Positions 1 to 64,000 of a DNA stretch of 64,000 nucleotides are shown piece after piece. Each line of letters begins with the position of its first letter. Position 1 is the first letter of the stretch. The notes beneath the pieces are model-generated. The model did not search any database. It worked only from the letters and a program-made list of their open reading frames with translations, and was not told where the DNA came from. The position numbers and the translations under genes are program-made. The stretch is from positions 659,090 through 723,089 of the forward strand of contig NZ_KI911782.1 in NCBI RefSeq assembly GCF_000515395.1, read 5' to 3'. The DNA comes from Jiangella gansuensis DSM 44835 (GTDB lineage Bacteria; Actinomycetota; Actinomycetes; Jiangellales; Jiangellaceae).

Positions 1-2997
1 GTGGAGGAGGACCTGGCGTTCGAGAACGAGGAGTTCGACCCGGTGGCAGCCGGCGACCTGCTGGCGATCAACCCGTTCCTCGACTCCACGACCTTCCGCG
101 GTCCCTTCGACGCGACGTTCGGCCCGGACGGCTCTCTGTACGTCATCGACTTCGGCTCCGGCAGCGGTGCCGGCCGCGGCGACGTGAACGAGGGCGCCGG
201 GATCTACCGGATCGACTACGTCGGCGGCGACCGGCCACCCGTCGTCCAGGCGTCCGGAACGCCGACGTCGGGGCAACTGCCGCTCACCGTCGAGTTCTCC
301 AGCGAGGGGACCAACCACCCGGCCGGGCTGCCGATGACCTATCACTGGTCCTTCGGCGACGGTGCCACCTCGGACGAGCCGAACCCGTCACACACGTACA
401 CCGAAGCGGGCAACTACACGGCGCTGCTGACGGTCACCGACAGCAGGGACCGCAGCTCCGTCGCGGCGGTCCGGATCTCGGCCGGGAACAGCGCACCGGA
501 GGTGGACTTCAGCTGGCCGCCGCACGGCGGCTTCTACGACTGGGGTGACAACGTCGCCTACGACGTGACGGTGCAGGATGCCGAGGACGGGAGCACCGCG
601 GACGGGTCGATCGCCTGCGACAGCATCGTCATCGGTGCGCTGCTCGGCCACGACCAGCACCAGCACCCGCTGGACAACTACCCGAACTGCACCGGCACCA
701 TCCCCACCATCACCGACGGCGGGCACGGGCTGGACACCAACCTCTACTACGTCCTGGAAGCAACGTTCACCGACGCGGGTGCGCCGGGCGTCCAACCGCT
801 CACCAGCGGTGATTCGGTCCGGCTCAACCCGAAGCGGATGGAGGCGGAGCACTTCGCCGCCTCCGAGGGCGTCACCGTCTACGCCCGTCCGCAGGCCAGT
901 GCCGGGGCGCGGCTCGGTGACATCACCGACGGCGACTGGATCCGGTTCGACCCGGTGAACCTGACCAACATCGACTCCCTCACGGTGGGCGCGTCCTCCG
1001 GCGGCCTCGGCGGCACCATCGAGGTGCGCCGCGACAGTCCCGACGGCGAGCTGCTCGGATCGGTCGACGTGCCGGTCACGGGCAACTACGACACCGTCGT
1101 CGAACGGACCGGCGATCTCACCGATCCGGGCGACACGTTCCCTCTGTATCTGGTGTTCCGCAACGACGAGTGGGCCTCCGGCGGTCCGGACCTGCTGGCT
1201 CTGGACTGGCTGCGGTTCAACGGCGCCGGTGTCACCGACCGGAGCGGCCCGCAGGTGACGGTCGAGGCGACGCCGGAGCAGGGTGAGGCACCGCTCGAGG
1301 TCACCTTCACCGGCTCGGCCACCAGCCCCGAGGGCGCCGCGATCACCGGGTACTCCTGGGACTTCGGCGACGGCGCCACCGCGGACGAGGCGAACGCCAC
1401 GCACACCTACGCCGAACCCGGCGAGTACCTCGCGGTGCTGACGGTCACCGACGACGAGGGCCGGACCGGCTCGGCCGGCGTGCACATCACGGTCACGGAG
1501 CCACTGCCGGAGTGCCACGACGAGGGCGTGGACGAGTTCGACGCCGAGGCCCTGGATCTCGGCTGCTGGTCGTCGATCGTCCGCCACGACCCCGAGGGGT
1601 ACCAGCTGTCGGACGGACAGCTGGTGCTGCCGACGGCGCACGGCGACATGACCGGGTCGCAGACGGACGCCCCGAACCTGATCATGCGGCCGGCGCCGGG
1701 CACCGCGTGGGAGGCCACCACCCGCGTCAGCATCGAGGCGAGCACTGCATTCCAGCAGGCCGGTCTGGTGCTGCACGCCGGCGACGACGACTTCGCGAAG
1801 GCGGTGGTGATGGCTCGTCCGGACGGCACCCGGAGGATGTCCTTCTTCACCGTCGCGGCCGGGCAGGAACGCAACACCGCCGCGGACTACGTGGCCCTGC
1901 CCTCCGATTTCCCGACCACCTTCGACCTGCGACTGACCAGCGACGGCCTGCAGGTGACAGCGTCGTACTCGGTCGACGGGGAGGAATGGACGCCGCTGGG
2001 CCGGCCGTACGGGCTGAGCAGCGGGCCGGCGTGGAACGTCGGGCTGGCCGCGATGTCCGGTGGAGGCGGCGACCCGAACATCCCGGTCGTGGACGCGTCG
2101 TTCGACTGGTTCCGGCTCACCGGGGCCGAGCCCCAGGTGTGCCCGGAGCCGGAGCCGCCGGCAGGCTTCACCTCGCTGTGGGACGGCCAGACACTCGACG
2201 GCTGGCAGATGGTGGGCAACGGATCGTTCACCGTCACGTCGGACTGCACGCTCATGAGCCGGGGCTCCGGTGGCCTGCTGTGGTACACGCCGGAGGCGTT
2301 CGGCGATTTCCACCTGCAGCTGAAGTACCGGATGAACAACCCGACCGACAACTCCGGTGTCTTCACGCGCTTCCCGGCGCCGGTGGACTGGGAAGGGCCG
2401 TGGGTTCGTCAGCCGGACGACAGCGTGCGCGGCTACGAAGTGCAGATCGAGGACAACCCGAACGGCGGTGACCCGCAGAAGACCGGCTCGATCTACAACT
2501 TCGCCACCATCACCGACGTGCTGGCGAATCCGATCGGGGAGTGGAACACCTACGAGATCCGGGCGGTGGGCCAGACGTACACGGTGACCCTCAACGGTGA
2601 GGTCGTGAACACCTACACCGGGGACGGCAGCCGGGACCTACTGGGCCACATCGGGTTCCAGAACCACCACGACGGCTCCGACGTGGAGTTCCGGGACGTG
2701 TGGATCGCCGACGTCGAGCCGTCGGCGTGCCCGGAGCCCGACACCCGGGAGACGGTCGTGGTGGGCGGTGTCGACAGCGGCGTACCCAACCGGGTCACCG
2801 CCGACGGCTGCACCATCAACGACCTCATCGACGACGAACGCGTCTGGGAGTCGCATGGTGCGTTCGTCCGCCACGTCGACGAGGTCGCGGCGCAGTTGGT
2901 TGCCGACGGCGTCATCGACGATCGGGAACGCGGCCGGATCGTGCGAGCCGCGGCGCAGTCCGGGACCGGGCGAGGAGCGGTGCCCCGGGTGAGGTGA
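1..2997 (+). CDS. Secreted multidomain PKD/CBM6/DUF1080 protein (5' partial)
   Basis: The reading frame is open from the first base, so the true N-terminus lies outside the window. Residues 1-75 look like the tail of a sugar/sorbosone dehydrogenase propeller (IYRIDYVGGDRP). Then follow a PKD domain (about 79-160, SFGDGATSDEPNPSHTY), a linker, a CBM6-like carbohydrate-binding domain (about 281-408), a second PKD domain (about 420-500), a concanavalin-like/DUF1349-type domain (about 504-715), and a DUF1080 (3-keto-glycoside hydrolase-like) domain from about 722 to 905 that starts FTSLWDGQTLDGWQ. The last 80 residues are charged and helical and match nothing I recognise. In related actinobacteria this combination usually follows a ThuA domain. 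The likely role is extracellular binding and processing of plant or microbial glycans; the substrate is unknown. The domain reading is confident, the function is inferred. Confidence 0.85.
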   Translation: MEEDLAFENEEFDPVAAGDLLAINPFLDSTTFRGPFDATFGPDGSLYVIDFGSGSGAGRGDVNEGAGIYRIDYVGGDRPPVVQASGTPTSGQLPLTVEFSSEGTNHPAGLPMTYHWSFGDGATSDEPNPSHTYTEAGNYTALLTVTDSRDRSSVAAVRISAGNSAPEVDFSWPPHGGFYDWGDNVAYDVTVQDAEDGSTADGSIACDSIVIGALLGHDQHQHPLDNYPNCTGTIPTITDGGHGLDTNLYYVLEATFTDAGAPGVQPLTSGDSVRLNPKRMEAEHFAASEGVTVYARPQASAGARLGDITDGDWIRFDPVNLTNIDSLTVGASSGGLGGTIEVRRDSPDGELLGSVDVPVTGNYDTVVERTGDLTDPGDTFPLYLVFRNDEWASGGPDLLALDWLRFNGAGVTDRSGPQVTVEATPEQGEAPLEVTFTGSATSPEGAAITGYSWDFGDGATADEANATHTYAEPGEYLAVLTVTDDEGRTGSAGVHITVTEPLPECHDEGVDEFDAEALDLGCWSSIVRHDPEGYQLSDGQLVLPTAHGDMTGSQTDAPNLIMRPAPGTAWEATTRVSIEASTAFQQAGLVLHAGDDDFAKAVVMARPDGTRRMSFFTVAAGQERNTAADYVALPSDFPTTFDLRLTSDGLQVTASYSVDGEEWTPLGRPYGLSSGPAWNVGLAAMSGGGGDPNIPVVDASFDWFRLTGAEPQVCPEPEPPAGFTSLWDGQTLDGWQMVGNGSFTVTSDCTLMSRGSGGLLWYTPEAFGDFHLQLKYRMNNPTDNSGVFTRFPAPVDWEGPWVRQPDDSVRGYEVQIEDNPNGGDPQKTGSIYNFATITDVLANPIGEWNTYEIRAVGQTYTVTLNGEVVNTYTGDGSRDLLGHIGFQNHHDGSDVEFRDVWIADVEPSACPEPDTRETVVVGGVDSGVPNRVTADGCTINDLIDDERVWESHGAFVRHVDEVAAQLVADGVIDDRERGRIVRAAAQSGTGRGAVPRVR

Positions 2998-3015
2998 CCC
3001 CGTCGGCACAATGAG

Positions 3016-3059
3016 CGCCGGCCGCTTCGCCACGCCGCAGCGTGGTGGAGCGGCCGGCG
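3016..3059. terminator. Bidirectional hairpin between convergent genes
   Basis: An 11-bp perfect stem (CGCCGGCCGCT at 3016-3026 pairing with 3049-3059), extended internally by GCCACGC/GCGTGG pairing, sits between the convergent DUF1080 gene and pstB. No T-run follows, as is usual in high-GC actinobacteria. Confidence 0.6.
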
Positions 3060-3096
3060 TGTCGGCGCCCAGCCGCCGAACGACCGAGGCGGCCGA

Positions 3097-3876
3097 TCAG
3101 CCGAAGCGGCCGGAGACGTAGTCCTCGGTGGCCTTCATCCCGGGGTTGGTGAAGATCTTCGTGGTGTCGTCCATCTCGATCAGCTTGCCCGGCTTGCCGG
3201 TGCCGGCGATGTTGAAGAACGCCGTGCGGTCGCTGACCCGGGCCGCCTGCTGCATGTTGTGCGTCACGATGACGATCGTGTAGTTCTGCTTCAGCTCGCC
3301 GATGAGGTCCTCGATGGCCAGCGTCGAGATCGGGTCCAGCGCCGAGCACGGCTCGTCCATGAGCAGCACCTCCGGCTGGACGGCGATGGCGCGGGCGATG
3401 CACAGGCGCTGCTGCTGGCCGCCGGAGAGGCCGGAACCGGGCTTCTCGAGGCGGTCCTTCACCTCGTTCCAGAGGTTGGCGCCCTTCAGCGACCGCTCGA
3501 CGACGTCGTCGGCCTCCGACTTGCGCATCCGGGTGCTGTTGAGCTTCATGCCGGCCAGGACGTTGTCGCGGATCGACATGGTGGGGAACGGGTTGGGCCG
3601 CTGGAACACCATGCCGACCTGGCGCCGGACGGTGACCGGGTCGACGTTCGGGGCGTAGAGGTCCTCGCCGTCGAGCATGACCTTGCCCTCGACGCGGGCA
3701 CCCGGGATGACCTCGTGCATCCGGTTGAGGGTCCGGATGAAGGTCGACTTGCCGCAGCCGGACGGCCCGATGAAGGCGGTGACGGAGCGGGCCTCGATCG
3801 CCATCGACACTCCCTCGACCGCGAGGAAGCTGCCGTAGTAGACGTTGAGGTCGCCGACGTCGATGCGCTTGGACAT
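3097..3876 (-). CDS. pstB: Phosphate ABC transporter ATP-binding protein PstB
   Basis: This is the cytoplasmic ATPase of the high-affinity phosphate importer, 259 residues, the usual length. Walker A is GPSGCGKST (residues 37-45), the ABC signature is LSGGQQQR, and Walker B is [13 protein letters not shown]. The start is placed at ATG 3876, where the protein begins [17 protein letters not shown] like other PstB proteins and an AAGGGA-like ribosome site lies about 9 nt upstream. The frame stays open well upstream into pstA, but that part is unrelated sequence. It is the last gene of pstS-pstC-pstA-pstB, 17 nt after pstA. No phoU follows in the window. Confidence 0.97.
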
Positions 3877-3893
3877 GTGGAGGATCCCTTGCT

Positions 3894-4994
3894 CTAGCGT
3901 CCGGTCTTCGGGGCGAACAGGCGGGCGATCAGCCGCGCGATCAGGTTGAGCAGCATCACGATCAGCACGAGCGTGAGCGCTGCCGCCCAGGCCCGGTCGA
4001 AGCTCGGTTGCGGGACCGAACCCGACAACGGCCGCATCGCCTGACTGTAAACGTAGGCCGGCAGCGACATCATCCAGTCGGAAAACGGATTGCTGTTGAT
4101 CGACGACGTGAAGCCGGCGGTGACGATCAACGGTGCGGTCTCGCCGACGACGCGGGCGATGGACAGCGTGATGCCGCTGGCGATGCCGGAGATGGCCGTC
4201 GGCACCACCACCTTGACGATGGTGCGCCACTTCGGGACGCCCAGCGCGTACGCGGCCTCCCGCAGCTCGTTCGGCACGATCCGCAGCATCTCCTCGCTGG
4301 AGCGCACCACGACCGGGATCATCAGGACCGACAGTGCGACGGCACCGGCGAAGCCGTTTCGGGTGCCGACGCCGAACAGCACCGCGAACAGCGCGGCGGC
4401 GAACAGGCCGGCCACGATGGACGGGATGCCGGTCATGACGTCGACGAAGAACGTGATGTAACGGGCCAGCCGGCCGCGGCCGTACTCCACCAGGTAGATG
4501 GAGGTCAGCAGGCCGATCGGTACCGAGATCAGGGTGGCCAGGCCGGTGATCAGGAAGGTGCCGAGCAACGCGTGGTAGGCGCCGCCGATGAAGGCCGCCT
4601 CACCGTCGACGGCTTGCTGGTCGTTGAGGCCGGTCACGTTGCGCATGGACGTGGTGAGGAAGTCCAGGCTGAACCGGGCCATACCGTTGTCGACGACCGA
4701 CCAGGCGACGGAGATCAGCGGGATCAGCGCCAGCCCGAACGCCGTGTAGACGAGCGTGGTGACCAGCTTGTCGGTGGCCTTGCGCCGGCCCTCGACGACC
4801 CCGGAGACCGCGGTGTTGGCCACCGCGAAGATCACGACGGCGAACGCGACGAACATCGCCCACGAGAAGCCGATGACGGCCGACAGCCCGGCGCCGGCGG
4901 CCACCGAGGCCGCCAGCACGATCGGCGTCGTGGCCCGGGGCAGCTGGTTGTGTGCCAGCGAGCTGGTGGTGGGGGTCCTGGTGTCGACGCTCAT
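3894..4994 (-). CDS. pstA: Phosphate ABC transporter permease PstA
   Basis: One of the two membrane subunits of the phosphate importer, 366 residues. An N-terminal hydrophobic part (about residues 25-110) precedes the core permease domain, which carries the PstA-type motif [20 protein letters not shown] (the EAA loop contacting PstB). The start is ATG 4994. Its ATG overlaps the pstC stop codon by one base (TGATG), which suggests translational coupling. The protein is longer than the 280-300 residues of E. coli PstA because of the N-terminal helices, as is common in actinobacteria. Confidence 0.96.
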
Positions 4995-5947
4995 CAGTTG
5001 GCCCCCGAGAATTCCTTGCGCCGCGACACGATCCAGCGCGCGAACATGTTGACCGCCAGCGTGATGGCGAACAGCACCAGGCCGGCGGCGATGAGGGTGT
5101 TCGTCTTCAACCCCGAGGACTCGGGGAAGTCCAGCGCGATCTCGGCGGCGATGGTGTTGTTGCCGCTGGTGACCATGGACCAGGTGAAGCCGCCGGTCGA
5201 CAGCACCATGGCGACGGCCATGGTCTCGCCGAGGGCCCGGCCCAGGCCGAGCATGATGCCGCTGATGATGCCGGGGCGCCCGAACGGCAGCACCGCCATC
5301 CGGATCATCTCCCACCGGGTGGCGCCCAGGGCGAGCGCCGCCTCCTGGTGCAGCGTCGGAGTCTGCAGGAACACCTCGCGGGAGATGGCGGTGATGATCG
5401 GCAGGATCATGACCGCGAGCACGACGCCGGCGGTGAGCATGGTGCGGCCGGTGGCCGAGGCGGGACCGGCGAAGATCGGGATGAAGCCGAAGTTGTCGGC
5501 CAGCCACACCCAGGCACCCTGGACCCGCGGAGCCAGCCACTGGATGCCCCAGAGGCCGTAGACGACGCTCGGGATGGCCGCCAGCAGGTCGACGACGTAG
5601 CCGAGGCCCTGCGCCATGCGGCGGGGCGCGTAGTGCGAGATGAACAGCGCGATGCCCAGCGCCAGCGGGGTGGCGACGATGAGCGCGATGATGGCCGCGG
5701 CCAGCGTGCCGAAGACCAGCGGCCAGACGTAGGAGAAAAAGCCTTCGCCGCCGTCGATCTCCGACGCGTCGGCCTGGAACGCCGGCAGCGCCTCGACGAT
5801 CAGGAACGCAGCGACGCCGGCGAGCACGACGAGGATCAGCACGCCGGCGGTCCGGGTGGACCAGGTGAAGATCCGGTCGCCGGGGCGGGTCTTCGCCCGG
5901 GGTGTGTCGGACGCTTGCCGCGGCGGCGGGTTCGCGGTGGTGGTCAC
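4994..5947 (-). CDS. pstC: Phosphate ABC transporter permease PstC
   Basis: The second membrane subunit of the phosphate importer, 317 residues starting at GTG 5947 (MTTTANPPPRQ). It has a cytoplasmic N-terminus, about six membrane segments and the permease EAA loop (HQEAALALGATRWEMIRMAV). The stop codon overlaps the pstA start. A 121-nt gap separates it from pstS upstream, long enough for mRNA processing or a stem-loop that keeps pstS expression above that of the rest of the operon; no clear terminator is seen there. Confidence 0.96.
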   Translation of the reverse strand: MTTTANPPPRQASDTPRAKTRPGDRIFTWSTRTAGVLILVVLAGVAAFLIVEALPAFQADASEIDGGEGFFSYVWPLVFGTLAAAIIALIVATPLALGIALFISHYAPRRMAQGLGYVVDLLAAIPSVVYGLWGIQWLAPRVQGAWVWLADNFGFIPIFAGPASATGRTMLTAGVVLAVMILPIITAISREVFLQTPTLHQEAALALGATRWEMIRMAVLPFGRPGIISGIMLGLGRALGETMAVAMVLSTGGFTWSMVTSGNNTIAAEIALDFPESSGLKTNTLIAAGLVLFAITLAVNMFARWIVSRRKEFSGAN

Positions 5948-6068
5948 GTGGTCAGCTCCAGGTCGTGGAGATCACTCGGGTCATCCGGACACACCGCCGC
6001 GCCGGTCGGTCCACCCCGAGGGGCGAACCGGCCGGCGCGTCGGATTCCGGTCGGGCACGAACAGGGTC

Positions 6069-7217
6069 TCAGCCGACCTCGATGGCTTCGACGACGGCCT
6101 GAACCTCCGCCTGCAGCTCCGGCGAGATGGGCGCCGAGCCGGCCGCTTCGGCGGCCGCCTGCTGGCCCTCGTCGCTGGCCATGTAGCCGACCATGCCCTT
6201 CACCAGGTTGCCGGTGTTCTCGTCCGCGTAGGCGGTGCAGACCACCGTGTACGAGATCAGGACGATCGGGTAGGCACCGGACTCGGTGGTGTCCCGAGCC
6301 AGCTCGATGACGATGTCGTTGTCGGCCCGGCCCTCGGCGCGCGGCGAGGCGTCGACGACGGCGGCGGCGGCCTCCGCGGAGTACTCGACGAACTCCTCGC
6401 CGACACCGATGGCGGCGGTGGTGCGGTCACCGACCGCCGCGGCGCTGGCGTAGCCGATGGTGCCCTCGGCGGCGTCCACCGCCTGCAGCACGCCAGGCGT
6501 CTGGGCGCCGGCCTCACCCGGCAGCCCCGCCGGCCAGTCACCGCTGACCTCGTGGGGCCAGGCCGACGGCGCGGCCGCGGCCAGGTACTCGACGAAGTTC
6601 TCGGTGGTGCCGGACTCGTCGGAGCGATGCACCGGCGTGATGGCGAGGTCCGGAAGCGTCGCCTCCGGGTTGTCCGCCGCGATGGCCGGGTCGTTCCAGT
6701 TCGTGATGGTGCCGCCGAAGATGTTCGCCAGCGTCTCCGGGCCGAGCTGGAGGTTCTCCACGCCCGGGAGGTTGTACGGCACCGCGATCGGGTCGATGAA
6801 CAGCGGCAGGTCGACGGCCGGGGCGCCGCACGCGGTCTCGGCGGCGGCCAGCTCTTCCTCGTCGAGGGCGGCGTCGGAGCCGGCGAAGGCGACCGCGCCG
6901 GAGGTGAACTGCTCGCGCCCGGCGCCGGAGCCCTCGGGTGCATAGTTGACGGTCACGTCCGGGTTCTGCTGCTGGAACCCGGCGATCCAGGCCTGCATGG
7001 CGGATTCCTGCGAGCTCGCGCCCGCACCGTTCAGGTTGCCGGACAGCTCGCTGGTGGTCTCGCTGCCGCCGTCGCCACCGGAACCTTCTGTCTCCGAGGA
7101 CTCCGTGCTGTCGTCCGTGCTTGTGTCGGGGTCCGAACCACAAGCGGCCAGCACCATGGCTGCTGCACCGACCATGGCGACCGGCGCCAGCCGGCGGCGC
7201 GCAATGCTGAGGTTCAC
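6069..7217 (-). CDS. pstS: Phosphate-binding lipoprotein PstS
   Basis: The extracellular phosphate receptor of the Pst importer, 382 residues from GTG 7217. It has a lipoprotein signal peptide with lipobox LAAC (residues 23-26; Cys26 would be lipidated), then an acidic Ser/Thr-rich tether, then the PstS fold. Recognisable segments are LNGAGASSQESAMQAWIAGF near the N-terminus of the mature domain, HRSDESGTTENF (phosphate-loop region) and a C-terminal EAIEVG. It is the first gene of the pst operon and is preceded by a clear PHO box, so PhoP control under phosphate starvation is expected. Confidence 0.96.
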   Translation of the reverse strand: MNLSIARRRLAPVAMVGAAAMVLAACGSDPDTSTDDSTESSETEGSGGDGGSETTSELSGNLNGAGASSQESAMQAWIAGFQQQNPDVTVNYAPEGSGAGREQFTSGAVAFAGSDAALDEEELAAAETACGAPAVDLPLFIDPIAVPYNLPGVENLQLGPETLANIFGGTITNWNDPAIAADNPEATLPDLAITPVHRSDESGTTENFVEYLAAAAPSAWPHEVSGDWPAGLPGEAGAQTPGVLQAVDAAEGTIGYASAAAVGDRTTAAIGVGEEFVEYSAEAAAAVVDASPRAEGRADNDIVIELARDTTESGAYPIVLISYTVVCTAYADENTGNLVKGMVGYMASDEGQQAAAEAAGSAPISPELQAEVQAVVEAIEVG

Positions 7218-7295
7218 GTCTGGTGTCCTTCCTGGACCTATTCGTCCTTGCGTAACGCTAGAAACGTAGGTTTCCGAGATGACGCCGTGACCCGC

Positions 7296-7317
7296 CCCGA
7301 GTGAACGAGGAATGAAC
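7296..7317 (-). promoter_or_regulatory. PHO box (two 11-bp direct repeats) upstream of pstS
   Basis: On the minus strand two adjacent 11-bp units read GTTCATTCCTC and GTTCACTCGGG. Both match the Streptomyces PhoP direct-repeat unit, whose core is GTTCAYYY (established knowledge). A third unit, GTTCACGTGAC, lies farther upstream at 7362-7372. The box is 79-100 nt before the pstS start, the usual position for PhoP activation. Confidence 0.85.
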
Positions 7318-7432
7318 GGATGGCGCAGAGAAATCGACGTCTCCCTGACGTTGTGATGGCGGTCACGTGAACGGGCCGAGTGTCCGGTTGCGGTGAGGTC
7401 ACGAACCGCCGCTGAGGGTGGTCACGGCACGG

Positions 7433-8326
7433 TCACGCCGCGTCGAGGCGGTGCCGGTCGACCGCGACCACGGCGCCGTCGTCATCGTGGTGCAGAACGG
7501 CGAACTCGGAGGGTTCCAGGGTGTCGCCGGGCTCGGCTCCGGCGGCCTCGAACAGCACGGGCAACAGCGGGCGATGCGAGCACACCAGCGCCGGCCCGTC
7601 GGCCAGCAGCGTGCGGATGAGATCGCCGGTCGGCTGTGCCGCGGATCCGGTGCGCAGGCTCTCCTCGGCCAGCGACGGCTCGAGCTCGAGCGTGACGCGG
7701 TGCTGCCGCGCGTAGGGCCGCACCGTGTCGACGCACCGCACGGCGTCGCTGGAGAGCACGCGGGACGGCGCCAGCGCGGCGAGCACCGGCACCAGGGCCG
7801 CGGCCTGGCGCTGGCCCGAGGCCGACAGCGGCCGCTCGATGTCCGGGCCGGACCAGTCGGGGCGGCGGACGGCCTGGGCATGCCGCAACAGCACCAACGG
7901 TGTGGTGCGCACCGGGGCTGCCAGGGCGGCACGTGCCAGGTCGGCGTCACGTTCGTACGTCAGACGCTGCAGAGCGTCCTCGACCGGCAGGAAGACGACC
8001 TCGTCGACCTCGTCGTCCGGTTCGCGTGGACCGGCGGTGGCGTCGGCCTCGGCCAGCCAGTAGTGCACGAGCTTGGGTCGGCCCGCCACGTCGTAGCCCT
8101 GTGTGGGGAGCCGGCGCCCCAGCCGGACTTGATGGCCGGTCTCCTCCCACACCTCGCGCGCCGCGGCGGCGAGTGGATGCTCGCCACGGTCGACCTTGCC
8201 CTTGGGCAGTGACCAGTCGTCGTACTTGGGCCGGTGGACGAGGCAGATCTCCAGGTCACCCGGTCGCTTGCCCGTCCGCCACATCACCGCCCCCGCGGCG
8301 ACGACGGTGCCGCGGCGCGGGCTCAC
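7433..8326 (-). CDS. Nudix hydrolase fused to histidine phosphatase (MutT1-like)
   Basis: A 297-residue two-domain protein. The N-terminal half has a perfect Nudix box, GKVDRGE then seven residues then REVWEETGH. The C-terminal half starts LVLLRHAQAVRR, the catalytic RHG-type motif (here RHA) of the histidine phosphatase family. The combination matches mycobacterial MutT1, which removes oxidised nucleotides such as 8-oxo-dGTP and degrades diadenosine polyphosphates (family knowledge). I start it at GTG 8326, which overlaps the stop of the CHAD gene by 4 nt (GTGA). The frame extends 15 codons upstream, but that would overlap the CHAD gene further. It is the third gene of the ppk operon. Confidence 0.9.
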   Translation of the reverse strand: MSPRRGTVVAAGAVMWRTGKRPGDLEICLVHRPKYDDWSLPKGKVDRGEHPLAAAAREVWEETGHQVRLGRRLPTQGYDVAGRPKLVHYWLAEADATAGPREPDDEVDEVVFLPVEDALQRLTYERDADLARAALAAPVRTTPLVLLRHAQAVRRPDWSGPDIERPLSASGQRQAAALVPVLAALAPSRVLSSDAVRCVDTVRPYARQHRVTLELEPSLAEESLRTGSAAQPTGDLIRTLLADGPALVCSHRPLLPVLFEAAGAEPGDTLEPSEFAVLHHDDDGAVVAVDRHRLDAA

Positions 8327-9876
8327 GTGGCAAGCCACCGGCGCCACTTGGCCCGCCGTACCCGCGGCCACACCTCGGCGAACCGCTCCCGCGCGGCATG
8401 GACGTGGCTCCGCTCCAGCGAGGCGAGCACGCCCAGCGCGAACGCGGCGTCGGACGACGCCTGGTCGGAGTTGGCCAGTTCACGGGCGGCGGCGGCCGCC
8501 TGAGCCGCGTCCTGGTGCTCGCCGAGGATGTCGGTGAGCTTCTCCACCTGCTTGGCGAACGCCGCGGCGTCGTCACCCATGGTCGGTGCGACCGCTTCCG
8601 CGGCGTACCGGGTCCGTTTGGCCGCCAGCCGGGCGGCGTGCCACTGCTCGTCCGGAGAGTCGTCCGCCAGCTCGGCCGCGGCGTCGTCCAGCCGGCGCCA
8701 CGCCTTGTCGACCAGAGGTGGCAGGACCTCGCGGGCGGGGCGTTCGGCGTCGGTGCGGACGCGGGGGCGGTCGGCAGCCCGGACGAGCTGGTGCTGCAAC
8801 GAGAGGTACCGGCGGGAGTCGAGCAGTTCCCCGATATGCGAGCGGGCGTCGGCGACCTTGCCGCCCAGCACCTCCGCCAGCACCAGCCGGACCTCGGCGG
8901 CGGGCAGGTCGGGCGGCAGGTCGTCGCAGTGCCGCTCGAGCCGTTCGCGGAGCACGTCGCCTTCGCGCACCGTGCCGAGGCTACGGGCGAACCAGGCCAG
9001 CTCGACGCGCAGCTGCTCTGCCCACGCCTTGCCGAGCAGCGGCCGGAACGTGCGCAGGCCGCTGCGCAGCCGGCGGGCCGCGACGCGCAACTGGTGCACC
9101 GCTTCGGCGTCGTCGGGATCGCGCCGGAACGCGATGTCGGCCGCGCGCAGAGCCCGGATGTGCTTGGCCAGATACGCCACCAGGGTGTCGCGGGCCGGGT
9201 CCTTCGGTCGCGGCGAGGCGGGTTCCGGCACCTCCGGGGGCGCGGCGGCGTTCGGTCCCAGCGCCCGCACCGCCTTGGCGACGAACTCGCCGCCCACGGC
9301 GCCGGCACCGCTCAGCTCGGCGGCGACGGCGTCGACCAGCGGGCCACCGGCGCGTTCCTCCAGTTCCAGCTCGCGGAATCGGGCCGCGACGGCGCCGTCG
9401 GTGCCGACGACGTGCACGGTGTCGTCGACCAGCTCGGCGACGTCGGCGTCGGCGGACCGGATGAGCTGACGGACCCGGGTGGTCCGCAGCGTGGACACCA
9501 GGCCGAGGGGCGCGTCGCGGACGATCACCCGGACGATCGCGGCCAGCCCCGGCGGCGGGTCGCCCGGCACGTCCAGCGGCAGCCGGACCTCGTCGCGTGC
9601 GCCCGGGCGATGGGGATCGACGGGGAGCTTGAGGTGCCACCCGTCGTCGTCGCCGCCGTGGGCGACCCTGCGGCGCAGCGTGATGCCCTCACGGGCCAGC
9701 CTCAGATCAGGAGTGTCGTAGTACGCCGATTCCAGCTCGACCTCGCCGAGATCGTCGATGGCGGTAACGCCCGGCAGCGCGGACAGGTCGGGGATGTGGA
9801 ACAGGCCGTGCACGCGGAACTTCTGCTCGACCTCACGGACGGTGCGTGGTCGGGCGGTCTGCTCCGCACGGCTCAC
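8323..9876 (-). CDS. CYTH and CHAD domain protein (polyphosphate-binding)
   Basis: A 517-residue protein. An N-terminal CYTH domain (about residues 10-205) opens with the ExExK signature (REVEQKFRV) of triphosphate-tunnel enzymes. A C-terminal CHAD domain (about 230-510) is helical and rich in conserved His and Arg, for example [18 protein letters not shown] and the [12 protein letters not shown] repeat. CHAD domains bind inorganic polyphosphate granules, and CYTH domains often hydrolyse triphosphate (family knowledge). The start is GTG 9876, which overlaps the ppk stop by 4 nt; the long open frame upstream lies antisense-like inside ppk and is not coding. Its position between ppk and the Nudix gene supports a polyphosphate role. 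Confidence 0.92.
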
Positions 9877-11951
9877 GTGGTGGCCTTCCGCCGCTGCTTG
9901 CGTTCGATCAGTACCCGTTGCAGATCGGTCAGCGGTTGGCCGTCGTCGGTGCTGTGTACCCGCTGCCAGGTGCCGTCGGACAGCAGGCGCCAGGACGCCG
10001 TGCCGGGATCGAAGGCGAGGTCGAACAGCCCGTCCAGCTCCTGCAGGTGTTCCGGCCGGCGCAGCCGCACCAGCGCCTCGACCCGGCGGTCGAGGTTGCG
10101 GTGCATGAGGTCGGCCGAACCGATCCAGTGCTCGATGTCGCCACCGTTCTCGAACGCGAAGATGCGCGAGTGCTCGAGGAACCGGCCGAGGACGCTGCGG
10201 ACCCGGACGTTCTCGGAGAGGCCGGGCACGCCGGCGCGCAGGCTGCAGATGCCGCGCACCCAGATGTCGACCGGCACGCCGGCCGTGGACGCGTCGTACA
10301 GCGCGTCGATGATGGTCTCGTCGACGAGACTGTTGAGCTTGAACCGGATCCGCGCGGGCCGGCCGGCCAGGTGGTGCTCGATCTCGCGGTGGATCCGCTC
10401 GACGATGCCGTTGCGCAGGTAGTGCGGCGCCACCAGCAGCCGCTGGTACTGCGACTCCAGCGAGTACCCCGACAACGTGTTGAACAGGTGGTTGAGGTCT
10501 TCGGCCACCTGCTCGTCGGCGGTCAGCAGGCCGAGGTCCTCGTAGAGCCGCGCTGTGCGCGGGTGGTAGTTGCCGGTGCCGATGTGGCTGTACCGGCGGA
10601 TGGTGCCGCCGGCTTCGTCGCGCACCACCAGGCACAGCTTGCAGTGCGTCTTCAGCCCGACCAGGCCGTAGACGACGTGGACACCGGCCTGCTCCAGCTT
10701 GCGCGCCCAGGTGATGTTCGCCTGCTCGTCGAAGCGCGCCTTGATCTCGACGACGGCGAGCACCTGCTTGCCGGCCTCGGCGGCGTCGATGAGGGCGTCG
10801 ACGATGGGGGAGTCGCCGCTGGTGCGGTAGAGCGTCTGCTTGATGCCCAGCACCCGCGGGTCGGCCGCGGCCTGCTCGACGAAGCGCTGCACGCTGGTGG
10901 AGAAGGAATCGTACGGGTGGTGCACCAGCACGTCGGCCTTCGAGATGGCGGCGAACATGTCGGCCGGCGACGCAGACTCGACGTCGCGCAGGTCGCGGTG
11001 CGTGGCCGGCAGGAACGGCCGGTACCGCAACTCGGCCCGGTCGAGGTCGGCGATGGCGTGCAGCCCGGTGAGGTCGAGCGGGCCGGGCAGCGCGAACGTC
11101 TCGCCGTCGTTGACCCCCAGTTCGCGCTGCAGCAGGTGGAGCACATGCGGGTCGACCGTCTCGTCGATCTCCAACCGGACCGCCGGGCCGAAGCGGCGCC
11201 GCATCAACTCCCGCTCCATGGCGGTGAGCAGGTTCTCGGCGTCGTCCTCCTCGACCTCGACGTCCTCGTTGCGAGTGACCCGGAACGTGTGGTGCTGCAG
11301 CACCTCCATGCCGGGGAACAGCTGGGACAGGTGCGCGGCGATGACGTCCTCGAGCGGCACGAAGCGCTGCTCGGCCACCGGCAGGAAGCGCGGGAAGTTG
11401 GGCGGCACCTTGACCCGGGCGAAGTGCTCGGTGTCGTTGCGCGGGTTGCGCACCACGACGGCGAGGTTCAGCGACAGCCCGGAGATGTACGGGAACGGGT
11501 GCGCCGGGTCGACCGCCAGCGGCGTCAGCACGGGGAAGATCCGCTCGCTGAACAGCCGGCGCAGCCGCACGTGCTCGGCGTCGTCGAGATCGTCCCAGCG
11601 GGCGATGTCGATGCCCTCCTTCACCAGCGCCGGCAGCACCTCGCTGCGGAAGCACTGGGTCTGCCGGGCCATCAGCTCACGAGTGCGGTCCAGCGTGCGC
11701 TCCAGCACCTCGCGAGGCATCAGACCGCCCGCGGACGGGAACGCGACACCGGCGGCGATGCGGCGCTTCAGGCCGGCCACCCGGATCATGTAGAACTCAT
11801 CGAGGTTGCTGGAGAAGATCGCCAGGAAGCGGGCGCGTTCGAGCAGCGGGAGATCGGGATCCTCGGCCAGCTCCAGCACCCTGGTGTTGAAGGCGAGCCA
11901 GGACAGTTCCCGGTCGAGGTACCGCTCCTCCGGTGTGATCGGCTCGGCCAT
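9873..11951 (-). CDS. ppk: Polyphosphate kinase 1
   Basis: This enzyme reversibly makes long-chain polyphosphate from ATP. It has 692 residues, the usual length. All four PPK1 regions are present: the N-terminal [19 protein letters not shown], the head domain, and the catalytic C1/C2 domains with the segment [20 protein letters not shown], whose first His (about residue 455) is the predicted phosphorylated histidine. ATG 11951 gives the standard [18 protein letters not shown] start. It is the first gene of a three-gene unit with the CHAD and Nudix genes (4-nt overlaps). A single PHO-like unit, GTTAACCCGAA on the minus strand at 11970-11980, hints at PhoP control but is weak on its own. Confidence 0.97.
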
Positions 11952-12011
11952 GAGACAAATGCTGACACGTTCGGGTTAACGGACGGTAGCTAGGCCCGTG
12001 ACCGATTCGGC

Positions 12012-12401
12012 CTATCGCCCGGTGACGACCGGCTCGCCGTAACGCAGAAGGGTCTGATCGAGCGTGACCAGACGCATGTTCTCGGCTCGAGCCTGGGCCA
12101 CCAGCAGGCGATCGAACGGGTCGCTGTGTATCGGCTCGAGGGTCGCCACGTCCAGCACATGCGGCCCACGGACGTCGAGTTCGCTATAACCGGCCTCGAT
12201 GGCGCCGTAGCGGAGCCGGCTCGCGTCCACGTCGAAGTCCGCCCGCCCGAGAGCTGTCTTGATGACGATTTCCCAGATCGAGACGACGCTGAACGCCAGC
12301 TCGTTCTCCTCATCGGTCAGAACCTCCCGCAGCCGCGACGACATGCGCGCGTCGTCGCGCGCCGCCCACAGGAGTATGTGCGTGTCCAGGAGGTATCTCA
12401 T
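12012..12401 (-). CDS. PIN-domain ribonuclease toxin (VapC-type)
   Basis: A 129-residue PIN-domain protein. Acidic residues in the expected positions are Asp6 (MRYLLDTH), Glu44 (SIWEI), Asp94/Asp97 (SDPFDRLL) and Asp115 (TLDQT), which would hold the Mg or Mn ions for RNA cleavage. The ATG overlaps the antitoxin stop by 4 nt, as is usual for toxin-antitoxin pairs. The closest type is the VapC group of about 130 residues beginning with LLDTHxxLWA. The RNA target is not predictable from sequence. Confidence 0.9.
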   Translation of the reverse strand: MRYLLDTHILLWAARDDARMSSRLREVLTDEENELAFSVVSIWEIVIKTALGRADFDVDASRLRYGAIEAGYSELDVRGPHVLDVATLEPIHSDPFDRLLVAQARAENMRLVTLDQTLLRYGEPVVTGR

Positions 12402-12625
12402 GTCTCCGAGCCGGTGAAGCCAGCCTCGATCTGCTCGGCGAACATGTCGTCGAAGTCGTCCGGCACCGGCGGGACCGACCGCAGGAATCCCAGTCTCCGA
12501 TTCTGTGGCGGCTCCGTGATCGGGATGACGCGAGCGACCGGCTTGCCGGCCTTGGCGATGATGAACTCCTCGTGCACGAGCCGCGAGAGGTGTGTCTTGG
12601 CGTCGTGGATGTTGACCGTCTTCAT
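12398..12625 (-). CDS. Antitoxin, Phd/YefM-like
   Basis: A 75-residue protein. The N-terminal part, MKTVNIHDAKTHLSRLV followed by GKPVARVIPI, is the standard Phd/YefM DNA-binding fold paired with VapC-type toxins. The C-terminal part (PPVPDDFDDMF) is the acidic toxin-neutralising tail. It lies directly upstream of, and overlaps, the PIN toxin. A palindrome 22 nt upstream is the likely autoregulatory operator. Confidence 0.9.
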   Translation of the reverse strand: MKTVNIHDAKTHLSRLVHEEFIIAKAGKPVARVIPITEPPQNRRLGFLRSVPPVPDDFDDMFAEQIEAGFTGSET

Positions 12626-12646
12626 GAGGCCTCCCCTCGCTGAGCC

Positions 12647-12664
12647 GAACTAACTACTTAGTTC
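12647..12664. promoter_or_regulatory. Palindromic operator of the toxin-antitoxin operon
   Basis: A perfect inverted repeat, GAACTAA-ctac-TTAGTTC, lies 22 nt upstream of the antitoxin start, in a locally AT-rich patch unlike the surrounding GC-rich DNA. Phd-type antitoxins bind such palindromes in their own promoter (family knowledge). Binding by this protein is inferred. Confidence 0.65.
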
Positions 12665-12693
12665 ACTCTAGCACCGCCGCTCCACCCCATACT

Positions 12694-12771
12694 CCCGTTG
12701 ATCTTGGAGAAAGGGCGGAATCAACCGGACGAATCGGGCCGCGATTCCTCCATTACTCCAAGATCAACGGG
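12694..12771. repeat. Family A palindromic intergenic element, copy 1
   Basis: A 78-bp element bounded by perfect 16-bp inverted arms (CCCGTTGATCTTGGAG and its complement). The interior holds a second pairing (GGAATC at 12717-12722 with GATTCC at 12743-12748), so the unit can fold as a long interrupted hairpin. Copies 2 and 3 lie at 19505 and 45845. Confidence 0.85.
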
Positions 12772-12782
12772 GAGGGCCCGCG

Positions 12783-13700
12783 TCAGCCGCGGCGGTAGGC
12801 GACGTCGACGGCGTGACGGCCGAAGCCCAGCTTCTCGTAGAGCCGGACCGCCGCGGCGTTGTCGCCCTCGACGTAGAGCGTGACGGTGCGCACCGCGGCG
12901 GTCTCGGCGAGGTACCGCAGGCCGGCGACGGTGAGCACGGCCCCCAGCCCCCGCCCGTGCGCAGCCGGCGAGACACCGAGGACGTACACCTCGCCGATCG
13001 GCTCGTCGGTGCCGGCAGCGGCGGGGTTGGGGTCGTGCGGATGCACCTTCGTCCAGTGGAAACCCAGCAGCTCACCGGCGTCGTCCACGGCCAGCAGGAA
13101 ACCCGCCGGGTCGAAGCCGGGTTCCGCCTCGGCAGCTCGGATGTCGTCGAGCGTCTGCCCGCCCTGCTCCGGATGCCAGCTGAACGCGGCGTTGTTCACC
13201 GCGAGCCAGGCTGCCTCGTCCTGGCCGGGAACGAACGACCGCAGCCGGACGCCGCCGGGCAGCGGCGGGTCGGGCAGCGGCTCCGTGCCGGGCCCGACGC
13301 CGCGGCGCAGTTGCAGCAGCTCGCGGGCACGGTCCAGGCCATGCCGGCTGGCCAGCGCGGCCGCGGCCGGGTGGTCGCCGTGCGACCACACCCACAGCTC
13401 GCCCGGCACCGCCGCCAGCAGGTCGGCCAGCAGCCGGCCGCCGATGCCCTGCCGGCGCCGCGCTGGGTCGACGACGAGCTCGGCCGCCAGCCGGTCGCCC
13501 TGCCGGGCCGCGTAGGCCGCGCCGGCGAGCGAGCCGTCCACCGTCGCCGTCAGCGCCACCGTCGTCGTGCCGCCGGGCGCCGCCGGCCACAGGTCGTCGG
13601 AGAACGGCGCTGCGCCGTCGGCGGCCCGGGCCCGATCGGCCAGAGCGGTGAGCTCGGGCAGAACCGCGACGTCGAATGAAGTGGACCGGTCGACCCGCAC
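12783..13700 (-). CDS. mshD: Mycothiol synthase MshD
   Basis: The last enzyme of mycothiol synthesis: it transfers acetyl from acetyl-CoA to Cys-GlcN-Ins. It has two tandem GNAT acetyltransferase domains. The N-terminal one (about residues 40-140) has the acetyl-CoA loop VVDPARRRQGIGGRLL. The C-terminal one has VSPAAHGRGLGAVLTV plus NAAAVRLYEKLGF. It also has the MshD-typical FSWHPEQGG and GFHWTKVH. At 305 residues from GTG 13700 the length is normal. A CTG at 13709 that overlaps the stop of the upstream gene is an alternative start. Its neighbourhood next to glnR matches mycobacteria. Confidence 0.93.
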   Translation of the reverse strand: MRVDRSTSFDVAVLPELTALADRARAADGAAPFSDDLWPAAPGGTTTVALTATVDGSLAGAAYAARQGDRLAAELVVDPARRRQGIGGRLLADLLAAVPGELWVWSHGDHPAAAALASRHGLDRARELLQLRRGVGPGTEPLPDPPLPGGVRLRSFVPGQDEAAWLAVNNAAFSWHPEQGGQTLDDIRAAEAEPGFDPAGFLLAVDDAGELLGFHWTKVHPHDPNPAAAGTDEPIGEVYVLGVSPAAHGRGLGAVLTVAGLRYLAETAAVRTVTLYVEGDNAAAVRLYEKLGFGRHAVDVAYRRG

Positions 13701-13705
13701 CGTGT

Positions 13706-14071
13706 TCAGCCCTCGGCCGGCGGCGCCTGCGCGGCTCGCCGCACCGGTGCCACCGTGGCCACCGGTTCCTTCGTCAGGAAGTCCAGGATCAGGGTGTTGA
13801 CCAGTTCCGGCTTCTCCTGCGTCAGGAAGTGCGAGGTGCCCGGGACGACCGCCAGCTCCGCGTTCGGCATCGCGATGTACATCTCGTCGGCGGTGTGCCC
13901 GTGTGCGCGCAGATCCGGCGTGTAGACGCGGACCCGTTCGGCCAGCGCGCCGACGTTCGGCTCGAACCACCGGGCGTCGACCATGCCGCCGTGCAGCAGT
14001 ACGAACGGGTCACCCGAGCCGTGGACGTCGTACCAGATCCGGGTCGGCCCTACCTGCACGTGATCAGCCAT
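13706..14071 (-). pseudogene. Alpha/beta hydrolase with internal in-frame deletion
   Basis: This 121-residue frame has a normal hydrolase N-terminus (WYDVHGSGDPFVLLHGG with the oxyanion HG, then YTPDLRAHGHT). It joins directly to a normal hydrolase C-terminus (MPNAELAVVPGTSHFLTQEKPELVNTLILDFL, including the catalytic-His region TSHF). The central 130-150 residues that should carry the GxSxG nucleophile elbow, cap and catalytic Asp are missing. The frame is kept and no stop is present. The likely explanation is an ancestral internal deletion; the product should be catalytically dead. It could still be expressed as a small folded remnant. It lies upstream of mshD and the stop nearly abuts the mshD start. 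Confidence 0.75.
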
Positions 14072-14145
14072 GTGGCCACGCCCCTTCGCCGCGTCCCTTC
14101 GAGACGACCCTAACCGCAGCGGGTGGCGTCGAGGCGGCTTCGCGG

Positions 14146-14919
14146 TCAGTCGGCCATGAAAGCGGCGCGCACCCGCTCGGCGGTGTCGTCGTCGGCGCCC
14201 TCCGGCTCAGGCAGCGCGACGTTGGCCGCCGACCGCGGGGACCGGCCCTGTTGCGGCGGGACGAAGCGGTAGCCGACGTTGCGGACGGTGCCGATCAGCG
14301 CGTCGTGGTCGGCGCCGAGCTTCGCCCGCAGACGCCGCACATGGACGTCGACCGTTCGGGTACCACCGAAGTAGTCGTAGCCCCACACCTCTTGAAGGAG
14401 CTGAGCGCGGGTGAAAACGCGGCCGGGATGCTGAGCCAGGAACTTGAGGAGCTCGAACTCCTTGTACGTCAGGTCGAGTGTGCGCCGGGCCACCTTGGCG
14501 GTGTAGGTGGCCTCGTCGATGACGAGGTCGCCGGAGCGGATCTCGTCCGGTGCGTCGTCGCCGACGGCGGCCAGGCGGCCTTGAGCGAGCCGCAGCCGCG
14601 CCTCCACCTCGGCCGGACCGGCGGAGTCGAGCAGGACGTCGTCGATGCCCCACTCGGCCGTGACGGCGGCCAGTCCGCCCTCGGTGACGATGGCCATCAG
14701 CGGTACATCGATGCCGGTGGTGCGGATGAGCCGAGTCAGGCCACGAGCCTGCGAGAGGTCGCGGCGAGCATCGACGGCGACGATGTCGCCGGTGGGCGCG
14801 TCCACGAGCGCGGAGGCCTCGGCCGGCAGCACCCGGACGTCGTGCAGGAGGAAACCCAAGGCAGGCAGGACCTCTGCGGACGGCTGCAGAGAGTTGGTCA
14901 GCAAGACGATGGTTGCCAT
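14146..14919 (-). CDS. glnR: Nitrogen-response regulator GlnR
   Basis: An OmpR-type transcription factor of 257 residues that controls nitrogen assimilation in actinobacteria. The N-terminal atypical receiver domain keeps the family-specific [17 protein letters not shown] and [20 protein letters not shown]. Asp50 (VAVDARRDL) is the residue GlnR uses for dimerisation rather than phosphorylation (family knowledge). The C-terminal winged helix (about 135-235) contains [18 protein letters not shown] and [20 protein letters not shown] 14919 is chosen because GGGAGGT lies 7 nt upstream. No cognate histidine kinase is adjacent, as expected for this orphan regulator. Confidence 0.95.
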
Positions 14920-15011
14920 GGTGCGACCTCCCGGCCTGATGAGTCCCATCGAACGCACAAGGGACCTGTCGGCGTCGTCGCCCAGGTCCCTCGTGGGGAA
15001 GAATAGCGGAC

Positions 15012-15878
15012 ATGTTGGGCCGTTTCCTCCGTCGCACTCCTGACGACGCCCCTCCCGGGGCCGGTGACGCGCGCCCGGCGGCGGTCCGGAGGCTGCTGGC
15101 GGCCGACGGAACGCTGCTGTACGCGCACCATTTCCGCCGCCGCGACGACGCCGCCGACGGCGGCGGACGTGGTGGTGGCGACGGTGGTGGCGACGATTTC
15201 GCCGTCGTCGTCGCCCACGGGTTCACCCAGAGCTCGCGCAGCCCGCAGATGAAGCGCATCGCCGGGTGGCTGAGCCAGCACGCCGGGGTGGTCCTGCTCG
15301 ACCTGCGCGGCCACGGCCGTTCCCGCGGCCACTCCACGCTGGGCTGGCGCGAGGTCCTCGACATGGACGCCGCTGTCGGCTGGGCGCGCGCGTTGGGCTA
15401 CCGGCGGGTCGCCACGCTCGGGTTCTCGCTGGGTTCAGCGGTCGCCATCCGGCACGCGGCCCTGCACCGCGGCGTCGACGCCGTCGCAGCGGTCAGCGTT
15501 CCGGGCGAGTGGCACTATCGCGGCACCGCGGCCATGCGCACGCTGCACCGGCTCATCCTGACCAGGCCCGGACGGGGCGTGCTGCGGCTGGCCCGGCGCA
15601 CCCGGGTCTCGCCGGCCGGCTGGTCCACGCCCGACCCCATCGACGCGCGGGCCGCGGCCGCTGAGGTCGACGTCCCGCTGCTGGTGGTGCACGGCGACCG
15701 CGACGACTACTTCCCCCTGCACCACGCCTGGCAGGTCCACATGGCCGCCGCCCGGGGTGACCTCTGGCTGGAGCGCGGGTTCGGCCACGCCGAGGCCGGC
15801 GCCACCGAGTCGCTGGTGTCGCGCATCGGCGGCTGGCTGGACCAGCAGACCCGGCGGGTCGCCGCGGTCGAGGTGTGA
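15012..15878 (+). CDS. Alpha/beta hydrolase
   Basis: A 288-residue soluble alpha/beta hydrolase. The triad is visible: nucleophile Ser in GFSLGS, Asp in [11 protein letters not shown], and His in GFGHAE. The oxyanion motif is HGFTQSS. A Gly/Asp-rich low-complexity insert ([14 protein letters not shown]) sits near residue 55 before the first core strand. It is divergent from glnR and overlaps the downstream MoaD-like start by 4 nt. The substrate is unknown; an esterase or acyl-transfer role is possible. Confidence 0.85.
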
Positions 15879-16180
15879 GGCGGCCGGTGGCACAGGTGCG
15901 GTTGCGCTACTGGGCGGCGTTGCGGGCAGCGGCCGGCACGTCGTCACAGGTGGTGGAGGCGGAGACGCTCGCGCAGGCGTTGGGTGCGGCGCGCGCGGCG
16001 CACGCCGGCAGCCCGCGGTTCGCCGCCGTCCTGGACATCTGCTCCGTGGTGGTCGACGGCACCCCGGCGGGCGCCCGCGACCACGCCGGCATCGCACTGC
16101 GGGACGGTTCGGTGGTCGAGTTGCTCCCACCGTTCGCGGGCGGGAGCGGCGGAGCGGTCAGCCGGCCCTCGACGCGGTGA
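15875..16180 (+). CDS. MoaD/ThiS-family sulfur-carrier-like protein
   Basis: A 101-residue ubiquitin-fold protein (VRLRYWAALRAAAG ... SVVVDGTPA ... LRDGSVVELLPPFAGG). In MoaD and ThiS the chain ends with Gly-Gly, which is activated for sulfur transfer. Here the GG of LLPPFAGG is followed by an 11-residue tail, SGGAVSRPSTR, so it would need trimming, or the protein is a non-canonical carrier. GTG 15875 overlaps the upstream hydrolase stop (GTGA). GTG 15887 is an alternative start. It lies upstream of sulfur-handling genes, but no molybdopterin gene is nearby. Confidence 0.8.
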   Translation: MRRPVAQVRLRYWAALRAAAGTSSQVVEAETLAQALGAARAAHAGSPRFAAVLDICSVVVDGTPAGARDHAGIALRDGSVVELLPPFAGGSGGAVSRPSTR

Positions 16181-16264
16181 CCGTGATCGGGGAGGTCCGC
16201 GACTGTTGTCGAGTTGTTGTCATTTCGGCCCAGGTGTGCCGCGCGCGTCTGGAAGCATTCAGAT

Positions 16265-17125
16265 GTGCCCTCCCTCCAAGCCTCGCTGGCCGTCGCTGCC
16301 CTATCGGGCGTGCTGGCCCTCGCGTCGGCGTCCGGGAGCACTCTGCTGGCCGGCGGCGTCGCGCTCGTCGTCCTGATCTTCACGCTGGGCGCGGTGTCCG
16401 CGGCCCGGGTCCCGGCGGCCCGGTGGTCCGCCGCGGTGGCCGTCGCTGCCGCCGGTGGCGCGCTGGCATGGACGTGGGCCGATGAGACCTCGGACCTGAC
16501 GCCCATCGCCGCGCTGCTGGCGCCGACCCTGCTGGTCTCGATCGTGGTCCAGCTGTTGCGCCAGGACGGACGTGCCCGTCTCACCGCGTCGCTGGCGTAC
16601 TCCGTCACCGCCTGCGTGCTCGCTGTCCTTCCCGTGTGCTGGCTGGCCCTGCACGCCTCGCCCGACGGCCACTACGCCGTCGCGCTGGCGCTGCTCGGCG
16701 TCGGCGCGGTCGGCCTGACCGAAGTGGTGCCCATCTCACGGGCGGTGCGCCGGCTCATCGGCGTGCTGGTCGCGGCGGTCGGAACCGGGGTGCTGGTGTT
16801 GACCACCGGCTGGGTGTCCGAGGCCGTCCCGGCGGTCAGTGCCGTCGTCGTGGCCACGTTCGCCGGGCTGATGGCGGCGGTCTCGTTCGCGGCGGTGGAC
16901 CGGCTGGCCGAGGAGTTCAGGCCGCAGCCGGTCCCGGTGTCGGTGAGCGTGGGCGAACCAGCCGGCGCGGACGACGGCTCGTCCGATCCCGGTGACGGCG
17001 TCGCCGCGGACCCGGGCGCCGCGCTGCCGCGTGGAGCCGCCGCGTTCCTCCCGCTGCGGGTCAGCCTCCCGTTCGTCGCCGCCGCCCCGGCCGCGTACGT
17101 GCTGGGCCGCATCTTCGTCGGCTGA
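16265..17125 (+). CDS. Multi-pass membrane protein, unknown function
   Basis: A protein of 286 residues with about seven hydrophobic helices in the first 215 residues and one near the C-terminus (AAAPAAYVLGRIFVG), separated by an acidic Asp/Gly-rich cytoplasmic or extracellular loop. The frame is open from TTG 16214, but the first 17 codons are Arg-rich and unlike a membrane N-terminus, so GTG 16265 (VPSLQASLAVAALSG) is chosen. I recognise no motif. It lies in the same place as small membrane proteins found near glnR in other actinobacteria, but no function follows from that. Confidence 0.75.
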   Translation: MPSLQASLAVAALSGVLALASASGSTLLAGGVALVVLIFTLGAVSAARVPAARWSAAVAVAAAGGALAWTWADETSDLTPIAALLAPTLLVSIVVQLLRQDGRARLTASLAYSVTACVLAVLPVCWLALHASPDGHYAVALALLGVGAVGLTEVVPISRAVRRLIGVLVAAVGTGVLVLTTGWVSEAVPAVSAVVVATFAGLMAAVSFAAVDRLAEEFRPQPVPVSVSVGEPAGADDGSSDPGDGVAADPGAALPRGAAAFLPLRVSLPFVAAAPAAYVLGRIFVG

Positions 17126-17167
17126 CTCACCTGCCGTCACCGGGAATCGGGCGCGCCGGGCGAGGCG

Positions 17168-17593
17168 TTGTCACCGGATGTGACAGGAGTGTTGATCGTC
17201 GTCGGCGTGCTGGCCGCGGCCTCGGTGTTCGGGCTGTGGTGGCGGCGTCGCGACGGACGCGTGGTGGAGGCGACGGTGAACGAGCAGCGACTCGGGCCGA
17301 CGGAGCTCGGGACCGACCTGGGCTCGCGGGCAACGCTGGTGCAGTTCTCCACGGCGTTCTGCCAGCCGTGCCGGGCGGCGCGGGCCACCCTGTCCCACGT
17401 CGCGCGCGAGACCGACGGCGTCGTCCACGTCGAGATCGACGCCGAGCACCATCTCGACCTCGTCCGCCGGCTCGACATCCTGCGCACCCCGACCACGCTG
17501 GTGCTCGATTCCAGCGGCCGGGTGGTCCGGCGGGCCAGCGGCGCACCGCGACTGGCGGAGGTGCGGGCGGCGTTGCCGGCGCTGCCGGCCTGA
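17168..17593 (+). CDS. Membrane-anchored thioredoxin-like protein
   Basis: A 141-residue protein: an N-terminal transmembrane helix (about residues 6-25, ending WWRRRDG) followed by a thioredoxin fold with redox motif CQPC in VQFSTAFCQPCRAAR and the cis-Pro segment ILRTPTTLVLD. The mycobacterial counterpart next to glnR is ThiX. The WRRR stop-transfer predicts a cytoplasmic thioredoxin domain. The start is TTG 17168; GTGs at 17180 and 17189 are alternatives. It likely works with the downstream rhodanese set on thiol or sulfur chemistry (inferred). Confidence 0.87.
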   Translation: MSPDVTGVLIVVGVLAAASVFGLWWRRRDGRVVEATVNEQRLGPTELGTDLGSRATLVQFSTAFCQPCRAARATLSHVARETDGVVHVEIDAEHHLDLVRRLDILRTPTTLVLDSSGRVVRRASGAPRLAEVRAALPALPA

Positions 17594-17687
17594 GATTTCC
17601 GGCCATTTGGTCGCAGCGTGAGACGGACTGTCTCACGATCTGATCTGCACGGTGACGGCGGTGCAGCTTGCCCCTACTCTCGTGCCT

Positions 17688-17765
17688 ATGTTCCGCACCG
17701 AGCTCTGGAAGCGCCGCGCCATCGACTTCGGTCGCGCCGCGTCCATGCTCTGTCGCATCTCCTGA
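17688..17765 (+). CDS. Leader peptide of the sulfur operon (25 aa)
   Basis: A short frame of 25 codons ending TGA at 17763-17765. The product core is RRAIDFGRAASMLCRIS. It matches the pattern I know from actinobacterial putative leader peptides (basic N-terminus, RRxxDxxR, then Cys-Arg close to the stop), which precede sulfur genes and are thought to sense cysteine. A TACTCT box ends 7 nt before the ATG, so it would be leaderless. The DUF4395-rhodanese-DUF1416 operon begins 89 nt after the stop, with an SD-pairing hairpin in between. Ribosome slowing at the single Cys codon would be the regulatory event (inference). Confidence 0.7.
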   Translation: MFRTELWKRRAIDFGRAASMLCRIS

Positions 17766-17813
17766 CAGGGAACGGCCGCGCCGTATTCGCCGGCGCTGAT
17801 CACCCCTTCCGTT

Positions 17814-17848
17814 CCTGACGCACGTCTCACGTTCCGTCCCACGTCAGG
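17814..17848 (+). promoter_or_regulatory. Hairpin that can mask the DUF4395 ribosome site
   Basis: CCTGACG (17814-17820) pairs perfectly with CGTCAGG (17842-17848). The second arm overlaps the Shine-Dalgarno AGGAGG (17846-17851) of the gene starting at 17855. A further CCTGAC at the leader-peptide stop (17761-17766) could compete for the same arm, which would give a switch controlled by leader translation. The pairing is seen directly; the switching is inferred. Confidence 0.5.
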
Positions 17849-17854
17849 AGGACC

Positions 17855-18298
17855 ATGCCGAGCAGAATCGACCCACGCGGCCAGCGCTTCGCGGCCGCTG
17901 TCACCACGCTCGTCCTCGCGATCGTCCTGGTGACCGGCAGCGGCTGGCTGCTGGCCGCCCAGGGAGTCGTGTTCGCGGCCGGCGCGTTCGCCGGGCCGGC
18001 CCGCTCGCCGTACGGGCTGCTCTTCGCGCGCCTGGTCCGACCGCGGCTCGGACCGCCGGTCGAACTCGAGGACGCCGCACCGCCGCGATTCGCCCAGGCC
18101 GTGGGCCTGGCGTTCGCCGTCGTCGGGGTCGTCGGGTTCGCCTCCGGGCTGACCGTGCTCGGCTACGTCGCTGCCGGGGCCGCCCTTGCGGCGGCGTTCC
18201 TGAACGCTGCCTTCGGCTTCTGCCTGGGCTGTGAGCTGTACCTCGCCTACCGGCGTCTGTCCCCATCCCAACCCAACCCCACGGAGGTCGCGCCATGA
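17855..18298 (+). CDS. DUF4395 membrane protein
   Basis: A 147-residue membrane protein with about four helices and a short cysteine pair, FCLGCELY, near the end. DUF4395 proteins are commonly encoded beside thioredoxin and rhodanese genes, which suggests transport or membrane handling of a sulfur compound (family context, not proven). ATG 17855 follows AGGAGG at 4-nt spacing. The stop overlaps the rhodanese start (ATGA), so the two are likely translated together. Confidence 0.85.
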   Translation: MPSRIDPRGQRFAAAVTTLVLAIVLVTGSGWLLAAQGVVFAAGAFAGPARSPYGLLFARLVRPRLGPPVELEDAAPPRFAQAVGLAFAVVGVVGFASGLTVLGYVAAGAALAAAFLNAAFGFCLGCELYLAYRRLSPSQPNPTEVAP

Positions 18299-19143
18299 GC
18301 CGCGAGTCCAGCCTCGTCTCGGCCGATTGGGTCGAGCAGAACCTCGACAACCCGAAGGTGGTGCTCGTCGAGGTCGACGAGGACACCGCCGCGTACGACA
18401 AGAACCACATCCGCGGTGCGGTGAAGGTCAACTGGTCCACCGACCTGCGGGACCCGGTGCGTCGTGACTTCGTCAGCAAGGAGCAGTTCGAGGCGCTCCT
18501 GAGCGGCCTGGGCATCTCGAACGACGACACCGTCGTCCTCTACGGCGGCAACAACAACTGGTTCGCCGCCTACGCGTACTGGTACTTCAAGGTCTACGGC
18601 CACGGCGACGTCCGCCTGCTCGACGGCGGCCGCAAGATCTGGGAGCTGGAGAGCCGCGAGCTCGTCGACACCGTCCCGGACCGCCCGGCCACCACCTACA
18701 CCGCCTCGGACCCGGACAACTCCATCCGCGCCTTCCGCGACGAGGTCATCGCCGCCATCGGCGCGCAGAACCTCGTCGACGTCCGCTCGCCCGACGAGTA
18801 CGCCGGCCGGCTGCTGGCCCCGGCCCACCTGCCGCAGGAGGTCTCGCAGGTCGCCGGGCACATCCCGACCGCGGCCAACGTCCCGTGGAGCAAGGCGGCC
18901 AACGACGACGGCACGTTCCGCTCCGACGACGAGCTGCGCCAGATCTACGGCGACGCCGGTGTCGACTTCGGCAAGGACACCATCGCGTACTGCCGCATCG
19001 GCGAGCGCTCCTCGCACACGTGGTTCGTGCTGCGGGAGATCCTCGGTGTGCAGAACGTGAAGAACTACGACGGCTCGTGGACCGAGTACGGCTCGCTCGT
19101 GGGCGTGCCGGTCGCCACCGGCGACGAGCCCGGGACGGTCTGA
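18295..19143 (+). CDS. Thiosulfate/3-mercaptopyruvate sulfurtransferase (rhodanese)
   Basis: A 282-residue two-domain rhodanese. The N-terminal domain is catalytically silent (VVLYGGNNNWFAAYAYWYFKV). The C-terminal domain carries the active-site loop YCRIGERSSHTWFVL, whose Cys takes the persulfide. This CRIGERS loop is characteristic of the actinobacterial CysA2/CysA3 (SseA-like) group. It transfers sulfur from thiosulfate or mercaptopyruvate to acceptors in the cytoplasm. It overlaps DUF4395 by 4 nt, and the DUF1416 start follows 5 nt after its stop; in mycobacteria the corresponding pair is cysA2-sseC2. Confidence 0.95.
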   Translation: MSRESSLVSADWVEQNLDNPKVVLVEVDEDTAAYDKNHIRGAVKVNWSTDLRDPVRRDFVSKEQFEALLSGLGISNDDTVVLYGGNNNWFAAYAYWYFKVYGHGDVRLLDGGRKIWELESRELVDTVPDRPATTYTASDPDNSIRAFRDEVIAAIGAQNLVDVRSPDEYAGRLLAPAHLPQEVSQVAGHIPTAANVPWSKAANDDGTFRSDDELRQIYGDAGVDFGKDTIAYCRIGERSSHTWFVLREILGVQNVKNYDGSWTEYGSLVGVPVATGDEPGTV

Positions 19144-19148
19144 TCGCG

Positions 19149-19445
19149 ATGTGCGGAGCAACCACCGGCGGCGTGTCCCTCGACGGCGTCGACGTCTCGA
19201 AGCAGACCGTGATCCAGGGCGTCGTGCACCATGACGACGCACCGCTGGCCGGCGCGTACGTCCGGCTGCTCGACGCCACGGGCGAGTTCACCGCCGAGGT
19301 GCCGACCAGCGTCACCGGCCAGTTCCGGTTCTTCGCCGCGCCCGGCACCTGGACGCTGCGGACGCTGGCGCCCGGCGCCCAGCCCGTCGACCGCGCCGTG
19401 GTCGCCCAGTTAGGCATCACCGAGGTGGACGTCCGCGTCGCCTGA
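19149..19445 (+). CDS. DUF1416 protein (SseC-like)
   Basis: A 98-residue protein with N-terminus MCGATTGGVSLDGVDVSK, including the conserved Cys2, followed by a small carboxypeptidase-regulatory-like beta sandwich (VIQGVVHHDDAPLAGAYVRLLD). It matches the SseC group that always accompanies CysA-type rhodaneses in actinobacteria; its role in sulfur metabolism is unproven. The start is ATG 19149, 5 nt after the rhodanese stop. A hairpin terminator follows. Confidence 0.92.
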   Translation: MCGATTGGVSLDGVDVSKQTVIQGVVHHDDAPLAGAYVRLLDATGEFTAEVPTSVTGQFRFFAAPGTWTLRTLAPGAQPVDRAVVAQLGITEVDVRVA

Positions 19446-19454
19446 GCGCCCCCG

Positions 19455-19482
19455 AACGGGGTCGGCTACCGCCGGCCCCGTT
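19455..19482 (+). terminator. Hairpin terminator of the sulfur operon
   Basis: A 12-bp stem, AACGGGGTCGGC pairing with GCCGGCCCCGTT through one G-U pair, lies 9 nt after the DUF1416 stop. A short pyrimidine-rich tail follows. Confidence 0.65.
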
Positions 19483-19504
19483 CCGCTCTCCGCCGCCCCC
19501 ACTC

Positions 19505-19582
19505 CCCGTTGATCTTGGAGTAACTACGGTATTGCTGGGCGATTTGCCCGATTGATTCCGCGCTTACTCCAAGATCAACGGG
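19505..19582. repeat. Family A palindromic intergenic element, copy 2
   Basis: This is the best-preserved copy: 78 bp with perfect 19-bp inverted arms (CCCGTTGATCTTGGAGTAA at 19505-19523, complement at 19564-19582). Arms and total length match copy 1 at 12694. Confidence 0.88.
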
Positions 19583-19622
19583 AAGTGGGGGGTGTCGGCT
19601 GGGTGACTGCGGCTGTCCGACG

Positions 19623-19985
19623 TCAGTAGACGAGGGCGCGGACGCCGTCGGCCATGATCTCCTCGACGAAGGTGGGCGCACCGGCGATCCGGACCCCGGG
19701 GATGACGTCGCCGGGGCCGATGTCGCGCCGCGCCGCGCACTGCGTGCACAGGGTGACGGTGCCGCCGGCGATCAATGCGTCCAGCAGGTCGGGAAGCGGT
19801 GCCGCGTGCGGCAGCGAGAACTCGGCCGCCCGGCCGGGCAGTGCGAACCACGCGGATTCGCCGGTCAGCCACAGCGATACGGTCGCGCCCGCGGCCAGCG
19901 CGGTCGACGCGACGGTGAATGCCTGCGAGCACCGCTCCGGGGCGTCCGAGCCGGCAGTGACCTTGACCACGAGCGTGCGATCCAT
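19623..19985 (-). CDS. DsrE-family protein
   Basis: A 120-residue DsrE/DsrF-like protein (LVVKVTAGSDAPERCSQAFTVASTALAAGA ... LCTQCAARRD). A CxxC sits in the region where sulfur-relay DsrE proteins hold the active cysteine. Such proteins carry sulfur or sense it; the specific partner is unknown. ATG 19985 is preferred; TTG 19994 is possible. A TAGTCT box lies 8 nt before the ATG, so the transcript may be leaderless. It is convergent with the sulfur operon across repeat A copy 2. Confidence 0.8.
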   Translation of the reverse strand: MDRTLVVKVTAGSDAPERCSQAFTVASTALAAGATVSLWLTGESAWFALPGRAAEFSLPHAAPLPDLLDALIAGGTVTLCTQCAARRDIGPGDVIPGVRIAGAPTFVEEIMADGVRALVY

Positions 19986-20032
19986 GGGACGCAAGACTAT
20001 GCCGCCCGGAGCCGACCAGTAGACTCTGTTCC

Positions 20033-20134
20033 GTGCTCGAACTCGTCTTCACCAGCATCCTGATCCTGGTCGCCGCCGCAGCCGGGCTGATGGCCGTGTT
20101 CGTGGTGTACAAGCTGTACAAGGGCCAGGCCTGA
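20033..20134 (+). CDS. Small single-pass membrane protein (33 aa)
   Basis: GTG 20033 opens a 33-residue protein: a hydrophobic helix (FTSILILVAAAAGLMAVFVV) then a basic tail, YKLYKGQA. TAGACT at 20020-20025 lies 7 nt before the GTG, the layout of a leaderless start. The stop is 7 nt before the nitrobindin-like gene, so the two form an operon. The helix-plus-positive-tail shape predicts N-out or N-in insertion with the tail in the cytoplasm. Its function is unknown. It is too short for most gene callers. Confidence 0.72.
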   Translation: MLELVFTSILILVAAAAGLMAVFVVYKLYKGQA

Positions 20135-20141
20135 CCACGCC

Positions 20142-20660
20142 GTGATCGAGATCCCGGACGACCTTCACCCGGCGTGCCTGCCCATCGCATGGCTGCTCGG
20201 CCGCTGGGAGGGCGCCGGCGTCGGCGACTACCCGACCATCGAGGCGTTCCGGTTCGGCCAGGAGGTCGAATTCACCTACGTCCCGGGCAAGCCGTTCCTC
20301 TCCTACACCAGCCGCAGCTGGATTCTCGACGACGACGGCAACCTCGTCCGGCCGGCGGCCCGTGAGACGGGGTACTGGCGGCCGCAGGAGAACGACGAGA
20401 TCGAGGTGCTGCTGACGCACCCGACGGGGTTCGTCGAGATCTACATCGGTCAGATCGAGCCGGCCAAGGTCGAGATCGCGACCCGTGGCGTGCTGAAGAC
20501 CGAGACGGCCAAGGACTACCGCACCGGCCACCGGCTCTACGGCCTGGTCAACGGCGCGTTGATGTACGTCTACGAGATGTCGGCCATGGGGCACGAACTG
20601 CAGCCGCACCTGTCCGCTGAGTTGAAGCGGGTGGCCGGAGCCTCCGACGCGCGGGACTAG
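20142..20660 (+). CDS. Nitrobindin-like (FABP/DUF1794) heme-binding protein
   Basis: A 172-residue ten-stranded barrel protein. The family signature LLGRWEGAGVGDYPTI near residue 20 and the conserved MGHELQPHLSAEL near the C-terminus, which supplies the heme-ligand His, are both present. Nitrobindins bind ferric heme and react with nitric oxide or peroxynitrite (family knowledge; mycobacterial Rv0813c occupies the same position). It starts at GTG 20142, right after the 33-residue gene. Confidence 0.9.
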   Translation: MIEIPDDLHPACLPIAWLLGRWEGAGVGDYPTIEAFRFGQEVEFTYVPGKPFLSYTSRSWILDDDGNLVRPAARETGYWRPQENDEIEVLLTHPTGFVEIYIGQIEPAKVEIATRGVLKTETAKDYRTGHRLYGLVNGALMYVYEMSAMGHELQPHLSAELKRVAGASDARD

Positions 20661-20713
20661 CGACCCCGAGGCCCGAGGGATGGTTCCGGCCGCATCGGGT
20701 GTTCGATAGGAGC

Positions 20714-21718
20714 ATGGAGTCCTACCGCAGCCCACTGCTCGAGCGGCCCGGCGCCGTCGAGGCCACCGAGCCGGACACGGGTGTCGCGGCGCATTACGGC
20801 GACCCGTTCCGTGAGCAGCGCCGGCTGGCCGGCGGGGACGGCGCCGTCGACCTCTCGCACCGCGGTGTCGTCCGGGTGAGCGGGCCGGACCGGCTGACCT
20901 GGCTGCACCAGCTCCTCACTCAGCACGTCGAGCGCCTCGAGCCGCACCGCGGCACGTCGGCGCTTGTCCTCGACGCTCATGGCCGGGTCGAGCACGCCCT
21001 GTACGGGGTCGACGACGGCGACGCCTTCTGGTTCCACGTCGAGCCGGGCACCACGGCGGGTCTCGCCGGCTACCTGGAGTCGATGAAGTTCTGGTCCCAG
21101 GTCGAGGTGGCCGACGTCACCGCCGACTACGCCGTCGTGTGGGAGCCGGTCACGTCGCCGGCCGACGGGTACCTCAGCCGGGTCACCGACCGGGGTCGCG
21201 ACGTCTTCCTGCCGCGCGCGGAACTCGCCGGGTACGTCGAGGAGCCCGCGGGCGTCTGGGCGTACGAAGCGCTGCGCATCGAGGCGCACGAGCCGCGGCT
21301 GGGTCTCGAGACCGACGAGCGCACCATCCCGCACGAAGTCGGCTGGATCGGCACCGCCGTCCACCTCGACAAGGGTTGCTACCGCGGGCAGGAGACGGTC
21401 GCGCGCGTACACACGCTGGGCCGGCCGCCGCGCCGCCTGGTCATGCTGCACCTGGACGGGTCGGTCGACCACCTGCCCGACCACGGTGACCCCGTCGAGC
21501 TGGACGGCCGCACGGTCGGCACCGTCGGGTCGGCGGCCCGGCACCACGAGCTCGGGCCGATCGCCCTCGCCGTCGTCAAACGGAACACCCCCACCGACGC
21601 CGAGCTGCTCGCCGGTGGTGTCGCCGCCGCTCAGGAGGTCGTCGTCGACCCCGAGGCCGGGCTGCACGTGCGCGCCCAGCTCACGCCTCCAGGATCAGCG
21701 TCACCGGGCCGTCGTTGA
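20714..21718 (+). CDS. ygfZ: Folate-binding YgfZ family protein
   Basis: A 334-residue glycine-cleavage-T-like protein used in repair or assembly of some Fe-S proteins. The YgfZ signature is [13 protein letters not shown]. The start is ATG 20714, with TAGGAG just upstream serving as ribosome site or promoter box. The final 38 nt overlap the convergent dtd gene. It follows the nitrobindin-like gene by 53 nt. Confidence 0.93.
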
Positions 21719-22112
21719 CGAGGCTGACCTGCATGTCGGCGCCGAACTCGCCGGTCTCGACCTGGGCGCCCAACCCGCGCAAGGCGGCGACGAACTCGCC
21801 GACGAGCGGCTCGGACACCGGGCCGGGCGCGGCCGCACCCCACGACGGCCGGCGCCCCTTTGCGGTGTCGGCGTACAGGGTGAACTGGCTGACGACGAGC
21901 AGCGGGGCGCCGACGTCGGAGGCCGAGCGTTCGCCGTCGAGAATGCGCAGCCCCCACACCTTCCGCGCGAGCTTCGCCGCCGTCGCGGCGTCGTCGTCGT
22001 GCGTGACGCCCACCAGGACCAGCAGTCCCTGACCGTCGGGATCGACGGCGCCGACGACCTCGCCGCCGACCTGGACCGACGCTGACGTCACCCGCTGCAC
22101 CACTGCGCGCAT
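21681..22112 (-). CDS. dtd: D-aminoacyl-tRNA deacylase
   Basis: A 143-residue protein that hydrolyses D-amino acids wrongly attached to tRNA. Both signature motifs are present: SQFTLYA and the Gly-cisPro motif NDGPVT. ATG 22112 gives the canonical start [17 protein letters not shown]. Its 3' end overlaps the ygfZ 3' end by 38 nt on the opposite strand. Confidence 0.95.
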
Positions 22113-22201
22113 GCCACCGAATCCTGCCAGTTCCCACCGACAGGTAGCGCCGCGTCCGATTGCCGCCAGCGTCGCGCCCGGTGTCCACGCAGGATCGAGG
22201 C

Positions 22202-22954
22202 ATGAACACAACAACGACGCGGCTCACCGCTCGGGCCGCGATGATCATCGGAGGCAGCAGGGGCATCGGCGCGGCAGTGGCGCGTCGCTTGGCGAGCGAG
22301 GGCGCCGATGTCGCCTTCACCTACCGCGACGGCGCCGAGGCGGCTGCCGCGCTGGTCGCCGAGATCGAGGCCGCCGGACGGCGCGCACTGGCGATCCGCG
22401 CCGACAGCGCCGACGCCACTGCGGTGCACTCCGCCGTCGACACCGCGGCCGACCAGTTCGGCCGATTGGACGTGCTGGTCATCAACGCCGCGCTGTACCC
22501 CGTCGCCCCGATCGACGAGATCGGTTTGGAGGAGTTCGACCGCACCATCGCCGTCAACGTCCGGGGGCCGTTCGTCGCCGCGACGGCCGCGGCACGCCAC
22601 CTCACCGACGGCGGCAGCATCGTCACCATCGGCAGTAACGTGGCAGAACGCATGCCCTTCCCGGGGCTCGGGCTCTACACGCTGAGCAAGACGGCACTGG
22701 TCGGGCTGACCAAGGGGCTGGCCCGCGATCTGGGCGGGCGGGGGATCCGGGCCAATCTGGTGCACCCCGGCCCCACCGACACCGAACTCAATCCCGCCGA
22801 CGGGCCGTACGCGGACACCATCCGCAGCTTCACCGCGCTCGGCCGGTACGCCGAGCCGGCCGAGATCGCCGCCACCGTCGCCCATCTGGCCAGTGACGAC
22901 GCCCGATACATCACCGGGGCGTCGTTGATGGTGGACGGCGGCTTCACGGTCTGA
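22202..22954 (+). CDS. Short-chain dehydrogenase/reductase (FabG-like)
   Basis: A 250-residue classical SDR. The dinucleotide-binding motif is [17 protein letters not shown] is replaced by NAA, the catalytic Ser sits in TIGSN, and YxxxK is YTLSK. Arg in the first beta-alpha unit (YRDG) suggests NADP(H). ATG 22202 gives [19 protein letters not shown]. It is divergent from dtd; the substrate is unknown. Confidence 0.88.
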
Positions 22955-23038
22955 CCGATTCGACCAGGTTCCACCCCCGCGGGCGCTCGGCGTGACAGGA
23001 TCGACGGCGGCGTATCGGCGCGGGTCGAGGAGAGCGAG

Positions 23039-23992
23039 ATGCACGCGGGCAGGGCGGTCCTGGTGGCGGAGGTGGTGCGGTCCGGACTGGTGGAGTCCCG
23101 GCACCATGGCACGGTCGTGGGGTTGGCCAGTGACGGCTCCCTGGCGTTCCAGGGCGGCCGTGCGGGCCACCCCATGTACCCGCGCTCGGCCAACAAACCG
23201 GCGCAGGCCGCCGCGATGGTGCGGCTGGGCCTGCCGCTCGACGGGGAACTGCTCGCGCTCGCCGCCGCCAGCCACTCCGGCGAGACCTTCCACCAGGACG
23301 GGGTGCGGCGCATCCTGGCCCAGGCCGGCCTGGGCCAGGGCGCACTGCGCAACACCCCGGGCTGGCCCATCGACCCGACGGTCATGGTCGAGTACGTGCG
23401 GTCCGGTGGCGCCCCGTCGTCGCTGGCGGCCGACTGCTCCGGCAAGCATGCGGCCATGCTGCTGACCTGCGTCGTCAACGGCTGGCCGACCGACGGCTAC
23501 CTGAACGCCGAGCATCCGCTGCAGCGGGCCGTCCACGACACCGTCGCCGAGCTGGCCGGTGAGGCCATCGCCCACGCCGGCGTCGACGGGTGTGGCGCAC
23601 CGCTGTTCGCGCTGACGCCGGGCGGACTGGCCCGGATGTTCCGCTCCCTCGCCACCGCCGCGCCCGGGACCCCGGAGCGCCGCGTCGTCGATGCGATCCA
23701 GACCCACCCGGAGTACACCAGCGGCACCACCCGCGACGAAGCCGAGCTGATCAACGGTGTGCCCGGACTGTTCTGCAAGGGCGGCGCGGACGCGGTCATG
23801 GCGGCCGCGCTGGACGACGGGCGGGCGGTCGCGGTGAAGATCGACGACGGTGGATCGCGGGCTCGGACGGTGGTGCTGGTGGCGGCGCTGCAGAAGCTCG
23901 GGGTCGAGGCGCCGGTGTTGGAGAAGCTGGCCACGGCGCCGGTCCTGGGCGGCGGCATCCCCGTCGGGGAGATCCGCGCCGCACTGCCCTGA
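23039..23992 (+). CDS. Asparaginase II family protein
   Basis: A 317-residue member of the asparaginase II family (pfam06089 type), distinct from the E. coli AnsA/AnsB fold. Conserved segments: SANKPAQAAAMVRLG, ASHSGE, DCSGKHAAMLLTC, GVDGCGAPLFAL and a C-terminal TAPVLGGGIPVGEI. It probably hydrolyses L-asparagine to aspartate and ammonia. AGGAGAG lies just before ATG 23039. It stands alone, 70 nt before the GH15-like gene. Confidence 0.88.
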   Translation: MHAGRAVLVAEVVRSGLVESRHHGTVVGLASDGSLAFQGGRAGHPMYPRSANKPAQAAAMVRLGLPLDGELLALAAASHSGETFHQDGVRRILAQAGLGQGALRNTPGWPIDPTVMVEYVRSGGAPSSLAADCSGKHAAMLLTCVVNGWPTDGYLNAEHPLQRAVHDTVAELAGEAIAHAGVDGCGAPLFALTPGGLARMFRSLATAAPGTPERRVVDAIQTHPEYTSGTTRDEAELINGVPGLFCKGGADAVMAAALDDGRAVAVKIDDGGSRARTVVLVAALQKLGVEAPVLEKLATAPVLGGGIPVGEIRAALP

Positions 23993-24062
23993 CGAACGGC
24001 GGGCGTCCACGGCGTGACACCGCGGCAAACGACAGCCGTCCCGGACCACGTACCCTTGTATC

Positions 24063-25379
24063 GTGCGTTCGTCCCGCCGCCTCCGATGGCGCATCGGACT
24101 TCCGGCGGTGATCATCGTCATCGCCGCCCTCAGCCTGGCCCCCTCCCGGGGGACTGTGCTGGATCTGCGCGCATCCGGCGCCATCGTCGAGCCGGGCGGC
24201 ACCGTCGCTACCGTGCCGGCGGAGACCACCGAGACATTCATCCCCGGCACGAGCGTGCTGTCCTCGGCCGACCGCACCGATCCCGCCGTCGCGCAGCAAA
24301 TCGAGGACGACCGCGACTGGCTCGCCGACGGCCACGTGCCGGGCGCCGGCACCCCGTATGCCGGCATGGCCGAACGCTCGCTACTCGACCTGCGGGTGCT
24401 GACGTCGGCATCCGGGGCGCTCATGGCGGCACCGGTCACCGCGTGGCGGCACGTCTGGCCGCGGGACGCGTCGTTCGCGGTGGCCGCCTACGCCGCCACC
24501 GGTCACCACGACGACGCCGCCGACGTGCTCGGCTTCCTGGCCCGGGTGGCGCCGGCCGACGGGCAGTGGGAGGCGCGGTACCTCGCCGACGGGTCCGGCA
24601 CCCCCGACGACCGCCCCAAACAGCTCGACGGCACCGGCTGGGTGCTCTGGGCGGTCTGGATGTTCGCCGAGACGGCCGCCGACCAGGCACAGGCCGACGA
24701 GGTGCTCGAGCTGATGAGGCCCTCGGTGGTGGCGTCCGCTGACGCGATCATGGCCGAGCTGGGCGAGGACGGGCTGCCGGCGCCGTCGTCGGACTACTGG
24801 GAGAAGCGGGAGTCCGAGCTGACGCTGGGGGTGGCGGCACCGATGTCGCTGGGCCTGCGCGCCGCCGCCGCGCTGGCGCCCCGGTTGGGCGTCGACGCGA
24901 CGGAGTGGAGCGCCGCCGCCCGCCGGCTCGACCAGGCCATCGAGGACGAGTTCGGCGCGCACGGCTACCCGCGCACGGTTCCCGACGGCGGCGCCGACGC
25001 GGCCGTCTCGTTCCTCGCCCCGCCGTTCGCACCGGCCACGCCGCAGGTCAGCGATGCCGTCCGCGAGACCGAGAGCGCCCTGCTGGTCCCCAACGGCGGC
25101 CACCGTCCGGGTGAGGCGTGGCGCAAGGACGTCGACGTCGCGTGGACCCCGGAGACCGGGCTGCTGGCACTGGCGCTGGCTGGCACCGGCGACCGCGAGG
25201 ACGCCGAGCGGCTGCTGACGTTCCTCGACACCTACCGCACGCCGCTGGGTTCACTGCCGGAGAAGGTCGACTCGGAGGCCAAGCCGGCCTCCGTCGCGCC
25301 GTTGGCGTGGACGTCGTCGCTGGTGCTGCTCACGCTGGCGCAGCTGGAGGGCGGCCTGCCCGTCGTCCCCGCCGCCTGA
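24063..25379 (+). CDS. Exported GH15-like glycosidase
   Basis: A 438-residue protein with an N-terminal membrane anchor or signal (RLRWRIGLPAVIIVIAALSL). The catalytic (alpha/alpha)6 barrel shows the glucoamylase-type WPRDASFA motif (VTAWRHVWPRDASF). Candidate acid/base pairs are in DYWEKRE and GSLPEKV near the end. It resembles actinobacterial GH15-domain proteins of unknown substrate. It starts at GTG 24063, with TACCCT 6 nt upstream, so it is likely leaderless. Glycan hydrolysis outside the membrane is inferred. Confidence 0.8.
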   Translation: MRSSRRLRWRIGLPAVIIVIAALSLAPSRGTVLDLRASGAIVEPGGTVATVPAETTETFIPGTSVLSSADRTDPAVAQQIEDDRDWLADGHVPGAGTPYAGMAERSLLDLRVLTSASGALMAAPVTAWRHVWPRDASFAVAAYAATGHHDDAADVLGFLARVAPADGQWEARYLADGSGTPDDRPKQLDGTGWVLWAVWMFAETAADQAQADEVLELMRPSVVASADAIMAELGEDGLPAPSSDYWEKRESELTLGVAAPMSLGLRAAAALAPRLGVDATEWSAAARRLDQAIEDEFGAHGYPRTVPDGGADAAVSFLAPPFAPATPQVSDAVRETESALLVPNGGHRPGEAWRKDVDVAWTPETGLLALALAGTGDREDAERLLTFLDTYRTPLGSLPEKVDSEAKPASVAPLAWTSSLVLLTLAQLEGGLPVVPAA

Positions 25380-25382
25380 CCC

Positions 25383-25447
25383 GGAAATGATCACGTTCGG
25401 CATGGGTGTTCCCGCTCCTCGACGCATGCTTGCCTGGTGAAGCGGGA
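25383..25447 (-). repeat. Family B hairpin element, copy 1
   Basis: A 65-bp element, reverse orientation, beginning 4 nt after the GH15-like stop. On the minus strand it reads TCCCGCTTCACCAGGCAAGC, then a variable loop and GGAGCGGGA, then a conserved tail CCGAACGTGATCATTTCC. Copies 2 and 3 lie at 31227 and 46259. Confidence 0.85.
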
Positions 25448-25513
25448 ACACGCCTGAGCGCAGGCGCTAGCCACTGTTTGCATCTGCTTGCTCTTGTTAG
25501 CTACAGTCGAGGC

Positions 25514-25903
25514 ATGACACGGCCCGGCATCGGCGAGTTCCTGAAGGAGCAGCGCCGCACCGCGCAACTGTCGCTGCGTCAGCTCGCCGACCTGGCCGGC
25601 GTGAGCAACCCCTACCTGAGTCAGATCGAGCGCGGCCTGCGCAAACCATCGGCCGAGGTGCTCCAGCAGCTGGCCAAGGCGCTGCGCATCTCGTCCGAGG
25701 CGCTCTACGTCCGGGCCGGCCTGCTGGACGAACCCAGCGGCGACCACGAGGTCGAGGACGCCATCCTCGCCGACCCGGTCCTCGACGAGCAGCAGAAGCG
25801 CGCGCTGCTCGACGTCTACCGATCGTTCCGTGCCGCCAAGCTCGGCCTGGACGCAACGTCGGGTTCCGACGCCACCAGCGACATTCCGAACCCGGAGAGG
25901 TGA
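25514..25903 (+). CDS. HTH regulator (XRE family)
   Basis: A 129-residue protein. The N-terminal helix-turn-helix (about residues 7-63) reads LKEQRRTAQLSLRQLADLAGVSNPYLSQIERG. The C-terminal 60 residues are charged helices, probably for dimerisation. ATG 25514 is preceded by TACAGT 6 nt upstream, so it is likely leaderless. HTH - hbhA-like - DUF2516 is the same order as Rv0474-Rv0476 of M. tuberculosis. It most likely controls its own operon; no clear operator palindrome was found. Confidence 0.9.
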   Translation: MTRPGIGEFLKEQRRTAQLSLRQLADLAGVSNPYLSQIERGLRKPSAEVLQQLAKALRISSEALYVRAGLLDEPSGDHEVEDAILADPVLDEQQKRALLDVYRSFRAAKLGLDATSGSDATSDIPNPER

Positions 25904-25909
25904 ATCATC

Positions 25910-26371
25910 ATGCCCACCACGCCCACCACCGACCGCAAGCCCGTCTACGCTGTCGCCGGCGCCGCTGACGCCGCCGTCGCGGCCCTGCGTGAACTGCCGG
26001 CCAAGGTCTCCGAGGCCGTCGCCGACGACAAGCTGCGCGACGAGTTCCGCAGCCGCTTCGCCGAGCTCCCGGCCGACGTCAAGGCGTTCCGCGCCGGCTT
26101 CCCCGACCTGCTGCTGCAGGCCCAGTCGAAGGCGTCCGACCTGCCGCAGCGGGTTCGCGAGATGCTCAACCAGGCCGGTCGCGAGGCCGGCAAGGCCTAC
26201 GAGGAGTGGGCCCTGCGCGGCGAGGGTGTCGTGACCCGGCTGCGCGGCCAGTACGGCCCGGCCGTCGACGGGGCCATCGCCTCGGTGCGCGGCCGTGTGG
26301 CCGACGCCGCCGACGAGGTCGCGGAGGCCACCGAGAAGGCCGCCGACGATCTCCAGGCGAAGAAGGGTTGA
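25910..26371 (+). CDS. Heparin-binding hemagglutinin-like protein
   Basis: A 153-residue, almost entirely helical protein (AADAAVAALRELPAKVSEAV ... DEVAEATEKAADDLQAKKG). Position and helical pattern match actinobacterial HbhA-like proteins. Unlike mycobacterial HbhA it lacks the long Lys-Ala-Pro tail; only KK remains near the end, so heparin binding is doubtful. In non-pathogens these proteins are linked to the cell surface or lipid bodies. It starts 6 nt after the HTH gene. Confidence 0.8.
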   Translation: MPTTPTTDRKPVYAVAGAADAAVAALRELPAKVSEAVADDKLRDEFRSRFAELPADVKAFRAGFPDLLLQAQSKASDLPQRVREMLNQAGREAGKAYEEWALRGEGVVTRLRGQYGPAVDGAIASVRGRVADAADEVAEATEKAADDLQAKKG

Positions 26372-26384
26372 CCCGCCCGAGATG

Positions 26385-26421
26385 ACAACCGCCCGGCGCC
26401 GAGGAGGCGCCGGGCAGTTGT
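26385..26421 (+). terminator. Hairpin terminator after the hbhA-like gene
   Basis: A 16-bp stem (ACAACCGCCCGGCGCC pairing with GGCGCCGGGCAGTTGT, one mismatch that pairs as A-C or wobble) with a 5-nt loop lies 13 nt after the stop. Confidence 0.75.
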
Positions 26422-26463
26422 CGATCATGTCCGGATCGCCGCACGGTCACGTACAGTGGACGC

Positions 26464-26799
26464 GTGGACGGTTTCGGGAACTTCCAATCCGGGCTGATGC
26501 TGCTGCTGGGCGTGGCCGCGCTGGCGTTGAAGGGCTACGCCTTCATCGACGCTGTCCGGGTCCCCACCCAGTCCTTTCCCGCCGCCGGGAAGCTGACGAA
26601 GCCGATCTGGCTTGGCATCCTCGGCGTGGCGGTGCTGGTCGAGATCGCCGTGTTCCCGGCGCCCCTGTTCTTCGTCAACCTGCTGGGTGTCGTGGGCGCC
26701 GCGGTGTACCTCGTCGACGTCCGCCCGGCGGTCCGGGCCATCGGCGGCGGCGGGCGGCGCGACTCCAACACCCACGACGGCCCTTACGGGCCCTGGTAG
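26464..26799 (+). CDS. DUF2516 membrane protein
   Basis: A 111-residue protein with three hydrophobic helices (LMLLLGVAALALKGYAFIDA; LGILGVAVLVEIAVF; LFFVNLLGVVGAAVYLVDV) and the family-typical C-terminus GPYGPW. Its function is unknown. GTG 26464 has TACAGT 6 nt upstream, a leaderless layout, so it has its own promoter despite being syntenic with the HTH-hbhA pair. Confidence 0.9.
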   Translation: MDGFGNFQSGLMLLLGVAALALKGYAFIDAVRVPTQSFPAAGKLTKPIWLGILGVAVLVEIAVFPAPLFFVNLLGVVGAAVYLVDVRPAVRAIGGGGRRDSNTHDGPYGPW

Positions 26800-26833
26800 G
26801 CCACCGGCTCCTGGCCGCCGGCCGGGACGCCGA

Positions 26834-28255
26834 TTACTCCTCGGAGAGCAGCCGGAATGCGTCCTCGGCCAGCGAGAAGAACGCCGCATGGTCGGCCAGG
26901 GCCGCTTCGTCCGGCGCCGCGGCCTGCATGACGTAGACGAACCGCTCGCCGTCCTCCCGCTCGCCGTACCACGAGCCGGTGACGACGCCCGGGGCGCTGC
27001 CGCCCTTGTAGGCCACGTAAGGCCAGGCCGACTCGTCGATGGTCACGCCCCGGTTGTGGCCGAGGATCGTGCGCAGCATCTGCGCATCCGCTGGATCGGC
27101 GTCGGGACCCTCGCCGTCGTGCAAGGACGCCAGCACCGCGCAGATGTCCCTGGCCGAGCCGAACCAGTCGACGCCGAAGGTCCAGGCAGGATCGTCGACG
27201 TCGCGAGCTGACACCGTCAGTGCCCCGTCCGGCATCGCCCCGAGGAGGTCCCGGCGTTCGTCGGGGCCCGCGGCCTGCCAGTCGTCACGCAGGTCGTCCG
27301 GCCCCCAGCCGATGGTGAAGAAGTCGCGGGTGGTCAGGAAGGGCACGTTGCGGGCCGGGTCCGCGTGACCCATCTGCGCCATCGCCGTCTCGACGGCGTC
27401 CCGGCCGACCAGCTCGGTGAGCAGGTCCGACGCGGTGTTGTCGCTGATCGCGATCATGCCGGCGGCGGCCTGTGCCACGGACACCTGGGCGCCGTCGGGT
27501 TCGTTCTGTAGCTCCCCGGACGGCAGGCTGCGGGTGTCGGGGGTGATGGTCAGCTGGTCGTCCCAGCGAGCCTGGCCGGTGTGGACGGCCTGGGCGACAG
27601 CGCCCAGCACGTACAGCTTGAAGATGGAGGCCATCGGACGGGGCTGGGCGGAGTCGATCTCGGCGATTGGCTCGCACGTGTCGTCGTCGCCGACCCGGGC
27701 GGCGAGCAGGCTGACGTCGGCGTCCAGGCCGGTGAGCCGCTCGTGGACCTCCGCCCACGACTCCGCCGGGGCCGTGGTCGCGCCGGTGTCCGGCTGGAAG
27801 AACAGCGCGCTGATCGCACCGTCGTCGTCGACGGAGATGACCATGCGCCACGGCTCGCCGCTGCCGTCGTGCAGCCGGACGACGGCGTCCGCGCCGGCCT
27901 CGTCGACGTCGACGGGCCGCCACGGGCCGGCCGGGCGGAGTTGGTCGAACACCGCGGGGATGTCCTCCGCCGGGACCTCGCCGAGGAACACGTCGGCGAA
28001 GTGCTCTTCGGCTTGCGCCGGGGACGGGCCGGTGTCGGCGGCCAGCTGGTCGAGCACCCACTGGGCCTGCCGGCCGGCGGGCGAGTCCGGCAGCACGACC
28101 GGCGGCGCGACGGTGGCGGTGCCCTCGGTGGCGAAGGGCTGGCTGGGGGCGGGGTCAGACCCCGCGCCGCCGTCGTGAGTGCAGCCGGTGACGGCCAGGC
28201 CGAGGGCTGCCGCGACCGCGAGCGTCCGGGCGGCCGACGGCGACGACCGACGCAT
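26834..28255 (-). CDS. Beta-lactamase-fold lipoprotein (serine hydrolase)
   Basis: A 473-residue lipoprotein. The signal peptide ends in VTGC near residue 23. An N-terminal domain (about 55-190) of the kind that precedes LpqF-type enzymes is followed by a class A beta-lactamase-like domain. The three active-site motifs are SIFK (SxxK), SDN and KGG (YKGGSAPG). It may act on peptidoglycan or a beta-lactam-like ester; it is not necessarily a resistance enzyme. The start is ATG 28255 (MRRSSPSAARTL); the frame is open farther upstream into the clpC promoter region, which is not coding. Confidence 0.85.
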   Translation of the reverse strand: MRRSSPSAARTLAVAAALGLAVTGCTHDGGAGSDPAPSQPFATEGTATVAPPVVLPDSPAGRQAQWVLDQLAADTGPSPAQAEEHFADVFLGEVPAEDIPAVFDQLRPAGPWRPVDVDEAGADAVVRLHDGSGEPWRMVISVDDDGAISALFFQPDTGATTAPAESWAEVHERLTGLDADVSLLAARVGDDDTCEPIAEIDSAQPRPMASIFKLYVLGAVAQAVHTGQARWDDQLTITPDTRSLPSGELQNEPDGAQVSVAQAAAGMIAISDNTASDLLTELVGRDAVETAMAQMGHADPARNVPFLTTRDFFTIGWGPDDLRDDWQAAGPDERRDLLGAMPDGALTVSARDVDDPAWTFGVDWFGSARDICAVLASLHDGEGPDADPADAQMLRTILGHNRGVTIDESAWPYVAYKGGSAPGVVTGSWYGEREDGERFVYVMQAAAPDEAALADHAAFFSLAEDAFRLLSEE

Positions 28256-28339
28256 CCGGACCGCACCGCGCACTCGCCCACCCCGCCGTCGTCGACTCCG
28301 ATCCCCGCCTGCCACCCTACGAAAAGGAGCCCCGGACGG

Positions 28340-28363
28340 CTGCCGGTGGCGCGCCACCGGCAG
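28340..28363. repeat. 24-bp perfect palindrome
   Basis: CTGCCGGTGGCG followed by its exact complement with no spacer. It lies 85 nt upstream of the lipoprotein start and 227 nt upstream of clpC. It could be an operator or a 5'-UTR cruciform or hairpin. No matching protein is known to me. Confidence 0.75.
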
Positions 28364-28373
28364 GCCGGTACGC

Positions 28374-28388
28374 TTCGCCAGCAGCGAA
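28374..28388. promoter_or_regulatory. Candidate ClgR operator upstream of clpC
   Basis: A perfect inverted repeat, TTCGC-cagca-GCGAA. It fits the core CGC-N5-GCG of the ClgR box known to control clp genes in Streptomyces, Corynebacterium and Mycobacterium (established knowledge). One central position deviates from the published pattern. clgR itself is not in this window. Confidence 0.55.
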
Positions 28389-28589
28389 CGAGAGGCTCCA
28401 GGGGCCTTTGGGGTGGAACATCGGGTACCAAGCATGGTGTTCTTGCAGGCACGGTAAGTACGACATCCGCCGCCGTCTCGATCCCGCCGTACCGCACGGG
28501 AGAGTGGCGGGCGACGGATATAGCATCGAGTGAGTCAGATGTGGAGCTCCCCGTCTCCACAGCCGACCGCTCGGCAAGGAGCGCCACTG

Positions 28590-31142
<2,553 letters not shown>

Positions 31143-31159
31143 GGCGTCAAGGCCTTACC

Positions 31160-31214
31160 ACAGAGAACGGCCCCGCCCCCGGACTCCGGTCCGGACGGCG
31201 GGGCGGTTCTCTGT
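31160..31214 (+). terminator. clpC terminator
   Basis: An 18-bp stem with one mismatch (ACAGAGAACGGCCCCGCC with GGCGGGGCGGTTCTCTGT) begins 17 nt after the clpC stop. The loop can form a secondary GGACTCCGGTCC stem. Confidence 0.8.
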
Positions 31215-31226
31215 TCGTCGGGCGAA

Positions 31227-31292
31227 CTCCCGCTTCACCAGGCAAGCATTCCTGGGGAAGCGGGAGCAGCCATGCCGAACGTGATCATTTCC
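31227..31292 (+). repeat. Family B hairpin element, copy 2
   Basis: A perfect 10-bp stem, CTCCCGCTTC/GAAGCGGGAG (31227-31236 with 31257-31266). Its 20-nt loop holds an inner CCAGG/CCTGG pair. The tail CCGAACGTGATCATTTCC is identical to copy 1. It lies right behind the clpC terminator, between convergent genes. Confidence 0.88.
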
Positions 31293-31317
31293 ACCGAAGT
31301 GGAGAGGCGGATCGAGC

Positions 31318-31713
31318 TCAGCCGAACTCGATGTCGCACTCCTCGCTGACCTGGTCAGAGATGTTCTGCATCCGTGTGTCCATGTCCGCGTACTGCTCCA
31401 TGCCTTCGAGCGACGCCGGGTCCTCGGGGTCGATCTCGGTGAACGCCTGGAACGCCTCGGCGGCGTACTCCCAGTCGCCCTGGACGTCGTCCGGAGCGGC
31501 GTCGGCGATCTCGTTCATCCGGTCCGCGAGGTCCTGCATCACGTCGGAGTTCTCGGGGTCGGTCGGGTCACCGCTGAGGGCGGAGGAGAAGTCCTCCTCG
31601 GTGTCGGTGATCAGGTCGCAGTACTCGGAGCTGTCGTCGCCACCGCAGGCGGTGAGCGCCAGCGCCATGGCGCCCGCGCCGAGCACGGAAACGGTCCTGG
31701 TGAATCGGCTCAT
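31318..31713 (-). CDS. Small acidic lipoprotein
   Basis: A 131-residue lipoprotein: signal peptide MSRFTRTVSVLGAGAMALAL with lipobox LTAC, then a strongly acidic helical domain (about 25 percent Asp plus Glu) with two further cysteines (EYCDLI and SEECDIEFG) that could pair. No family is recognised. Its promoter region includes a hairpin 35 nt upstream (31748-31788). It is probably extracytoplasmic and membrane-anchored. Confidence 0.8.
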   Translation of the reverse strand: MSRFTRTVSVLGAGAMALALTACGGDDSSEYCDLITDTEEDFSSALSGDPTDPENSDVMQDLADRMNEIADAAPDDVQGDWEYAAEAFQAFTEIDPEDPASLEGMEQYADMDTRMQNISDQVSEECDIEFG

Positions 31714-31747
31714 TTAGTCGAACTCCTGAAAATAGTCCTCGTCACAA

Positions 31748-31788
31748 ACGAGCTTCCCGGCGAAAGAAATCGACCCGGGAAGCCTCGT
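31748..31788 (-). other. Hairpin in the 5' region of the small lipoprotein gene
   Basis: ACGAGCTTCCCGG pairs with CCGGGAAGCCTCGT with one bulged base; the loop is AT-rich. It lies 35-75 nt upstream of the lipoprotein start and far from any upstream gene end, so a 5'-UTR role is more likely than termination. The function is unknown. Confidence 0.45.
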
Positions 31789-32002
31789 TGGACACTACCT
31801 GATCCACATCGGCGCCCCGGGCTGTTCAGTGTGCTTGCCGGTGATTGTCCGGTGCCGGGGGTGTGGGGATGGTCACGTCGGCTGTAAGTGTCTGATCCGG
31901 CCCGGTATCGCGAATGCCGCGAATGGGGTCGAATGATGCCATGTCCGGCTCATATGGCGGCCGCAGCCGCGGGCGTCGTCGTCGCCACCTTAGAGTGGCA
32001 GG

Positions 32003-32782
32003 GTGAGTAACCGTGAGATCGAGTGCTGGCTGACCGACATGGACGGCGTCCTCGTGCACGAGGACCGCGTCATCCCGGGTGCACCGGAGTTCCTGCAGCG
32101 GCTGGTCGACCGGGAACGCCGGTTCCTCGTCCTGACGAACAACTCGATCTACACGCCGCGTGATCTCCAGGCCCGGTTGGCCCGTTCTTCCGGTATCGAT
32201 CTACCGGAGGAGGCCATCTGGACCTCCGCGCTCGCGACCGCCCAGTTCCTCGACGACCAGCACCCGCGCGGCTCGGCGTACGTCATCGGCGAGGCGGGTC
32301 TCACCACCGCGTTGCACGACATCGGCTATGTGCTCACCGACCGCAAGCCCGACTACGTCGTGCTGGGCGAGACCCGCACCTACTCGTTCGAGGCGATCAC
32401 CCGGGCGATCCGGCTGATCGGTGACGGCGCCCGGTTCATCGCCACCAACCCCGACTCCACCGGTCCGTCGGCCGACGGTCCGCTGCCGGCCACCGGGGCG
32501 GTCGCCGCGCTCATCACGCGGGCCACCAACCAGGAGCCCTACTACGTCGGCAAGCCGAACCCGATGATGTTCCGCAGCGCCATGAACCGCATCGAGGCGC
32601 ACTCGGAGACCACCGCCATGGTCGGCGACCGGATGGACACCGACGTCGTCGCCGGCATGGAGGCCGGGCTGCGCACGTACCTCGTCATGACCGGTTCGAC
32701 CCGTCGCGACCAGGTCGAGCGTTACCCGTACCAGCCCAACCACGTCGTCAACTCGATCGCCGACCTGATCGACCTCATCTGA
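32003..32782 (+). CDS. HAD-IIA (NagD-like) phosphatase
   Basis: A 259-residue HAD-superfamily hydrolase of the IIA (C2-cap) type. Motif I is DMDGVL, motif II is LTNNS, the motif III Lys is in YVGKPNP, and motif IV is GDRMDTDV. It is similar to NagD and other sugar-phosphate or nucleotide phosphatases; the substrate is unknown. GTG 32003 has TAGAGT 6-7 nt upstream, a leaderless layout. Confidence 0.93.
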   Translation: MSNREIECWLTDMDGVLVHEDRVIPGAPEFLQRLVDRERRFLVLTNNSIYTPRDLQARLARSSGIDLPEEAIWTSALATAQFLDDQHPRGSAYVIGEAGLTTALHDIGYVLTDRKPDYVVLGETRTYSFEAITRAIRLIGDGARFIATNPDSTGPSADGPLPATGAVAALITRATNQEPYYVGKPNPMMFRSAMNRIEAHSETTAMVGDRMDTDVVAGMEAGLRTYLVMTGSTRRDQVERYPYQPNHVVNSIADLIDLI

Positions 32783-32786
32783 CCGG

Positions 32787-32842
32787 GGTGATCGACAGGG
32801 GGCCGCTACCCCAAGAGCGGTAGCAACGCCCTGTCGATCACC
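32787..32842. terminator. Bidirectional terminator
   Basis: A 14-bp perfect stem (GGTGATCGACAGGG at 32787-32800 with 32829-32842), with an inner CCGCTACC/GGTAGC pair, lies between convergent genes, 4 nt after the HAD stop and 4 nt before the end of the serine hydrolase gene. Confidence 0.85.
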
Positions 32843-32845
32843 GGG

Positions 32846-34585
32846 TCAGGACGACGCCAGGTTCCAGCCGTCGGCCTCGAAGCGCTCCGGGCTCCGCTCG
32901 CCGTGGAACGTCGGCAATCCGCGGGTCCGCAGCACGACGCCGTCGACGTACACGCCGCGGCCCTGGTACAGGTTGTCGGTCGTGTACCGCCAGCGCAGGA
33001 CGGCCTCACCGTCGACATCCGAGAACTCGGCCCGGGCGCTCCACCACTGCCGGCCCTGATGGCCGCTGACGGTGCCGGCGTCGGCGTCGATGCGCTCGCC
33101 GCCCCGGCGGGCGGTGAACGGCACCGGCGACCAGGAGGCGCCGTCGTCGGTGGAGATCTCCAGTGTCAGCGGGTCGGTCGACTCGGTGTCCACGAAGAGG
33201 TCGAACAGCAGCGTCGAGTTCCCGTTCAGCTGGACCGGCAGGCTCAGCGTCGAGGTGCGGGCATCGCCCTCATGTGCCCGCCACGCATCGTCACCGGAAC
33301 GCGGCGACACCGACAGCGCGTAGCCGAGCTCGTGTGCGACCGCGCGCCGGGCCGGGTTGATCGAGCCCCAGCTCCGGGACGGGTGCACCCGGTTGGACAG
33401 CAGGATCACGAACGAGCGCGACTGCGGATCGATGACCATGCTTGTTCCGGTGTACCCGGTGTGCCCGGCCGACGACGGCGACGCGAGCGCGTCCATGTAC
33501 CACCGCTGGCCCAGCTCGAAACCGAGCCCATGAGCGTTCCCGGGGTAGGCGGTGTTCTCGTCGGTGAGCATCGCCTCGACGGTGTCCTGGCGCAGGATCC
33601 GCTCGCCGCCGTAGGCGCCGCCGTTGAGGATCGCCTGCGCCAGCAGCGCCAGGTCCTGCGCTGTTCCGAAGACGCCGGCGTGACCGGCCACCCCGCCCAG
33701 CGACCACGCGTTCTCGTCGTGGACCTCGCCGTGCACCATCCCGCGAGGCGGGGCCGCCTGGTACTCCGTCGCGGCGATCCGCGGCAGCAGCTCCGGGTCC
33801 GGGTTGTAGCCGGTGTCGACCATCCCCAGCGGCTCCGTGATGCCCTCGCGCACCAGGATGTCCAGCGGCTGCCCGCTGACCTCCTCCGCCACCAGCCCCG
33901 CGGTGATCATGTTCAGGTCGGAGTACAGGTAGGTGGTGTCCGGCGGGTTCGCCGGCGTGGTGGCGAGGACGGCGTCGATGCGGGCCTCGGGCGTCGGCCA
34001 GTCACGCCACAGCGGCAGCCACGACACCAGGCCGCTGGTGTGGGTGAGCAGGTGCCGCATCGTGATGTCCTGCTTGCCGTGGGCGGCGAACGCGGGCAGG
34101 TAGTCCGCGACGGGGGCGTCCAGGTCGATTCGGCCGGCCTCCACCTGCTGCAGCACCACGATGGTGGTGAACAGCTTCGAGACCGAGGCGAGGTCGTAGA
34201 TGGTGTCGGGCGCGGTGGGCACCCACTCGTCGCGGGGCAGCTCGGTGCCGTCGCCGTCGGCGTAACGGAGCGCCCAACCGCTGGCTTCGTGTGCCACCAC
34301 CTGCCCGTCGTGTGCGGCCAGCACGACGGCGCCGGCATACAGCGGGTGCGCGGCGCCGGGTGCGACCTCGGTGTACGAGGCGGCGGCGTCGACCAGGGCC
34401 TGGATGCGGTCGGCGTCGAGACCGACGTCCCCGGGGGCGGCCTGGCCGAGCACCGTCCGCGGCGACATGAACCCGTCGTGCGGGCGGTCGAACCGGCCGG
34501 CGTCGGGGTCGGCGCCGGCGGGGACGCCGCCCGCCAGCAGTGCGGTGGTGAGCGCTGCCACGACAGCGACCCTAGCCCGGCTCAT
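32846..34585 (-). CDS. Secreted serine hydrolase, AmiE-like (muropeptide recycling)
   Basis: A 579-residue secreted protein. A signal peptide ends at PAGADP. A class C beta-lactamase-type domain (about residues 55-420) carries SVSK (SxxK), YSD (YxN-like) and HTG (GHTGYTG). A C-terminal beta domain (about 450-575) has DGASWSPVPFTA and may be a sugar or MAM-like module. It forms an operon with nagZ and namZ. In Bacillus subtilis the third partner, AmiE (YbbE), has the same fold and removes the peptide from MurNAc (established knowledge). That role is inferred here from context. The ATG overlaps the namZ stop by 4 nt. Confidence 0.82.
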   Translation of the reverse strand: MSRARVAVVAALTTALLAGGVPAGADPDAGRFDRPHDGFMSPRTVLGQAAPGDVGLDADRIQALVDAAASYTEVAPGAAHPLYAGAVVLAAHDGQVVAHEASGWALRYADGDGTELPRDEWVPTAPDTIYDLASVSKLFTTIVVLQQVEAGRIDLDAPVADYLPAFAAHGKQDITMRHLLTHTSGLVSWLPLWRDWPTPEARIDAVLATTPANPPDTTYLYSDLNMITAGLVAEEVSGQPLDILVREGITEPLGMVDTGYNPDPELLPRIAATEYQAAPPRGMVHGEVHDENAWSLGGVAGHAGVFGTAQDLALLAQAILNGGAYGGERILRQDTVEAMLTDENTAYPGNAHGLGFELGQRWYMDALASPSSAGHTGYTGTSMVIDPQSRSFVILLSNRVHPSRSWGSINPARRAVAHELGYALSVSPRSGDDAWRAHEGDARTSTLSLPVQLNGNSTLLFDLFVDTESTDPLTLEISTDDGASWSPVPFTARRGGERIDADAGTVSGHQGRQWWSARAEFSDVDGEAVLRWRYTTDNLYQGRGVYVDGVVLRTRGLPTFHGERSPERFEADGWNLASS

Positions 34586-35895
34586 CGACGGCCCCGGTAC
34601 AGCAGGTACTGCTGGCGCAGCCGGTCGAACTCGGCCAGCTCGTCCTGCCAGGACGCGACGATTTCGTCGGCCGACGCGCCCGCGTCCACCATGATCCGCA
34701 GCCGGTCCGACCCGTGGAGCAGGTGGATGAAGCCGTCACTGGTGCCGCCCCCGCGCCAGGAGAAGTCATCCGGGTAGCGATGCTTGAGCGTGGTCAGCAT
34801 GGTGACCCCGGTGCGGACCGCGTCGAACTTAGCCGGGTCGGTGAGGTGCAGTTGGACGCCGCCGCAGACCTGTCGGGTGAACTTGCTGAATGTCGGGACG
34901 AAGTAGGCCTCGCGGAAGTCGACGCCGGGCAGGTCGGCGCCGTTGAGGTCGTCGGCCCAGTGGTAGGTGCCGTACGGCGCGCCGATGAACTCGAACGGGC
35001 GGGTGGTGCCGCGGCCCTCCGACGCGGCGGTGCCTTCGAACAGGCAGGTCCCCACGTAGGCGACGGCGGTGTCCGGCGTCGGCATGTTCGGGCTCGGCGG
35101 TACCCACGGCAGGCCGGTCTCGGCGTACAGGGAGTCCGGCCGCCACCGGCGCATCGTCACGATCTCCAGCTCCTCGACGACGGCGCCGGCGTCGTCGGGC
35201 AGGAACTCGGCATTGAACAGCTGGGCCAGCTCCCCGACCGTCATGCCGTGCTGCTGCACGATGTAGCGCTGTCCGATGCCGGACTCGTAACCGGGGCGCA
35301 GCATGGGGCCGGCGGCGCTCCCGCCGATCGGGTTGGGCCGGTCGAGCACCACGAATTTCAGGCCCATCCGGGCGGCGGCCCGCATCGCCGACCACATGGT
35401 CCAGATGTAGGTGTAGAACCTCGCACCGACGTCCTGGATGTCGAAGACCACGACCTCGACATCGGCCTCGGCGAACATCCGCATGAAGCCCGCTTCCTGG
35501 GCACCATACGCGTCGTAGACGGTGACGCCCGTGCGGGGGTCTATGGTGGTCTCCTCGGCCTCGCCGGCCTGCGCGGAGCCGCGGAAGCCGTGCTCGGGAC
35601 CGAACACGCCGACGATGTTCACGGCGCCGGAGGCGACCATGCTGTCGACGATGTGCGAGGCGTCGGCCAGGATGCCGGTCGGGTTCGAGATCACACCGAC
35701 CCGGTGCCCGCTGAGCGCGCTCCAGCCGTCCGCGGCCCACTGCTGGGCGCCGGTGAGTACGCCCCTTCCGGCGCTGGTGCTCTGGGCCGAGGACGTGCCG
35801 GCGGCGGCGGACGCGGTTCCGGCGGCGGTCACGGCGCCGAGACCTGCGGTCGCTGCGCCCCATCCGGCTCGGGCGATGAACTGGCGGCGGTCCAT
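34582..35895 (-). CDS. namZ: Exo-beta-N-acetylmuramidase NamZ (DUF1343)
   Basis: A 437-residue protein. It has a twin-arginine signal (MDRRQFIARAGWGAATAG) and a DUF1343 domain (about 55-430) with VGVISNPTGI, FGPEHGFRG, VFDIQDVGARFYTYIWTM and VLDRPNPIGG, all typical of NamZ (GH171), which releases MurNAc from non-reducing ends. The start is ATG 35895; the frame upstream is not coding. It lies 55 nt after nagZ and overlaps the AmiE-like gene by 4 nt. Tat export means it folds before secretion. Confidence 0.92.
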   Translation of the reverse strand: MDRRQFIARAGWGAATAGLGAVTAAGTASAAAGTSSAQSTSAGRGVLTGAQQWAADGWSALSGHRVGVISNPTGILADASHIVDSMVASGAVNIVGVFGPEHGFRGSAQAGEAEETTIDPRTGVTVYDAYGAQEAGFMRMFAEADVEVVVFDIQDVGARFYTYIWTMWSAMRAAARMGLKFVVLDRPNPIGGSAAGPMLRPGYESGIGQRYIVQQHGMTVGELAQLFNAEFLPDDAGAVVEELEIVTMRRWRPDSLYAETGLPWVPPSPNMPTPDTAVAYVGTCLFEGTAASEGRGTTRPFEFIGAPYGTYHWADDLNGADLPGVDFREAYFVPTFSKFTRQVCGGVQLHLTDPAKFDAVRTGVTMLTTLKHRYPDDFSWRGGGTSDGFIHLLHGSDRLRIMVDAGASADEIVASWQDELAEFDRLRQQYLLYRGRR

Positions 35896-35950
35896 GAGCG
35901 GCTCCTCGGGAGTCGGCGGATGGTGGGATGGACGTACGGGAGGACGTAGA

Positions 35951-37792
35951 TCACCACGCGAGGCCGGTTCCGATCGGGTAGAGCACTGAGGCGTCGGCGG
36001 CGGGGACGTCGACCGGCAGCCGGCCGGCGGGCGAGATCTCCCCGGTGATGATCTTGGCGACGCTGCGCATCGAGACCGTCGTCGAGGAGTAGGCCGCCAG
36101 GAAGCCGGCGGACTCCGGCAGGTACGCAACGTCGTAGGGGTTGCGGACCGCGACGGCGGTGACCGGCGCGCCGGTCGCCGTCACCTCACGCACCAGCCGC
36201 TGCTGCCGGCCCTGCGGGTCGGTCGCCGTGGTGTCCGCGGCATTGGACGTGACGACGACGGTGAGGTCGTGGCTGCCCGCGGCCTGGACGGCGGCGGCGA
36301 TGCTGGCGTCACTGGGCCGGGTACCGCTGGCGATGACGTCGACAGTGGCGCCTCGCTCACGCAGCGCGGCGGCGAGGTCGTTGCCGGCGGCCGTGTTGGC
36401 GGTGACGACGCTGACCGAGGTGCCCTCGGCGGTGACCGGCAGGATCGGTGCGCCGTCGCCGCCGGTGTTGCGCAGTGCCGTGACGGTGGGGTCGGTGATC
36501 CGCTCGGCGGCGATCCGGTGCGCCCGGTTGCCCACCACGCGGTCGACGGCGGCGACCTTGACGAAGGGGTCCTCGACGATGCCGCGCCGCCATTTCAGTT
36601 CCAGCACCCGCGTGACGCTCTCGTCGAGCCGCTGCTCGCTGATCTCGCCGCTGCGCACGGCGTTCAGCACCGCCTGGTACATGACGTCCATCTCGCCGTC
36701 CTCGGGCACCAACAGCTGGTCGACGCCGGCCAGCAGGGCCAGCACCGGGACTCGGTCCGGCCCGAAGTGCTCACGGATGGCGTCCATGTTGAGCGCGTCG
36801 GTGATGACGACGCCGTCGTAGCCCAGCTCGCCGCGCAGCAGGTCGGTGATGATCGGGCGGGACAGCGTGGCCGGGATGCCGGATGGGTCCAGACTGTCGA
36901 CCACGATGTGCGCGGTCATGATGACGTCGATGCCGGCGTCGATGGCGGCCTGGAACGGCGGCACGTCGATGGTCTCCCACTCCTGCCGGGTGTGGTCGAT
37001 CTCCGGCACCCCGTAGTGGCTGTCGGTGGTGGTGTCGCCGTGCCCGGGGAAGTGCTTGGCGGCAGCCGCGACGCCCTCGCCGCGCTGGTAACCGGCGACC
37101 TGAGCGACGACGAAGTCGGCGGCGAGCTGGGGATCGGAGCTGAAGCTGCGGACTCCGATGACGGGGTTGTCCGGGTTGACGTTGACGTCGGCGACCGGTG
37201 CGAAGTTCTGGTTGATGCCGACGGCGCGCAGCTCGCGGGCGGTGATGCGGGCCGCTTCCCGCGCGGCGTTCGTGCTACCGCCCGCGGCGAGTGCCTGGGC
37301 ACCGGGGAACTGGGTCGCCGGCGCCGGCATCCGCGCGACGATGCCCGTCTCCTGGTCCGCCGAGATGAGCAGCGGCGGGCCGCCGTCGTCGGTGGCGGTG
37401 GCCTGCAGGCCGTTGGACAGCCCCGCGACCTGCCTGGGGTTGCTGACGTTGCCGGACCACGCGAAGTAGATGACGCCACCGAGGTGATACTTGTCGACCA
37501 CCTCGGCCGGCGTGTCCACGCCGTAGGCGGCCTGGTTCAGCGCGGCCTCGGCCGGGGTCACCGTGGTCGCGTCGGTGCCGTAGACGTGGGTGACGAACAG
37601 CTGGCCGACTTTCTCCTCCAGCGTCATCCGGGCCAGCTGGTCGGCGGCGTACTCGGCCGCGGAGTCCGCAGCAGAGGGCGCGGTGCCGGCGTTCGGTGCC
37701 GGTTCGGCCAGGACGGCGCCCGGCGAGGCCAGTAACGCGGCACCCGCGACCGCGAACGAACGCAGAACGCGACGGCGGTGAATCGGGGACAT
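35951..37792 (-). CDS. nagZ: Exported beta-N-acetylglucosaminidase NagZ (GH3)
   Basis: A 613-residue protein with a Tat-type signal (HRRRVLRSFAVAGAALLAS). The GH3 barrel has the NagZ dyad loop KHFPGHGDTTTDSH and nucleophile Asp in VVITDALNMDA. A C-terminal GH3 domain (about 420-600) follows, as in Bacillus NagZ (YbbD), and is absent from the short cytosolic E. coli type. It cleaves GlcNAc from peptidoglycan ends so that NamZ can act next. It is the first gene of nagZ-namZ-amiE-like. Confidence 0.93.
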   Translation of the reverse strand: MSPIHRRRVLRSFAVAGAALLASPGAVLAEPAPNAGTAPSAADSAAEYAADQLARMTLEEKVGQLFVTHVYGTDATTVTPAEAALNQAAYGVDTPAEVVDKYHLGGVIYFAWSGNVSNPRQVAGLSNGLQATATDDGGPPLLISADQETGIVARMPAPATQFPGAQALAAGGSTNAAREAARITARELRAVGINQNFAPVADVNVNPDNPVIGVRSFSSDPQLAADFVVAQVAGYQRGEGVAAAAKHFPGHGDTTTDSHYGVPEIDHTRQEWETIDVPPFQAAIDAGIDVIMTAHIVVDSLDPSGIPATLSRPIITDLLRGELGYDGVVITDALNMDAIREHFGPDRVPVLALLAGVDQLLVPEDGEMDVMYQAVLNAVRSGEISEQRLDESVTRVLELKWRRGIVEDPFVKVAAVDRVVGNRAHRIAAERITDPTVTALRNTGGDGAPILPVTAEGTSVSVVTANTAAGNDLAAALRERGATVDVIASGTRPSDASIAAAVQAAGSHDLTVVVTSNAADTTATDPQGRQQRLVREVTATGAPVTAVAVRNPYDVAYLPESAGFLAAYSSTTVSMRSVAKIITGEISPAGRLPVDVPAADASVLYPIGTGLAW

Positions 37793-37939
37793 GCGGGGCC
37801 TCCCCAGGGGTAGGCGGTTGCCGTTTTCAACGGACCGGCTTGTGGCGGAACGTAGCGAAATGATTACCGTCGGTCAAGGGTGGTCACATCGGCAGGACGA
37901 TGCTTCGCCGGTGGGCGCCCTGCCAGAGGCGCCGATGGG

Positions 37940-38797
37940 TCAGCCGACCGGCAGCCGGAACAGGTCGTCGTCCAGCGGCTCGACCAGGCCGTCGGCGACC
38001 AGTCCGTCCAGGGCGCGCTCCCGCTGGACCGCCACCGGCCACGCGTCGTCCAGGCGGACCTTGGGCACTGGTCCGGCAGCGTCGCGCAGCACCGCCATCA
38101 GCCGGCCGCGGGCCTGCCGGTCGGTGCCGTGCCAGGCCTGTCCGCGCCGGGGTGGGCCGTCGTCGGGCCGCGATCCGCCGAGCCGCCAAGCGCAGTCGGT
38201 GCTGACCGGGCAGCCGTCACAGCGTGGTGACCGGGCGGTGCAGACCAGCGCGCCCAGCTCCATGACCGCGACGGCCCAGGTGGGTGCGTCCTCGGGCGGG
38301 AGCAGGCTCTCGGCCAGCCGGCGTTCCGCTGCCGTCGTCGACGGGGGCGGGTACTGGGTTCCGTTCACGGTTCGGGCCAGCACCCGGCGGACATTGGTGT
38401 CGAGGACCGCGTGCCGGGCGCCGAAGGCGAACGACGCCACCGCGGCGGCCGTGTACTCGCCGACCCCGGGCAGCGCGAGCAGGTCCTCGTAGCTCGACGG
38501 CACTCGGCCCGCGTGTGCGTCGACGATGGCCCGGGCGGCGGAGTGCAGGCGAAGCGCGCGGCGCGGGTAGCCCAGACGGCCCCAGGCGCGGATGGCCTCG
38601 CCGGGCTCCGCTGACGCCAGCCCGGCCGGCTCCGGCCAGCGGACCATCCACTCCCGCCACACCGGGAGGACCCGCGCGACCGGGGTCTGCTGCAGCATGA
38701 TCTCGCTCACCAGGACCCCCCACGGAGTCCGGTCCGCCGCGCGCCAGGGCAGCTCGCGCGCATTCGCGGCGTACCAGGACATGACGGCGGCGTGCAT
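37940..38797 (-). CDS. mutY: A/G-specific adenine glycosylase MutY
   Basis: A 285-residue base-excision enzyme that removes A opposite 8-oxoG. It has catalytic Glu in SEIMLQQTPV, a helix-hairpin-helix LLALPGVGEYTAAAV followed by catalytic Asp in AVLDTNVRRV, and a 4Fe-4S cluster motif C-x6-C-x2-C-x5-C (CTARSPRCDGCPVSTDC). The C-terminal NUDT-like recognition domain is very short or absent, as in many actinobacterial forms. The start is ATG 38797. Confidence 0.93.
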   Translation of the reverse strand: MHAAVMSWYAANARELPWRAADRTPWGVLVSEIMLQQTPVARVLPVWREWMVRWPEPAGLASAEPGEAIRAWGRLGYPRRALRLHSAARAIVDAHAGRVPSSYEDLLALPGVGEYTAAAVASFAFGARHAVLDTNVRRVLARTVNGTQYPPPSTTAAERRLAESLLPPEDAPTWAVAVMELGALVCTARSPRCDGCPVSTDCAWRLGGSRPDDGPPRRGQAWHGTDRQARGRLMAVLRDAAGPVPKVRLDDAWPVAVQRERALDGLVADGLVEPLDDDLFRLPVG

Positions 38798-39089
38798 CAA
38801 ACGCGATTCTACGAGCTGCGCCTCGGGTGCTCGGCACTCGGCACCCCCGGAGAATGCCGCAGGGCAGACGACACCGGCAATGACGCTCAGGCGGGTCAAA
38901 AAGGGCGGTAGCGCATAAATGAGCTTCGTGCCGATAGCGATGCGAATGACCTGGCCGCAGACTTCGTGATGTCCGTTGACTCATCGCTCGTCTGAAAGTT
39001 AGCGTCTTCGCCGTGTGATCAACACGCACATCCGATAAAGCTGGCCGAGTCCATTTTGGCTGGAAAAGAGAATCGAAAGAGGAGTACGT

Positions 39090-40295
39090 ATGACTTGTGG
39101 AACGGCTGACAGGCGGCGCTCCCGCCGAACTGCGGTCAAGGCGGTCGCGGGCGTCGCCGGTGCCGCTCTGGCCGTCACCACCGCCGGGTTCCAGGCGCAG
39201 GCGGCCGAGGCCGGCCAGGACGCGCGCCAGGACGGCGACTTCCGGATCGCCGCCGACGGCTACTACGCCACCGCTCGGGTCGCCACAGCCGGAAACGCTC
39301 TGATCCCGGTGCCGGTCCCCGAGGTCGACGCGCACGTCACCGTCGGTCAGATCGAGTCCGAGGCGAACTCCGCCGGTATCGAGGGCGAGGACGAGGGCGT
39401 CCACTCGCGCGCGTTCGGCACCATCGCGAGCGTCGGCGGCGCCGGCGCCGAGTTCGACGTGCCGTACCTGGTCGAGCAGGTCGCGCTGCCGGAGGAGGCC
39501 GAGTCGGCCAGCTACGGTGTGCACGACGTCGAGGTGCCGATCGTGGGCACGCTCAGCGCCATCTCCGGTGAGGTCAAGGCCAACTGGAACAACGACCTGG
39601 TGACCGAGGGTGCGCCGGGCGGCGTGCTCACCTCGCTGTACTCGGGCGTCGGCCAGGTCGACCTCCTCCACGTCGACGACCTCGGGCCGGTCACCGAGCT
39701 GCTGCCGATCGAGCTGCCCGCCGGGAGCCCGCTGATGACCGTCGGCGCAGGCCAGCTCCTGCAGGAGACCGGCACGTTCCCGAAGGACGACGGCACCCTG
39801 GGCGCCTACGCCGAGGTCAGCGGCCGGTTCGCCGACCTCAGCATCCTCGGCGGCGCCGCCGAGGGCGGCATCTCCCTCGGCTTCGCCGGCGCCGACGACG
39901 GTGACACCCCGAACGCCTGGGGCCGTCTCGAGGCCACCGGCGAGCCGGGCGGCGCGTCGTTCGACTACGAGCTGCCGGCGCTGGAGCTGCACGTCGCAGA
40001 CGAGGAGGTCATCGACGTCGAGCCGGGCTTCGACGAAACCATCGACCTGGGCGGGGTCTCGGTGAACCTCAACTTCGCCGACTACCGCGAGGACGACACC
40101 GTCATCGCCGAGGACGGCACCGCCGCGGCGGCCTCCGGTGGCGGCCTGTCCGTGCGGATCACCCTCAGCGTCGAGGTGCCGGTCGTGGGCGAGGTCGAGA
40201 TCGGTAGCGCCGAGGTCGGCCTGCTGAGCTTCCCCGAGCTGAGCGTCGAGGTTCCCGAGGGCGGCATCTCCGAGCCGGTCATCCTCGAGAACTGA
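39090..40295 (+). CDS. Secreted protein of unknown function
   Basis: A 401-residue protein. Signal peptide: RRRSRRTAVKAVAGVAGAAL then AVTTAGFQAQAAEA, with a Tat-like RRSRRT run. The mature part is acidic, lacks cysteine and is predicted all-beta, with alternating blocks such as VPVPEVDAHVTVGQIESEA and GGVSVNLNFADYRED. Layout resembles actinobacterial choice-of-anchor secreted proteins; no enzyme motif is visible. AGAGGAGTACGT lies before ATG 39090. It is preceded by an AT-rich promoter region of 292 bp. Confidence 0.8.
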   Translation: MTCGTADRRRSRRTAVKAVAGVAGAALAVTTAGFQAQAAEAGQDARQDGDFRIAADGYYATARVATAGNALIPVPVPEVDAHVTVGQIESEANSAGIEGEDEGVHSRAFGTIASVGGAGAEFDVPYLVEQVALPEEAESASYGVHDVEVPIVGTLSAISGEVKANWNNDLVTEGAPGGVLTSLYSGVGQVDLLHVDDLGPVTELLPIELPAGSPLMTVGAGQLLQETGTFPKDDGTLGAYAEVSGRFADLSILGGAAEGGISLGFAGADDGDTPNAWGRLEATGEPGGASFDYELPALELHVADEEVIDVEPGFDETIDLGGVSVNLNFADYREDDTVIAEDGTAAAASGGGLSVRITLSVEVPVVGEVEIGSAEVGLLSFPELSVEVPEGGISEPVILEN

Positions 40296-40377
40296 GTCGA
40301 TCAAGACATGGCGGCACCACCCACCGCCGTGGGTGCCCGAAGGCTCGTGGCCGAGGGCATCGCGTGAAGTGAACACC

Positions 40378-40420
40378 GCTTGTGGGTCCGCACCCCGACC
40401 AGGGGAGCGGGCCCACAAGC
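40378..40420. terminator. Bidirectional terminator before disA 3' end
   Basis: A 14-bp stem (GCTTGTGGGTCCGC with GCGGGCCCACAAGC, one G-U pair) with a 15-nt loop lies between the convergent secreted-protein gene and disA. Confidence 0.8.
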
Positions 40421-40444
40421 TCGTTCCCGGGCTGTCGGGGCGAG

Positions 40445-41539
40445 TCAGACGTAGCGTTCGAGGATGCTGGACTCGGCCAGCCGGGACAGGCCCTCGCGGA
40501 CGCTGCGGGCGCGGCTCTCGCCGACGCCGTCGACGGCCTGGAGGTCGTCGACGCTGGCAGCCAAAAGCTTCTGCAGGCCGCCGAAGTGCTCGACCAGGCG
40601 GTCGATGACGCTGTCGGGCAGCCGTGGCACGCGGGCCAGGAGCCGGAACCCGCGCGGGCTGACCGCGGCGTCGAGCTGCTCGCCTCCGCCGGGGAACCCG
40701 AGCGACCGGGCCACGGCTCCGAGGTCCAGGAGGTCGGCACCGGACAGCGTGTCGAGTGCGCTGATGGCCTCGTCGAGGCTGCGCCTGCGCCGCCCGGACG
40801 GTGCCGGCAGGTAGTCGCGGATGACCAGCTCGCGGTCGGTGTCGACGCCGGCGACGAGCTCGTCGAGCTGGAGGCTGAGCAGCCGGCCGTCGGTACCCAA
40901 CTCGACGACGTAGCCGTCGATCTCGACGGAAATGCGCCGGACCATCTCCAGCCGCTGCGCGACGGCGACGACGTCGCGGACGGTGACGAGATCCTCGATC
41001 TCGAGCGCGGACAGCGTGCCGGAGACCTCGTCGAGGCGCAGCTTGTACCGCTCCAGCGTGGCCAGCGCCTGGTTGGCGCGGGAGAGGATCTGGCCGGCGT
41101 CTTCCAGCACGTACCGGATGTCGTCGACATAGATGGCCACGATGCGCATCGACTGACTGACCGAGATGACAGGGAAACCTGTCTGCTTGGCGACACGTTC
41201 GGCGGTGCGGTGGCGCGTGCCGGACTCGGTGGTGGGGATGGACGGGTCGGGCACCAGCTGGGTGGCGGCCTTGAGGATCTTGGTACAGTCGCGGTCGACG
41301 ACGATGGCACCGTCCATCTTGGCCAGCTCACGCAACCGGGTGGCGCTGAACTCGACGTCGAGGGAGAAGCCTCCGGTGCTCATGGCCTCGATGGTCTTGT
41401 CGTAGCCGAGCACCACGAGGGCACCGGTGCGCCCGCGCAGAATGCGCTCCAGGCCTTCGCGCAGGGCTGTGCCAGGCGCTACAGCTGCCAGAGCCAGGCG
41501 CAACTTCGCATCGGCGCCGGCTCGATCGTTGCCTTGCAC
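40445..41539 (-). CDS. disA: Diadenylate cyclase DisA
   Basis: Makes c-di-AMP from two ATP and scans DNA for branched structures; 364 residues. The DAC domain (about 10-145) has the catalytic DGA (KMDGAIVVD) and RHRTAE (GTRHRTAER). A linker helix domain and a C-terminal HhH DNA-binding domain ([20 protein letters not shown]) follow. Adjacent radA is the usual partner in actinobacteria; M. smegmatis RadA inhibits DisA (established). The start is GTG 41539. Confidence 0.96.
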
Positions 41540-41724
41540 GTGACCCCTGTCGTGACCTGACGGCTTTCGTGGAATTCAGTGTACGGGCGCTCAGCGCCGC
41601 GCCGCGGTGGGACGGCAGACGACGCTGGGTTGAACAGTCTAGGGCGTTTCGTGCCCTTCTGTGGCGACGAACGCGTCAATACAACACAACGAATCAGGTG
41701 CCGGCGAGCGAAATCATGGCCGCA

Positions 41725-43080
41725 TCAGGCCACGCCACCGACGGCCGCGGCGAGCGCCTGGCCGACATCGGCCACTTCGATGACCTTGATGCCGGCCGGC
41801 ACCGGACCGGGGTCGGCCGGAACGAGCGCCGTCGTGAAGCCCATGCGTTCGGCCTCGGCCAACCGTCGTTGCAGGCCGACGACACGGCGGATCTCGCCTG
41901 CCAGACCGACCTCGCCGAGCGCGGTGAGCGCCGGCGGCAGTGGCCGGCCGGACGCGGCGCTGGCCACGGCGAGCATCATGGCGAGATCGGCGGAGGGCTC
42001 AGTCAGCTTGGCCCCGCCGACGGTGGATGTATAGACGTCGCTGCTGCTCAGCCGGACATTGCCACGGCGTTCGAGCACTGCCAGCACCATGGCCACACGG
42101 GAGGAGTCCAGCCCGCTGTTCGCCCGCCGCGGCGTGGCCAACGCGGAGGTGGCGACCAACGCTTGCACCTCGCCCAGCAGTGGCCGGCGCCCCTCGAGCG
42201 TCACCGTGATGCAGGTGCCCGGCACCGGGGCGGCGTGCCGTGACAGGAACAGCCCGGTGGGGTCGGCCAGCGAGCTGATGCCGGTGTCGGTGAGGTCGAA
42301 GCAGCCGACCTCGTCAGCCGGGCCGTAGCGGTTCTTGATGGTGCGCACGAGCCGCAGCCGCGAATGGCGGTCGCCCTCGAACTGCAGGACCACGTCGACC
42401 AGGTGCTCGAGCACCCGCGGGCCGGCGATGCCGCCGTCCTTGGTGACGTGACCCACCAGGATGGTGGCGATGCCGCGTTCCTTGGCCACCCGGATCATCG
42501 CCGCCGCGACCTCGCGGACCTGGGTGACCCCGCCCGCCGCGCCGTCGGTCGCCGGGTTGGAGACCGTCTGCACCGAGTCGAGCACGATCAGCGACGGCTG
42601 CACCGCCTCCACGTGCCCCAGCACCGCCGACAGGTCGGTCTCGGACGCCAGGTACAGATGGTCGGCCAGTGCGCCCGTGCGCTCGGCCCGCAGCCGGACC
42701 TGGGAGGCGGACTCCTCACCGGTGACGTAGAGGGCGCGGCCCGCTTCGTGCGCCCAGCGCGCGCTCACATCCAGCAGCAGCGTCGACTTGCCGACGCCCG
42801 GCTCGCCGGCCAGCAGGATGACGGCACCCTGGACCAGCCCGCCGCCGAGCGCACGGTCGAACTCGCCCACACCGGTGGGCCGCGACCGCGCCACCTCGAG
42901 GCCGACCGCCGCGATGGGTCGCGCCGCCTCGGCTACCGGGCCGGCGGCGACGGCACCGGCCCGTGGCGCGCCGGCAGCCTCGACGGTGCCCCAGGCCTGG
43001 CACTCACCGCAGCGGCCGACCCATTTCGCCGTCGTCCAGCCGCACTCGCCGCACCGGAAGATCTGTGCTGCCTTCGCCAT
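41725..43080 (-). CDS. radA: DNA repair protein RadA
   Basis: A branch-migrating ATPase in recombinational repair, 451 residues. It has an N-terminal C4 zinc finger (CGECGW ... CGECQAW), Walker A GEPGVGKST, the RadA-specific KNRYG motif (IKNRYGPADEVGCF) and a C-terminal Lon-like domain with DVYTSTVGGAKLTEP and LGEVGLAGEIR. ATG 43080 gives MAKAAQIFRCGECGW; the in-frame start ten codons upstream is less likely. It lies upstream of disA, 185 nt apart. Confidence 0.96.
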   Translation of the reverse strand: MAKAAQIFRCGECGWTTAKWVGRCGECQAWGTVEAAGAPRAGAVAAGPVAEAARPIAAVGLEVARSRPTGVGEFDRALGGGLVQGAVILLAGEPGVGKSTLLLDVSARWAHEAGRALYVTGEESASQVRLRAERTGALADHLYLASETDLSAVLGHVEAVQPSLIVLDSVQTVSNPATDGAAGGVTQVREVAAAMIRVAKERGIATILVGHVTKDGGIAGPRVLEHLVDVVLQFEGDRHSRLRLVRTIKNRYGPADEVGCFDLTDTGISSLADPTGLFLSRHAAPVPGTCITVTLEGRRPLLGEVQALVATSALATPRRANSGLDSSRVAMVLAVLERRGNVRLSSSDVYTSTVGGAKLTEPSADLAMMLAVASAASGRPLPPALTALGEVGLAGEIRRVVGLQRRLAEAERMGFTTALVPADPGPVPAGIKVIEVADVGQALAAAVGGVA

Positions 43081-43132
43081 GCCTCGAACCGTAGCCTGGC
43101 CGTCCGACAACGTGGCGCGAACGCCGTCGTCG

Positions 43133-43837
43133 TCAGAAGCGGCGCCAGAACAGGTTGACCGCGTAGTCGACGGAGCTGCCCGAATGCTCAGCGAGTATGG
43201 CGTCCGCGGTGTCGGGTGCGAACTCGATGCGTACGACCGCCTCGAAGGTCCGCCGGTCGGGCATCGCCCAGCGCATCTCCAGGGACTCGCGGTGCCATCC
43301 CTGACGGGCCCAGAACCGTTCGACGGCGGCGGCGTCGTAATCGGGCAGGCCGGTGCGGAACCAGCGGCCGAACGTCGAGCGGGTGGCGTCGTTGTCGATG
43401 ACGAACGCCGTGCCGCCGTGCCGCATCACCCGCGACAGTTCCGCCAGCCCGGGCTCGCAGCCCGGGCCGAAGAAGTACGCCCACCGCGCGTGCGCGACGT
43501 CCACCGTCGCCGGCGGCACGGGCAGCGCCTGCGCGGTGCCGCGCAGCACGGTGATCCGGGAGCGGGCGTCGGCCGGCAACTCACCCAGCCGCCGCTCCGC
43601 CCGCTTGAGCAGTGGGCGGTGCGGCTCGACCCCCGTGACGCGGCGGGCGTCCGCGGCGAACCATGGCAGGTGGAACCCGGAGCCGCAGCCGATGTCGAGC
43701 ACGTCGAGCCCGCGCCAGTCGTGCAGGCGGCGCATCGCGGCCTCGATGACGCCGTCGGGATCGACGCCGCGGTTCTCCTGCTCGTACACGTCCGGGTAGG
43801 TCCAGATGTTCGGACTGGGGATGACATCACGGCGCAC
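43133..43837 (-). CDS. Class I SAM-dependent methyltransferase
   Basis: A 234-residue methyltransferase with motif I VLDIGCGSGFH, motif II VTGVEPH and post-I VDVAHARWAYFFGPG. The rest has no specific signature. It starts at GTG 43837 (VRRDVIPSPNIWTYPDVYE); the open frame upstream is unlike homologous N-termini. The substrate is unknown. The stop lies 52 nt upstream of the radA start. Confidence 0.87.
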   Translation of the reverse strand: MRRDVIPSPNIWTYPDVYEQENRGVDPDGVIEAAMRRLHDWRGLDVLDIGCGSGFHLPWFAADARRVTGVEPHRPLLKRAERRLGELPADARSRITVLRGTAQALPVPPATVDVAHARWAYFFGPGCEPGLAELSRVMRHGGTAFVIDNDATRSTFGRWFRTGLPDYDAAAVERFWARQGWHRESLEMRWAMPDRRTFEAVVRIEFAPDTADAILAEHSGSSVDYAVNLFWRRF

Positions 43838-44114
43838 GGCCCAAGGATCGCAGAACCCGGACACTGGAGAACTCGAGGGGCAACTGCCGGCAATCGCTGA
43901 CGCCGTGAGTGAATTCGGGCAGATGGTGCTATCTGCTGACCGGACGCCCAAACAATGCAAACTGGAAAGATTACTACCGGGGGCCTGTCAGCTATGTGAA
44001 TGACCTTTTGTAGAGTACCTTGACACGTCTGGTCAGGGCGTCGAATGTACTCCCTGGCGGGCACCCAGAAAACAGGTTGCCTGGGGTAACACTTTCCATG
44101 ATTTGAGGAGAATT

Positions 44115-45632
44115 GTGTTGAAGACAGTGCTGCGTGGCGCCGTTGTTGCCGGCGCTGCGCTCGCCGCCTGTTTCGCGCTCAGCGTCCCGGCGGCTTCCGC
44201 TGAGGAGCGGGAGGGGGTTGAGCTCCCCAACGAAATCACGAACGTGGAGGAGGCCAACGGCCTTCTCGACCAGCTGGGTCTCGGCGAGATCAACGTCGGC
44301 AACAGCCTCTGCGCGCTGCCGTGGCTGTGGCAGGGACCGTTCAACATCTTCGTCGGTGGCCAGGATGCCTACTACGAGGCCTGCAATGGCAACACGGGCA
44401 TCTCGATCGGCGATGGCATCAACGTCCTGAACAACGGGGCCGACTCGTACGGTGACGGCATCAACGTCCTCAACAACACGTGCGCCGCGCCGTGGCTCTG
44501 GCAGGGCCCGGCCAACGGTGGCGTCGAGGACCAGGCCGCCTACTACGTGGTCTGCAACACCGAGGACACCACCTACGGCGACGGCATCAACGTGCTCAAC
44601 GGCGCGTGCGCGCTGCCGTGGCTGTGGCAGGGTCCGGCGAACGTGTTCGTCGAGGGCCAGGAGGCGACCTACGTCGCCTGCAACAGCGACGGCACGACGT
44701 ACGGCGACGGCGTCAACGTGGGCAACAACGTCTGCGCGCTGCCGTGGCTGTGGCAGGGCCCGGTCAACGGCTTCACCGATGGCCAGTCCGCTCACTACGC
44801 GGCCTGCAACAACAACGGCACGCTGACGGGTGACGGCGCGAACCTGCTGAACAACGTCTGCGCCGCGCCGTGGCTGTGGCAGGGCCCGGTCAACGCGCTG
44901 CTCGGTGAGCAGGAAGCGCACTACACCGCCTGCAGCGGCACCGAGGCACCGACGGCTGATGGCCTGCTGGCCGGTCTGCTCTCCGGCGACGGTGGCAGCC
45001 TGAACGTCCTCAACGACGCCTGCGTCCTGCCGTGGCTCTGGCAGGGTCCGATCAACGCGGTGATCGACAGCCAGTCGGCGTACTACACCGCTTGCGACGG
45101 ACGCGCCGAGGCCGAGGTCGAGGTCGATGGGACCGAGGTCGAGGTCGACGGCGTTGAGGTTGACGGCGTCGAGGTCGAGGTTGACGGCGTTGAGGTTGAC
45201 GGCGTTGAGGTCGAGGTCGATGGGACCGAGGTTGACGGCGTTGAGGTCGACGGCGTCGAGGTCGAGGTCGATGGGACCGAGGTCGACGGCGTTGAGGTTG
45301 ACGGCGTCGAGGTCGAGGTGGACGGTACTGAGGTCGACGGGACCGAGGTCGACGGCACCGAGGTCGACGGGACCGAGACCGATGGCACTGAGACCGACGG
45401 CACCGAGACCGACGGGACCGAGACCGACGGCACCGAGACCGACGGCACCGAGACCGACGGGACCGAGACCGACGGCACCGAGACCGACGGCACCGAGGAC
45501 GGCTCCGGCGACGGCGAGACCCTGCCGGACACCGGCTTCGCCTCCAGCCAGGTGCTGTTCATGGGCATCGTCCTGATGCTCGCCGGTGGGGTGGCGGCGT
45601 TCGCCGTCAGCCGGCGCAGCGCTCAGGTCTGA
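44115..45632 (+). CDS. LPDTG-anchored surface protein with PWLWQGP repeats
   Basis: A 505-residue cell-wall protein. The signal peptide ends around PAASA-EE. Six 42-residue modules (residues about 57-330) each contain two cysteines 24 residues apart, a CALPWLWQGP core, then a GQxAxYxxC tail; most open with GDGINVLNN. A long acidic linker of VEVDG and TDGTE repeats (about 332-463) follows, then LPDTG (470-474), a membrane helix and RRS, the full sortase signal. GAGGAG precedes GTG 44115; TTG 44118 is an alternative start. I do not recognise the module. The sortase is not in the window. It may be a wall-exposed adhesin or surface-coat protein (inference). Confidence 0.9.
   Translation: MLKTVLRGAVVAGAALAACFALSVPAASAEEREGVELPNEITNVEEANGLLDQLGLGEINVGNSLCALPWLWQGPFNIFVGGQDAYYEACNGNTGISIGDGINVLNNGADSYGDGINVLNNTCAAPWLWQGPANGGVEDQAAYYVVCNTEDTTYGDGINVLNGACALPWLWQGPANVFVEGQEATYVACNSDGTTYGDGVNVGNNVCALPWLWQGPVNGFTDGQSAHYAACNNNGTLTGDGANLLNNVCAAPWLWQGPVNALLGEQEAHYTACSGTEAPTADGLLAGLLSGDGGSLNVLNDACVLPWLWQGPINAVIDSQSAYYTACDGRAEAEVEVDGTEVEVDGVEVDGVEVEVDGVEVDGVEVEVDGTEVDGVEVDGVEVEVDGTEVDGVEVDGVEVEVDGTEVDGTEVDGTEVDGTETDGTETDGTETDGTETDGTETDGTETDGTETDGTETDGTEDGSGDGETLPDTGFASSQVLFMGIVLMLAGGVAAFAVSRRSAQV
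44283..45100 (+). repeat. Six 126-bp in-frame modules (PWLWQGP repeats)
   Basis: Module starts lie at 44283, 44451, 44577, 44703, 44829 and 44985. Neighbours 44451-44829 are spaced exactly 126 bp. A 42-bp truncated unit (GDGINVLNNGADSY) at 44409-44450 follows module 1. DNA is well conserved in the WLWQGP core, less so in the tails. Confidence 0.9.
45107..45500 (+). repeat. Acidic tandem repeat linker
   Basis: A first part has VEVEVDG/TEVDGVEVDG blocks with a period of about 51 bp. The second part, from about 45370, has 15-bp units encoding TETDG (ACCGAGACCGACGG). The near-identity of units makes slippage and length variation likely. Confidence 0.88.
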
Positions 45633-45669
45633 GGCTCGTCAGTGACGCGGTAACTCCCCTGTAGAGGTC

Positions 45670-45707
45670 GCCGGACCCGACCGTGATGGTCGGGTCCGGC
45701 GGCCTTT
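45670..45707 (+). terminator. Terminator of the surface-protein gene
   Basis: A 13-bp perfect stem, GCCGGACCCGACC with GGTCGGGTCCGGC, and a 5-nt loop, followed by GGCCTTTCG, 37 nt after the stop. Confidence 0.85.
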
Positions 45708-45844
45708 CGCGTTGTCCGCAGTGGGCAGCGGATGCCGGGGCGCAGATCCGTCGTCCTGCCCCGTATCCCGACGCGGGCAGCACGGTCCGCGCCACGGTCA
45801 CCTGAGCCCTGACCGGACCGCCCCGCCGCCTCCCGCGGCGCTCC

Positions 45845-45922
45845 CGTGTTGATCTTGGACTAATCGCGGAATCAATCGGACATTTCACCCTGTGGTTGCG
45901 CGATCTCTCCAAGATCAACGCA
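45845..45922. repeat. Family A palindromic intergenic element, copy 3 (degenerate)
   Basis: Arms GTTGATCTTGGA (45848-45859) and complement (45908-45919) are perfect; the outer CCCG is only partly kept. The interior GCGGAATCAATCGGAC closely matches copy 1 (GCGGAATCAACCGGAC), which shows common descent. Length is 78 bp, as in copies 1 and 2. Confidence 0.82.
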
Positions 45923-46097
45923 GGGAAGGGAGGCGGGAGCATGGGCGGGCCCGGATGCGGAGTCGTGTCGACCCCGTTCACCGCGCCGACTCACGGCCAC
46001 GCCGCGAGAGCCTGCCTCGTCGCACGTGCGGCGACCGTCACGTCGTCGTTCCCGGTGGCGCCTAACGGGCAGATGGCTGCGCCTACTGTGCACCCTT

Positions 46098-46179
46098 CGG
46101 GTCACGTCACTCGCCGCGCGGTCGAACTCTGGCGCGTCAACCGTCCGGTATGGCCCCGAGGCGAGTGACGTGTGACCCG
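46098..46179. repeat. 82-bp inverted repeat
   Basis: CGGGTCACGTCACTCGCC (46098-46115) pairs with GGCGAGTGACGTGTGACCCG (46160-46179) apart from a 2-nt bulge. Size and layout resemble family A but the sequence is unrelated. Only one copy was seen in this window. Confidence 0.7.
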
Positions 46180-46258
46180 CAGCCCGCTATGTGGCCCCGG
46201 CGACGGCTCACAGGGCGGCGGCAGCGGCGACCGACGGCCTCGGACTCCTGCAGGCGCT

Positions 46259-46323
46259 CTCCCGCTTCACCAGGCAAGCATCCATGGTGGAGAGGGAACA
46301 CCCATGGTGGACGTGATCATTTC
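46259..46323 (+). repeat. Family B hairpin element, copy 3
   Basis: TCCCGCTTCACCAGGCAAGC and the tail GTGATCATTTC match copies 1 and 2; the 3' stem arm (GTGGAGAGGGA) differs but can still pair with the 5' arm. The TGA stop of the neighbouring minus-strand gene (46317-46319) lies inside its conserved TGATCA. Confidence 0.82.
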
Positions 46324-47084
46324 GGGGCGGGGTCAGGTGGGGTGGCGGCGGCGGTCGCGGGGTGCACCAGGAGGGGGAGCTGGGCGGCCATGAACGCCTC
46401 GCAGTGCCGTGCCAGTTCGTCGTAGGCCTTGTCGCCGATCAGCGCCCGCAGTTCCGGCTCGTTCGACACGTACACCGGCCGTGCGCCGACGTGCGCCTCG
46501 GTGGCCGTGGTGCAGTACCAGTCCATGTCATGCCCGCCGGGGCCCCAGCCGGCGCGGTCGTACTCGCCGATGGTGATCTCGAGGTAGGTGCTGCCGTCGG
46601 GCCGTTCGGCCTCGCGGTAGGCCCGCCGGATCGGCAGCTGCCAGCACACGTCGGGCTTGGTCTCCAGCGGGTGCTTTCCGACGCTCAGGGCGTACGCGTG
46701 CAGCGCGCAGCCGGTGCCGCCGGCGAAGCCCGGCCGGTTGTGGAACACGCAGGCGCCGTCGACGACGCGGGTCTTGCGCTCGCCGTCCTCGTCCGTCTCG
46801 ACCACCCCGCCGCGCAGGCCGTCCTCGCGCAGGTGCCAGATGTCCGGACCCAGCTGCAGGGCGGCGGCACGGACGCGCTTCTCGTCGTCCTCATCGGAGA
46901 AGTGGGCGCCGTGTGTGCAGCATCCGTCGTCGGGGCGCTCGGCGTAGATGCCCGGACAGCCCTGGCCGAAGATGCACGTCCAGCGTGATGTGAGCCAGGT
47001 GAGGTCGCAGCGCACGACCTGGCCGTCGTCGGCGGGATCGGTGAACTCGACCCAGCCCCGGGCACCCTGCGTCCTCAGCTCCAC
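46317..47084 (-). CDS. Cysteine-rich protein of unknown function
   Basis: A 255-residue protein with many cysteines: [50 protein letters not shown] and DWYCTTA. The arrangement recalls the YkgJ/DUF3109-type metal-binding cluster proteins, but I cannot assign it. It may bind Zn or Fe. Start is GTG 47084 ([14 protein letters not shown]); the upstream frame overlaps the divergent ppx promoter. The stop codon sits inside repeat B copy 3, so that insertion may define the current C-terminus (ATPPDPAPK). Confidence 0.78.
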
Positions 47085-47136
47085 CCCATCGAGAGTACGA
47101 GCGCGGCGGCCGTACGACACGGGTATCGTCGACTCC

Positions 47137-48096
47137 GTGCGCATGGGTGTGCTCGACGTCGGCTCCAATACCGTTCACCTGCTGCTGGTCGACGCTCACC
47201 GGGGCGCTCGGCCGCTGCCGGTGTACAAGCAGAAGACCGACCTGCGGCTGGTCGAGCTGCTCGACAAGTCCGGCTCCATCGGCAAACAGGGGGCTCAGCG
47301 GCTGGTCGAGTGCTGCCAGAGCGCGGTCGAGGTCGCCGAGGACAAGGGCGCCACGTCCATGCTGGCCTTCGCGACGTCGGCGCTGCGGGAGGCCGTCAAC
47401 GGCACCGCGGTGCTCGACCAGGTGCGTGAGAAGGCCGGTGTCGACCTGCAGATCCTGTCCGGCGAGGACGAGGCGCGGCTCACCTTCCTGGCGGTCCGGC
47501 GCTGGTACGGCTGGTCCAGTGGCCGGCTGCTCAGTTTCGACATCGGTGGCGGCTCGCTGGAGCTGGCGGCGGGCATCGACGAGGATCCCGACGTGGCCGT
47601 GTCGCTGCCGCTCGGGGCGGCCCGGCTCACCCGTGACTGGTTCAGCGAGGACCCGCCGTCCAAGGACGAGGTCCGGGCGCTGCGCCGGCACGTGCGGGCC
47701 GAGATCGCCTCGATCGTGGGCAGCGTCAGCCGCTACGGCGACCCCGACCAGGCGGTCGCGTCCAGCAAGACCTTCCGGTCCCTCGCCCGGGTGGCCGGTG
47801 CCGCGCCGTCGGGTGACGGCCCGTACGTTCGCCGCACCTTGAGCAGGGACGACGTCGAGGCTCTGGTGAAGAAGCTGGGTTCTATGCCGGCGGCGGACCG
47901 GGCCAAGCTGCAGGGGGTGTCGGCCGGCCGGGCGGAGCAGTTGCTCGCCGGCGCGATCGTCGCCGACGCCGCCATGGATCTCTTCGACGTCGACTCGGTC
48001 GACGTGTGCCCGTGGGCACTGCGTGAGGGCGTCATCCTGCGCCGGCTGGACCAGATCGAGGGGGCCGGTTTCGGCGAATCGGACGAATCGGGTTAG
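47137..48096 (+). CDS. Ppx/GppA family phosphatase
   Basis: A 319-residue exopolyphosphatase/pppGpp-phosphatase of the ASKHA fold. Phosphate-1 loop [13 protein letters not shown], adenosine-side motif [10 protein letters not shown]. Being short, it matches the single-domain actinobacterial Ppx1 (Rv0496) type, which degrades short polyphosphate. It starts at GTG 47137, with TATCGT 7 nt before, a leaderless layout; ATG 47143 is possible. It complements the ppk locus 35 kb away. Confidence 0.92.
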
Positions 48097-48174
48097 AGTC
48101 GTCTGGCCGTTATCGTGCTGTGACCTGTCCTGGCCCTGACGTGGCCCTGACCTGACCCCGGAGGACCACCGCTC

Positions 48175-49014
48175 GTGCCAGCTCGACACGCCGCAGGTCG
48201 ACGCGGCGGCCGCATCTCGAGGCACAAGCGGCGTCCCGCACCGCGCCTGTTGCGCTTCGTGCTGCCCGTCGCCGGCGCCGGCGCGGCCGCCGGTGCCGCC
48301 GTGGGGGTCACGACACTTCCCGCGCTCCCCGCCGACTCCACGGCCGCGATCGCGCCGGTGTCGCCCGTCCCGTTCGAGGTGGAGGGACTACGCGAGGAGG
48401 CCGCGGGCGACGCCGCTCGCTCCGACGACCGCGGCACCCCCTCCCCGCAGGCGGGCTCCGGCCCAGCCGCCACGCCGGCGCCCACCCCGACGCCGTCGGT
48501 CCCGGCCGCGCCGGCTCCGGCTCCCACGCCGGCGCCGACCCCGGCACCGACCCCCACGCCCACCGGGTTCCCGCCCGTCGAGGGTTGCGCGGCCACCGTC
48601 CCCGGCGACGACGTCGCCAACGGCGAGCTGGGCGACGAACACCTGTGCCCCATCGGAGAGGGCCATGAACTGCAGCCGGACGCGGCAGCGGCCTTCCTGG
48701 CGCTCGACGCCCACTACCGCGCCGAGACCGGCGAGAGCCTGGTGGCCTGCCTCACCGACTCCTACCGCAGCTACGAGGCGCAGGTGGACGTCGCCAACCG
48801 CAAGCCCGGGCTGGCCGCGGCGCCCGGCACCAGCAAGCACGGCTGGGGCCTCGCCGTCGACGTCGGCTGCGGCGCGAACTCCTTCGACGGCCAGCTGTAC
48901 GGCTGGCTCGACGCCACGGCCGACGACTTCGGATGGCACAATCCCGGCTGGGCCCGGCCCGGCGGCTCCAACCCCGAGCCCTGGCACTGGGAATACTCTT
49001 CGAGCGGCGAGTAG
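48175..49014 (+). CDS. M15-family D-Ala-D-Ala carboxypeptidase (VanY-like), exported
   Basis: A 279-residue protein. It has a basic N-terminus and a membrane segment (about residues 22-50), a Pro/Ala/Thr-rich wall-spanning region (PTPAPTPAPTPTPT), then a VanY-type peptidase domain (about 135-275). Zinc ligands: SKHGWGLAVD (HxxxxxxD) and EPWHWEY. The last five residues (SSSGE) after the conserved WHWEY are immediately followed by the phage integrase gene (ATG 18 nt after the stop), so the 3' end was probably rebuilt at integration. It trims peptidoglycan stems. Confidence 0.9.
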   Translation: MPARHAAGRRGGRISRHKRRPAPRLLRFVLPVAGAGAAAGAAVGVTTLPALPADSTAAIAPVSPVPFEVEGLREEAAGDAARSDDRGTPSPQAGSGPAATPAPTPTPSVPAAPAPAPTPAPTPAPTPTPTGFPPVEGCAATVPGDDVANGELGDEHLCPIGEGHELQPDAAAAFLALDAHYRAETGESLVACLTDSYRSYEAQVDVANRKPGLAAAPGTSKHGWGLAVDVGCGANSFDGQLYGWLDATADDFGWHNPGWARPGGSNPEPWHWEYSSSGE

Positions 49015-49031
49015 CGCTACGCTCTCATGCC

Positions 49032-50456
49032 ATGACTCCAAAGGTCAAGCACCAAAGCGGAACTATTCGAGCCTACGCCAGGATCTCGAAGCGCACCGAC
49101 GAGTCCCAGTCGGTTGAACAGCAGCGATACAAGATCGAGCGCTGGCGGGACTACCACCACGAGGGCGAGGCCATCGAGTGGTACGTGGACGAAGGCGTGT
49201 CCGCCTCCAAGAAGGTGCGACGGCCCGAGCGTGAGCGCCTGACCGCAGAGCTGGGGCAGGGCGACGTGCTCGTGGCGCTCAAGGTGGACCGCTTGGCGCG
49301 GTCCGTCGGTGACCTCCTGGACATTGTGAAGCGCGCCGATGAGGTTGGCGCTTCCGTGGTGTTCGTAGATCAGCAGATCGACACGCGAGGCCCATACGGC
49401 AAGTTCACTCTGACTCTGCTGGCGGCACTGGCTGAACTCGAAGCCGGCATCATCCGGGAGCGGGTCAAGGGTGCCATCGAGACCTTCGACCGCGACGGCC
49501 GACACGGCTACGGGCGGCTGCCCTTCGGCTTCCGCAGTGTGCGCGACGACGTGAAGGGGTGGCTCGTGGTGCGGCCACACCCGGACGAAGGGCCACGGCT
49601 TCGGGATGCAGTGCTGCGGATCATTGACGGCGCGTCAGTCAACGGTGAAGCGCTCAGCCTCGGTATCCCACAGGTGAACCTGTGGAAGCTGGTGCGCAAC
49701 CCCAGGCTCTACGGACGCGGGCCGTCAGGTCGCGTCGACAAGGACGCAGCACTCATCACCATGAGCCAATGGCAGACGCTACAGCGGCGCCTGGAGCAAT
49801 CCGCACCACAGCGACGACAGGGCAGCAAGGCACCGGGCTACGGCCCGGTGTTCTTCTGCCACCACTGCGACAAGCGGCTCTACCTCAACCAGTCCATGCG
49901 TCCCCACCGTGGCGGCACGTACCTGTGCGCCGGCAACCACAAGCTCAGGGCCAGCATCCTCCGAGATGTGGCAGACCAGTTCGTCGAAGACTGGTTCCTC
50001 GGCTTCTACGGGGCAGCGCCGGTCATCAAGACCGAGCGCGACGAGCAAGAGCCAGACGACACCATCGAGCAGCTAGCCGAGATCGACGTTGAGATCGATG
50101 AGTGCTTCGCCGCCATGCGCAACAGGCCGGCTGACAGGCCGGCCCTCATGGAGCAGGTGGAGACCCTGGAGCGCAGGAAGACCGAGCTACAGCAGGGCAA
50201 GCCCAAGGGTGAGATGCGCCTCGTGCACCACGGGACCATGGCCAAGCACTGGGCGGAGTCCGACGACGACTACCGAGTGCATCTCATGCGCCAGGTGATG
50301 CGGGTCGTGGTGCACCCAGCATCAGCACCCCAGCGGCTCGTGGTCGAAGACAAGGAGTGGCCGCAGGCCACCAACGAGGAGCTGGAGCGCAAGGGCTTCG
50401 GTCTAGAGCTGTCCGTAGATGAGCAGGGCAGGACGATTGCCACTCAGACCCGCTGA
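49032..50456 (+). CDS. Large serine integrase
   Basis: A 474-residue site-specific recombinase. The resolvase domain (about 8-150) has the nucleophile Ser in AYARISKRTDESQSVEQQ and the conserved KVDRLARS and GPYGKFTLTLLAALAELE segments. The recombinase domain (about 165-260) contains YGRLPFGFR and LVRNPRLYGRG. A zinc ribbon (FFCHHCDKRL ... YLCAGN) and a coiled coil (about 355-410, EIDVEIDECFAAM) follow. ATG 49032 is used; an upstream open extension overlaps the M15 gene. Length is at the short end for serine integrases. No directionality factor was recognised. Confidence 0.95.
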   Translation: MTPKVKHQSGTIRAYARISKRTDESQSVEQQRYKIERWRDYHHEGEAIEWYVDEGVSASKKVRRPERERLTAELGQGDVLVALKVDRLARSVGDLLDIVKRADEVGASVVFVDQQIDTRGPYGKFTLTLLAALAELEAGIIRERVKGAIETFDRDGRHGYGRLPFGFRSVRDDVKGWLVVRPHPDEGPRLRDAVLRIIDGASVNGEALSLGIPQVNLWKLVRNPRLYGRGPSGRVDKDAALITMSQWQTLQRRLEQSAPQRRQGSKAPGYGPVFFCHHCDKRLYLNQSMRPHRGGTYLCAGNHKLRASILRDVADQFVEDWFLGFYGAAPVIKTERDEQEPDDTIEQLAEIDVEIDECFAAMRNRPADRPALMEQVETLERRKTELQQGKPKGEMRLVHHGTMAKHWAESDDDYRVHLMRQVMRVVVHPASAPQRLVVEDKEWPQATNEELERKGFGLELSVDEQGRTIATQTR

Positions 50457-51916
50457 AGCCAAGGCTCTTGAAGTGCTCAAGACGGACTCAATGGGGTGGG
50501 CGCTTTGCGCCATCCGCGCCTGAATCCCTACCGACTCAGTGGGTATTGCCCTGCATCCATGGTCATGAGCCAAGCATCTGTACGCACCTGACGTGCTTCT
50601 GAGGCCAAGCTGTACCGCTTCTGTCTGGAAGCGGTAGCCATGCGCCATGCACATATGGGTGCCTGGTGCCCAATAGCCAGAGCGGTACCATTTCCTGGCT
50701 GCTGTGCCCCTGGCCTGGGTGTTCGCCCCCTGGCAGGGCGCCGGCTGGTTGGCCGGCGCTGGTGGGAGCCTGCGGCTTTCGGCCTCGCGAGCAGGGGTCT
50801 TGACCCCCCGTTGCTTAATCCGGCGCCGGCCTTCTCATACTGAGCGCAGATCCAAATGCGCGTTAAATTTTGGGTTCTGGACCCCCGCATCCAGCCCCCC
50901 AACTACCCCCGAACGGGCGTCAAACAGCCCTGCAATATGGGGTCCGAACTGGGGGGTAGTTTTCGCTAGGCCACCGTTGGGTTCAGGGTGGCTTTAGGGG
51001 TTGGGTTCATTGGACTCTGGCGAGGCGCCTGTGGGCGCCTCCATGGCGCCCTGGACTACAGCGCATCGTTGCCCCACGACGCGCCTACGGCGATGCTGGT
51101 GACGCACTCATGCGCTACTGCGCTGAAGCGTTCCGGCGACGGGAAGAGATGTCAGCGACAAGGCAAAGCTACCGAGGCCCTAGGTCTAGGCCCTTGGCTG
51201 AAGCTATGGGCCGCCCTTCGGGGGCGGGCCGCTGAGGTCACCTGTTCTCATCGGGTCGCCGGCTCCGCGAAGCGGTCTCGGCGTGGCGATGGCTCCAGGA
51301 CTCCTAGTGCCTAGCCCGTACCGTTCTTCCGTCGCTGCAAGCCGACGGCCGCGCCAGCGGACGGCGGCGTACTGAGAACTTAGAGCGCCGCGTCAGCGGA
51401 GCATGGCGTCGGGGCGTCGGCGAAGCCGGTTCCCCGTGACCATGGGCGCCGTCCGGCGCGCTATGGCTCTAGAGCCAGGTCCTGGGTCATGGCCAAAGCG
51501 CGCCTACGGGCGCGGGGCGCCCTTCGGCGCTGGCATAGAGCCTTGGGGGACCATGCGGCGGCAGGGCGCGGACTCCGGCGAAAGCCGGCCTCGCGGTGCG
51601 CCGATGCATGGCTCTAGAGCCATAGAGCCTAGGTGTCCCCGGGGCTTGTCCCCGGCCCTATATATAGGGGACACGGGGACAACGGGGACACGGGGACAAG
51701 CCTCGATCGGGCCGCCAAGATCTTTACAAATCTCTGCCGCCGCTGTGGCTCCGTGGGGCCGCCCGTCGCTGCACTTCGCCACCCATGACGTTGTTTCAAC
51801 GACAAGCTCTATGGGCGCGACCTGGGCCTTTACCAGCAACGATGTCGGTTGCGGGCGCAGTTAGCACTCCTGGAGAATGGTGTCAAGAGGCAGGCAAGAG
51901 GGAGGGACTCACGCTC
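50457..51916 (+). other. Non-coding, highly structured stretch of the element (1.46 kb)
   Basis: Frames here (up to 153 codons) have no ribosome site, read through repeats and show no protein-like composition. The DNA is full of short palindromes and UUCG- or GNRA-type hairpins: CCCTTCGGGGGCGGG near 51215, GAGGCGCC/GGCGCCTC at 51022-51041, AACTACCCCC with GGGGGTAGTT near 50900-50960, and GGCTCTAGAGCC twice (51465-51476, 51610-51621). It holds an iteron-like cluster at 51632-51700. A replication origin, structured RNA or att region is likely. Confidence 0.6.
51632..51700. repeat. Iteron-like GGGGACA cluster around a TATATA palindrome
   Basis: GTGTCCCC (51633-51640) and TTGTCCCC (51646-51653) lie left of the perfect 14-bp palindrome CCCTATATATAGGG (51656-51669). 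On its right are four direct units GGGGACAC, GGGGACAA, GGGGACAC, GGGGACAA (51667-51699). The left units are inverted relative to the right ones. The only AT run of the area is at the centre. The layout fits a replication origin or an operator/promoter before the RepA-like gene. Confidence 0.65.
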
Positions 51917-52039
51917 ATGACCACCGCGATTCTGGACTACCCGCCCGAGGCGGTCCACGCCGTGAAGGAAGCCGAGGCGCTGGTGCGCTCGATGTACCGC
52001 CGCATCCTTCGGGAGGAGACCGCGCGTGCTGAACGGTGA
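51917..52039 (+). CDS. Small protein upstream of the RepA-like gene (40 aa)
   Basis: A 40-residue mostly helical, charged protein (YPPEAVHAVKEAEALVRSMY ... EETARAER). ATG 51917 is preceded by GGGAGGGA. It overlaps the RepA-like start by 14 nt, so the two are probably coupled. It has no recognisable family; it could be a regulator or partner of the ATPase. Confidence 0.55.
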   Translation: MTTAILDYPPEAVHAVKEAEALVRSMYRRILREETARAER

Positions 52040-53114
52040 GACGCTCATCGTGCCAGACCTGGCGGCGCCGATTAGGGCTTCCAGCGTGGAGCCATTCCCC
52101 ACCCTGTGGGAGGCCGCGACGATGGCCATGTCCAGCCCGGAGCCACTGGTTCCCGGCTTCGTATCCGGTGCCTTGACACAGTTCGTCGGGCCGCCGAAGG
52201 CGGCGAAGAGCATCGGCGCCTGTGAGCTGATCCGCGCCGCCCTGACGGACACGGCGTTCTTCGACGTGCCGCTTAACTGGCGCATCGAGCGGGTGCTTTT
52301 GCTGACCACGGACCCCGGCGCCGAACGCGAGTACGCAGACCGCCTGGTGTCCGGTGGGGTGCCGGTGGAGTCGCTCGACAACCTTCTGACGGCCCGTGCG
52401 CCACGAGGCGCCACGCGTCAGGAACTGGACGAGATCAAGGCGAAGCTGGAGATGGTCGGCGTCGGGCCGGGAACCCTGGTGATCCTGGACCACTACGGCG
52501 GTCTAGTCGAGGAGCAAGTGTCGGACCCGTCCAAGACGGGGCCGGCCACGACGTTCCTGATCGAGTTGACCGATCTGGGTTGTGTGGTCGTGTTCCTGCA
52601 TCACAGCTCCGAGAAGATCGGAGACCACGGCCAGACCAAGTACGGCATGGGCTCGACCTACATCAAGGCTGCTGTTCGCCAGTGGACCACCTTCAGGACC
52701 AAGAAGGAGACGTTCATCGTCAGGGGCAGCTCGCAGAGCGGCGAGCAGGCCGAGGCGGTCCGACGGTGGGTGACCCCCGGCATACCCAACACGTCTCTTG
52801 ACCACGCCGCCGTTGACGGGACTGGCGCTCAGGGCGGGTCTCGACCCCGCCTCTCCGGCGCCCTGGCCGAGGCCTGCTTCTGGGTAGTCGAGAACCACGC
52901 CGAGAAGAGCAACGCTGAGATTGGTCAACTGGTCGCCGCCGAGCATCCCGGCATCTCCAAGGGCGTCGATAAGGCCCGATCCATAAGCAAGGGCCTGTCC
53001 GAGAAGAAGTTGCTCGGGAAGTACTTGCATCGCGTTGACGGTCGCCTCACCTGGCGACCGGAGTATGCCGAGGAAGCCAAGCGCGGCGGCTACGTCCAGC
53101 CCTCCGCCGCCTGA
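52026..53114 (+). CDS. RepA-like AAA ATPase
   Basis: A 362-residue protein of the RepA/RecA-like (hexameric replicative helicase) ATPase group found in actinophages and plasmids. Walker A is atypical, GPPKAAKSIG instead of GxxxxGKS. Walker B is LVILDHYGGL; a downstream VVFLHHSSE matches motif 3. The C-terminal 90 residues look like a winged-helix domain (ALAEACFWVVENHAEKSNAE ... KGVDKARSISKGLSEKKLLG). GTG 52026 is the start. The iteron-like cluster lies 330 bp upstream, which suggests replication or copy-number control. Confidence 0.8.
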   Translation: MLNGETLIVPDLAAPIRASSVEPFPTLWEAATMAMSSPEPLVPGFVSGALTQFVGPPKAAKSIGACELIRAALTDTAFFDVPLNWRIERVLLLTTDPGAEREYADRLVSGGVPVESLDNLLTARAPRGATRQELDEIKAKLEMVGVGPGTLVILDHYGGLVEEQVSDPSKTGPATTFLIELTDLGCVVVFLHHSSEKIGDHGQTKYGMGSTYIKAAVRQWTTFRTKKETFIVRGSSQSGEQAEAVRRWVTPGIPNTSLDHAAVDGTGAQGGSRPRLSGALAEACFWVVENHAEKSNAEIGQLVAAEHPGISKGVDKARSISKGLSEKKLLGKYLHRVDGRLTWRPEYAEEAKRGGYVQPSAA

Positions 53115-53205
53115 CCATCAAGCACGGACCAACACCTGAGTGAGCAGAGCGTGTGACCCGCGCCGGTCCCACGGACACGTAACCCGAGTGAACGGATAAC
53201 AGAAA

Positions 53206-53775
53206 ATGGTCTTCCACTCCTACCTGTTCGACAGTGCGAAGTTCACCACCTGGTTCACGGCATTCGTGGACCCGTCCAACCACGTTGAGTGGGTCGAGCG
53301 GTGGGCCGCTCGTGGCCACGAGATCGAGCACTTCCCGACTTGGGCTGACCGGGTGACCAAGGGCATCCATGACGCCGCCTACGGCCAGCGTTACACGGTG
53401 CGCATGGATGCGGCACAGATCATGTGGAACTGGGTTGTCTTTAACCCGAGCGTCGTGCACGCCTGGGGTTGCCCAGACGAAGGCTGCGGTGCGGGGGACA
53501 AGCCGTACTCCTCGGGCAAGATGATCAACCCGCTTCGGCGGGTGGTGCGGGACGAGATCCGCAAAGTCAACGGTGACAAGAAAATCATGGTGGACGGGAA
53601 GCAGGTTCGCCTGGCGAACATGAACCTGGAAGTGCCGCTCAGCTACCTGGCTGTGAATGGCGAGACCATAGCGGAGACCGCCGATGCAGTCGCCTCGTAT
53701 CAGAACGACTCTCTGAAGACCATTGTCCGCAGTGACCGGCATCGAGAAGAACGGCTCAACGCCGGAAGACTGTAA
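53206..53775 (+). CDS. Phage-type protein of unknown function (189 aa)
   Basis: A soluble protein with aromatic-rich N-terminus (VFHSYLFDSAKFTTWFTAF), a cysteine pair HAWGCPDEGCGAG, and a basic middle (LRRVVRDEIRKVNGDKK). No family is recognised. The ATG follows AACAGAAA with weak ribosome-site features. It stands 91 nt after the RepA-like gene. Confidence 0.72.
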   Translation: MVFHSYLFDSAKFTTWFTAFVDPSNHVEWVERWAARGHEIEHFPTWADRVTKGIHDAAYGQRYTVRMDAAQIMWNWVVFNPSVVHAWGCPDEGCGAGDKPYSSGKMINPLRRVVRDEIRKVNGDKKIMVDGKQVRLANMNLEVPLSYLAVNGETIAETADAVASYQNDSLKTIVRSDRHREERLNAGRL

Positions 53776-53842
53776 CGCATATCACATAGAAAGTTTGGGG
53801 ATTTCCGGGCGATTCCCAGAATCCTGGACCCTATGTATAAGT

Positions 53843-53897
53843 AGAGGGATCGAAGTGCTCCGCCCCGCTCTAGGCGTTGTAGTGCTTCGGTCCCTCT
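53843..53897 (+). promoter_or_regulatory. Promoter-linked 17-bp RNA stem
   Basis: AGAGGGATCGAAGTGCT (53843-53859) pairs along its full length with AGTGCTTCGGTCCCTCT (53881-53897), using only Watson-Crick and G-U pairs. The 21-nt loop is C-rich. TATAAG (53836-53841) just upstream looks like a -10 box, so the transcript would begin at or inside the stem. It lies in a 246-bp gene-free gap before the gene at 54022. Confidence 0.55.
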
Positions 53898-54021
53898 CCC
53901 TATGCCCGGTGCAGATCAGTCACGCAAAGGCGTGGCGTCCCGGCCCTGCCCGAGTAGAAGTCCGGATTGAGCGCGTCAGGATTCCTCCGTCCATGGCGCC
54001 GGCACTGATTGGAGAAGGCCC

Positions 54022-54450
54022 ATGACGCATGACGAAACCCGAGAGCCAGCGGAAAGGCTAACGGCACTTCGACATGAAGACCGGGTGGCCCCGGATGATG
54101 TTATTGAGCAATACGCAAAGAGCGTGTTTGAGAGCATCCCGGTTGCCGAGGGCGAACCACTCACTGATTGGAACGACCCTCGCGCAGCTCGTTTCCGCCG
54201 AGCTGTGGCCGCTGAAGCCAATCGCAAGGGCAGGGCGAATCGCCGTGCTCGTGAGGCTGAGGCGCAGGTGCAAGCCCTGAGGCAAGAACTCGAATCAGCC
54301 TACGGGCTAATCGAGCAGACCGGCGCCAATTACAGGGCGCTGGAAGAGCGATACAAGGCGCTCTATGTCGAGCACGGAATGTTGCTCGCACAGCAGGACC
54401 AGGACGAAGGCGACGGCGACAGCCAGTCGCCCGCCGCCTCCCTGGACTGA
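54022..54450 (+). CDS. Coiled-coil phage-type protein (142 aa)
   Basis: A charged, helical protein with a coiled coil over residues about 70-115 (AREAEAQVQALRQELESAYG) and an acidic Asp/Glu/Ser tail. GGAGAAGG precedes ATG 54022. It may be a scaffold- or assembly-like protein or a regulator; not recognisable. Confidence 0.7.
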   Translation: MTHDETREPAERLTALRHEDRVAPDDVIEQYAKSVFESIPVAEGEPLTDWNDPRAARFRRAVAAEANRKGRANRRAREAEAQVQALRQELESAYGLIEQTGANYRALEERYKALYVEHGMLLAQQDQDEGDGDSQSPAASLD

Positions 54451-54463
54451 TCCCCATGAACCT

Positions 54464-54502
54464 CCCCAGCCCCCGTCTCTTCGGGTGGGCGCGGGGCTGG
54501 GG
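54464..54502 (+). terminator. Hairpin between element genes
   Basis: CCCCAGCCCCC-type stem: 11 bp between 54464-54474 and 54492-54502 (complement CGGGGCTGGGG with one end mismatch), 14 nt after the stop at 54450. It could terminate or attenuate before the small-gene run. Confidence 0.6.
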
Positions 54503-54545
54503 AACTCCACATCCGAAATCACCCGAGACACCCGAAGGAGTAGCA

Positions 54546-54956
54546 GTGACCGCGTTCAACGAGATCTATCAGGACGTTCCAGAGGACTTCGAGCTGAGCG
54601 AGTTGGAGCAGGCTCAGGCCGCGAGCATCCAGCAGATGGAGCGGGAGCTGGCCGAGCTGAAAGCCCAGGCTGCGAACCCGGCGACGGGTGCCGTGGAGCA
54701 GCCCGCCCAGCGGGACGACAGCGCCCGTGAGGCGGCCCTAGAGGCCCTGGGTAATGCCAGGACCCGCGAAGAGCAGCGCGCCGCCGTAGCGGCCTACAAC
54801 GCCGCCGTAGCGCCGTCCAAGGCCCCTGTGGTGCCCCGGTTCAGCAGCCCTGCTGAGGCCCGGCAGTTCGCAGAGGTCCAGGACGGCGAGACTAAAGACG
54901 AGTACTACGCCCGACTGCGTAGCGCTGGCCTGGCGACGGGCGGTTACGTCGCATGA
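54546..54956 (+). CDS. Helical phage-type protein (136 aa)
   Basis: A helical protein rich in Glu, Gln and Ala (LSELEQAQAASIQQMERELAE). GTG 54546 is chosen because GAAGGAG lies 7 nt upstream; the frame is open to 54456 but that part carries the terminator hairpin. It overlaps the next start by 4 nt (ATGA). Head-scaffold-like composition, but no family match. Confidence 0.72.
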   Translation: MTAFNEIYQDVPEDFELSELEQAQAASIQQMERELAELKAQAANPATGAVEQPAQRDDSAREAALEALGNARTREEQRAAVAAYNAAVAPSKAPVVPRFSSPAEARQFAEVQDGETKDEYYARLRSAGLATGGYVA

Positions 54957-55393
54957 GCGTTGCTGTTGTCATCAAGCGCGGCATGAACAAGTCGACGTTG
55001 GCGCTCACCTTCGCAGACGAGGACGAGGCGCGAGCGTTTGTCGCCATGAGCCGGGGAACGACCAAGCTCACGAAGAAGGGCTATGACGGTGGCCCTGTCG
55101 ACTTCGTCGAGGTCGTCACTCCTGATGAATATGGCGAGCTGACAGGACAGAGCGATTTCGTGGCCAATCTTGCCGCCCGCAAGGCGGCTAATGCGAAGGC
55201 CAATGCCGAGGCGGAGAAGCAGCGCCAGGCCGACAAGGCCGAGCGCGTGCGCAAGCGCGCCGACGATGAGCGTCAGGCGAAGCTCGATGAGCTGATCGAG
55301 AAGAAGCGGGCCACCGAGGCAGAGGAGTTTGAAGCGAAGCTCCGCAAGGAAGCCGAGGCCGAGCTGGCCAAGATTGAGAAGGCGGCGAAGTGA
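54953..55393 (+). CDS. Coiled-coil phage-type protein (146 aa)
   Basis: N-terminal 70 residues could be a small alpha/beta domain (VIKRGMNKSTLALTFADEDE); the C-terminal half is a continuous coiled coil (AEAEKQRQADKAERVRKRAD). ATG 54953 overlaps the previous stop by 4 nt. Function unknown. Confidence 0.72.
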   Translation: MSVAVVIKRGMNKSTLALTFADEDEARAFVAMSRGTTKLTKKGYDGGPVDFVEVVTPDEYGELTGQSDFVANLAARKAANAKANAEAEKQRQADKAERVRKRADDERQAKLDELIEKKRATEAEEFEAKLRKEAEAELAKIEKAAK

Positions 55394-55394
55394 G

Positions 55395-55640
55395 ATGCCT
55401 GACATCATCACGGGCAGGCCATCCCCGATGGATGACAAGTTCATCGCGGGTGCTCGGGCTGAACGCATCCAAGCTCAGGTTGATGCCGCCCGGTACACCC
55501 AGGCTGATCTCAACAGGGCTGCCGTCAAGGCGTGGAACGACGCCATCGATGCCGCTATCGAGGTCGTAGGCCGTGACGGTGGCTATGCAACTGCGGTGGC
55601 CTTCTCGAAGGCCGTCAATGTCCTGCGAGTGAACCCGTGA
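55395..55640 (+). CDS. Small phage-type protein (81 aa)
   Basis: A protein of alternating charged helices (DDKFIAGARAERIQAQVDAA). ATG 55395 lies 1 nt after the previous stop. Overlaps the next start by 4 nt. No family recognised. It belongs to the tight small-gene run 54546-56058. Confidence 0.65.
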   Translation: MPDIITGRPSPMDDKFIAGARAERIQAQVDAARYTQADLNRAAVKAWNDAIDAAIEVVGRDGGYATAVAFSKAVNVLRVNP

Positions 55641-55834
55641 ATGGCCTTGTTGCCCGTACGGGTGCCTGGCTGCTGGGAATGGCGCTAGCCAATGCGGCTG
55701 AAGACCGTGCCGCGCTCCGCCGGGACGGTTACGTCGCTGCCGTGGATGACGCTCTAGAAGTGGTCGCCACGGGTGAAAGCCGCCGAGAGATCATCGAGGA
55801 TCTTCGAGCGCTCCGGGCGGAGGTTGCGCAGTGA
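55637..55834 (+). CDS. Small phage-type protein (65 aa)
   Basis: A 65-residue helical protein (LLGMALANAAEDRAALRRDG). GTG 55637 overlaps the previous stop by 4 nt and its own stop overlaps the next start by 4 nt. No family recognised. Confidence 0.62.
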   Translation: MNGLVARTGAWLLGMALANAAEDRAALRRDGYVAAVDDALEVVATGESRREIIEDLRALRAEVAQ

Positions 55835-56058
55835 GCAACCCAGCGCCCATTGAGGACATCGAGACCTGGCGCCAGTTCCGCAGGATTCAGAAGGCGCAAG
55901 AGCGCTACGAATGGGAACAGCGGAATTGGCGGATGGCTCGCCTAGCCGAATATTTGGGTTACGAGGTTCCTCGTGCGACGCCTGACGAGATATGGCATGA
56001 AATCTGCGGGGATCATCCCGAGGACGACTTGCCGCCAAAGCTAGATCTAGCTGACTGA
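55831..56058 (+). CDS. Small phage-type protein (75 aa)
   Basis: A Trp- and Arg-rich helical protein (IETWRQFRRIQKAQERYEWE, then QRNWRMARLAEYLGYEVP). GTG 55831 overlaps the previous stop. A clear intrinsic terminator follows, closing the small-gene operon. Confidence 0.65.
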   Translation: MSNPAPIEDIETWRQFRRIQKAQERYEWEQRNWRMARLAEYLGYEVPRATPDEIWHEICGDHPEDDLPPKLDLAD

Positions 56059-56067
56059 ACACCGGGG

Positions 56068-56097
56068 AAGCCCGCCACAAATAGTGGCGGGCTTTCT
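56068..56097 (+). terminator. Intrinsic terminator before the giant gene
   Basis: AGCCCGCCAC pairs with GTGGCGGGCT (10 bp, 5-nt loop ) followed by TTCTC. It separates the small-gene operon from the giant gene that starts 23 nt later. Confidence 0.88.
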
Positions 56098-56120
56098 CAT
56101 TACACCCGGATAGGATTTCA

Positions 56121-59100
56121 ATGGCTACACGCCACAACACCTGGTGGGCCGACCGTGTCGGCGAAGCCGCTGCCGCTACGACCAGCAGCACGAGCCCTCA
56201 GCCGAACTACGGCGTGGCGTGGACCATTGGCACGTCCACGTTGCTGACCCCCACTCAGCGCGAGCAGGCAATCAACGCCATGCAGACGGTGGCCCAGACC
56301 GAGGCCACACGCCAGGCGTACCTGAACAACATGTTCGGCTGGATGATGAACCTTTCCAGCCAGGTGAACGGACCGCGTAAGCGGTCGTTCTTCGAGCGCG
56401 TCAGGGACACTGCCGGGGATCTGGTCGGCGGCGTGGGCGACGTGGTTGGCGGTGCCGTGGATGCGGTGCGGTCTCTCAACGATCAGCAGAACCGCTTTAT
56501 GGGCACTGAGGATGAGTACGAGCAGGCCCGTGAGTGGGCCGGCTCCGGCCTTGGTGCCGGCATGGAGGCGTACGAGCGCTATGTCGGTGAGCCTGTCGAG
56601 CGGGGTCTTTCGGTCCCGCTTCAGCTCGGGAACGTGCTCGATGAGGTGCAGAAGTCCGAAAGCTGGGCTGATTCGTTCGAAGCGTGGCTTCAGGCTGAGA
56701 CCTACGCCGAAGCGTGGCGCCGGACCGAGGATTCGACGTTCGGCCAGTCGGTGGCGGACATGTTCGTCAAGCCCGAGGTCCGCGAGGCTGGCTACGAAGG
56801 CGGCTTCGGTGAGGATGGCTTGCCGATAGATGCCACGTACCGCGAGCTGCGCGAGAGCGACACCGCCTACAACCTCACCAGTGGTACGGCGGACTTCCTT
56901 CAAGAGTGGTTCACGGACCCCCTGACCGTGGCCACGGCCGGTGTCGGCCGTGTGCGTGCGTACGTCAAGGGCGACCTGGACCGACTGCCGCGAGGTAGCG
57001 CCGCCACCATACGGCGCATCGTGGGCGCTCCGGATGAGGCACTGGAGGAGCTGCGTTCCCGGAGGTTCGTCAACCCCGTGGCAGCCAGAGCACTCCAGCT
57101 TAGAGAGCAGGTGGGCCAGCTTCGTGACCGGGTACGCGCCGGGGAGCTGGACCAGACCGGACTGATCGAACAGGTGCAGGCGTTTCGGCACGACCCCACA
57201 GCCGCAGCCCTGTTCCACGACCTGTCGACTGCCCGGAAGTGGGATGAGGCGAACCTGGCCTACGTCGATGAGTTCGACGACGACGTGTTCTACCACGGCG
57301 TTGGTGCACTGCTCGGATCTCCGACTGCCATTGACAAGCTACGGGCCGCCTTCGGCGACCGTGGCCGACAGATCGCCCAGCAGATCGACAACCTCAGCGA
57401 CACTCGCATCCCTCAGCTCGATGACGAGGTTCGCCTTGCTGAAGCGGCCTGGGAGGAAGCGGCTACCAACCCGAACCTGTCGGGCTTCCAGCGCTACGAG
57501 CGCATGTTCACGGCGGAAAAGGATCTCGCGACCCTTCGCCGTGAAGGCGGCATGCTCAATGAGCAACTGGATGAGTACGACTCGCATCGCCGATTCTTGG
57601 CGGCGGTTGATGACCGTGTCGCCCAGGCGTCCACCAGCATGGTGCCCCGTGCCTCTCAGGAAGCTGGAGACATCGTCGGCGGCGTCGCCGCCCACACATA
57701 CCGCAGTGGCCCGAACGGCAAGGCTCACACGTACGTCAAGGTGAAGTCGGGGTTCCTCCGGAACCGGCCGGGCGTCATGGACCTGTCGCGCAACATCTGG
57801 CAGCCGGCTGACAACTACCTAGGCGAGGCGTTCGCCATCGGTGGGCAGAAGGCCGTCGACAACCTGGCAGCCGCCACTGACGGTGGCCTCGACATCGACC
57901 TGTGGCGTCGGGACATGCTGAACAAGGCTGCCTCCGCCTCCACTGATGTGGAGCGGCGCACCATCGCCGGTCAGGTCGAGATGGCCGGCATTGAGCTGGT
58001 GGCTCGCAAGCACGGGCTCACCCCTGGTGATGCCCGCCAGATCGCCAGCATGTACAACCGCCGCCGTGGTGAGTTGTTCGCTGACATTGAGCGTCAGCAC
58101 ACGGAGAACCGCGCCTACAGCGCAGCAGCCAGTGACGACCCGATCAGGTACTCGTACAACAACAACAACACCGAAGAGACCATTGAGCTTCCGCTGACGC
58201 TCACGCAGCTCAAGAACTACCACGTGCCGATGGACCTTAAGGCCCTCGACAACATCCTGACCCAGCACGGCGGCGGCTTCCGTGGCCAGCTTGCCCGTGG
58301 TGGCGAGATGGCCGACTGGGCGATGAACATCTTCAATTCCTACTGGAAGCCCTTGGTTCTGTTCCGTGGCGGCTACGTGGTGCGCAACGTGTCGGACGAG
58401 ATGATCCGTGGCGTTGCTGCCGCCAACACCTTGATGGTGATTCCCGACGCGGTGAAGGCCGGAACTATCGGCCTGGTCAACCTGCCGATCCGTGCGGCCA
58501 ACCGGGTATCTCGGACGTGGAACGCGATGGAGCGGCGGCGTTACCGCCGCCGACAGGCGCAGGACCCTCTGTTGGTGCGTGAGGGCACCGAGGATGCCTA
58601 CGAGATCAACACGTCTCGCCTGCCCTCGGTGGAGAAGAACCTTGCCGGGGTCGAGCGCTGGACCCAGCGGCGCCTAGGCGCCGAGGTTGGCGGCAAGAGG
58701 CTGCCCAAGGCACCAGCCATCATCACCAAGCTCAACGCAGCCATGGAGTCCGGGGAGACGTTCGCCTACGACCTGGCTTCCAACCGAGTGCGCAACGTTG
58801 ACACGGTCACTCCGCTCGACGTGGGCGAAGCCGTAGTGCAGGACGTCACTGGCGTGGCCCGCTTCGCCGATGATCACGCAGACCTGCTGTCGCACGCCGA
58901 TGGCGTGCTCATGGTGACCCCCGTCAAGGATGGGTTCAGGGTCAACGTGGGCCGTCGTGGCGCTCGCTATGCCCGCTTGTTCGGCACGGTGGATCAGCTC
59001 GGTTCCCGGTCCGGCACGGTCAAGGGTCGTAGCGGCGCGAAGATCGAGCACGCGGGAGCGTTCGAACAGGGTGTTGGTGACGTCTTCCGGACGGTCGCCA

Positions 59101-61367
59101 GCTCCGCACCGTTCCACAAGACGATGGTCTCCAGCTATGAGTCTGAGCTGAAGCGTCTACGCACTGAAGCTCGTGGCTTCTCCTCCACCATCGGGGACCA
59201 GGAGCACGCCGCCAACTGGCTGCGGATCATCAACGATCAGCTCCGCCCGGACCCTGCGGTCCGTGCTCGCCTTGAGGGTAAAGACCTGGCCACCTGGGTG
59301 AAGGGTGAAGGCCGGGACCACGCCGCCCGCATCAAGTGGCGCAGTGCGAAGCCTGACATCTGGCAACAGGAGCTTGATGCCAGTATCGACACCTTGCTGC
59401 CCACCGAAGCCCTCCGGGCGAAGGTGGCCACCGGGGAGCCGATCACCGAGGTGGACCTCCAGCACATCATCGATCAGCGGTTCGACGTGGCGCCCAAAGC
59501 CGTGGACTCTACGGCTGTGGACATGGCCGTTGGTGGCCGGCTGTCTCGGTCTGTGGCGTCCGCTCGGGACAAGGTCTACAACTGGATTGCGACCATTCCA
59601 ACGGACTCCCTGGTTCGGCACCCGTTCTTCAACCGCATGTACCGAAACCGGCTGAAGGCTGCTGCTGACCAGCTTGAGGCTGGCCAGACCATCGGCAAGG
59701 AAACGCTCCAGATTATGGAGCGGCAGGCCCGCGAGTACGCGCTACGCCAGACCCGGCGGTACATGTTCGCCGGAGACGAGATGTCCGGGCTGACCCACAC
59801 CCTGCGGCACCTGACGGTGTTCCAGGGCGCCTGGGCAGAATCGCTCCAGCGGTACGCACGCATCATCAGCGAGCGTCCCGAGCAGTTCGTGAGGCTCTAC
59901 ACCAACGGCTGGCAACAGCTCGATGACAACGGCTTCGTTGAGTTCGTCGACCAGAACGGCCTCGGCAAGGACGACCCGGACCACGGGGACCTGGACTACA
60001 TCAGGATTCCCGGCGCCGGCAACGTGCTGAAGTTCATGGACAAGCTGGTGCCGGGGGACCAGTCGGCAGCGGCGGAGATCTTCGAGACGTTCAGCATCAA
60101 CAAGAACGGCCTCAACACCGTTCTGCAAGGTGACCCGTGGTGGCTGCCCGGTGCGCACCCGTGGGTACAAGCGCCGGCTACGTTCATGCTGGCGGATCAC
60201 CCGGACTTGGCAGACGAGAACTCCTTCTCGTCGTTCATGTACAAGTACCTGCTCCCCACCGGCCCGGCGTCGCTTCAGAAGACGCTGTTCCCGGCCGCCT
60301 GGATGACGGAGACGTTCCGGTACTTCAAGGGTGCCAACGATCCGGTCTTCAACCGGATGACCCTGACCAGGGTGCACCAGCAGCGCTACAACGATTGGGT
60401 AGCCAACGGTCGCCAAGGCCCAGAACCGGACTTCCAAGAGTCCCTGGACATCGGCAAGGGTGCGCAAGCGGCCTGGATCGCTGCCCGGTTCATGTCGCCG
60501 GCCTCGTTCAACCCCGAGGTCAAGGGCCAGATGTTCATTGACATGGCCAATCAGGTCCAGTCCGAACACGGCTTCGGTGAAGGGGGCTTCAAGGCGTACC
60601 TGGATCTGGCCGGTGACGACCAGGCCATCTGGTGGACGGCCACGACACAGAACAACTCTGGCGTGCCCGCCACATCGGCGGGCTTCCGCCAGTCCGAGCG
60701 GTACAAGGACCTGATCGCCAAGAACCCTGAGCTTGGCCTGGCCCTCGTCGGTCTCGATGCAGAGACGGACGAGTTCAACTACCAGGTGTACCGGCACCAG
60801 ACCGAGACACCGATCTCCGACCTCAGCGACCAGAAGCACCGCGAAGCCCTCGGGCCAGAGGCGGTGGTGACTGCCACCGAGGAACGCCAAGGTTGGGCTG
60901 AGTGGAAGCGTTGGAACGTCAAGATCGACGCTGAGCTTGCCGCTCGTGGCCTGCAATCTGTGGACCAACGCGGCGCCGAGGATCTGAAGCTGATCAAGGC
61001 CGGCATCCGTGGCGAGCTGGCATCTACGTATCCCGGCTGGCGTGACGCCATGTCCCAGTTCGACACCGACCGCACCTACGGCATCGTCCGGTCCATCAGG
61101 TCGATCATCGAAAGTGGCGACGCGCCAGACCGTCCCGACTGGGACGGCTGGGCGGAGTTTGTGGACTGGGAGGCGCGTATCGGCGCCGAGCTTGATGCTC
61201 GTTTCATGGCGGGCGGATCTCGCAGCATCGAGCACAACGACAACGCGGACTTGCTTTTCGCTTACAACACCGGAGTTGGCCAAATCAAGCTGGCTAACCT
61301 GATGTTTGCGGAGGCGATGGACCGAGTCCTACCGGAGCACAACATGACACTTGGATCGGGTATCTAA
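56121..61367 (+). CDS. Giant phage-type protein of unknown function (1748 aa)
   Basis: One uninterrupted 5.2-kb gene. It has a Gly-rich amphipathic segment at about 85-120 (AGDLVGGVGDVVGGAVDAV), long helical stretches, an AsnAsn-rich patch (YSYNNNNTEET), a hydrophobic block at about 745-795 (FRGGYVVRNVSDEMIRGVAA) and a C-terminal third with aromatic motifs (LRHLTVFQGAWAESLQRYAR; DPWWLPGAHPWV; RFMSPASFNP). No nuclease, ATPase, protease, lysozyme or methylase motif was found. Size and position before structural-type genes suggest an internal virion or injected protein, like the very large proteins some actinophages carry (inference, unverified). Confidence 0.85.
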   Translation: MATRHNTWWADRVGEAAAATTSSTSPQPNYGVAWTIGTSTLLTPTQREQAINAMQTVAQTEATRQAYLNNMFGWMMNLSSQVNGPRKRSFFERVRDTAGDLVGGVGDVVGGAVDAVRSLNDQQNRFMGTEDEYEQAREWAGSGLGAGMEAYERYVGEPVERGLSVPLQLGNVLDEVQKSESWADSFEAWLQAETYAEAWRRTEDSTFGQSVADMFVKPEVREAGYEGGFGEDGLPIDATYRELRESDTAYNLTSGTADFLQEWFTDPLTVATAGVGRVRAYVKGDLDRLPRGSAATIRRIVGAPDEALEELRSRRFVNPVAARALQLREQVGQLRDRVRAGELDQTGLIEQVQAFRHDPTAAALFHDLSTARKWDEANLAYVDEFDDDVFYHGVGALLGSPTAIDKLRAAFGDRGRQIAQQIDNLSDTRIPQLDDEVRLAEAAWEEAATNPNLSGFQRYERMFTAEKDLATLRREGGMLNEQLDEYDSHRRFLAAVDDRVAQASTSMVPRASQEAGDIVGGVAAHTYRSGPNGKAHTYVKVKSGFLRNRPGVMDLSRNIWQPADNYLGEAFAIGGQKAVDNLAAATDGGLDIDLWRRDMLNKAASASTDVERRTIAGQVEMAGIELVARKHGLTPGDARQIASMYNRRRGELFADIERQHTENRAYSAAASDDPIRYSYNNNNTEETIELPLTLTQLKNYHVPMDLKALDNILTQHGGGFRGQLARGGEMADWAMNIFNSYWKPLVLFRGGYVVRNVSDEMIRGVAAANTLMVIPDAVKAGTIGLVNLPIRAANRVSRTWNAMERRRYRRRQAQDPLLVREGTEDAYEINTSRLPSVEKNLAGVERWTQRRLGAEVGGKRLPKAPAIITKLNAAMESGETFAYDLASNRVRNVDTVTPLDVGEAVVQDVTGVARFADDHADLLSHADGVLMVTPVKDGFRVNVGRRGARYARLFGTVDQLGSRSGTVKGRSGAKIEHAGAFEQGVGDVFRTVASSAPFHKTMVSSYESELKRLRTEARGFSSTIGDQEHAANWLRIINDQLRPDPAVRARLEGKDLATWVKGEGRDHAARIKWRSAKPDIWQQELDASIDTLLPTEALRAKVATGEPITEVDLQHIIDQRFDVAPKAVDSTAVDMAVGGRLSRSVASARDKVYNWIATIPTDSLVRHPFFNRMYRNRLKAAADQLEAGQTIGKETLQIMERQAREYALRQTRRYMFAGDEMSGLTHTLRHLTVFQGAWAESLQRYARIISERPEQFVRLYTNGWQQLDDNGFVEFVDQNGLGKDDPDHGDLDYIRIPGAGNVLKFMDKLVPGDQSAAAEIFETFSINKNGLNTVLQGDPWWLPGAHPWVQAPATFMLADHPDLADENSFSSFMYKYLLPTGPASLQKTLFPAAWMTETFRYFKGANDPVFNRMTLTRVHQQRYNDWVANGRQGPEPDFQESLDIGKGAQAAWIAARFMSPASFNPEVKGQMFIDMANQVQSEHGFGEGGFKAYLDLAGDDQAIWWTATTQNNSGVPATSAGFRQSERYKDLIAKNPELGLALVGLDAETDEFNYQVYRHQTETPISDLSDQKHREALGPEAVVTATEERQGWAEWKRWNVKIDAELAARGLQSVDQRGAEDLKLIKAGIRGELASTYPGWRDAMSQFDTDRTYGIVRSIRSIIESGDAPDRPDWDGWAEFVDWEARIGAELDARFMAGGSRSIEHNDNADLLFAYNTGVGQIKLANLMFAEAMDRVLPEHNMTLGSGI

Positions 61368-62272
61368 TGGATTTCACCCCTGGCGGCGGCCTCACCTATA
61401 CGGGGGATGCCGACTTAGAGAACTACATCAGCCAGTATGCGGCGACCTTAGGCCCGGCGCCTATCGAAGAGAGTCCTTTCAAGACGGAATTGGCAGAACG
61501 CTGGGCACGCTACTGGGCACCTAAACCGAACATTCCGATGTCGCCTCGGTACAGCTACCGACGTCCAGGGAATCCAGGCTTCGGCGTCCTGGCGGAGTCG
61601 AAGCCTGGCGGCAAGCGCACCGGCAGCTTGAAGGGCCAGCAGGACTTCTACGTGGAGCGCGAGCGAGGCGGCAAGGAAGGCGGTTCGCTCAAGGGTGTCG
61701 ACACCAAGGCCCCTGATCGAACAAGACTGCAAGCCCTCGCGGACCGGTTCTTTGGTCGCCCAGCGACACCAACGGAAGTGTCCGAGTTCTGGGGCATGGG
61801 CCTGCTGGACCTGGATGCGGCAGGCACCATTGGTGCAGACCCCAAGGACCCCTGGCACTGGCTCGAAGCTCGTGCCGCTCAGCAGGAAGCTGACCGCGCC
61901 AAGGCGGAGAAAGGGTCTGGCCCTCGGACCGAGACTCAGGTGCAGCGCACCATCAACCTCACTGATCCAGTCACCGCTGGGACCGTGGTTGATGTGACCC
62001 TGCGGAACGTCCTCGGCCGCCGCGCTACCTACGAAGAGCGCCAGCAGTTCCTGTCGACGTTGCGTGAACAGGAGGAGTCCAGCCCCGGCATCACAACCAC
62101 GTCGTACGAGTACGACGGTGAGCAAGGTACTCCGGTCTCCGTGTCGTCTACGACGACGGGCGGCGCCCCGGACGCCGGCACGGCTGCTCAGGCTTGGGCC
62201 GATGAGGAACACATGGAAGAGCAGCAAGCGGTTCTGGCTGCGTCGTATCTCGACGTCTTGAAGGGCCTGTGA
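61367..62272 (+). CDS. Phage-type protein with two GRxAT modules (301 aa)
   Basis: Start ATG 61367 overlaps the giant gene's TAA by one base. Residues 1-105 are Pro/Gly-rich and likely disordered. Two similar helical segments follow: LADRFFGRPATPTEVSEFWG and LRNVLGRRATYEERQQFLST; both read (L/F)-x-GR-x-AT-x-x-E. A Thr/Ser-rich linker (TTTSYEYDGEQGTPVSVSS) and a C-terminal helix end the protein. Such GRxAT segments occur in actinophage virion or lysozyme-like proteins in my memory; unverified. It is probably packaged with the giant protein. Confidence 0.72.
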   Translation: MDFTPGGGLTYTGDADLENYISQYAATLGPAPIEESPFKTELAERWARYWAPKPNIPMSPRYSYRRPGNPGFGVLAESKPGGKRTGSLKGQQDFYVERERGGKEGGSLKGVDTKAPDRTRLQALADRFFGRPATPTEVSEFWGMGLLDLDAAGTIGADPKDPWHWLEARAAQQEADRAKAEKGSGPRTETQVQRTINLTDPVTAGTVVDVTLRNVLGRRATYEERQQFLSTLREQEESSPGITTTSYEYDGEQGTPVSVSSTTTGGAPDAGTAAQAWADEEHMEEQQAVLAASYLDVLKGL

Positions 62273-62403
62273 TGGACCTCGATCTAAGGGACCCTGTCGT
62301 TGCCCGCGCCGTTGTCACGGCTGGCCTTGCTCACGAGTTAGGCCGCTGGCCTACCAAAGAGGAGATTAAGGCCACGGTGTTGACCTACCTCATCAACAAC
62401 TGA
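62272..62403 (+). CDS. Small phage-type protein (43 aa)
   Basis: ATG 62272 overlaps the preceding stop (TGATG). The product is LDLRDPVVARAVVTAGLAHE followed by LGRWPTKEEIKATVLTYLIN-N, a compact helical protein. It repeats the LGR-x-(A/P)T-x-E pattern of the upstream protein (LGRWPTKEEI). A terminator follows 13 nt later. Confidence 0.65.
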   Translation: MDLDLRDPVVARAVVTAGLAHELGRWPTKEEIKATVLTYLINN

Positions 62404-62416
62404 CCTAGCTCACCAG

Positions 62417-62453
62417 AAAGCCCCGGAGATCCACCACTCTCCGGGGCTTTTCC
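62417..62453 (+). terminator. Intrinsic terminator
   Basis: A perfect 13-bp stem (AAAGCCCCGGAGA with TCTCCGGGGCTTT), 8-nt loop and T-rich tail, ending the giant-gene operon. Confidence 0.92.
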
Positions 62454-62487
62454 ATGCCCGAAAACAATTTCGAATTGAGTTCATCAC

Positions 62488-63852
62488 ATGGCTTTCAGAA
62501 ACGCTGGCGCGACTCCTGTATCGAGCGTCGTCTCTTCTGTCCAGATTACCCTAGGCTCCAATATTCAGCCGGGTGACATCATCACAGTTGGCGCTAGTTG
62601 GCAGGGTAACCACACCTCCAGCACTGGCCTCAACATCTCATCGTCCAATGCTGGAGACTTTGAGGACCTCTCGGGCTGGCAAATCATTGGGTCTGGTGCC
62701 GCTCGCCAAGTCTTCAGACGAGTTGCCATCGCCGGGGACGCCAACTCCACCATCACCATCTCCACCAACGGTGGCACGACTGGCCGGGTCATTGCCTTCT
62801 ACCACGCGGCCAGTGGCCTTGATTCGACTGCGACGCCGGTTGTGGCCGGCTCTGGTGGAAGCTCGGGCACGGTCCTCGACTTCCCGAGTGCCCAGCCAAC
62901 GGAAGGCTGGTCTGGGGGAACCGCTGTCTACCTGGGGATGTACACCGTCACCAGCGGTGGGCAGCCGACGTTCGACGTCGGCTCGTCCGGCACCACAATG
63001 CGCGCTCAGGGAACCACCGTCCATGGTTCGGGTAGCAATTCGGCGGCGCTGGTTGCTGACAAGACGTTCACTGGTGACGCGCAGATTCCCAGCGTCACAA
63101 TGGATTCGGACATCGCAGTACAGAACCGCCTTCAGCTGGTCATCCTCTACCTGGAGAGTGGCGTTCCGAAGCCCATCGCCAACGCCGGCCCGGATCAGAA
63201 CGTTGCCGCAGGCGCCACCGTCAACCTGGATGGCTCGGCTACCGCCAATGGCGGTGCTGGCGCACCGTACACGTGGCAGTGGACCCAGCTCTCCGGGCCG
63301 GCCGTCACGCTGAACGACCCCACGGCGGAGAACCCCAGCTTCACTGCACCCGCCGTGTCCAGCTCGGTGGTTCTCCAGCTCATCGCCACTGATGCGGGCG
63401 CCGTCGCCTCTGACCCCGCCACGGTCACCATCAACGTGCTGGGCGCTGAGGACACGGCGTACCCGAACGCTGACGTGACCGTGGCGAACTGGACGCCGAG
63501 CACAGGCAGCACCATCTGGCCGGTTCTCTCGGACGGCACTGACACCACGTACGCCACGAGTGCAGAGAACCCCAACGGTCAACTGCTTCGAGTCGGGATG
63601 TCTGAACTGACAGACCCGACGTCACCCGACGTCGTCAACCTGACGGTGCGGGCGCGTAAGCGAAGCGCCAGCAGCGGAACGCTGACGGTTCAGCTGATTG
63701 AGGGTGCCAGCACGGTGCGAGCCACGCTGCTCAACGCGCCGCTCCCCGACACCTTCTCCTCGATCCAGCTCAACATCACCCCTGCTGAGTACGACACGGT
63801 GACGGACTGGAATGACGTCGACGTGGTCCTGAGTGTTGAGGCGGCTGCGTGA
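62488..63852 (+). CDS. Probable virion structural protein with PKD/Ig-like domain
   Basis: A 454-residue all-beta protein. An N-terminal domain (about 1-225) resembles phage surface or tail beta-sandwiches (VQITLGSNIQPGDIITVGAS). A PKD/REJ-like domain (about 229-320) reads ANAGPDQNVAAGATVNLDGS, then YTWQWTQLSGPAVTLNDP. The C-terminal 120 residues (TVANWTPSTGSTIWPVL) resemble the discoidin-like domain of actinophage structural proteins. ATG 62488 lies after its own promoter region. Likely a tail, fibre or decoration protein. Confidence 0.78.
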   Translation: MAFRNAGATPVSSVVSSVQITLGSNIQPGDIITVGASWQGNHTSSTGLNISSSNAGDFEDLSGWQIIGSGAARQVFRRVAIAGDANSTITISTNGGTTGRVIAFYHAASGLDSTATPVVAGSGGSSGTVLDFPSAQPTEGWSGGTAVYLGMYTVTSGGQPTFDVGSSGTTMRAQGTTVHGSGSNSAALVADKTFTGDAQIPSVTMDSDIAVQNRLQLVILYLESGVPKPIANAGPDQNVAAGATVNLDGSATANGGAGAPYTWQWTQLSGPAVTLNDPTAENPSFTAPAVSSSVVLQLIATDAGAVASDPATVTINVLGAEDTAYPNADVTVANWTPSTGSTIWPVLSDGTDTTYATSAENPNGQLLRVGMSELTDPTSPDVVNLTVRARKRSASSGTLTVQLIEGASTVRATLLNAPLPDTFSSIQLNITPAEYDTVTDWNDVDVVLSVEAAA

Positions 63853-63983
63853 TGGGGACCGTGGACCTGAGCCAGTTCGTCCTTACAGTGACCAGGGCCG
63901 ATGAAGAGCCTGCGGCCACCGTCGATCTGTCGCAGTTCATCATCACCGTTACCCCTGCGACAAGCGACGAGGCGGAGTCGTGA
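63852..63983 (+). CDS. Small two-repeat protein (43 aa)
   Basis: ATG 63852 overlaps the previous stop (TGATG). The product is a tandem duplication: TVDLSQFVLTVT and TVDLSQFIITVT, separated by a short acidic linker, with an acidic end. It is too short for most gene callers. Function unknown; the beta-strand-like repeats suggest a small structural adaptor. Confidence 0.68.
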   Translation: MGTVDLSQFVLTVTRADEEPAATVDLSQFIITVTPATSDEAES

Positions 63984-64000
63984 ACCTCGTCCAGTACTGC
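63980..64000 (+). CDS. Start of a further element gene (3' partial)
   Basis: GTG 63980 overlaps the previous stop by 4 nt and opens VNLVQYC before the window ends. Actinophage connector-type proteins often begin MNLVxYC, but seven codons are too few to assign. Confidence 0.4.

Follow-up and report, generated by a model that had tools for sequence, protein, structure and literature searches.

Lambda-type origins pair the O protein with four palindromic iterons that are located inside the O gene. One of the Jiangella elements described below likewise has four palindromes beside a gene that weakly matches O-like families, whereas the element in our window has no O-like match and its repeat units are singly non-palindromic.

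Among the theta plasmids of Streptomyces, the pWTY27 report describes short direct and inverted repeats bound by Rep, for pWTY27 itself and, as cited there, for pFP1 and pFP11 (PMC3583192). Like our locus, these iteron origins combine direct repeats of 7-8 bp with inverted ones in the noncoding part of a replication locus. By contrast, the pWTY27 iteron is ~300 bp long, with AT-rich regions and a demonstrated RepA footprint, and the locus described here is 70 bp long, has no long AT-rich stretch and is associated with an AAA_25 ATPase. The Vibrio cholerae satellite PLE encodes a serine recombinase and carries semi-palindromic repeats bound by its RepA (PMC7145576). The large serine recombinase, the element's own initiator (a presumed one in the Jiangella element) and the semi-palindromic repeats in a noncoding region are points of likeness, whereas the PLE initiator is of the RepA_N type and its family, host and helper differ from those of the Jiangella element.

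Satellites such as P4, PICI, cf-PICI and Flayer/Mulch are characterized by missing phage parts and the need for a helper (PMC10690885), in which the Jiangella elements resemble them. Flayer and Mulch, satellites of Streptomyces, are described there as encoding encapsidation machinery without key replication genes (PMC10690885); unlike them, the Jiangella elements appear to be the reverse, with replication kept and packaging lost. A survey of actinobacterial prophages suggests that a good many elements, above all those <15 kbp, might be satellites (PMC10023795). Literature searches for Jiangella together with prophage found no paper, and no description of these elements was found within our searches on satellites and Beephvirinae. 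The Beephvirinae podophages FlowerPower, Manuel, Romero and Dennebes share with the Jiangella elements a homologue of a giant protein (gp9, ~25% identity over 40% of the length), a stretch like the lead block described below and a TATA flanked by TGTC/GACR before the terminase gene. FlowerPower differs in carrying terminase, portal and capsid, and we saw no GGGGACA cluster in those left-end regions of these phages that we covered.

A GGGGACA repeat cluster in an integrated element

The window (the whole 64-kb stretch of DNA that was analyzed) holds most of an integrated, phage-derived element of Jiangella gansuensis with a 9-bp att core, the right end of which lies outside the window. When the host flanks are joined (185 nt) and aligned to the genome, they match as two segments sharing 9 bp, GGGAATACT; one copy lies at 48989-48997 and the other at genome position 725809-725817, which makes the element 17,731 bp long. 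Among its genes are some of phage tail/injection type. The left host flank was matched in each of 11 other genomes of the genus searched. The features that the argument needs are given below in window coordinates, with G000 denoting the window's own genome, G007 (J. endophytica KE2-3) and G010 two same-genus genomes with like elements, and G004 the J. anatolica GTF31 genome.

48989-48997 (+): attL core GGGAATACT; it lies at the 3' end of a gene named, by eye, as D,D-carboxypeptidase-like
49032-50456 (+): large serine integrase (start codon judged by eye)
50795-50884 (no strand assigned): lead block TTGACCCCCCGNTGCTTAA...ATACTG...CGTTAAA, common to the elements and terminase-bearing relatives
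51501-51617 (no strand assigned): block with 80% identity to the G010 element; 16 bp separate its end from the first unit
51632-51706 (no strand assigned): GGGGACA cluster with an outer 15-bp inverted repeat (arms 51640-51654 and 51691-51705, 93% complementary)
51634-51640 (-): GGGGACA unit 1, inverted
51647-51653 (-): GGGGACA unit 2, inverted
51656-51669 (no strand assigned): perfect palindrome CCCTATATATAGGG, a putative promoter -10-like or melting centre
51667-51698 (+): GGGGACA units 3-6, direct, starting at 51667, 51675, 51684 and 51692
51917-52039 (+): 40-codon ORF from an internal ATG of the listed ORF 51785-52039, overlapping the ATPase start
52026-53114 (+): AAA_25 (RecA/RepA-type) ATPase, 362 aa, presumed replication protein
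53206-53775 (+): 189-aa protein with 27% identity, across 162 aligned positions, to a 277-aa protein of the G007 element
56121-61367 (+): 1748-aa giant protein, phrog_10618, homologue of FlowerPower gp9
61367-62272 (+): 301-aa protein, 57% identical to a 297-aa protein beside the giant in the J. anatolica prophage
62488-63852 (+): PKD-domain protein, its C-terminal 222 positions 59% identical to a 456-aa protein of the J. anatolica prophage
66720-66728 (window-equivalent, outside the window; G000:C1:725809-725817): attR core GGGAATACT

Besides the serine integrase at its left end, the element has a tyrosine recombinase gene near its right end (L018 2986-3603, window-equivalent ~65896-66513).

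The cluster sits between the integrase and the ATPase genes. A preliminary description of this DNA had reported two inverted and four direct GGGGACA units round a palindrome, and these are indeed present at 51634-51698: TATATATA forms the centre of the cluster, and the units are packed at both sides of it and point away from it. The exact CCCTATATATAGGG has a single copy in the window. GGGGACA itself was found nine times in the window against 13.15 expected from shuffling, so the word is not frequent overall, and six of the nine copies fall within these 65 bp. Six units within 80 bp were seen in none of 500 dinucleotide shuffles of the noncoding stretch 50457-52025 (1,569 bp). A test independent of the word gave the same motif: GGGGACA, with six copies, is the 7-mer of the window that recurs best within 80 bp, and no 7-mer reached more than four when the in-window part of the element was shuffled 60 times. 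The pattern GGGGACAN{0,2}GGGGACA has three overlapping matches in the 5,585,780-base genome, all within the cluster, and its 24-base triple form is present, among 60 genomes, in the window's own only. Viral contigs gave no match to the exact 24-mer of the cluster, and blastn of 51000-53200 and 51497-51705 against phage records gave none either. The cluster is thus a genuine, locally unique repeat cluster, far beyond chance.

The palindrome had also been called the only AT run nearby. By eye, TATATATA is the longest uninterrupted A/T run close by, but it is not the AT-richest place, since 24-mers at 51717 and 51791 reach 58% A+T against 54% at the palindrome. The A+T content over 51700-51760 is 34%; apart from TATATATA there are just the short 24-mers of 58%, and we found no long AT-rich unwinding region by the repeats. 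The suggestion that the site has the shape of an origin or an autoregulated promoter holds as far as a locally unique cluster placed before a replication-type cassette in a mobile element is concerned. The earlier account left out the setting, a 17.7-kb serine-integrase element with defined att sites and phage virion-type genes in which no gene for terminase, portal or capsid was recognized.

The ATPase begins 326 bp beyond the cluster (from 51700 to 52026), in agreement with the ~330 bp given before. Its designation as RepA-like is fair at the level of the fold family only, because it matches Pfam AAA_25 (E 1.4e-9), whereas RSF1010 RepA is no more than a sub-threshold hit (E 0.3). The ATPase matched no replication-protein family of PHROG or NCBIfam, tblastn against phages and plasmids gave no match, and patterns made from it were confirmed nowhere in the genomes and viral contigs. 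A single-sequence AlphaFold model of it (mean pLDDT 36) was discarded and is not used as evidence. The 40-codon ORF before it had no family match, and PADLOC called nothing on seven proteins.

Counterparts in related elements and phages

Of 393 genomes of the class, six have the giant protein (G000, G004, G007, G010, G012 and G109), as have two of 396 genomes of the phylum, the window's own among them. By tblastn its relatives lie in 29 phage records, all of them named Streptomyces phages; in viral contigs a search with the giant protein alone returned nothing, and an alignment led to one contig. We compared the layouts of G000, G004, G007, G010, G012 and the IMG/VR contig L045, leaving out G109 and the second genome of the phylum.

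Two layouts emerged. In G004 (with a matching IMG/VR contig, L044), L045 and G012, the lead block is followed by noncoding DNA, terminase and portal, and the giant lies further on after the portal in G004 and G012; in FlowerPower the homologue gp9 has the portal gene on one side and minor tail genes on the other. The elements of the window, G010 and G007 instead have a replication-type cassette between the lead block and the giant, and no terminase or portal ORF was seen in that interval. Proteins of G004 that match terminase, portal and major head families were then used as queries. Each matched G004 and G012 and nothing else (terminase 2 of 8 genomes, portal 2 of 5, capsid 2 of 5), so that G000, G007 and G010 gave no match to these three queries, which would miss unrelated types. 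The G010 element measures 18,672 bp and is bounded by a 51-bp repeat at tRNA-Asn, and that of G007 comes to ~18 kb from gene positions only. The giant gene is open in each of the three elements, and the same layout is kept in the three genomes.

Two further observations concern the terminase-bearing relatives. The phage contig L045 has an Rfam abiF RNA match after the portal gene (7607-7644, 47.5 bits, E 7.7e-6), and the G012 prophage has a long inverted repeat, seen by eye, immediately ahead of its lead block (GTTGTCATGACCATCTGTCA...TGACAGATGGTCATGACAAC, L040 9306-9372).

A search for the motif in related elements, which had been proposed as a check, found the GGACA core in another arrangement at the equivalent place in the two other same-genus elements. 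The G010 element contains the counterpart of 51501-51617, followed within 40 bp by TTGGGACAAGGACAGGTTCTCTATAGGCGGTGTCCCATGTCCC, and this shared block makes the clusters of the two elements positionally equivalent. Four GGACA sites lie there within 40 bp round TATAGG, upstream of that element's own AAA_25 ATPase, and point towards the centre, opposite to those of the window. Shuffles of the G010 region never reached three GGGACA within 80 bp (0 of 500) and reached four GGACA in 0.2% of cases. In the G007 element there are four GATGGACMCGKGTCCATC palindromes where 0.00 were expected, with start-to-start distances of 122, 115 and 210 bp, and its region holds three GGACA within 80 bp (P 0.018 from shuffles). 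Of the three terminase-bearing relatives examined, G004 and L045 have no such site, and G012 has a weak TATA/GGAC match.

A replication-type gene follows each of the three clusters. That of G010 is an ATPase matching AAA_25 (E 4.3e-27) and primase/polymerase and helicase families (phrog_906, E 4.8e-19); it shares 29% identity with the window ATPase across 216 aligned positions (window residues 31-235), with no meaningful alignment beyond. The 107-aa protein after the G007 palindromes weakly matches replication-initiation O-like (phrog_391, E 1e-3) and DnaD-like loader families. It is the nature of these genes that leads us to read the loci as replication cassettes. Position and GGACA core recur while number, spacing and orientation vary, as expected of a binding site that evolves with its protein, although three elements are few. 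The window ATPase itself may not be what binds the GGGGACA units, because the motif core is shared despite the low identity of the two ATPases and we saw no ORF of AAA_25 type in the cassette of G007.

A 15-mer, GCAGGTCGAWTCCAG, is common to G010 (L020 9471) and G007 (L038 ~11924, minus strand), ~13 and 26 bp after a GGACA site, and is absent within three mismatches from the in-window part of the window's element. The proteins encoded after the replication gene in G010 (L020 10912-11823) and in G007 (L038 10104-10937) are possible element-encoded transcription factors. The former has a sub-threshold match to sigma-70 region 4. The 303-aa G010 protein and the 277-aa G007 protein have no significant similarity, which gives no support to a regulator of the motif shared by the two.

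Proposed working of the cluster and its alternatives

We favor, with moderate confidence, the view that the cluster is a cis-acting control locus of the element's replication cassette, that is, a protein-binding iteron or operator and possibly also an origin. The GGGGACA units on both sides of TATATATA would be bound by a protein that the element encodes, either its AAA_25 ATPase or a partner of it, or by one made by a related helper phage. The bound cluster would then gate the downstream operon, comprising the 40-codon ORF, the ATPase and the following genes, from its TATA centre. After excision, the cluster probably also marks the start of the element's own replication. Packaging (pac/cos) sites, DnaA boxes, an RNA attenuator and a decayed remnant were all considered as explanations of the cluster and set aside, as detailed below. 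The preliminary interpretation of the cluster is supported in part.

The strongest competitor dispenses with the origin. The cluster would be a promoter-operator only, with TATATATA as the -10 element of the main rightward promoter of the parent phage and the GGGGACA units as sites of a regulator, either an element repressor or a helper-phage activator. We regard this as rather unlikely as the whole explanation. It draws its strength from phages: all four Streptomyces phages examined (FlowerPower, Manuel, Romero and Dennebes) carry a TGTC-N15-GACRGGTATA element whose TATA lies 245-268 bp upstream of the terminase gene; the G012 prophage has GGACGGGTGTTATACCTATGAGGGG followed by GGACACC 309 bp before the terminase start (9879, judged by eye), and in the window TATATATA (at 51659) lies 258 bp before the first ORF (51917). 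A TATA flanked by GTCC/GGAC ~250-300 bp before the first rightward gene, as in a promoter of the phage family, is thus found in the window. In G010 the TATA precedes by 146 bp a small ORF whose start, 9583, was judged by eye. Because the four phages and G012 carry a comparable TATA element 245-309 bp before terminase, the promoter-operator role appears better supported than the origin role. The conserved, promoter-like phage element occurs at ~354-422 in the four records (L042, L062, L063 and L064, in the order named) with constant spacing, and its 35-base form matches 14 stretches of viral contigs.

Several results speak against a promoter-operator alone. No pair of sigma-70-like -35/-10 hexamers at 16-18 bp was found in 50400-52100, and the plus strand of the element, as far as it lies in the window, has no TGTC-N15-GACRGG. 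Six units, four of them in tandem, would exceed the need of a simple operator. By the TATA/GGAC count the terminase-bearing G004 and L045 are without the site, and the G007 palindromes have no flanked TATA. Ten regions were tested post hoc for a TATA flanked by GGAC/GTCC. P was below 0.03 in four (window 0/500, G010 0.008, Manuel 0.014, FlowerPower 0.022) and came to 0.052 for G012 and 0.178 for Romero; Dennebes, G007, G004 and L045 had no such site.

An element acting at the RNA level, in which the repeats fold into a hairpin that attenuates or regulates a leader, is improbable. Folding of 51632-51706 is better on either strand than in any of 200 shuffles (z -4.6 and -4.2) and the longer region 50980-51720 reaches z -5.2 (20 shuffles), but any inverted repeat folds well and no terminator was called there. 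Rfam gave no match on the window at the gathering score, and permissive searching of 50400-52100 gave eight hits far below thresholds. Moreover, the arrangement differs in G010 and the motif is the same, as expected of a protein site. The G010 counterpart of 50980-51720 folds with z -3.9 (20 shuffles); taken by itself, the conserved block of G010 is no more stable than its shuffles. The noncoding region 50980-51720 also contains GGCTCTAGAGCC palindromes and a 20-bp inverted repeat (51458-51477 and 51609-51628).

We consider it very improbable that the cluster is a packaging or DNA-end site of the phage family. The idea is prompted by six ATGTCC words in the terminal repeat of FlowerPower, which is 253 bp long according to the published description (PMC9753666) and is visible as a direct repeat at both ends of the record. 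In the elements, however, the cluster lies ~450-830 bp beyond the lead block, and the noncoding regions of G004 and L045 hold just 5 and 4 GGAC/GTCC words in all. Nor is the cluster at the same place in the terminase-bearing relatives: G004 and L045 have none, and the G012 match is the weak one (P 0.052).

The lead block is a better packaging candidate than the cluster because it is common to the terminase-bearing relatives, and it may be a DNA-end or packaging site of the phage. With up to two mismatches, TTGACCCCCCGNTGCTTAA occurs in 4 of 60 genomes (G000, G004, G007 and G010), and G012 aligns to the block with more changes. The exact lead-block pattern was found in two IMG/VR stretches, L044 and L045, and in FlowerPower a stretch like the first part of the block lies inside the terminal repeat, near its inner edge.

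That the units are host DnaA boxes in an element origin is scarcely plausible. Three of them read TTGTCCCCG, which agrees in 7 of 9 letters with TTGTCCACA, the Streptomyces box as given in PMC3583192. In each of these three, however, the box's terminal ACA is altered; the remaining three differ from the box at more than two positions, and no box within two mismatches was found in the G007 region. Least credible is a decayed, functionless remnant of a defective prophage: the element has no recognizable terminase, portal or capsid and its genome no match to those of the related prophage, but three elements in three genomes share the layout, defined ends give 17,731 and 18,672 bp, and the giant is open in each.

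Place among phage satellites

For the elements as a whole, we tentatively suggest that those of the window, G010 and G007 form a family of ~18-kb Jiangella phage satellites, a possibility that we hold with some reserve. Such satellites would have kept the DNA-end site and the injection and tail genes of a temperate podophage. In place of terminase and portal they would have taken up interchangeable replication cassettes, each bearing its own GGACA-type iteron cluster; their DNA would be amplified independently and packaged by a helper. In keeping with satellites, integration is site-specific with defined ends in the window and G010, and three queries revealed no packaging or capsid genes.

The cluster itself is a familiar kind of site, an iteron or operator; the element family is little known and may be the more unusual of the two. 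On our reading, the cluster is a compact cis-site for replication or control in a little-known family of phage-derived elements of actinobacteria. If the satellite interpretation is true, these elements would represent a type of satellite that keeps virion-entry genes and a phage DNA-end site without packaging genes, the reverse of Flayer and Mulch, and would supply Jiangella genetics with a small replicon.
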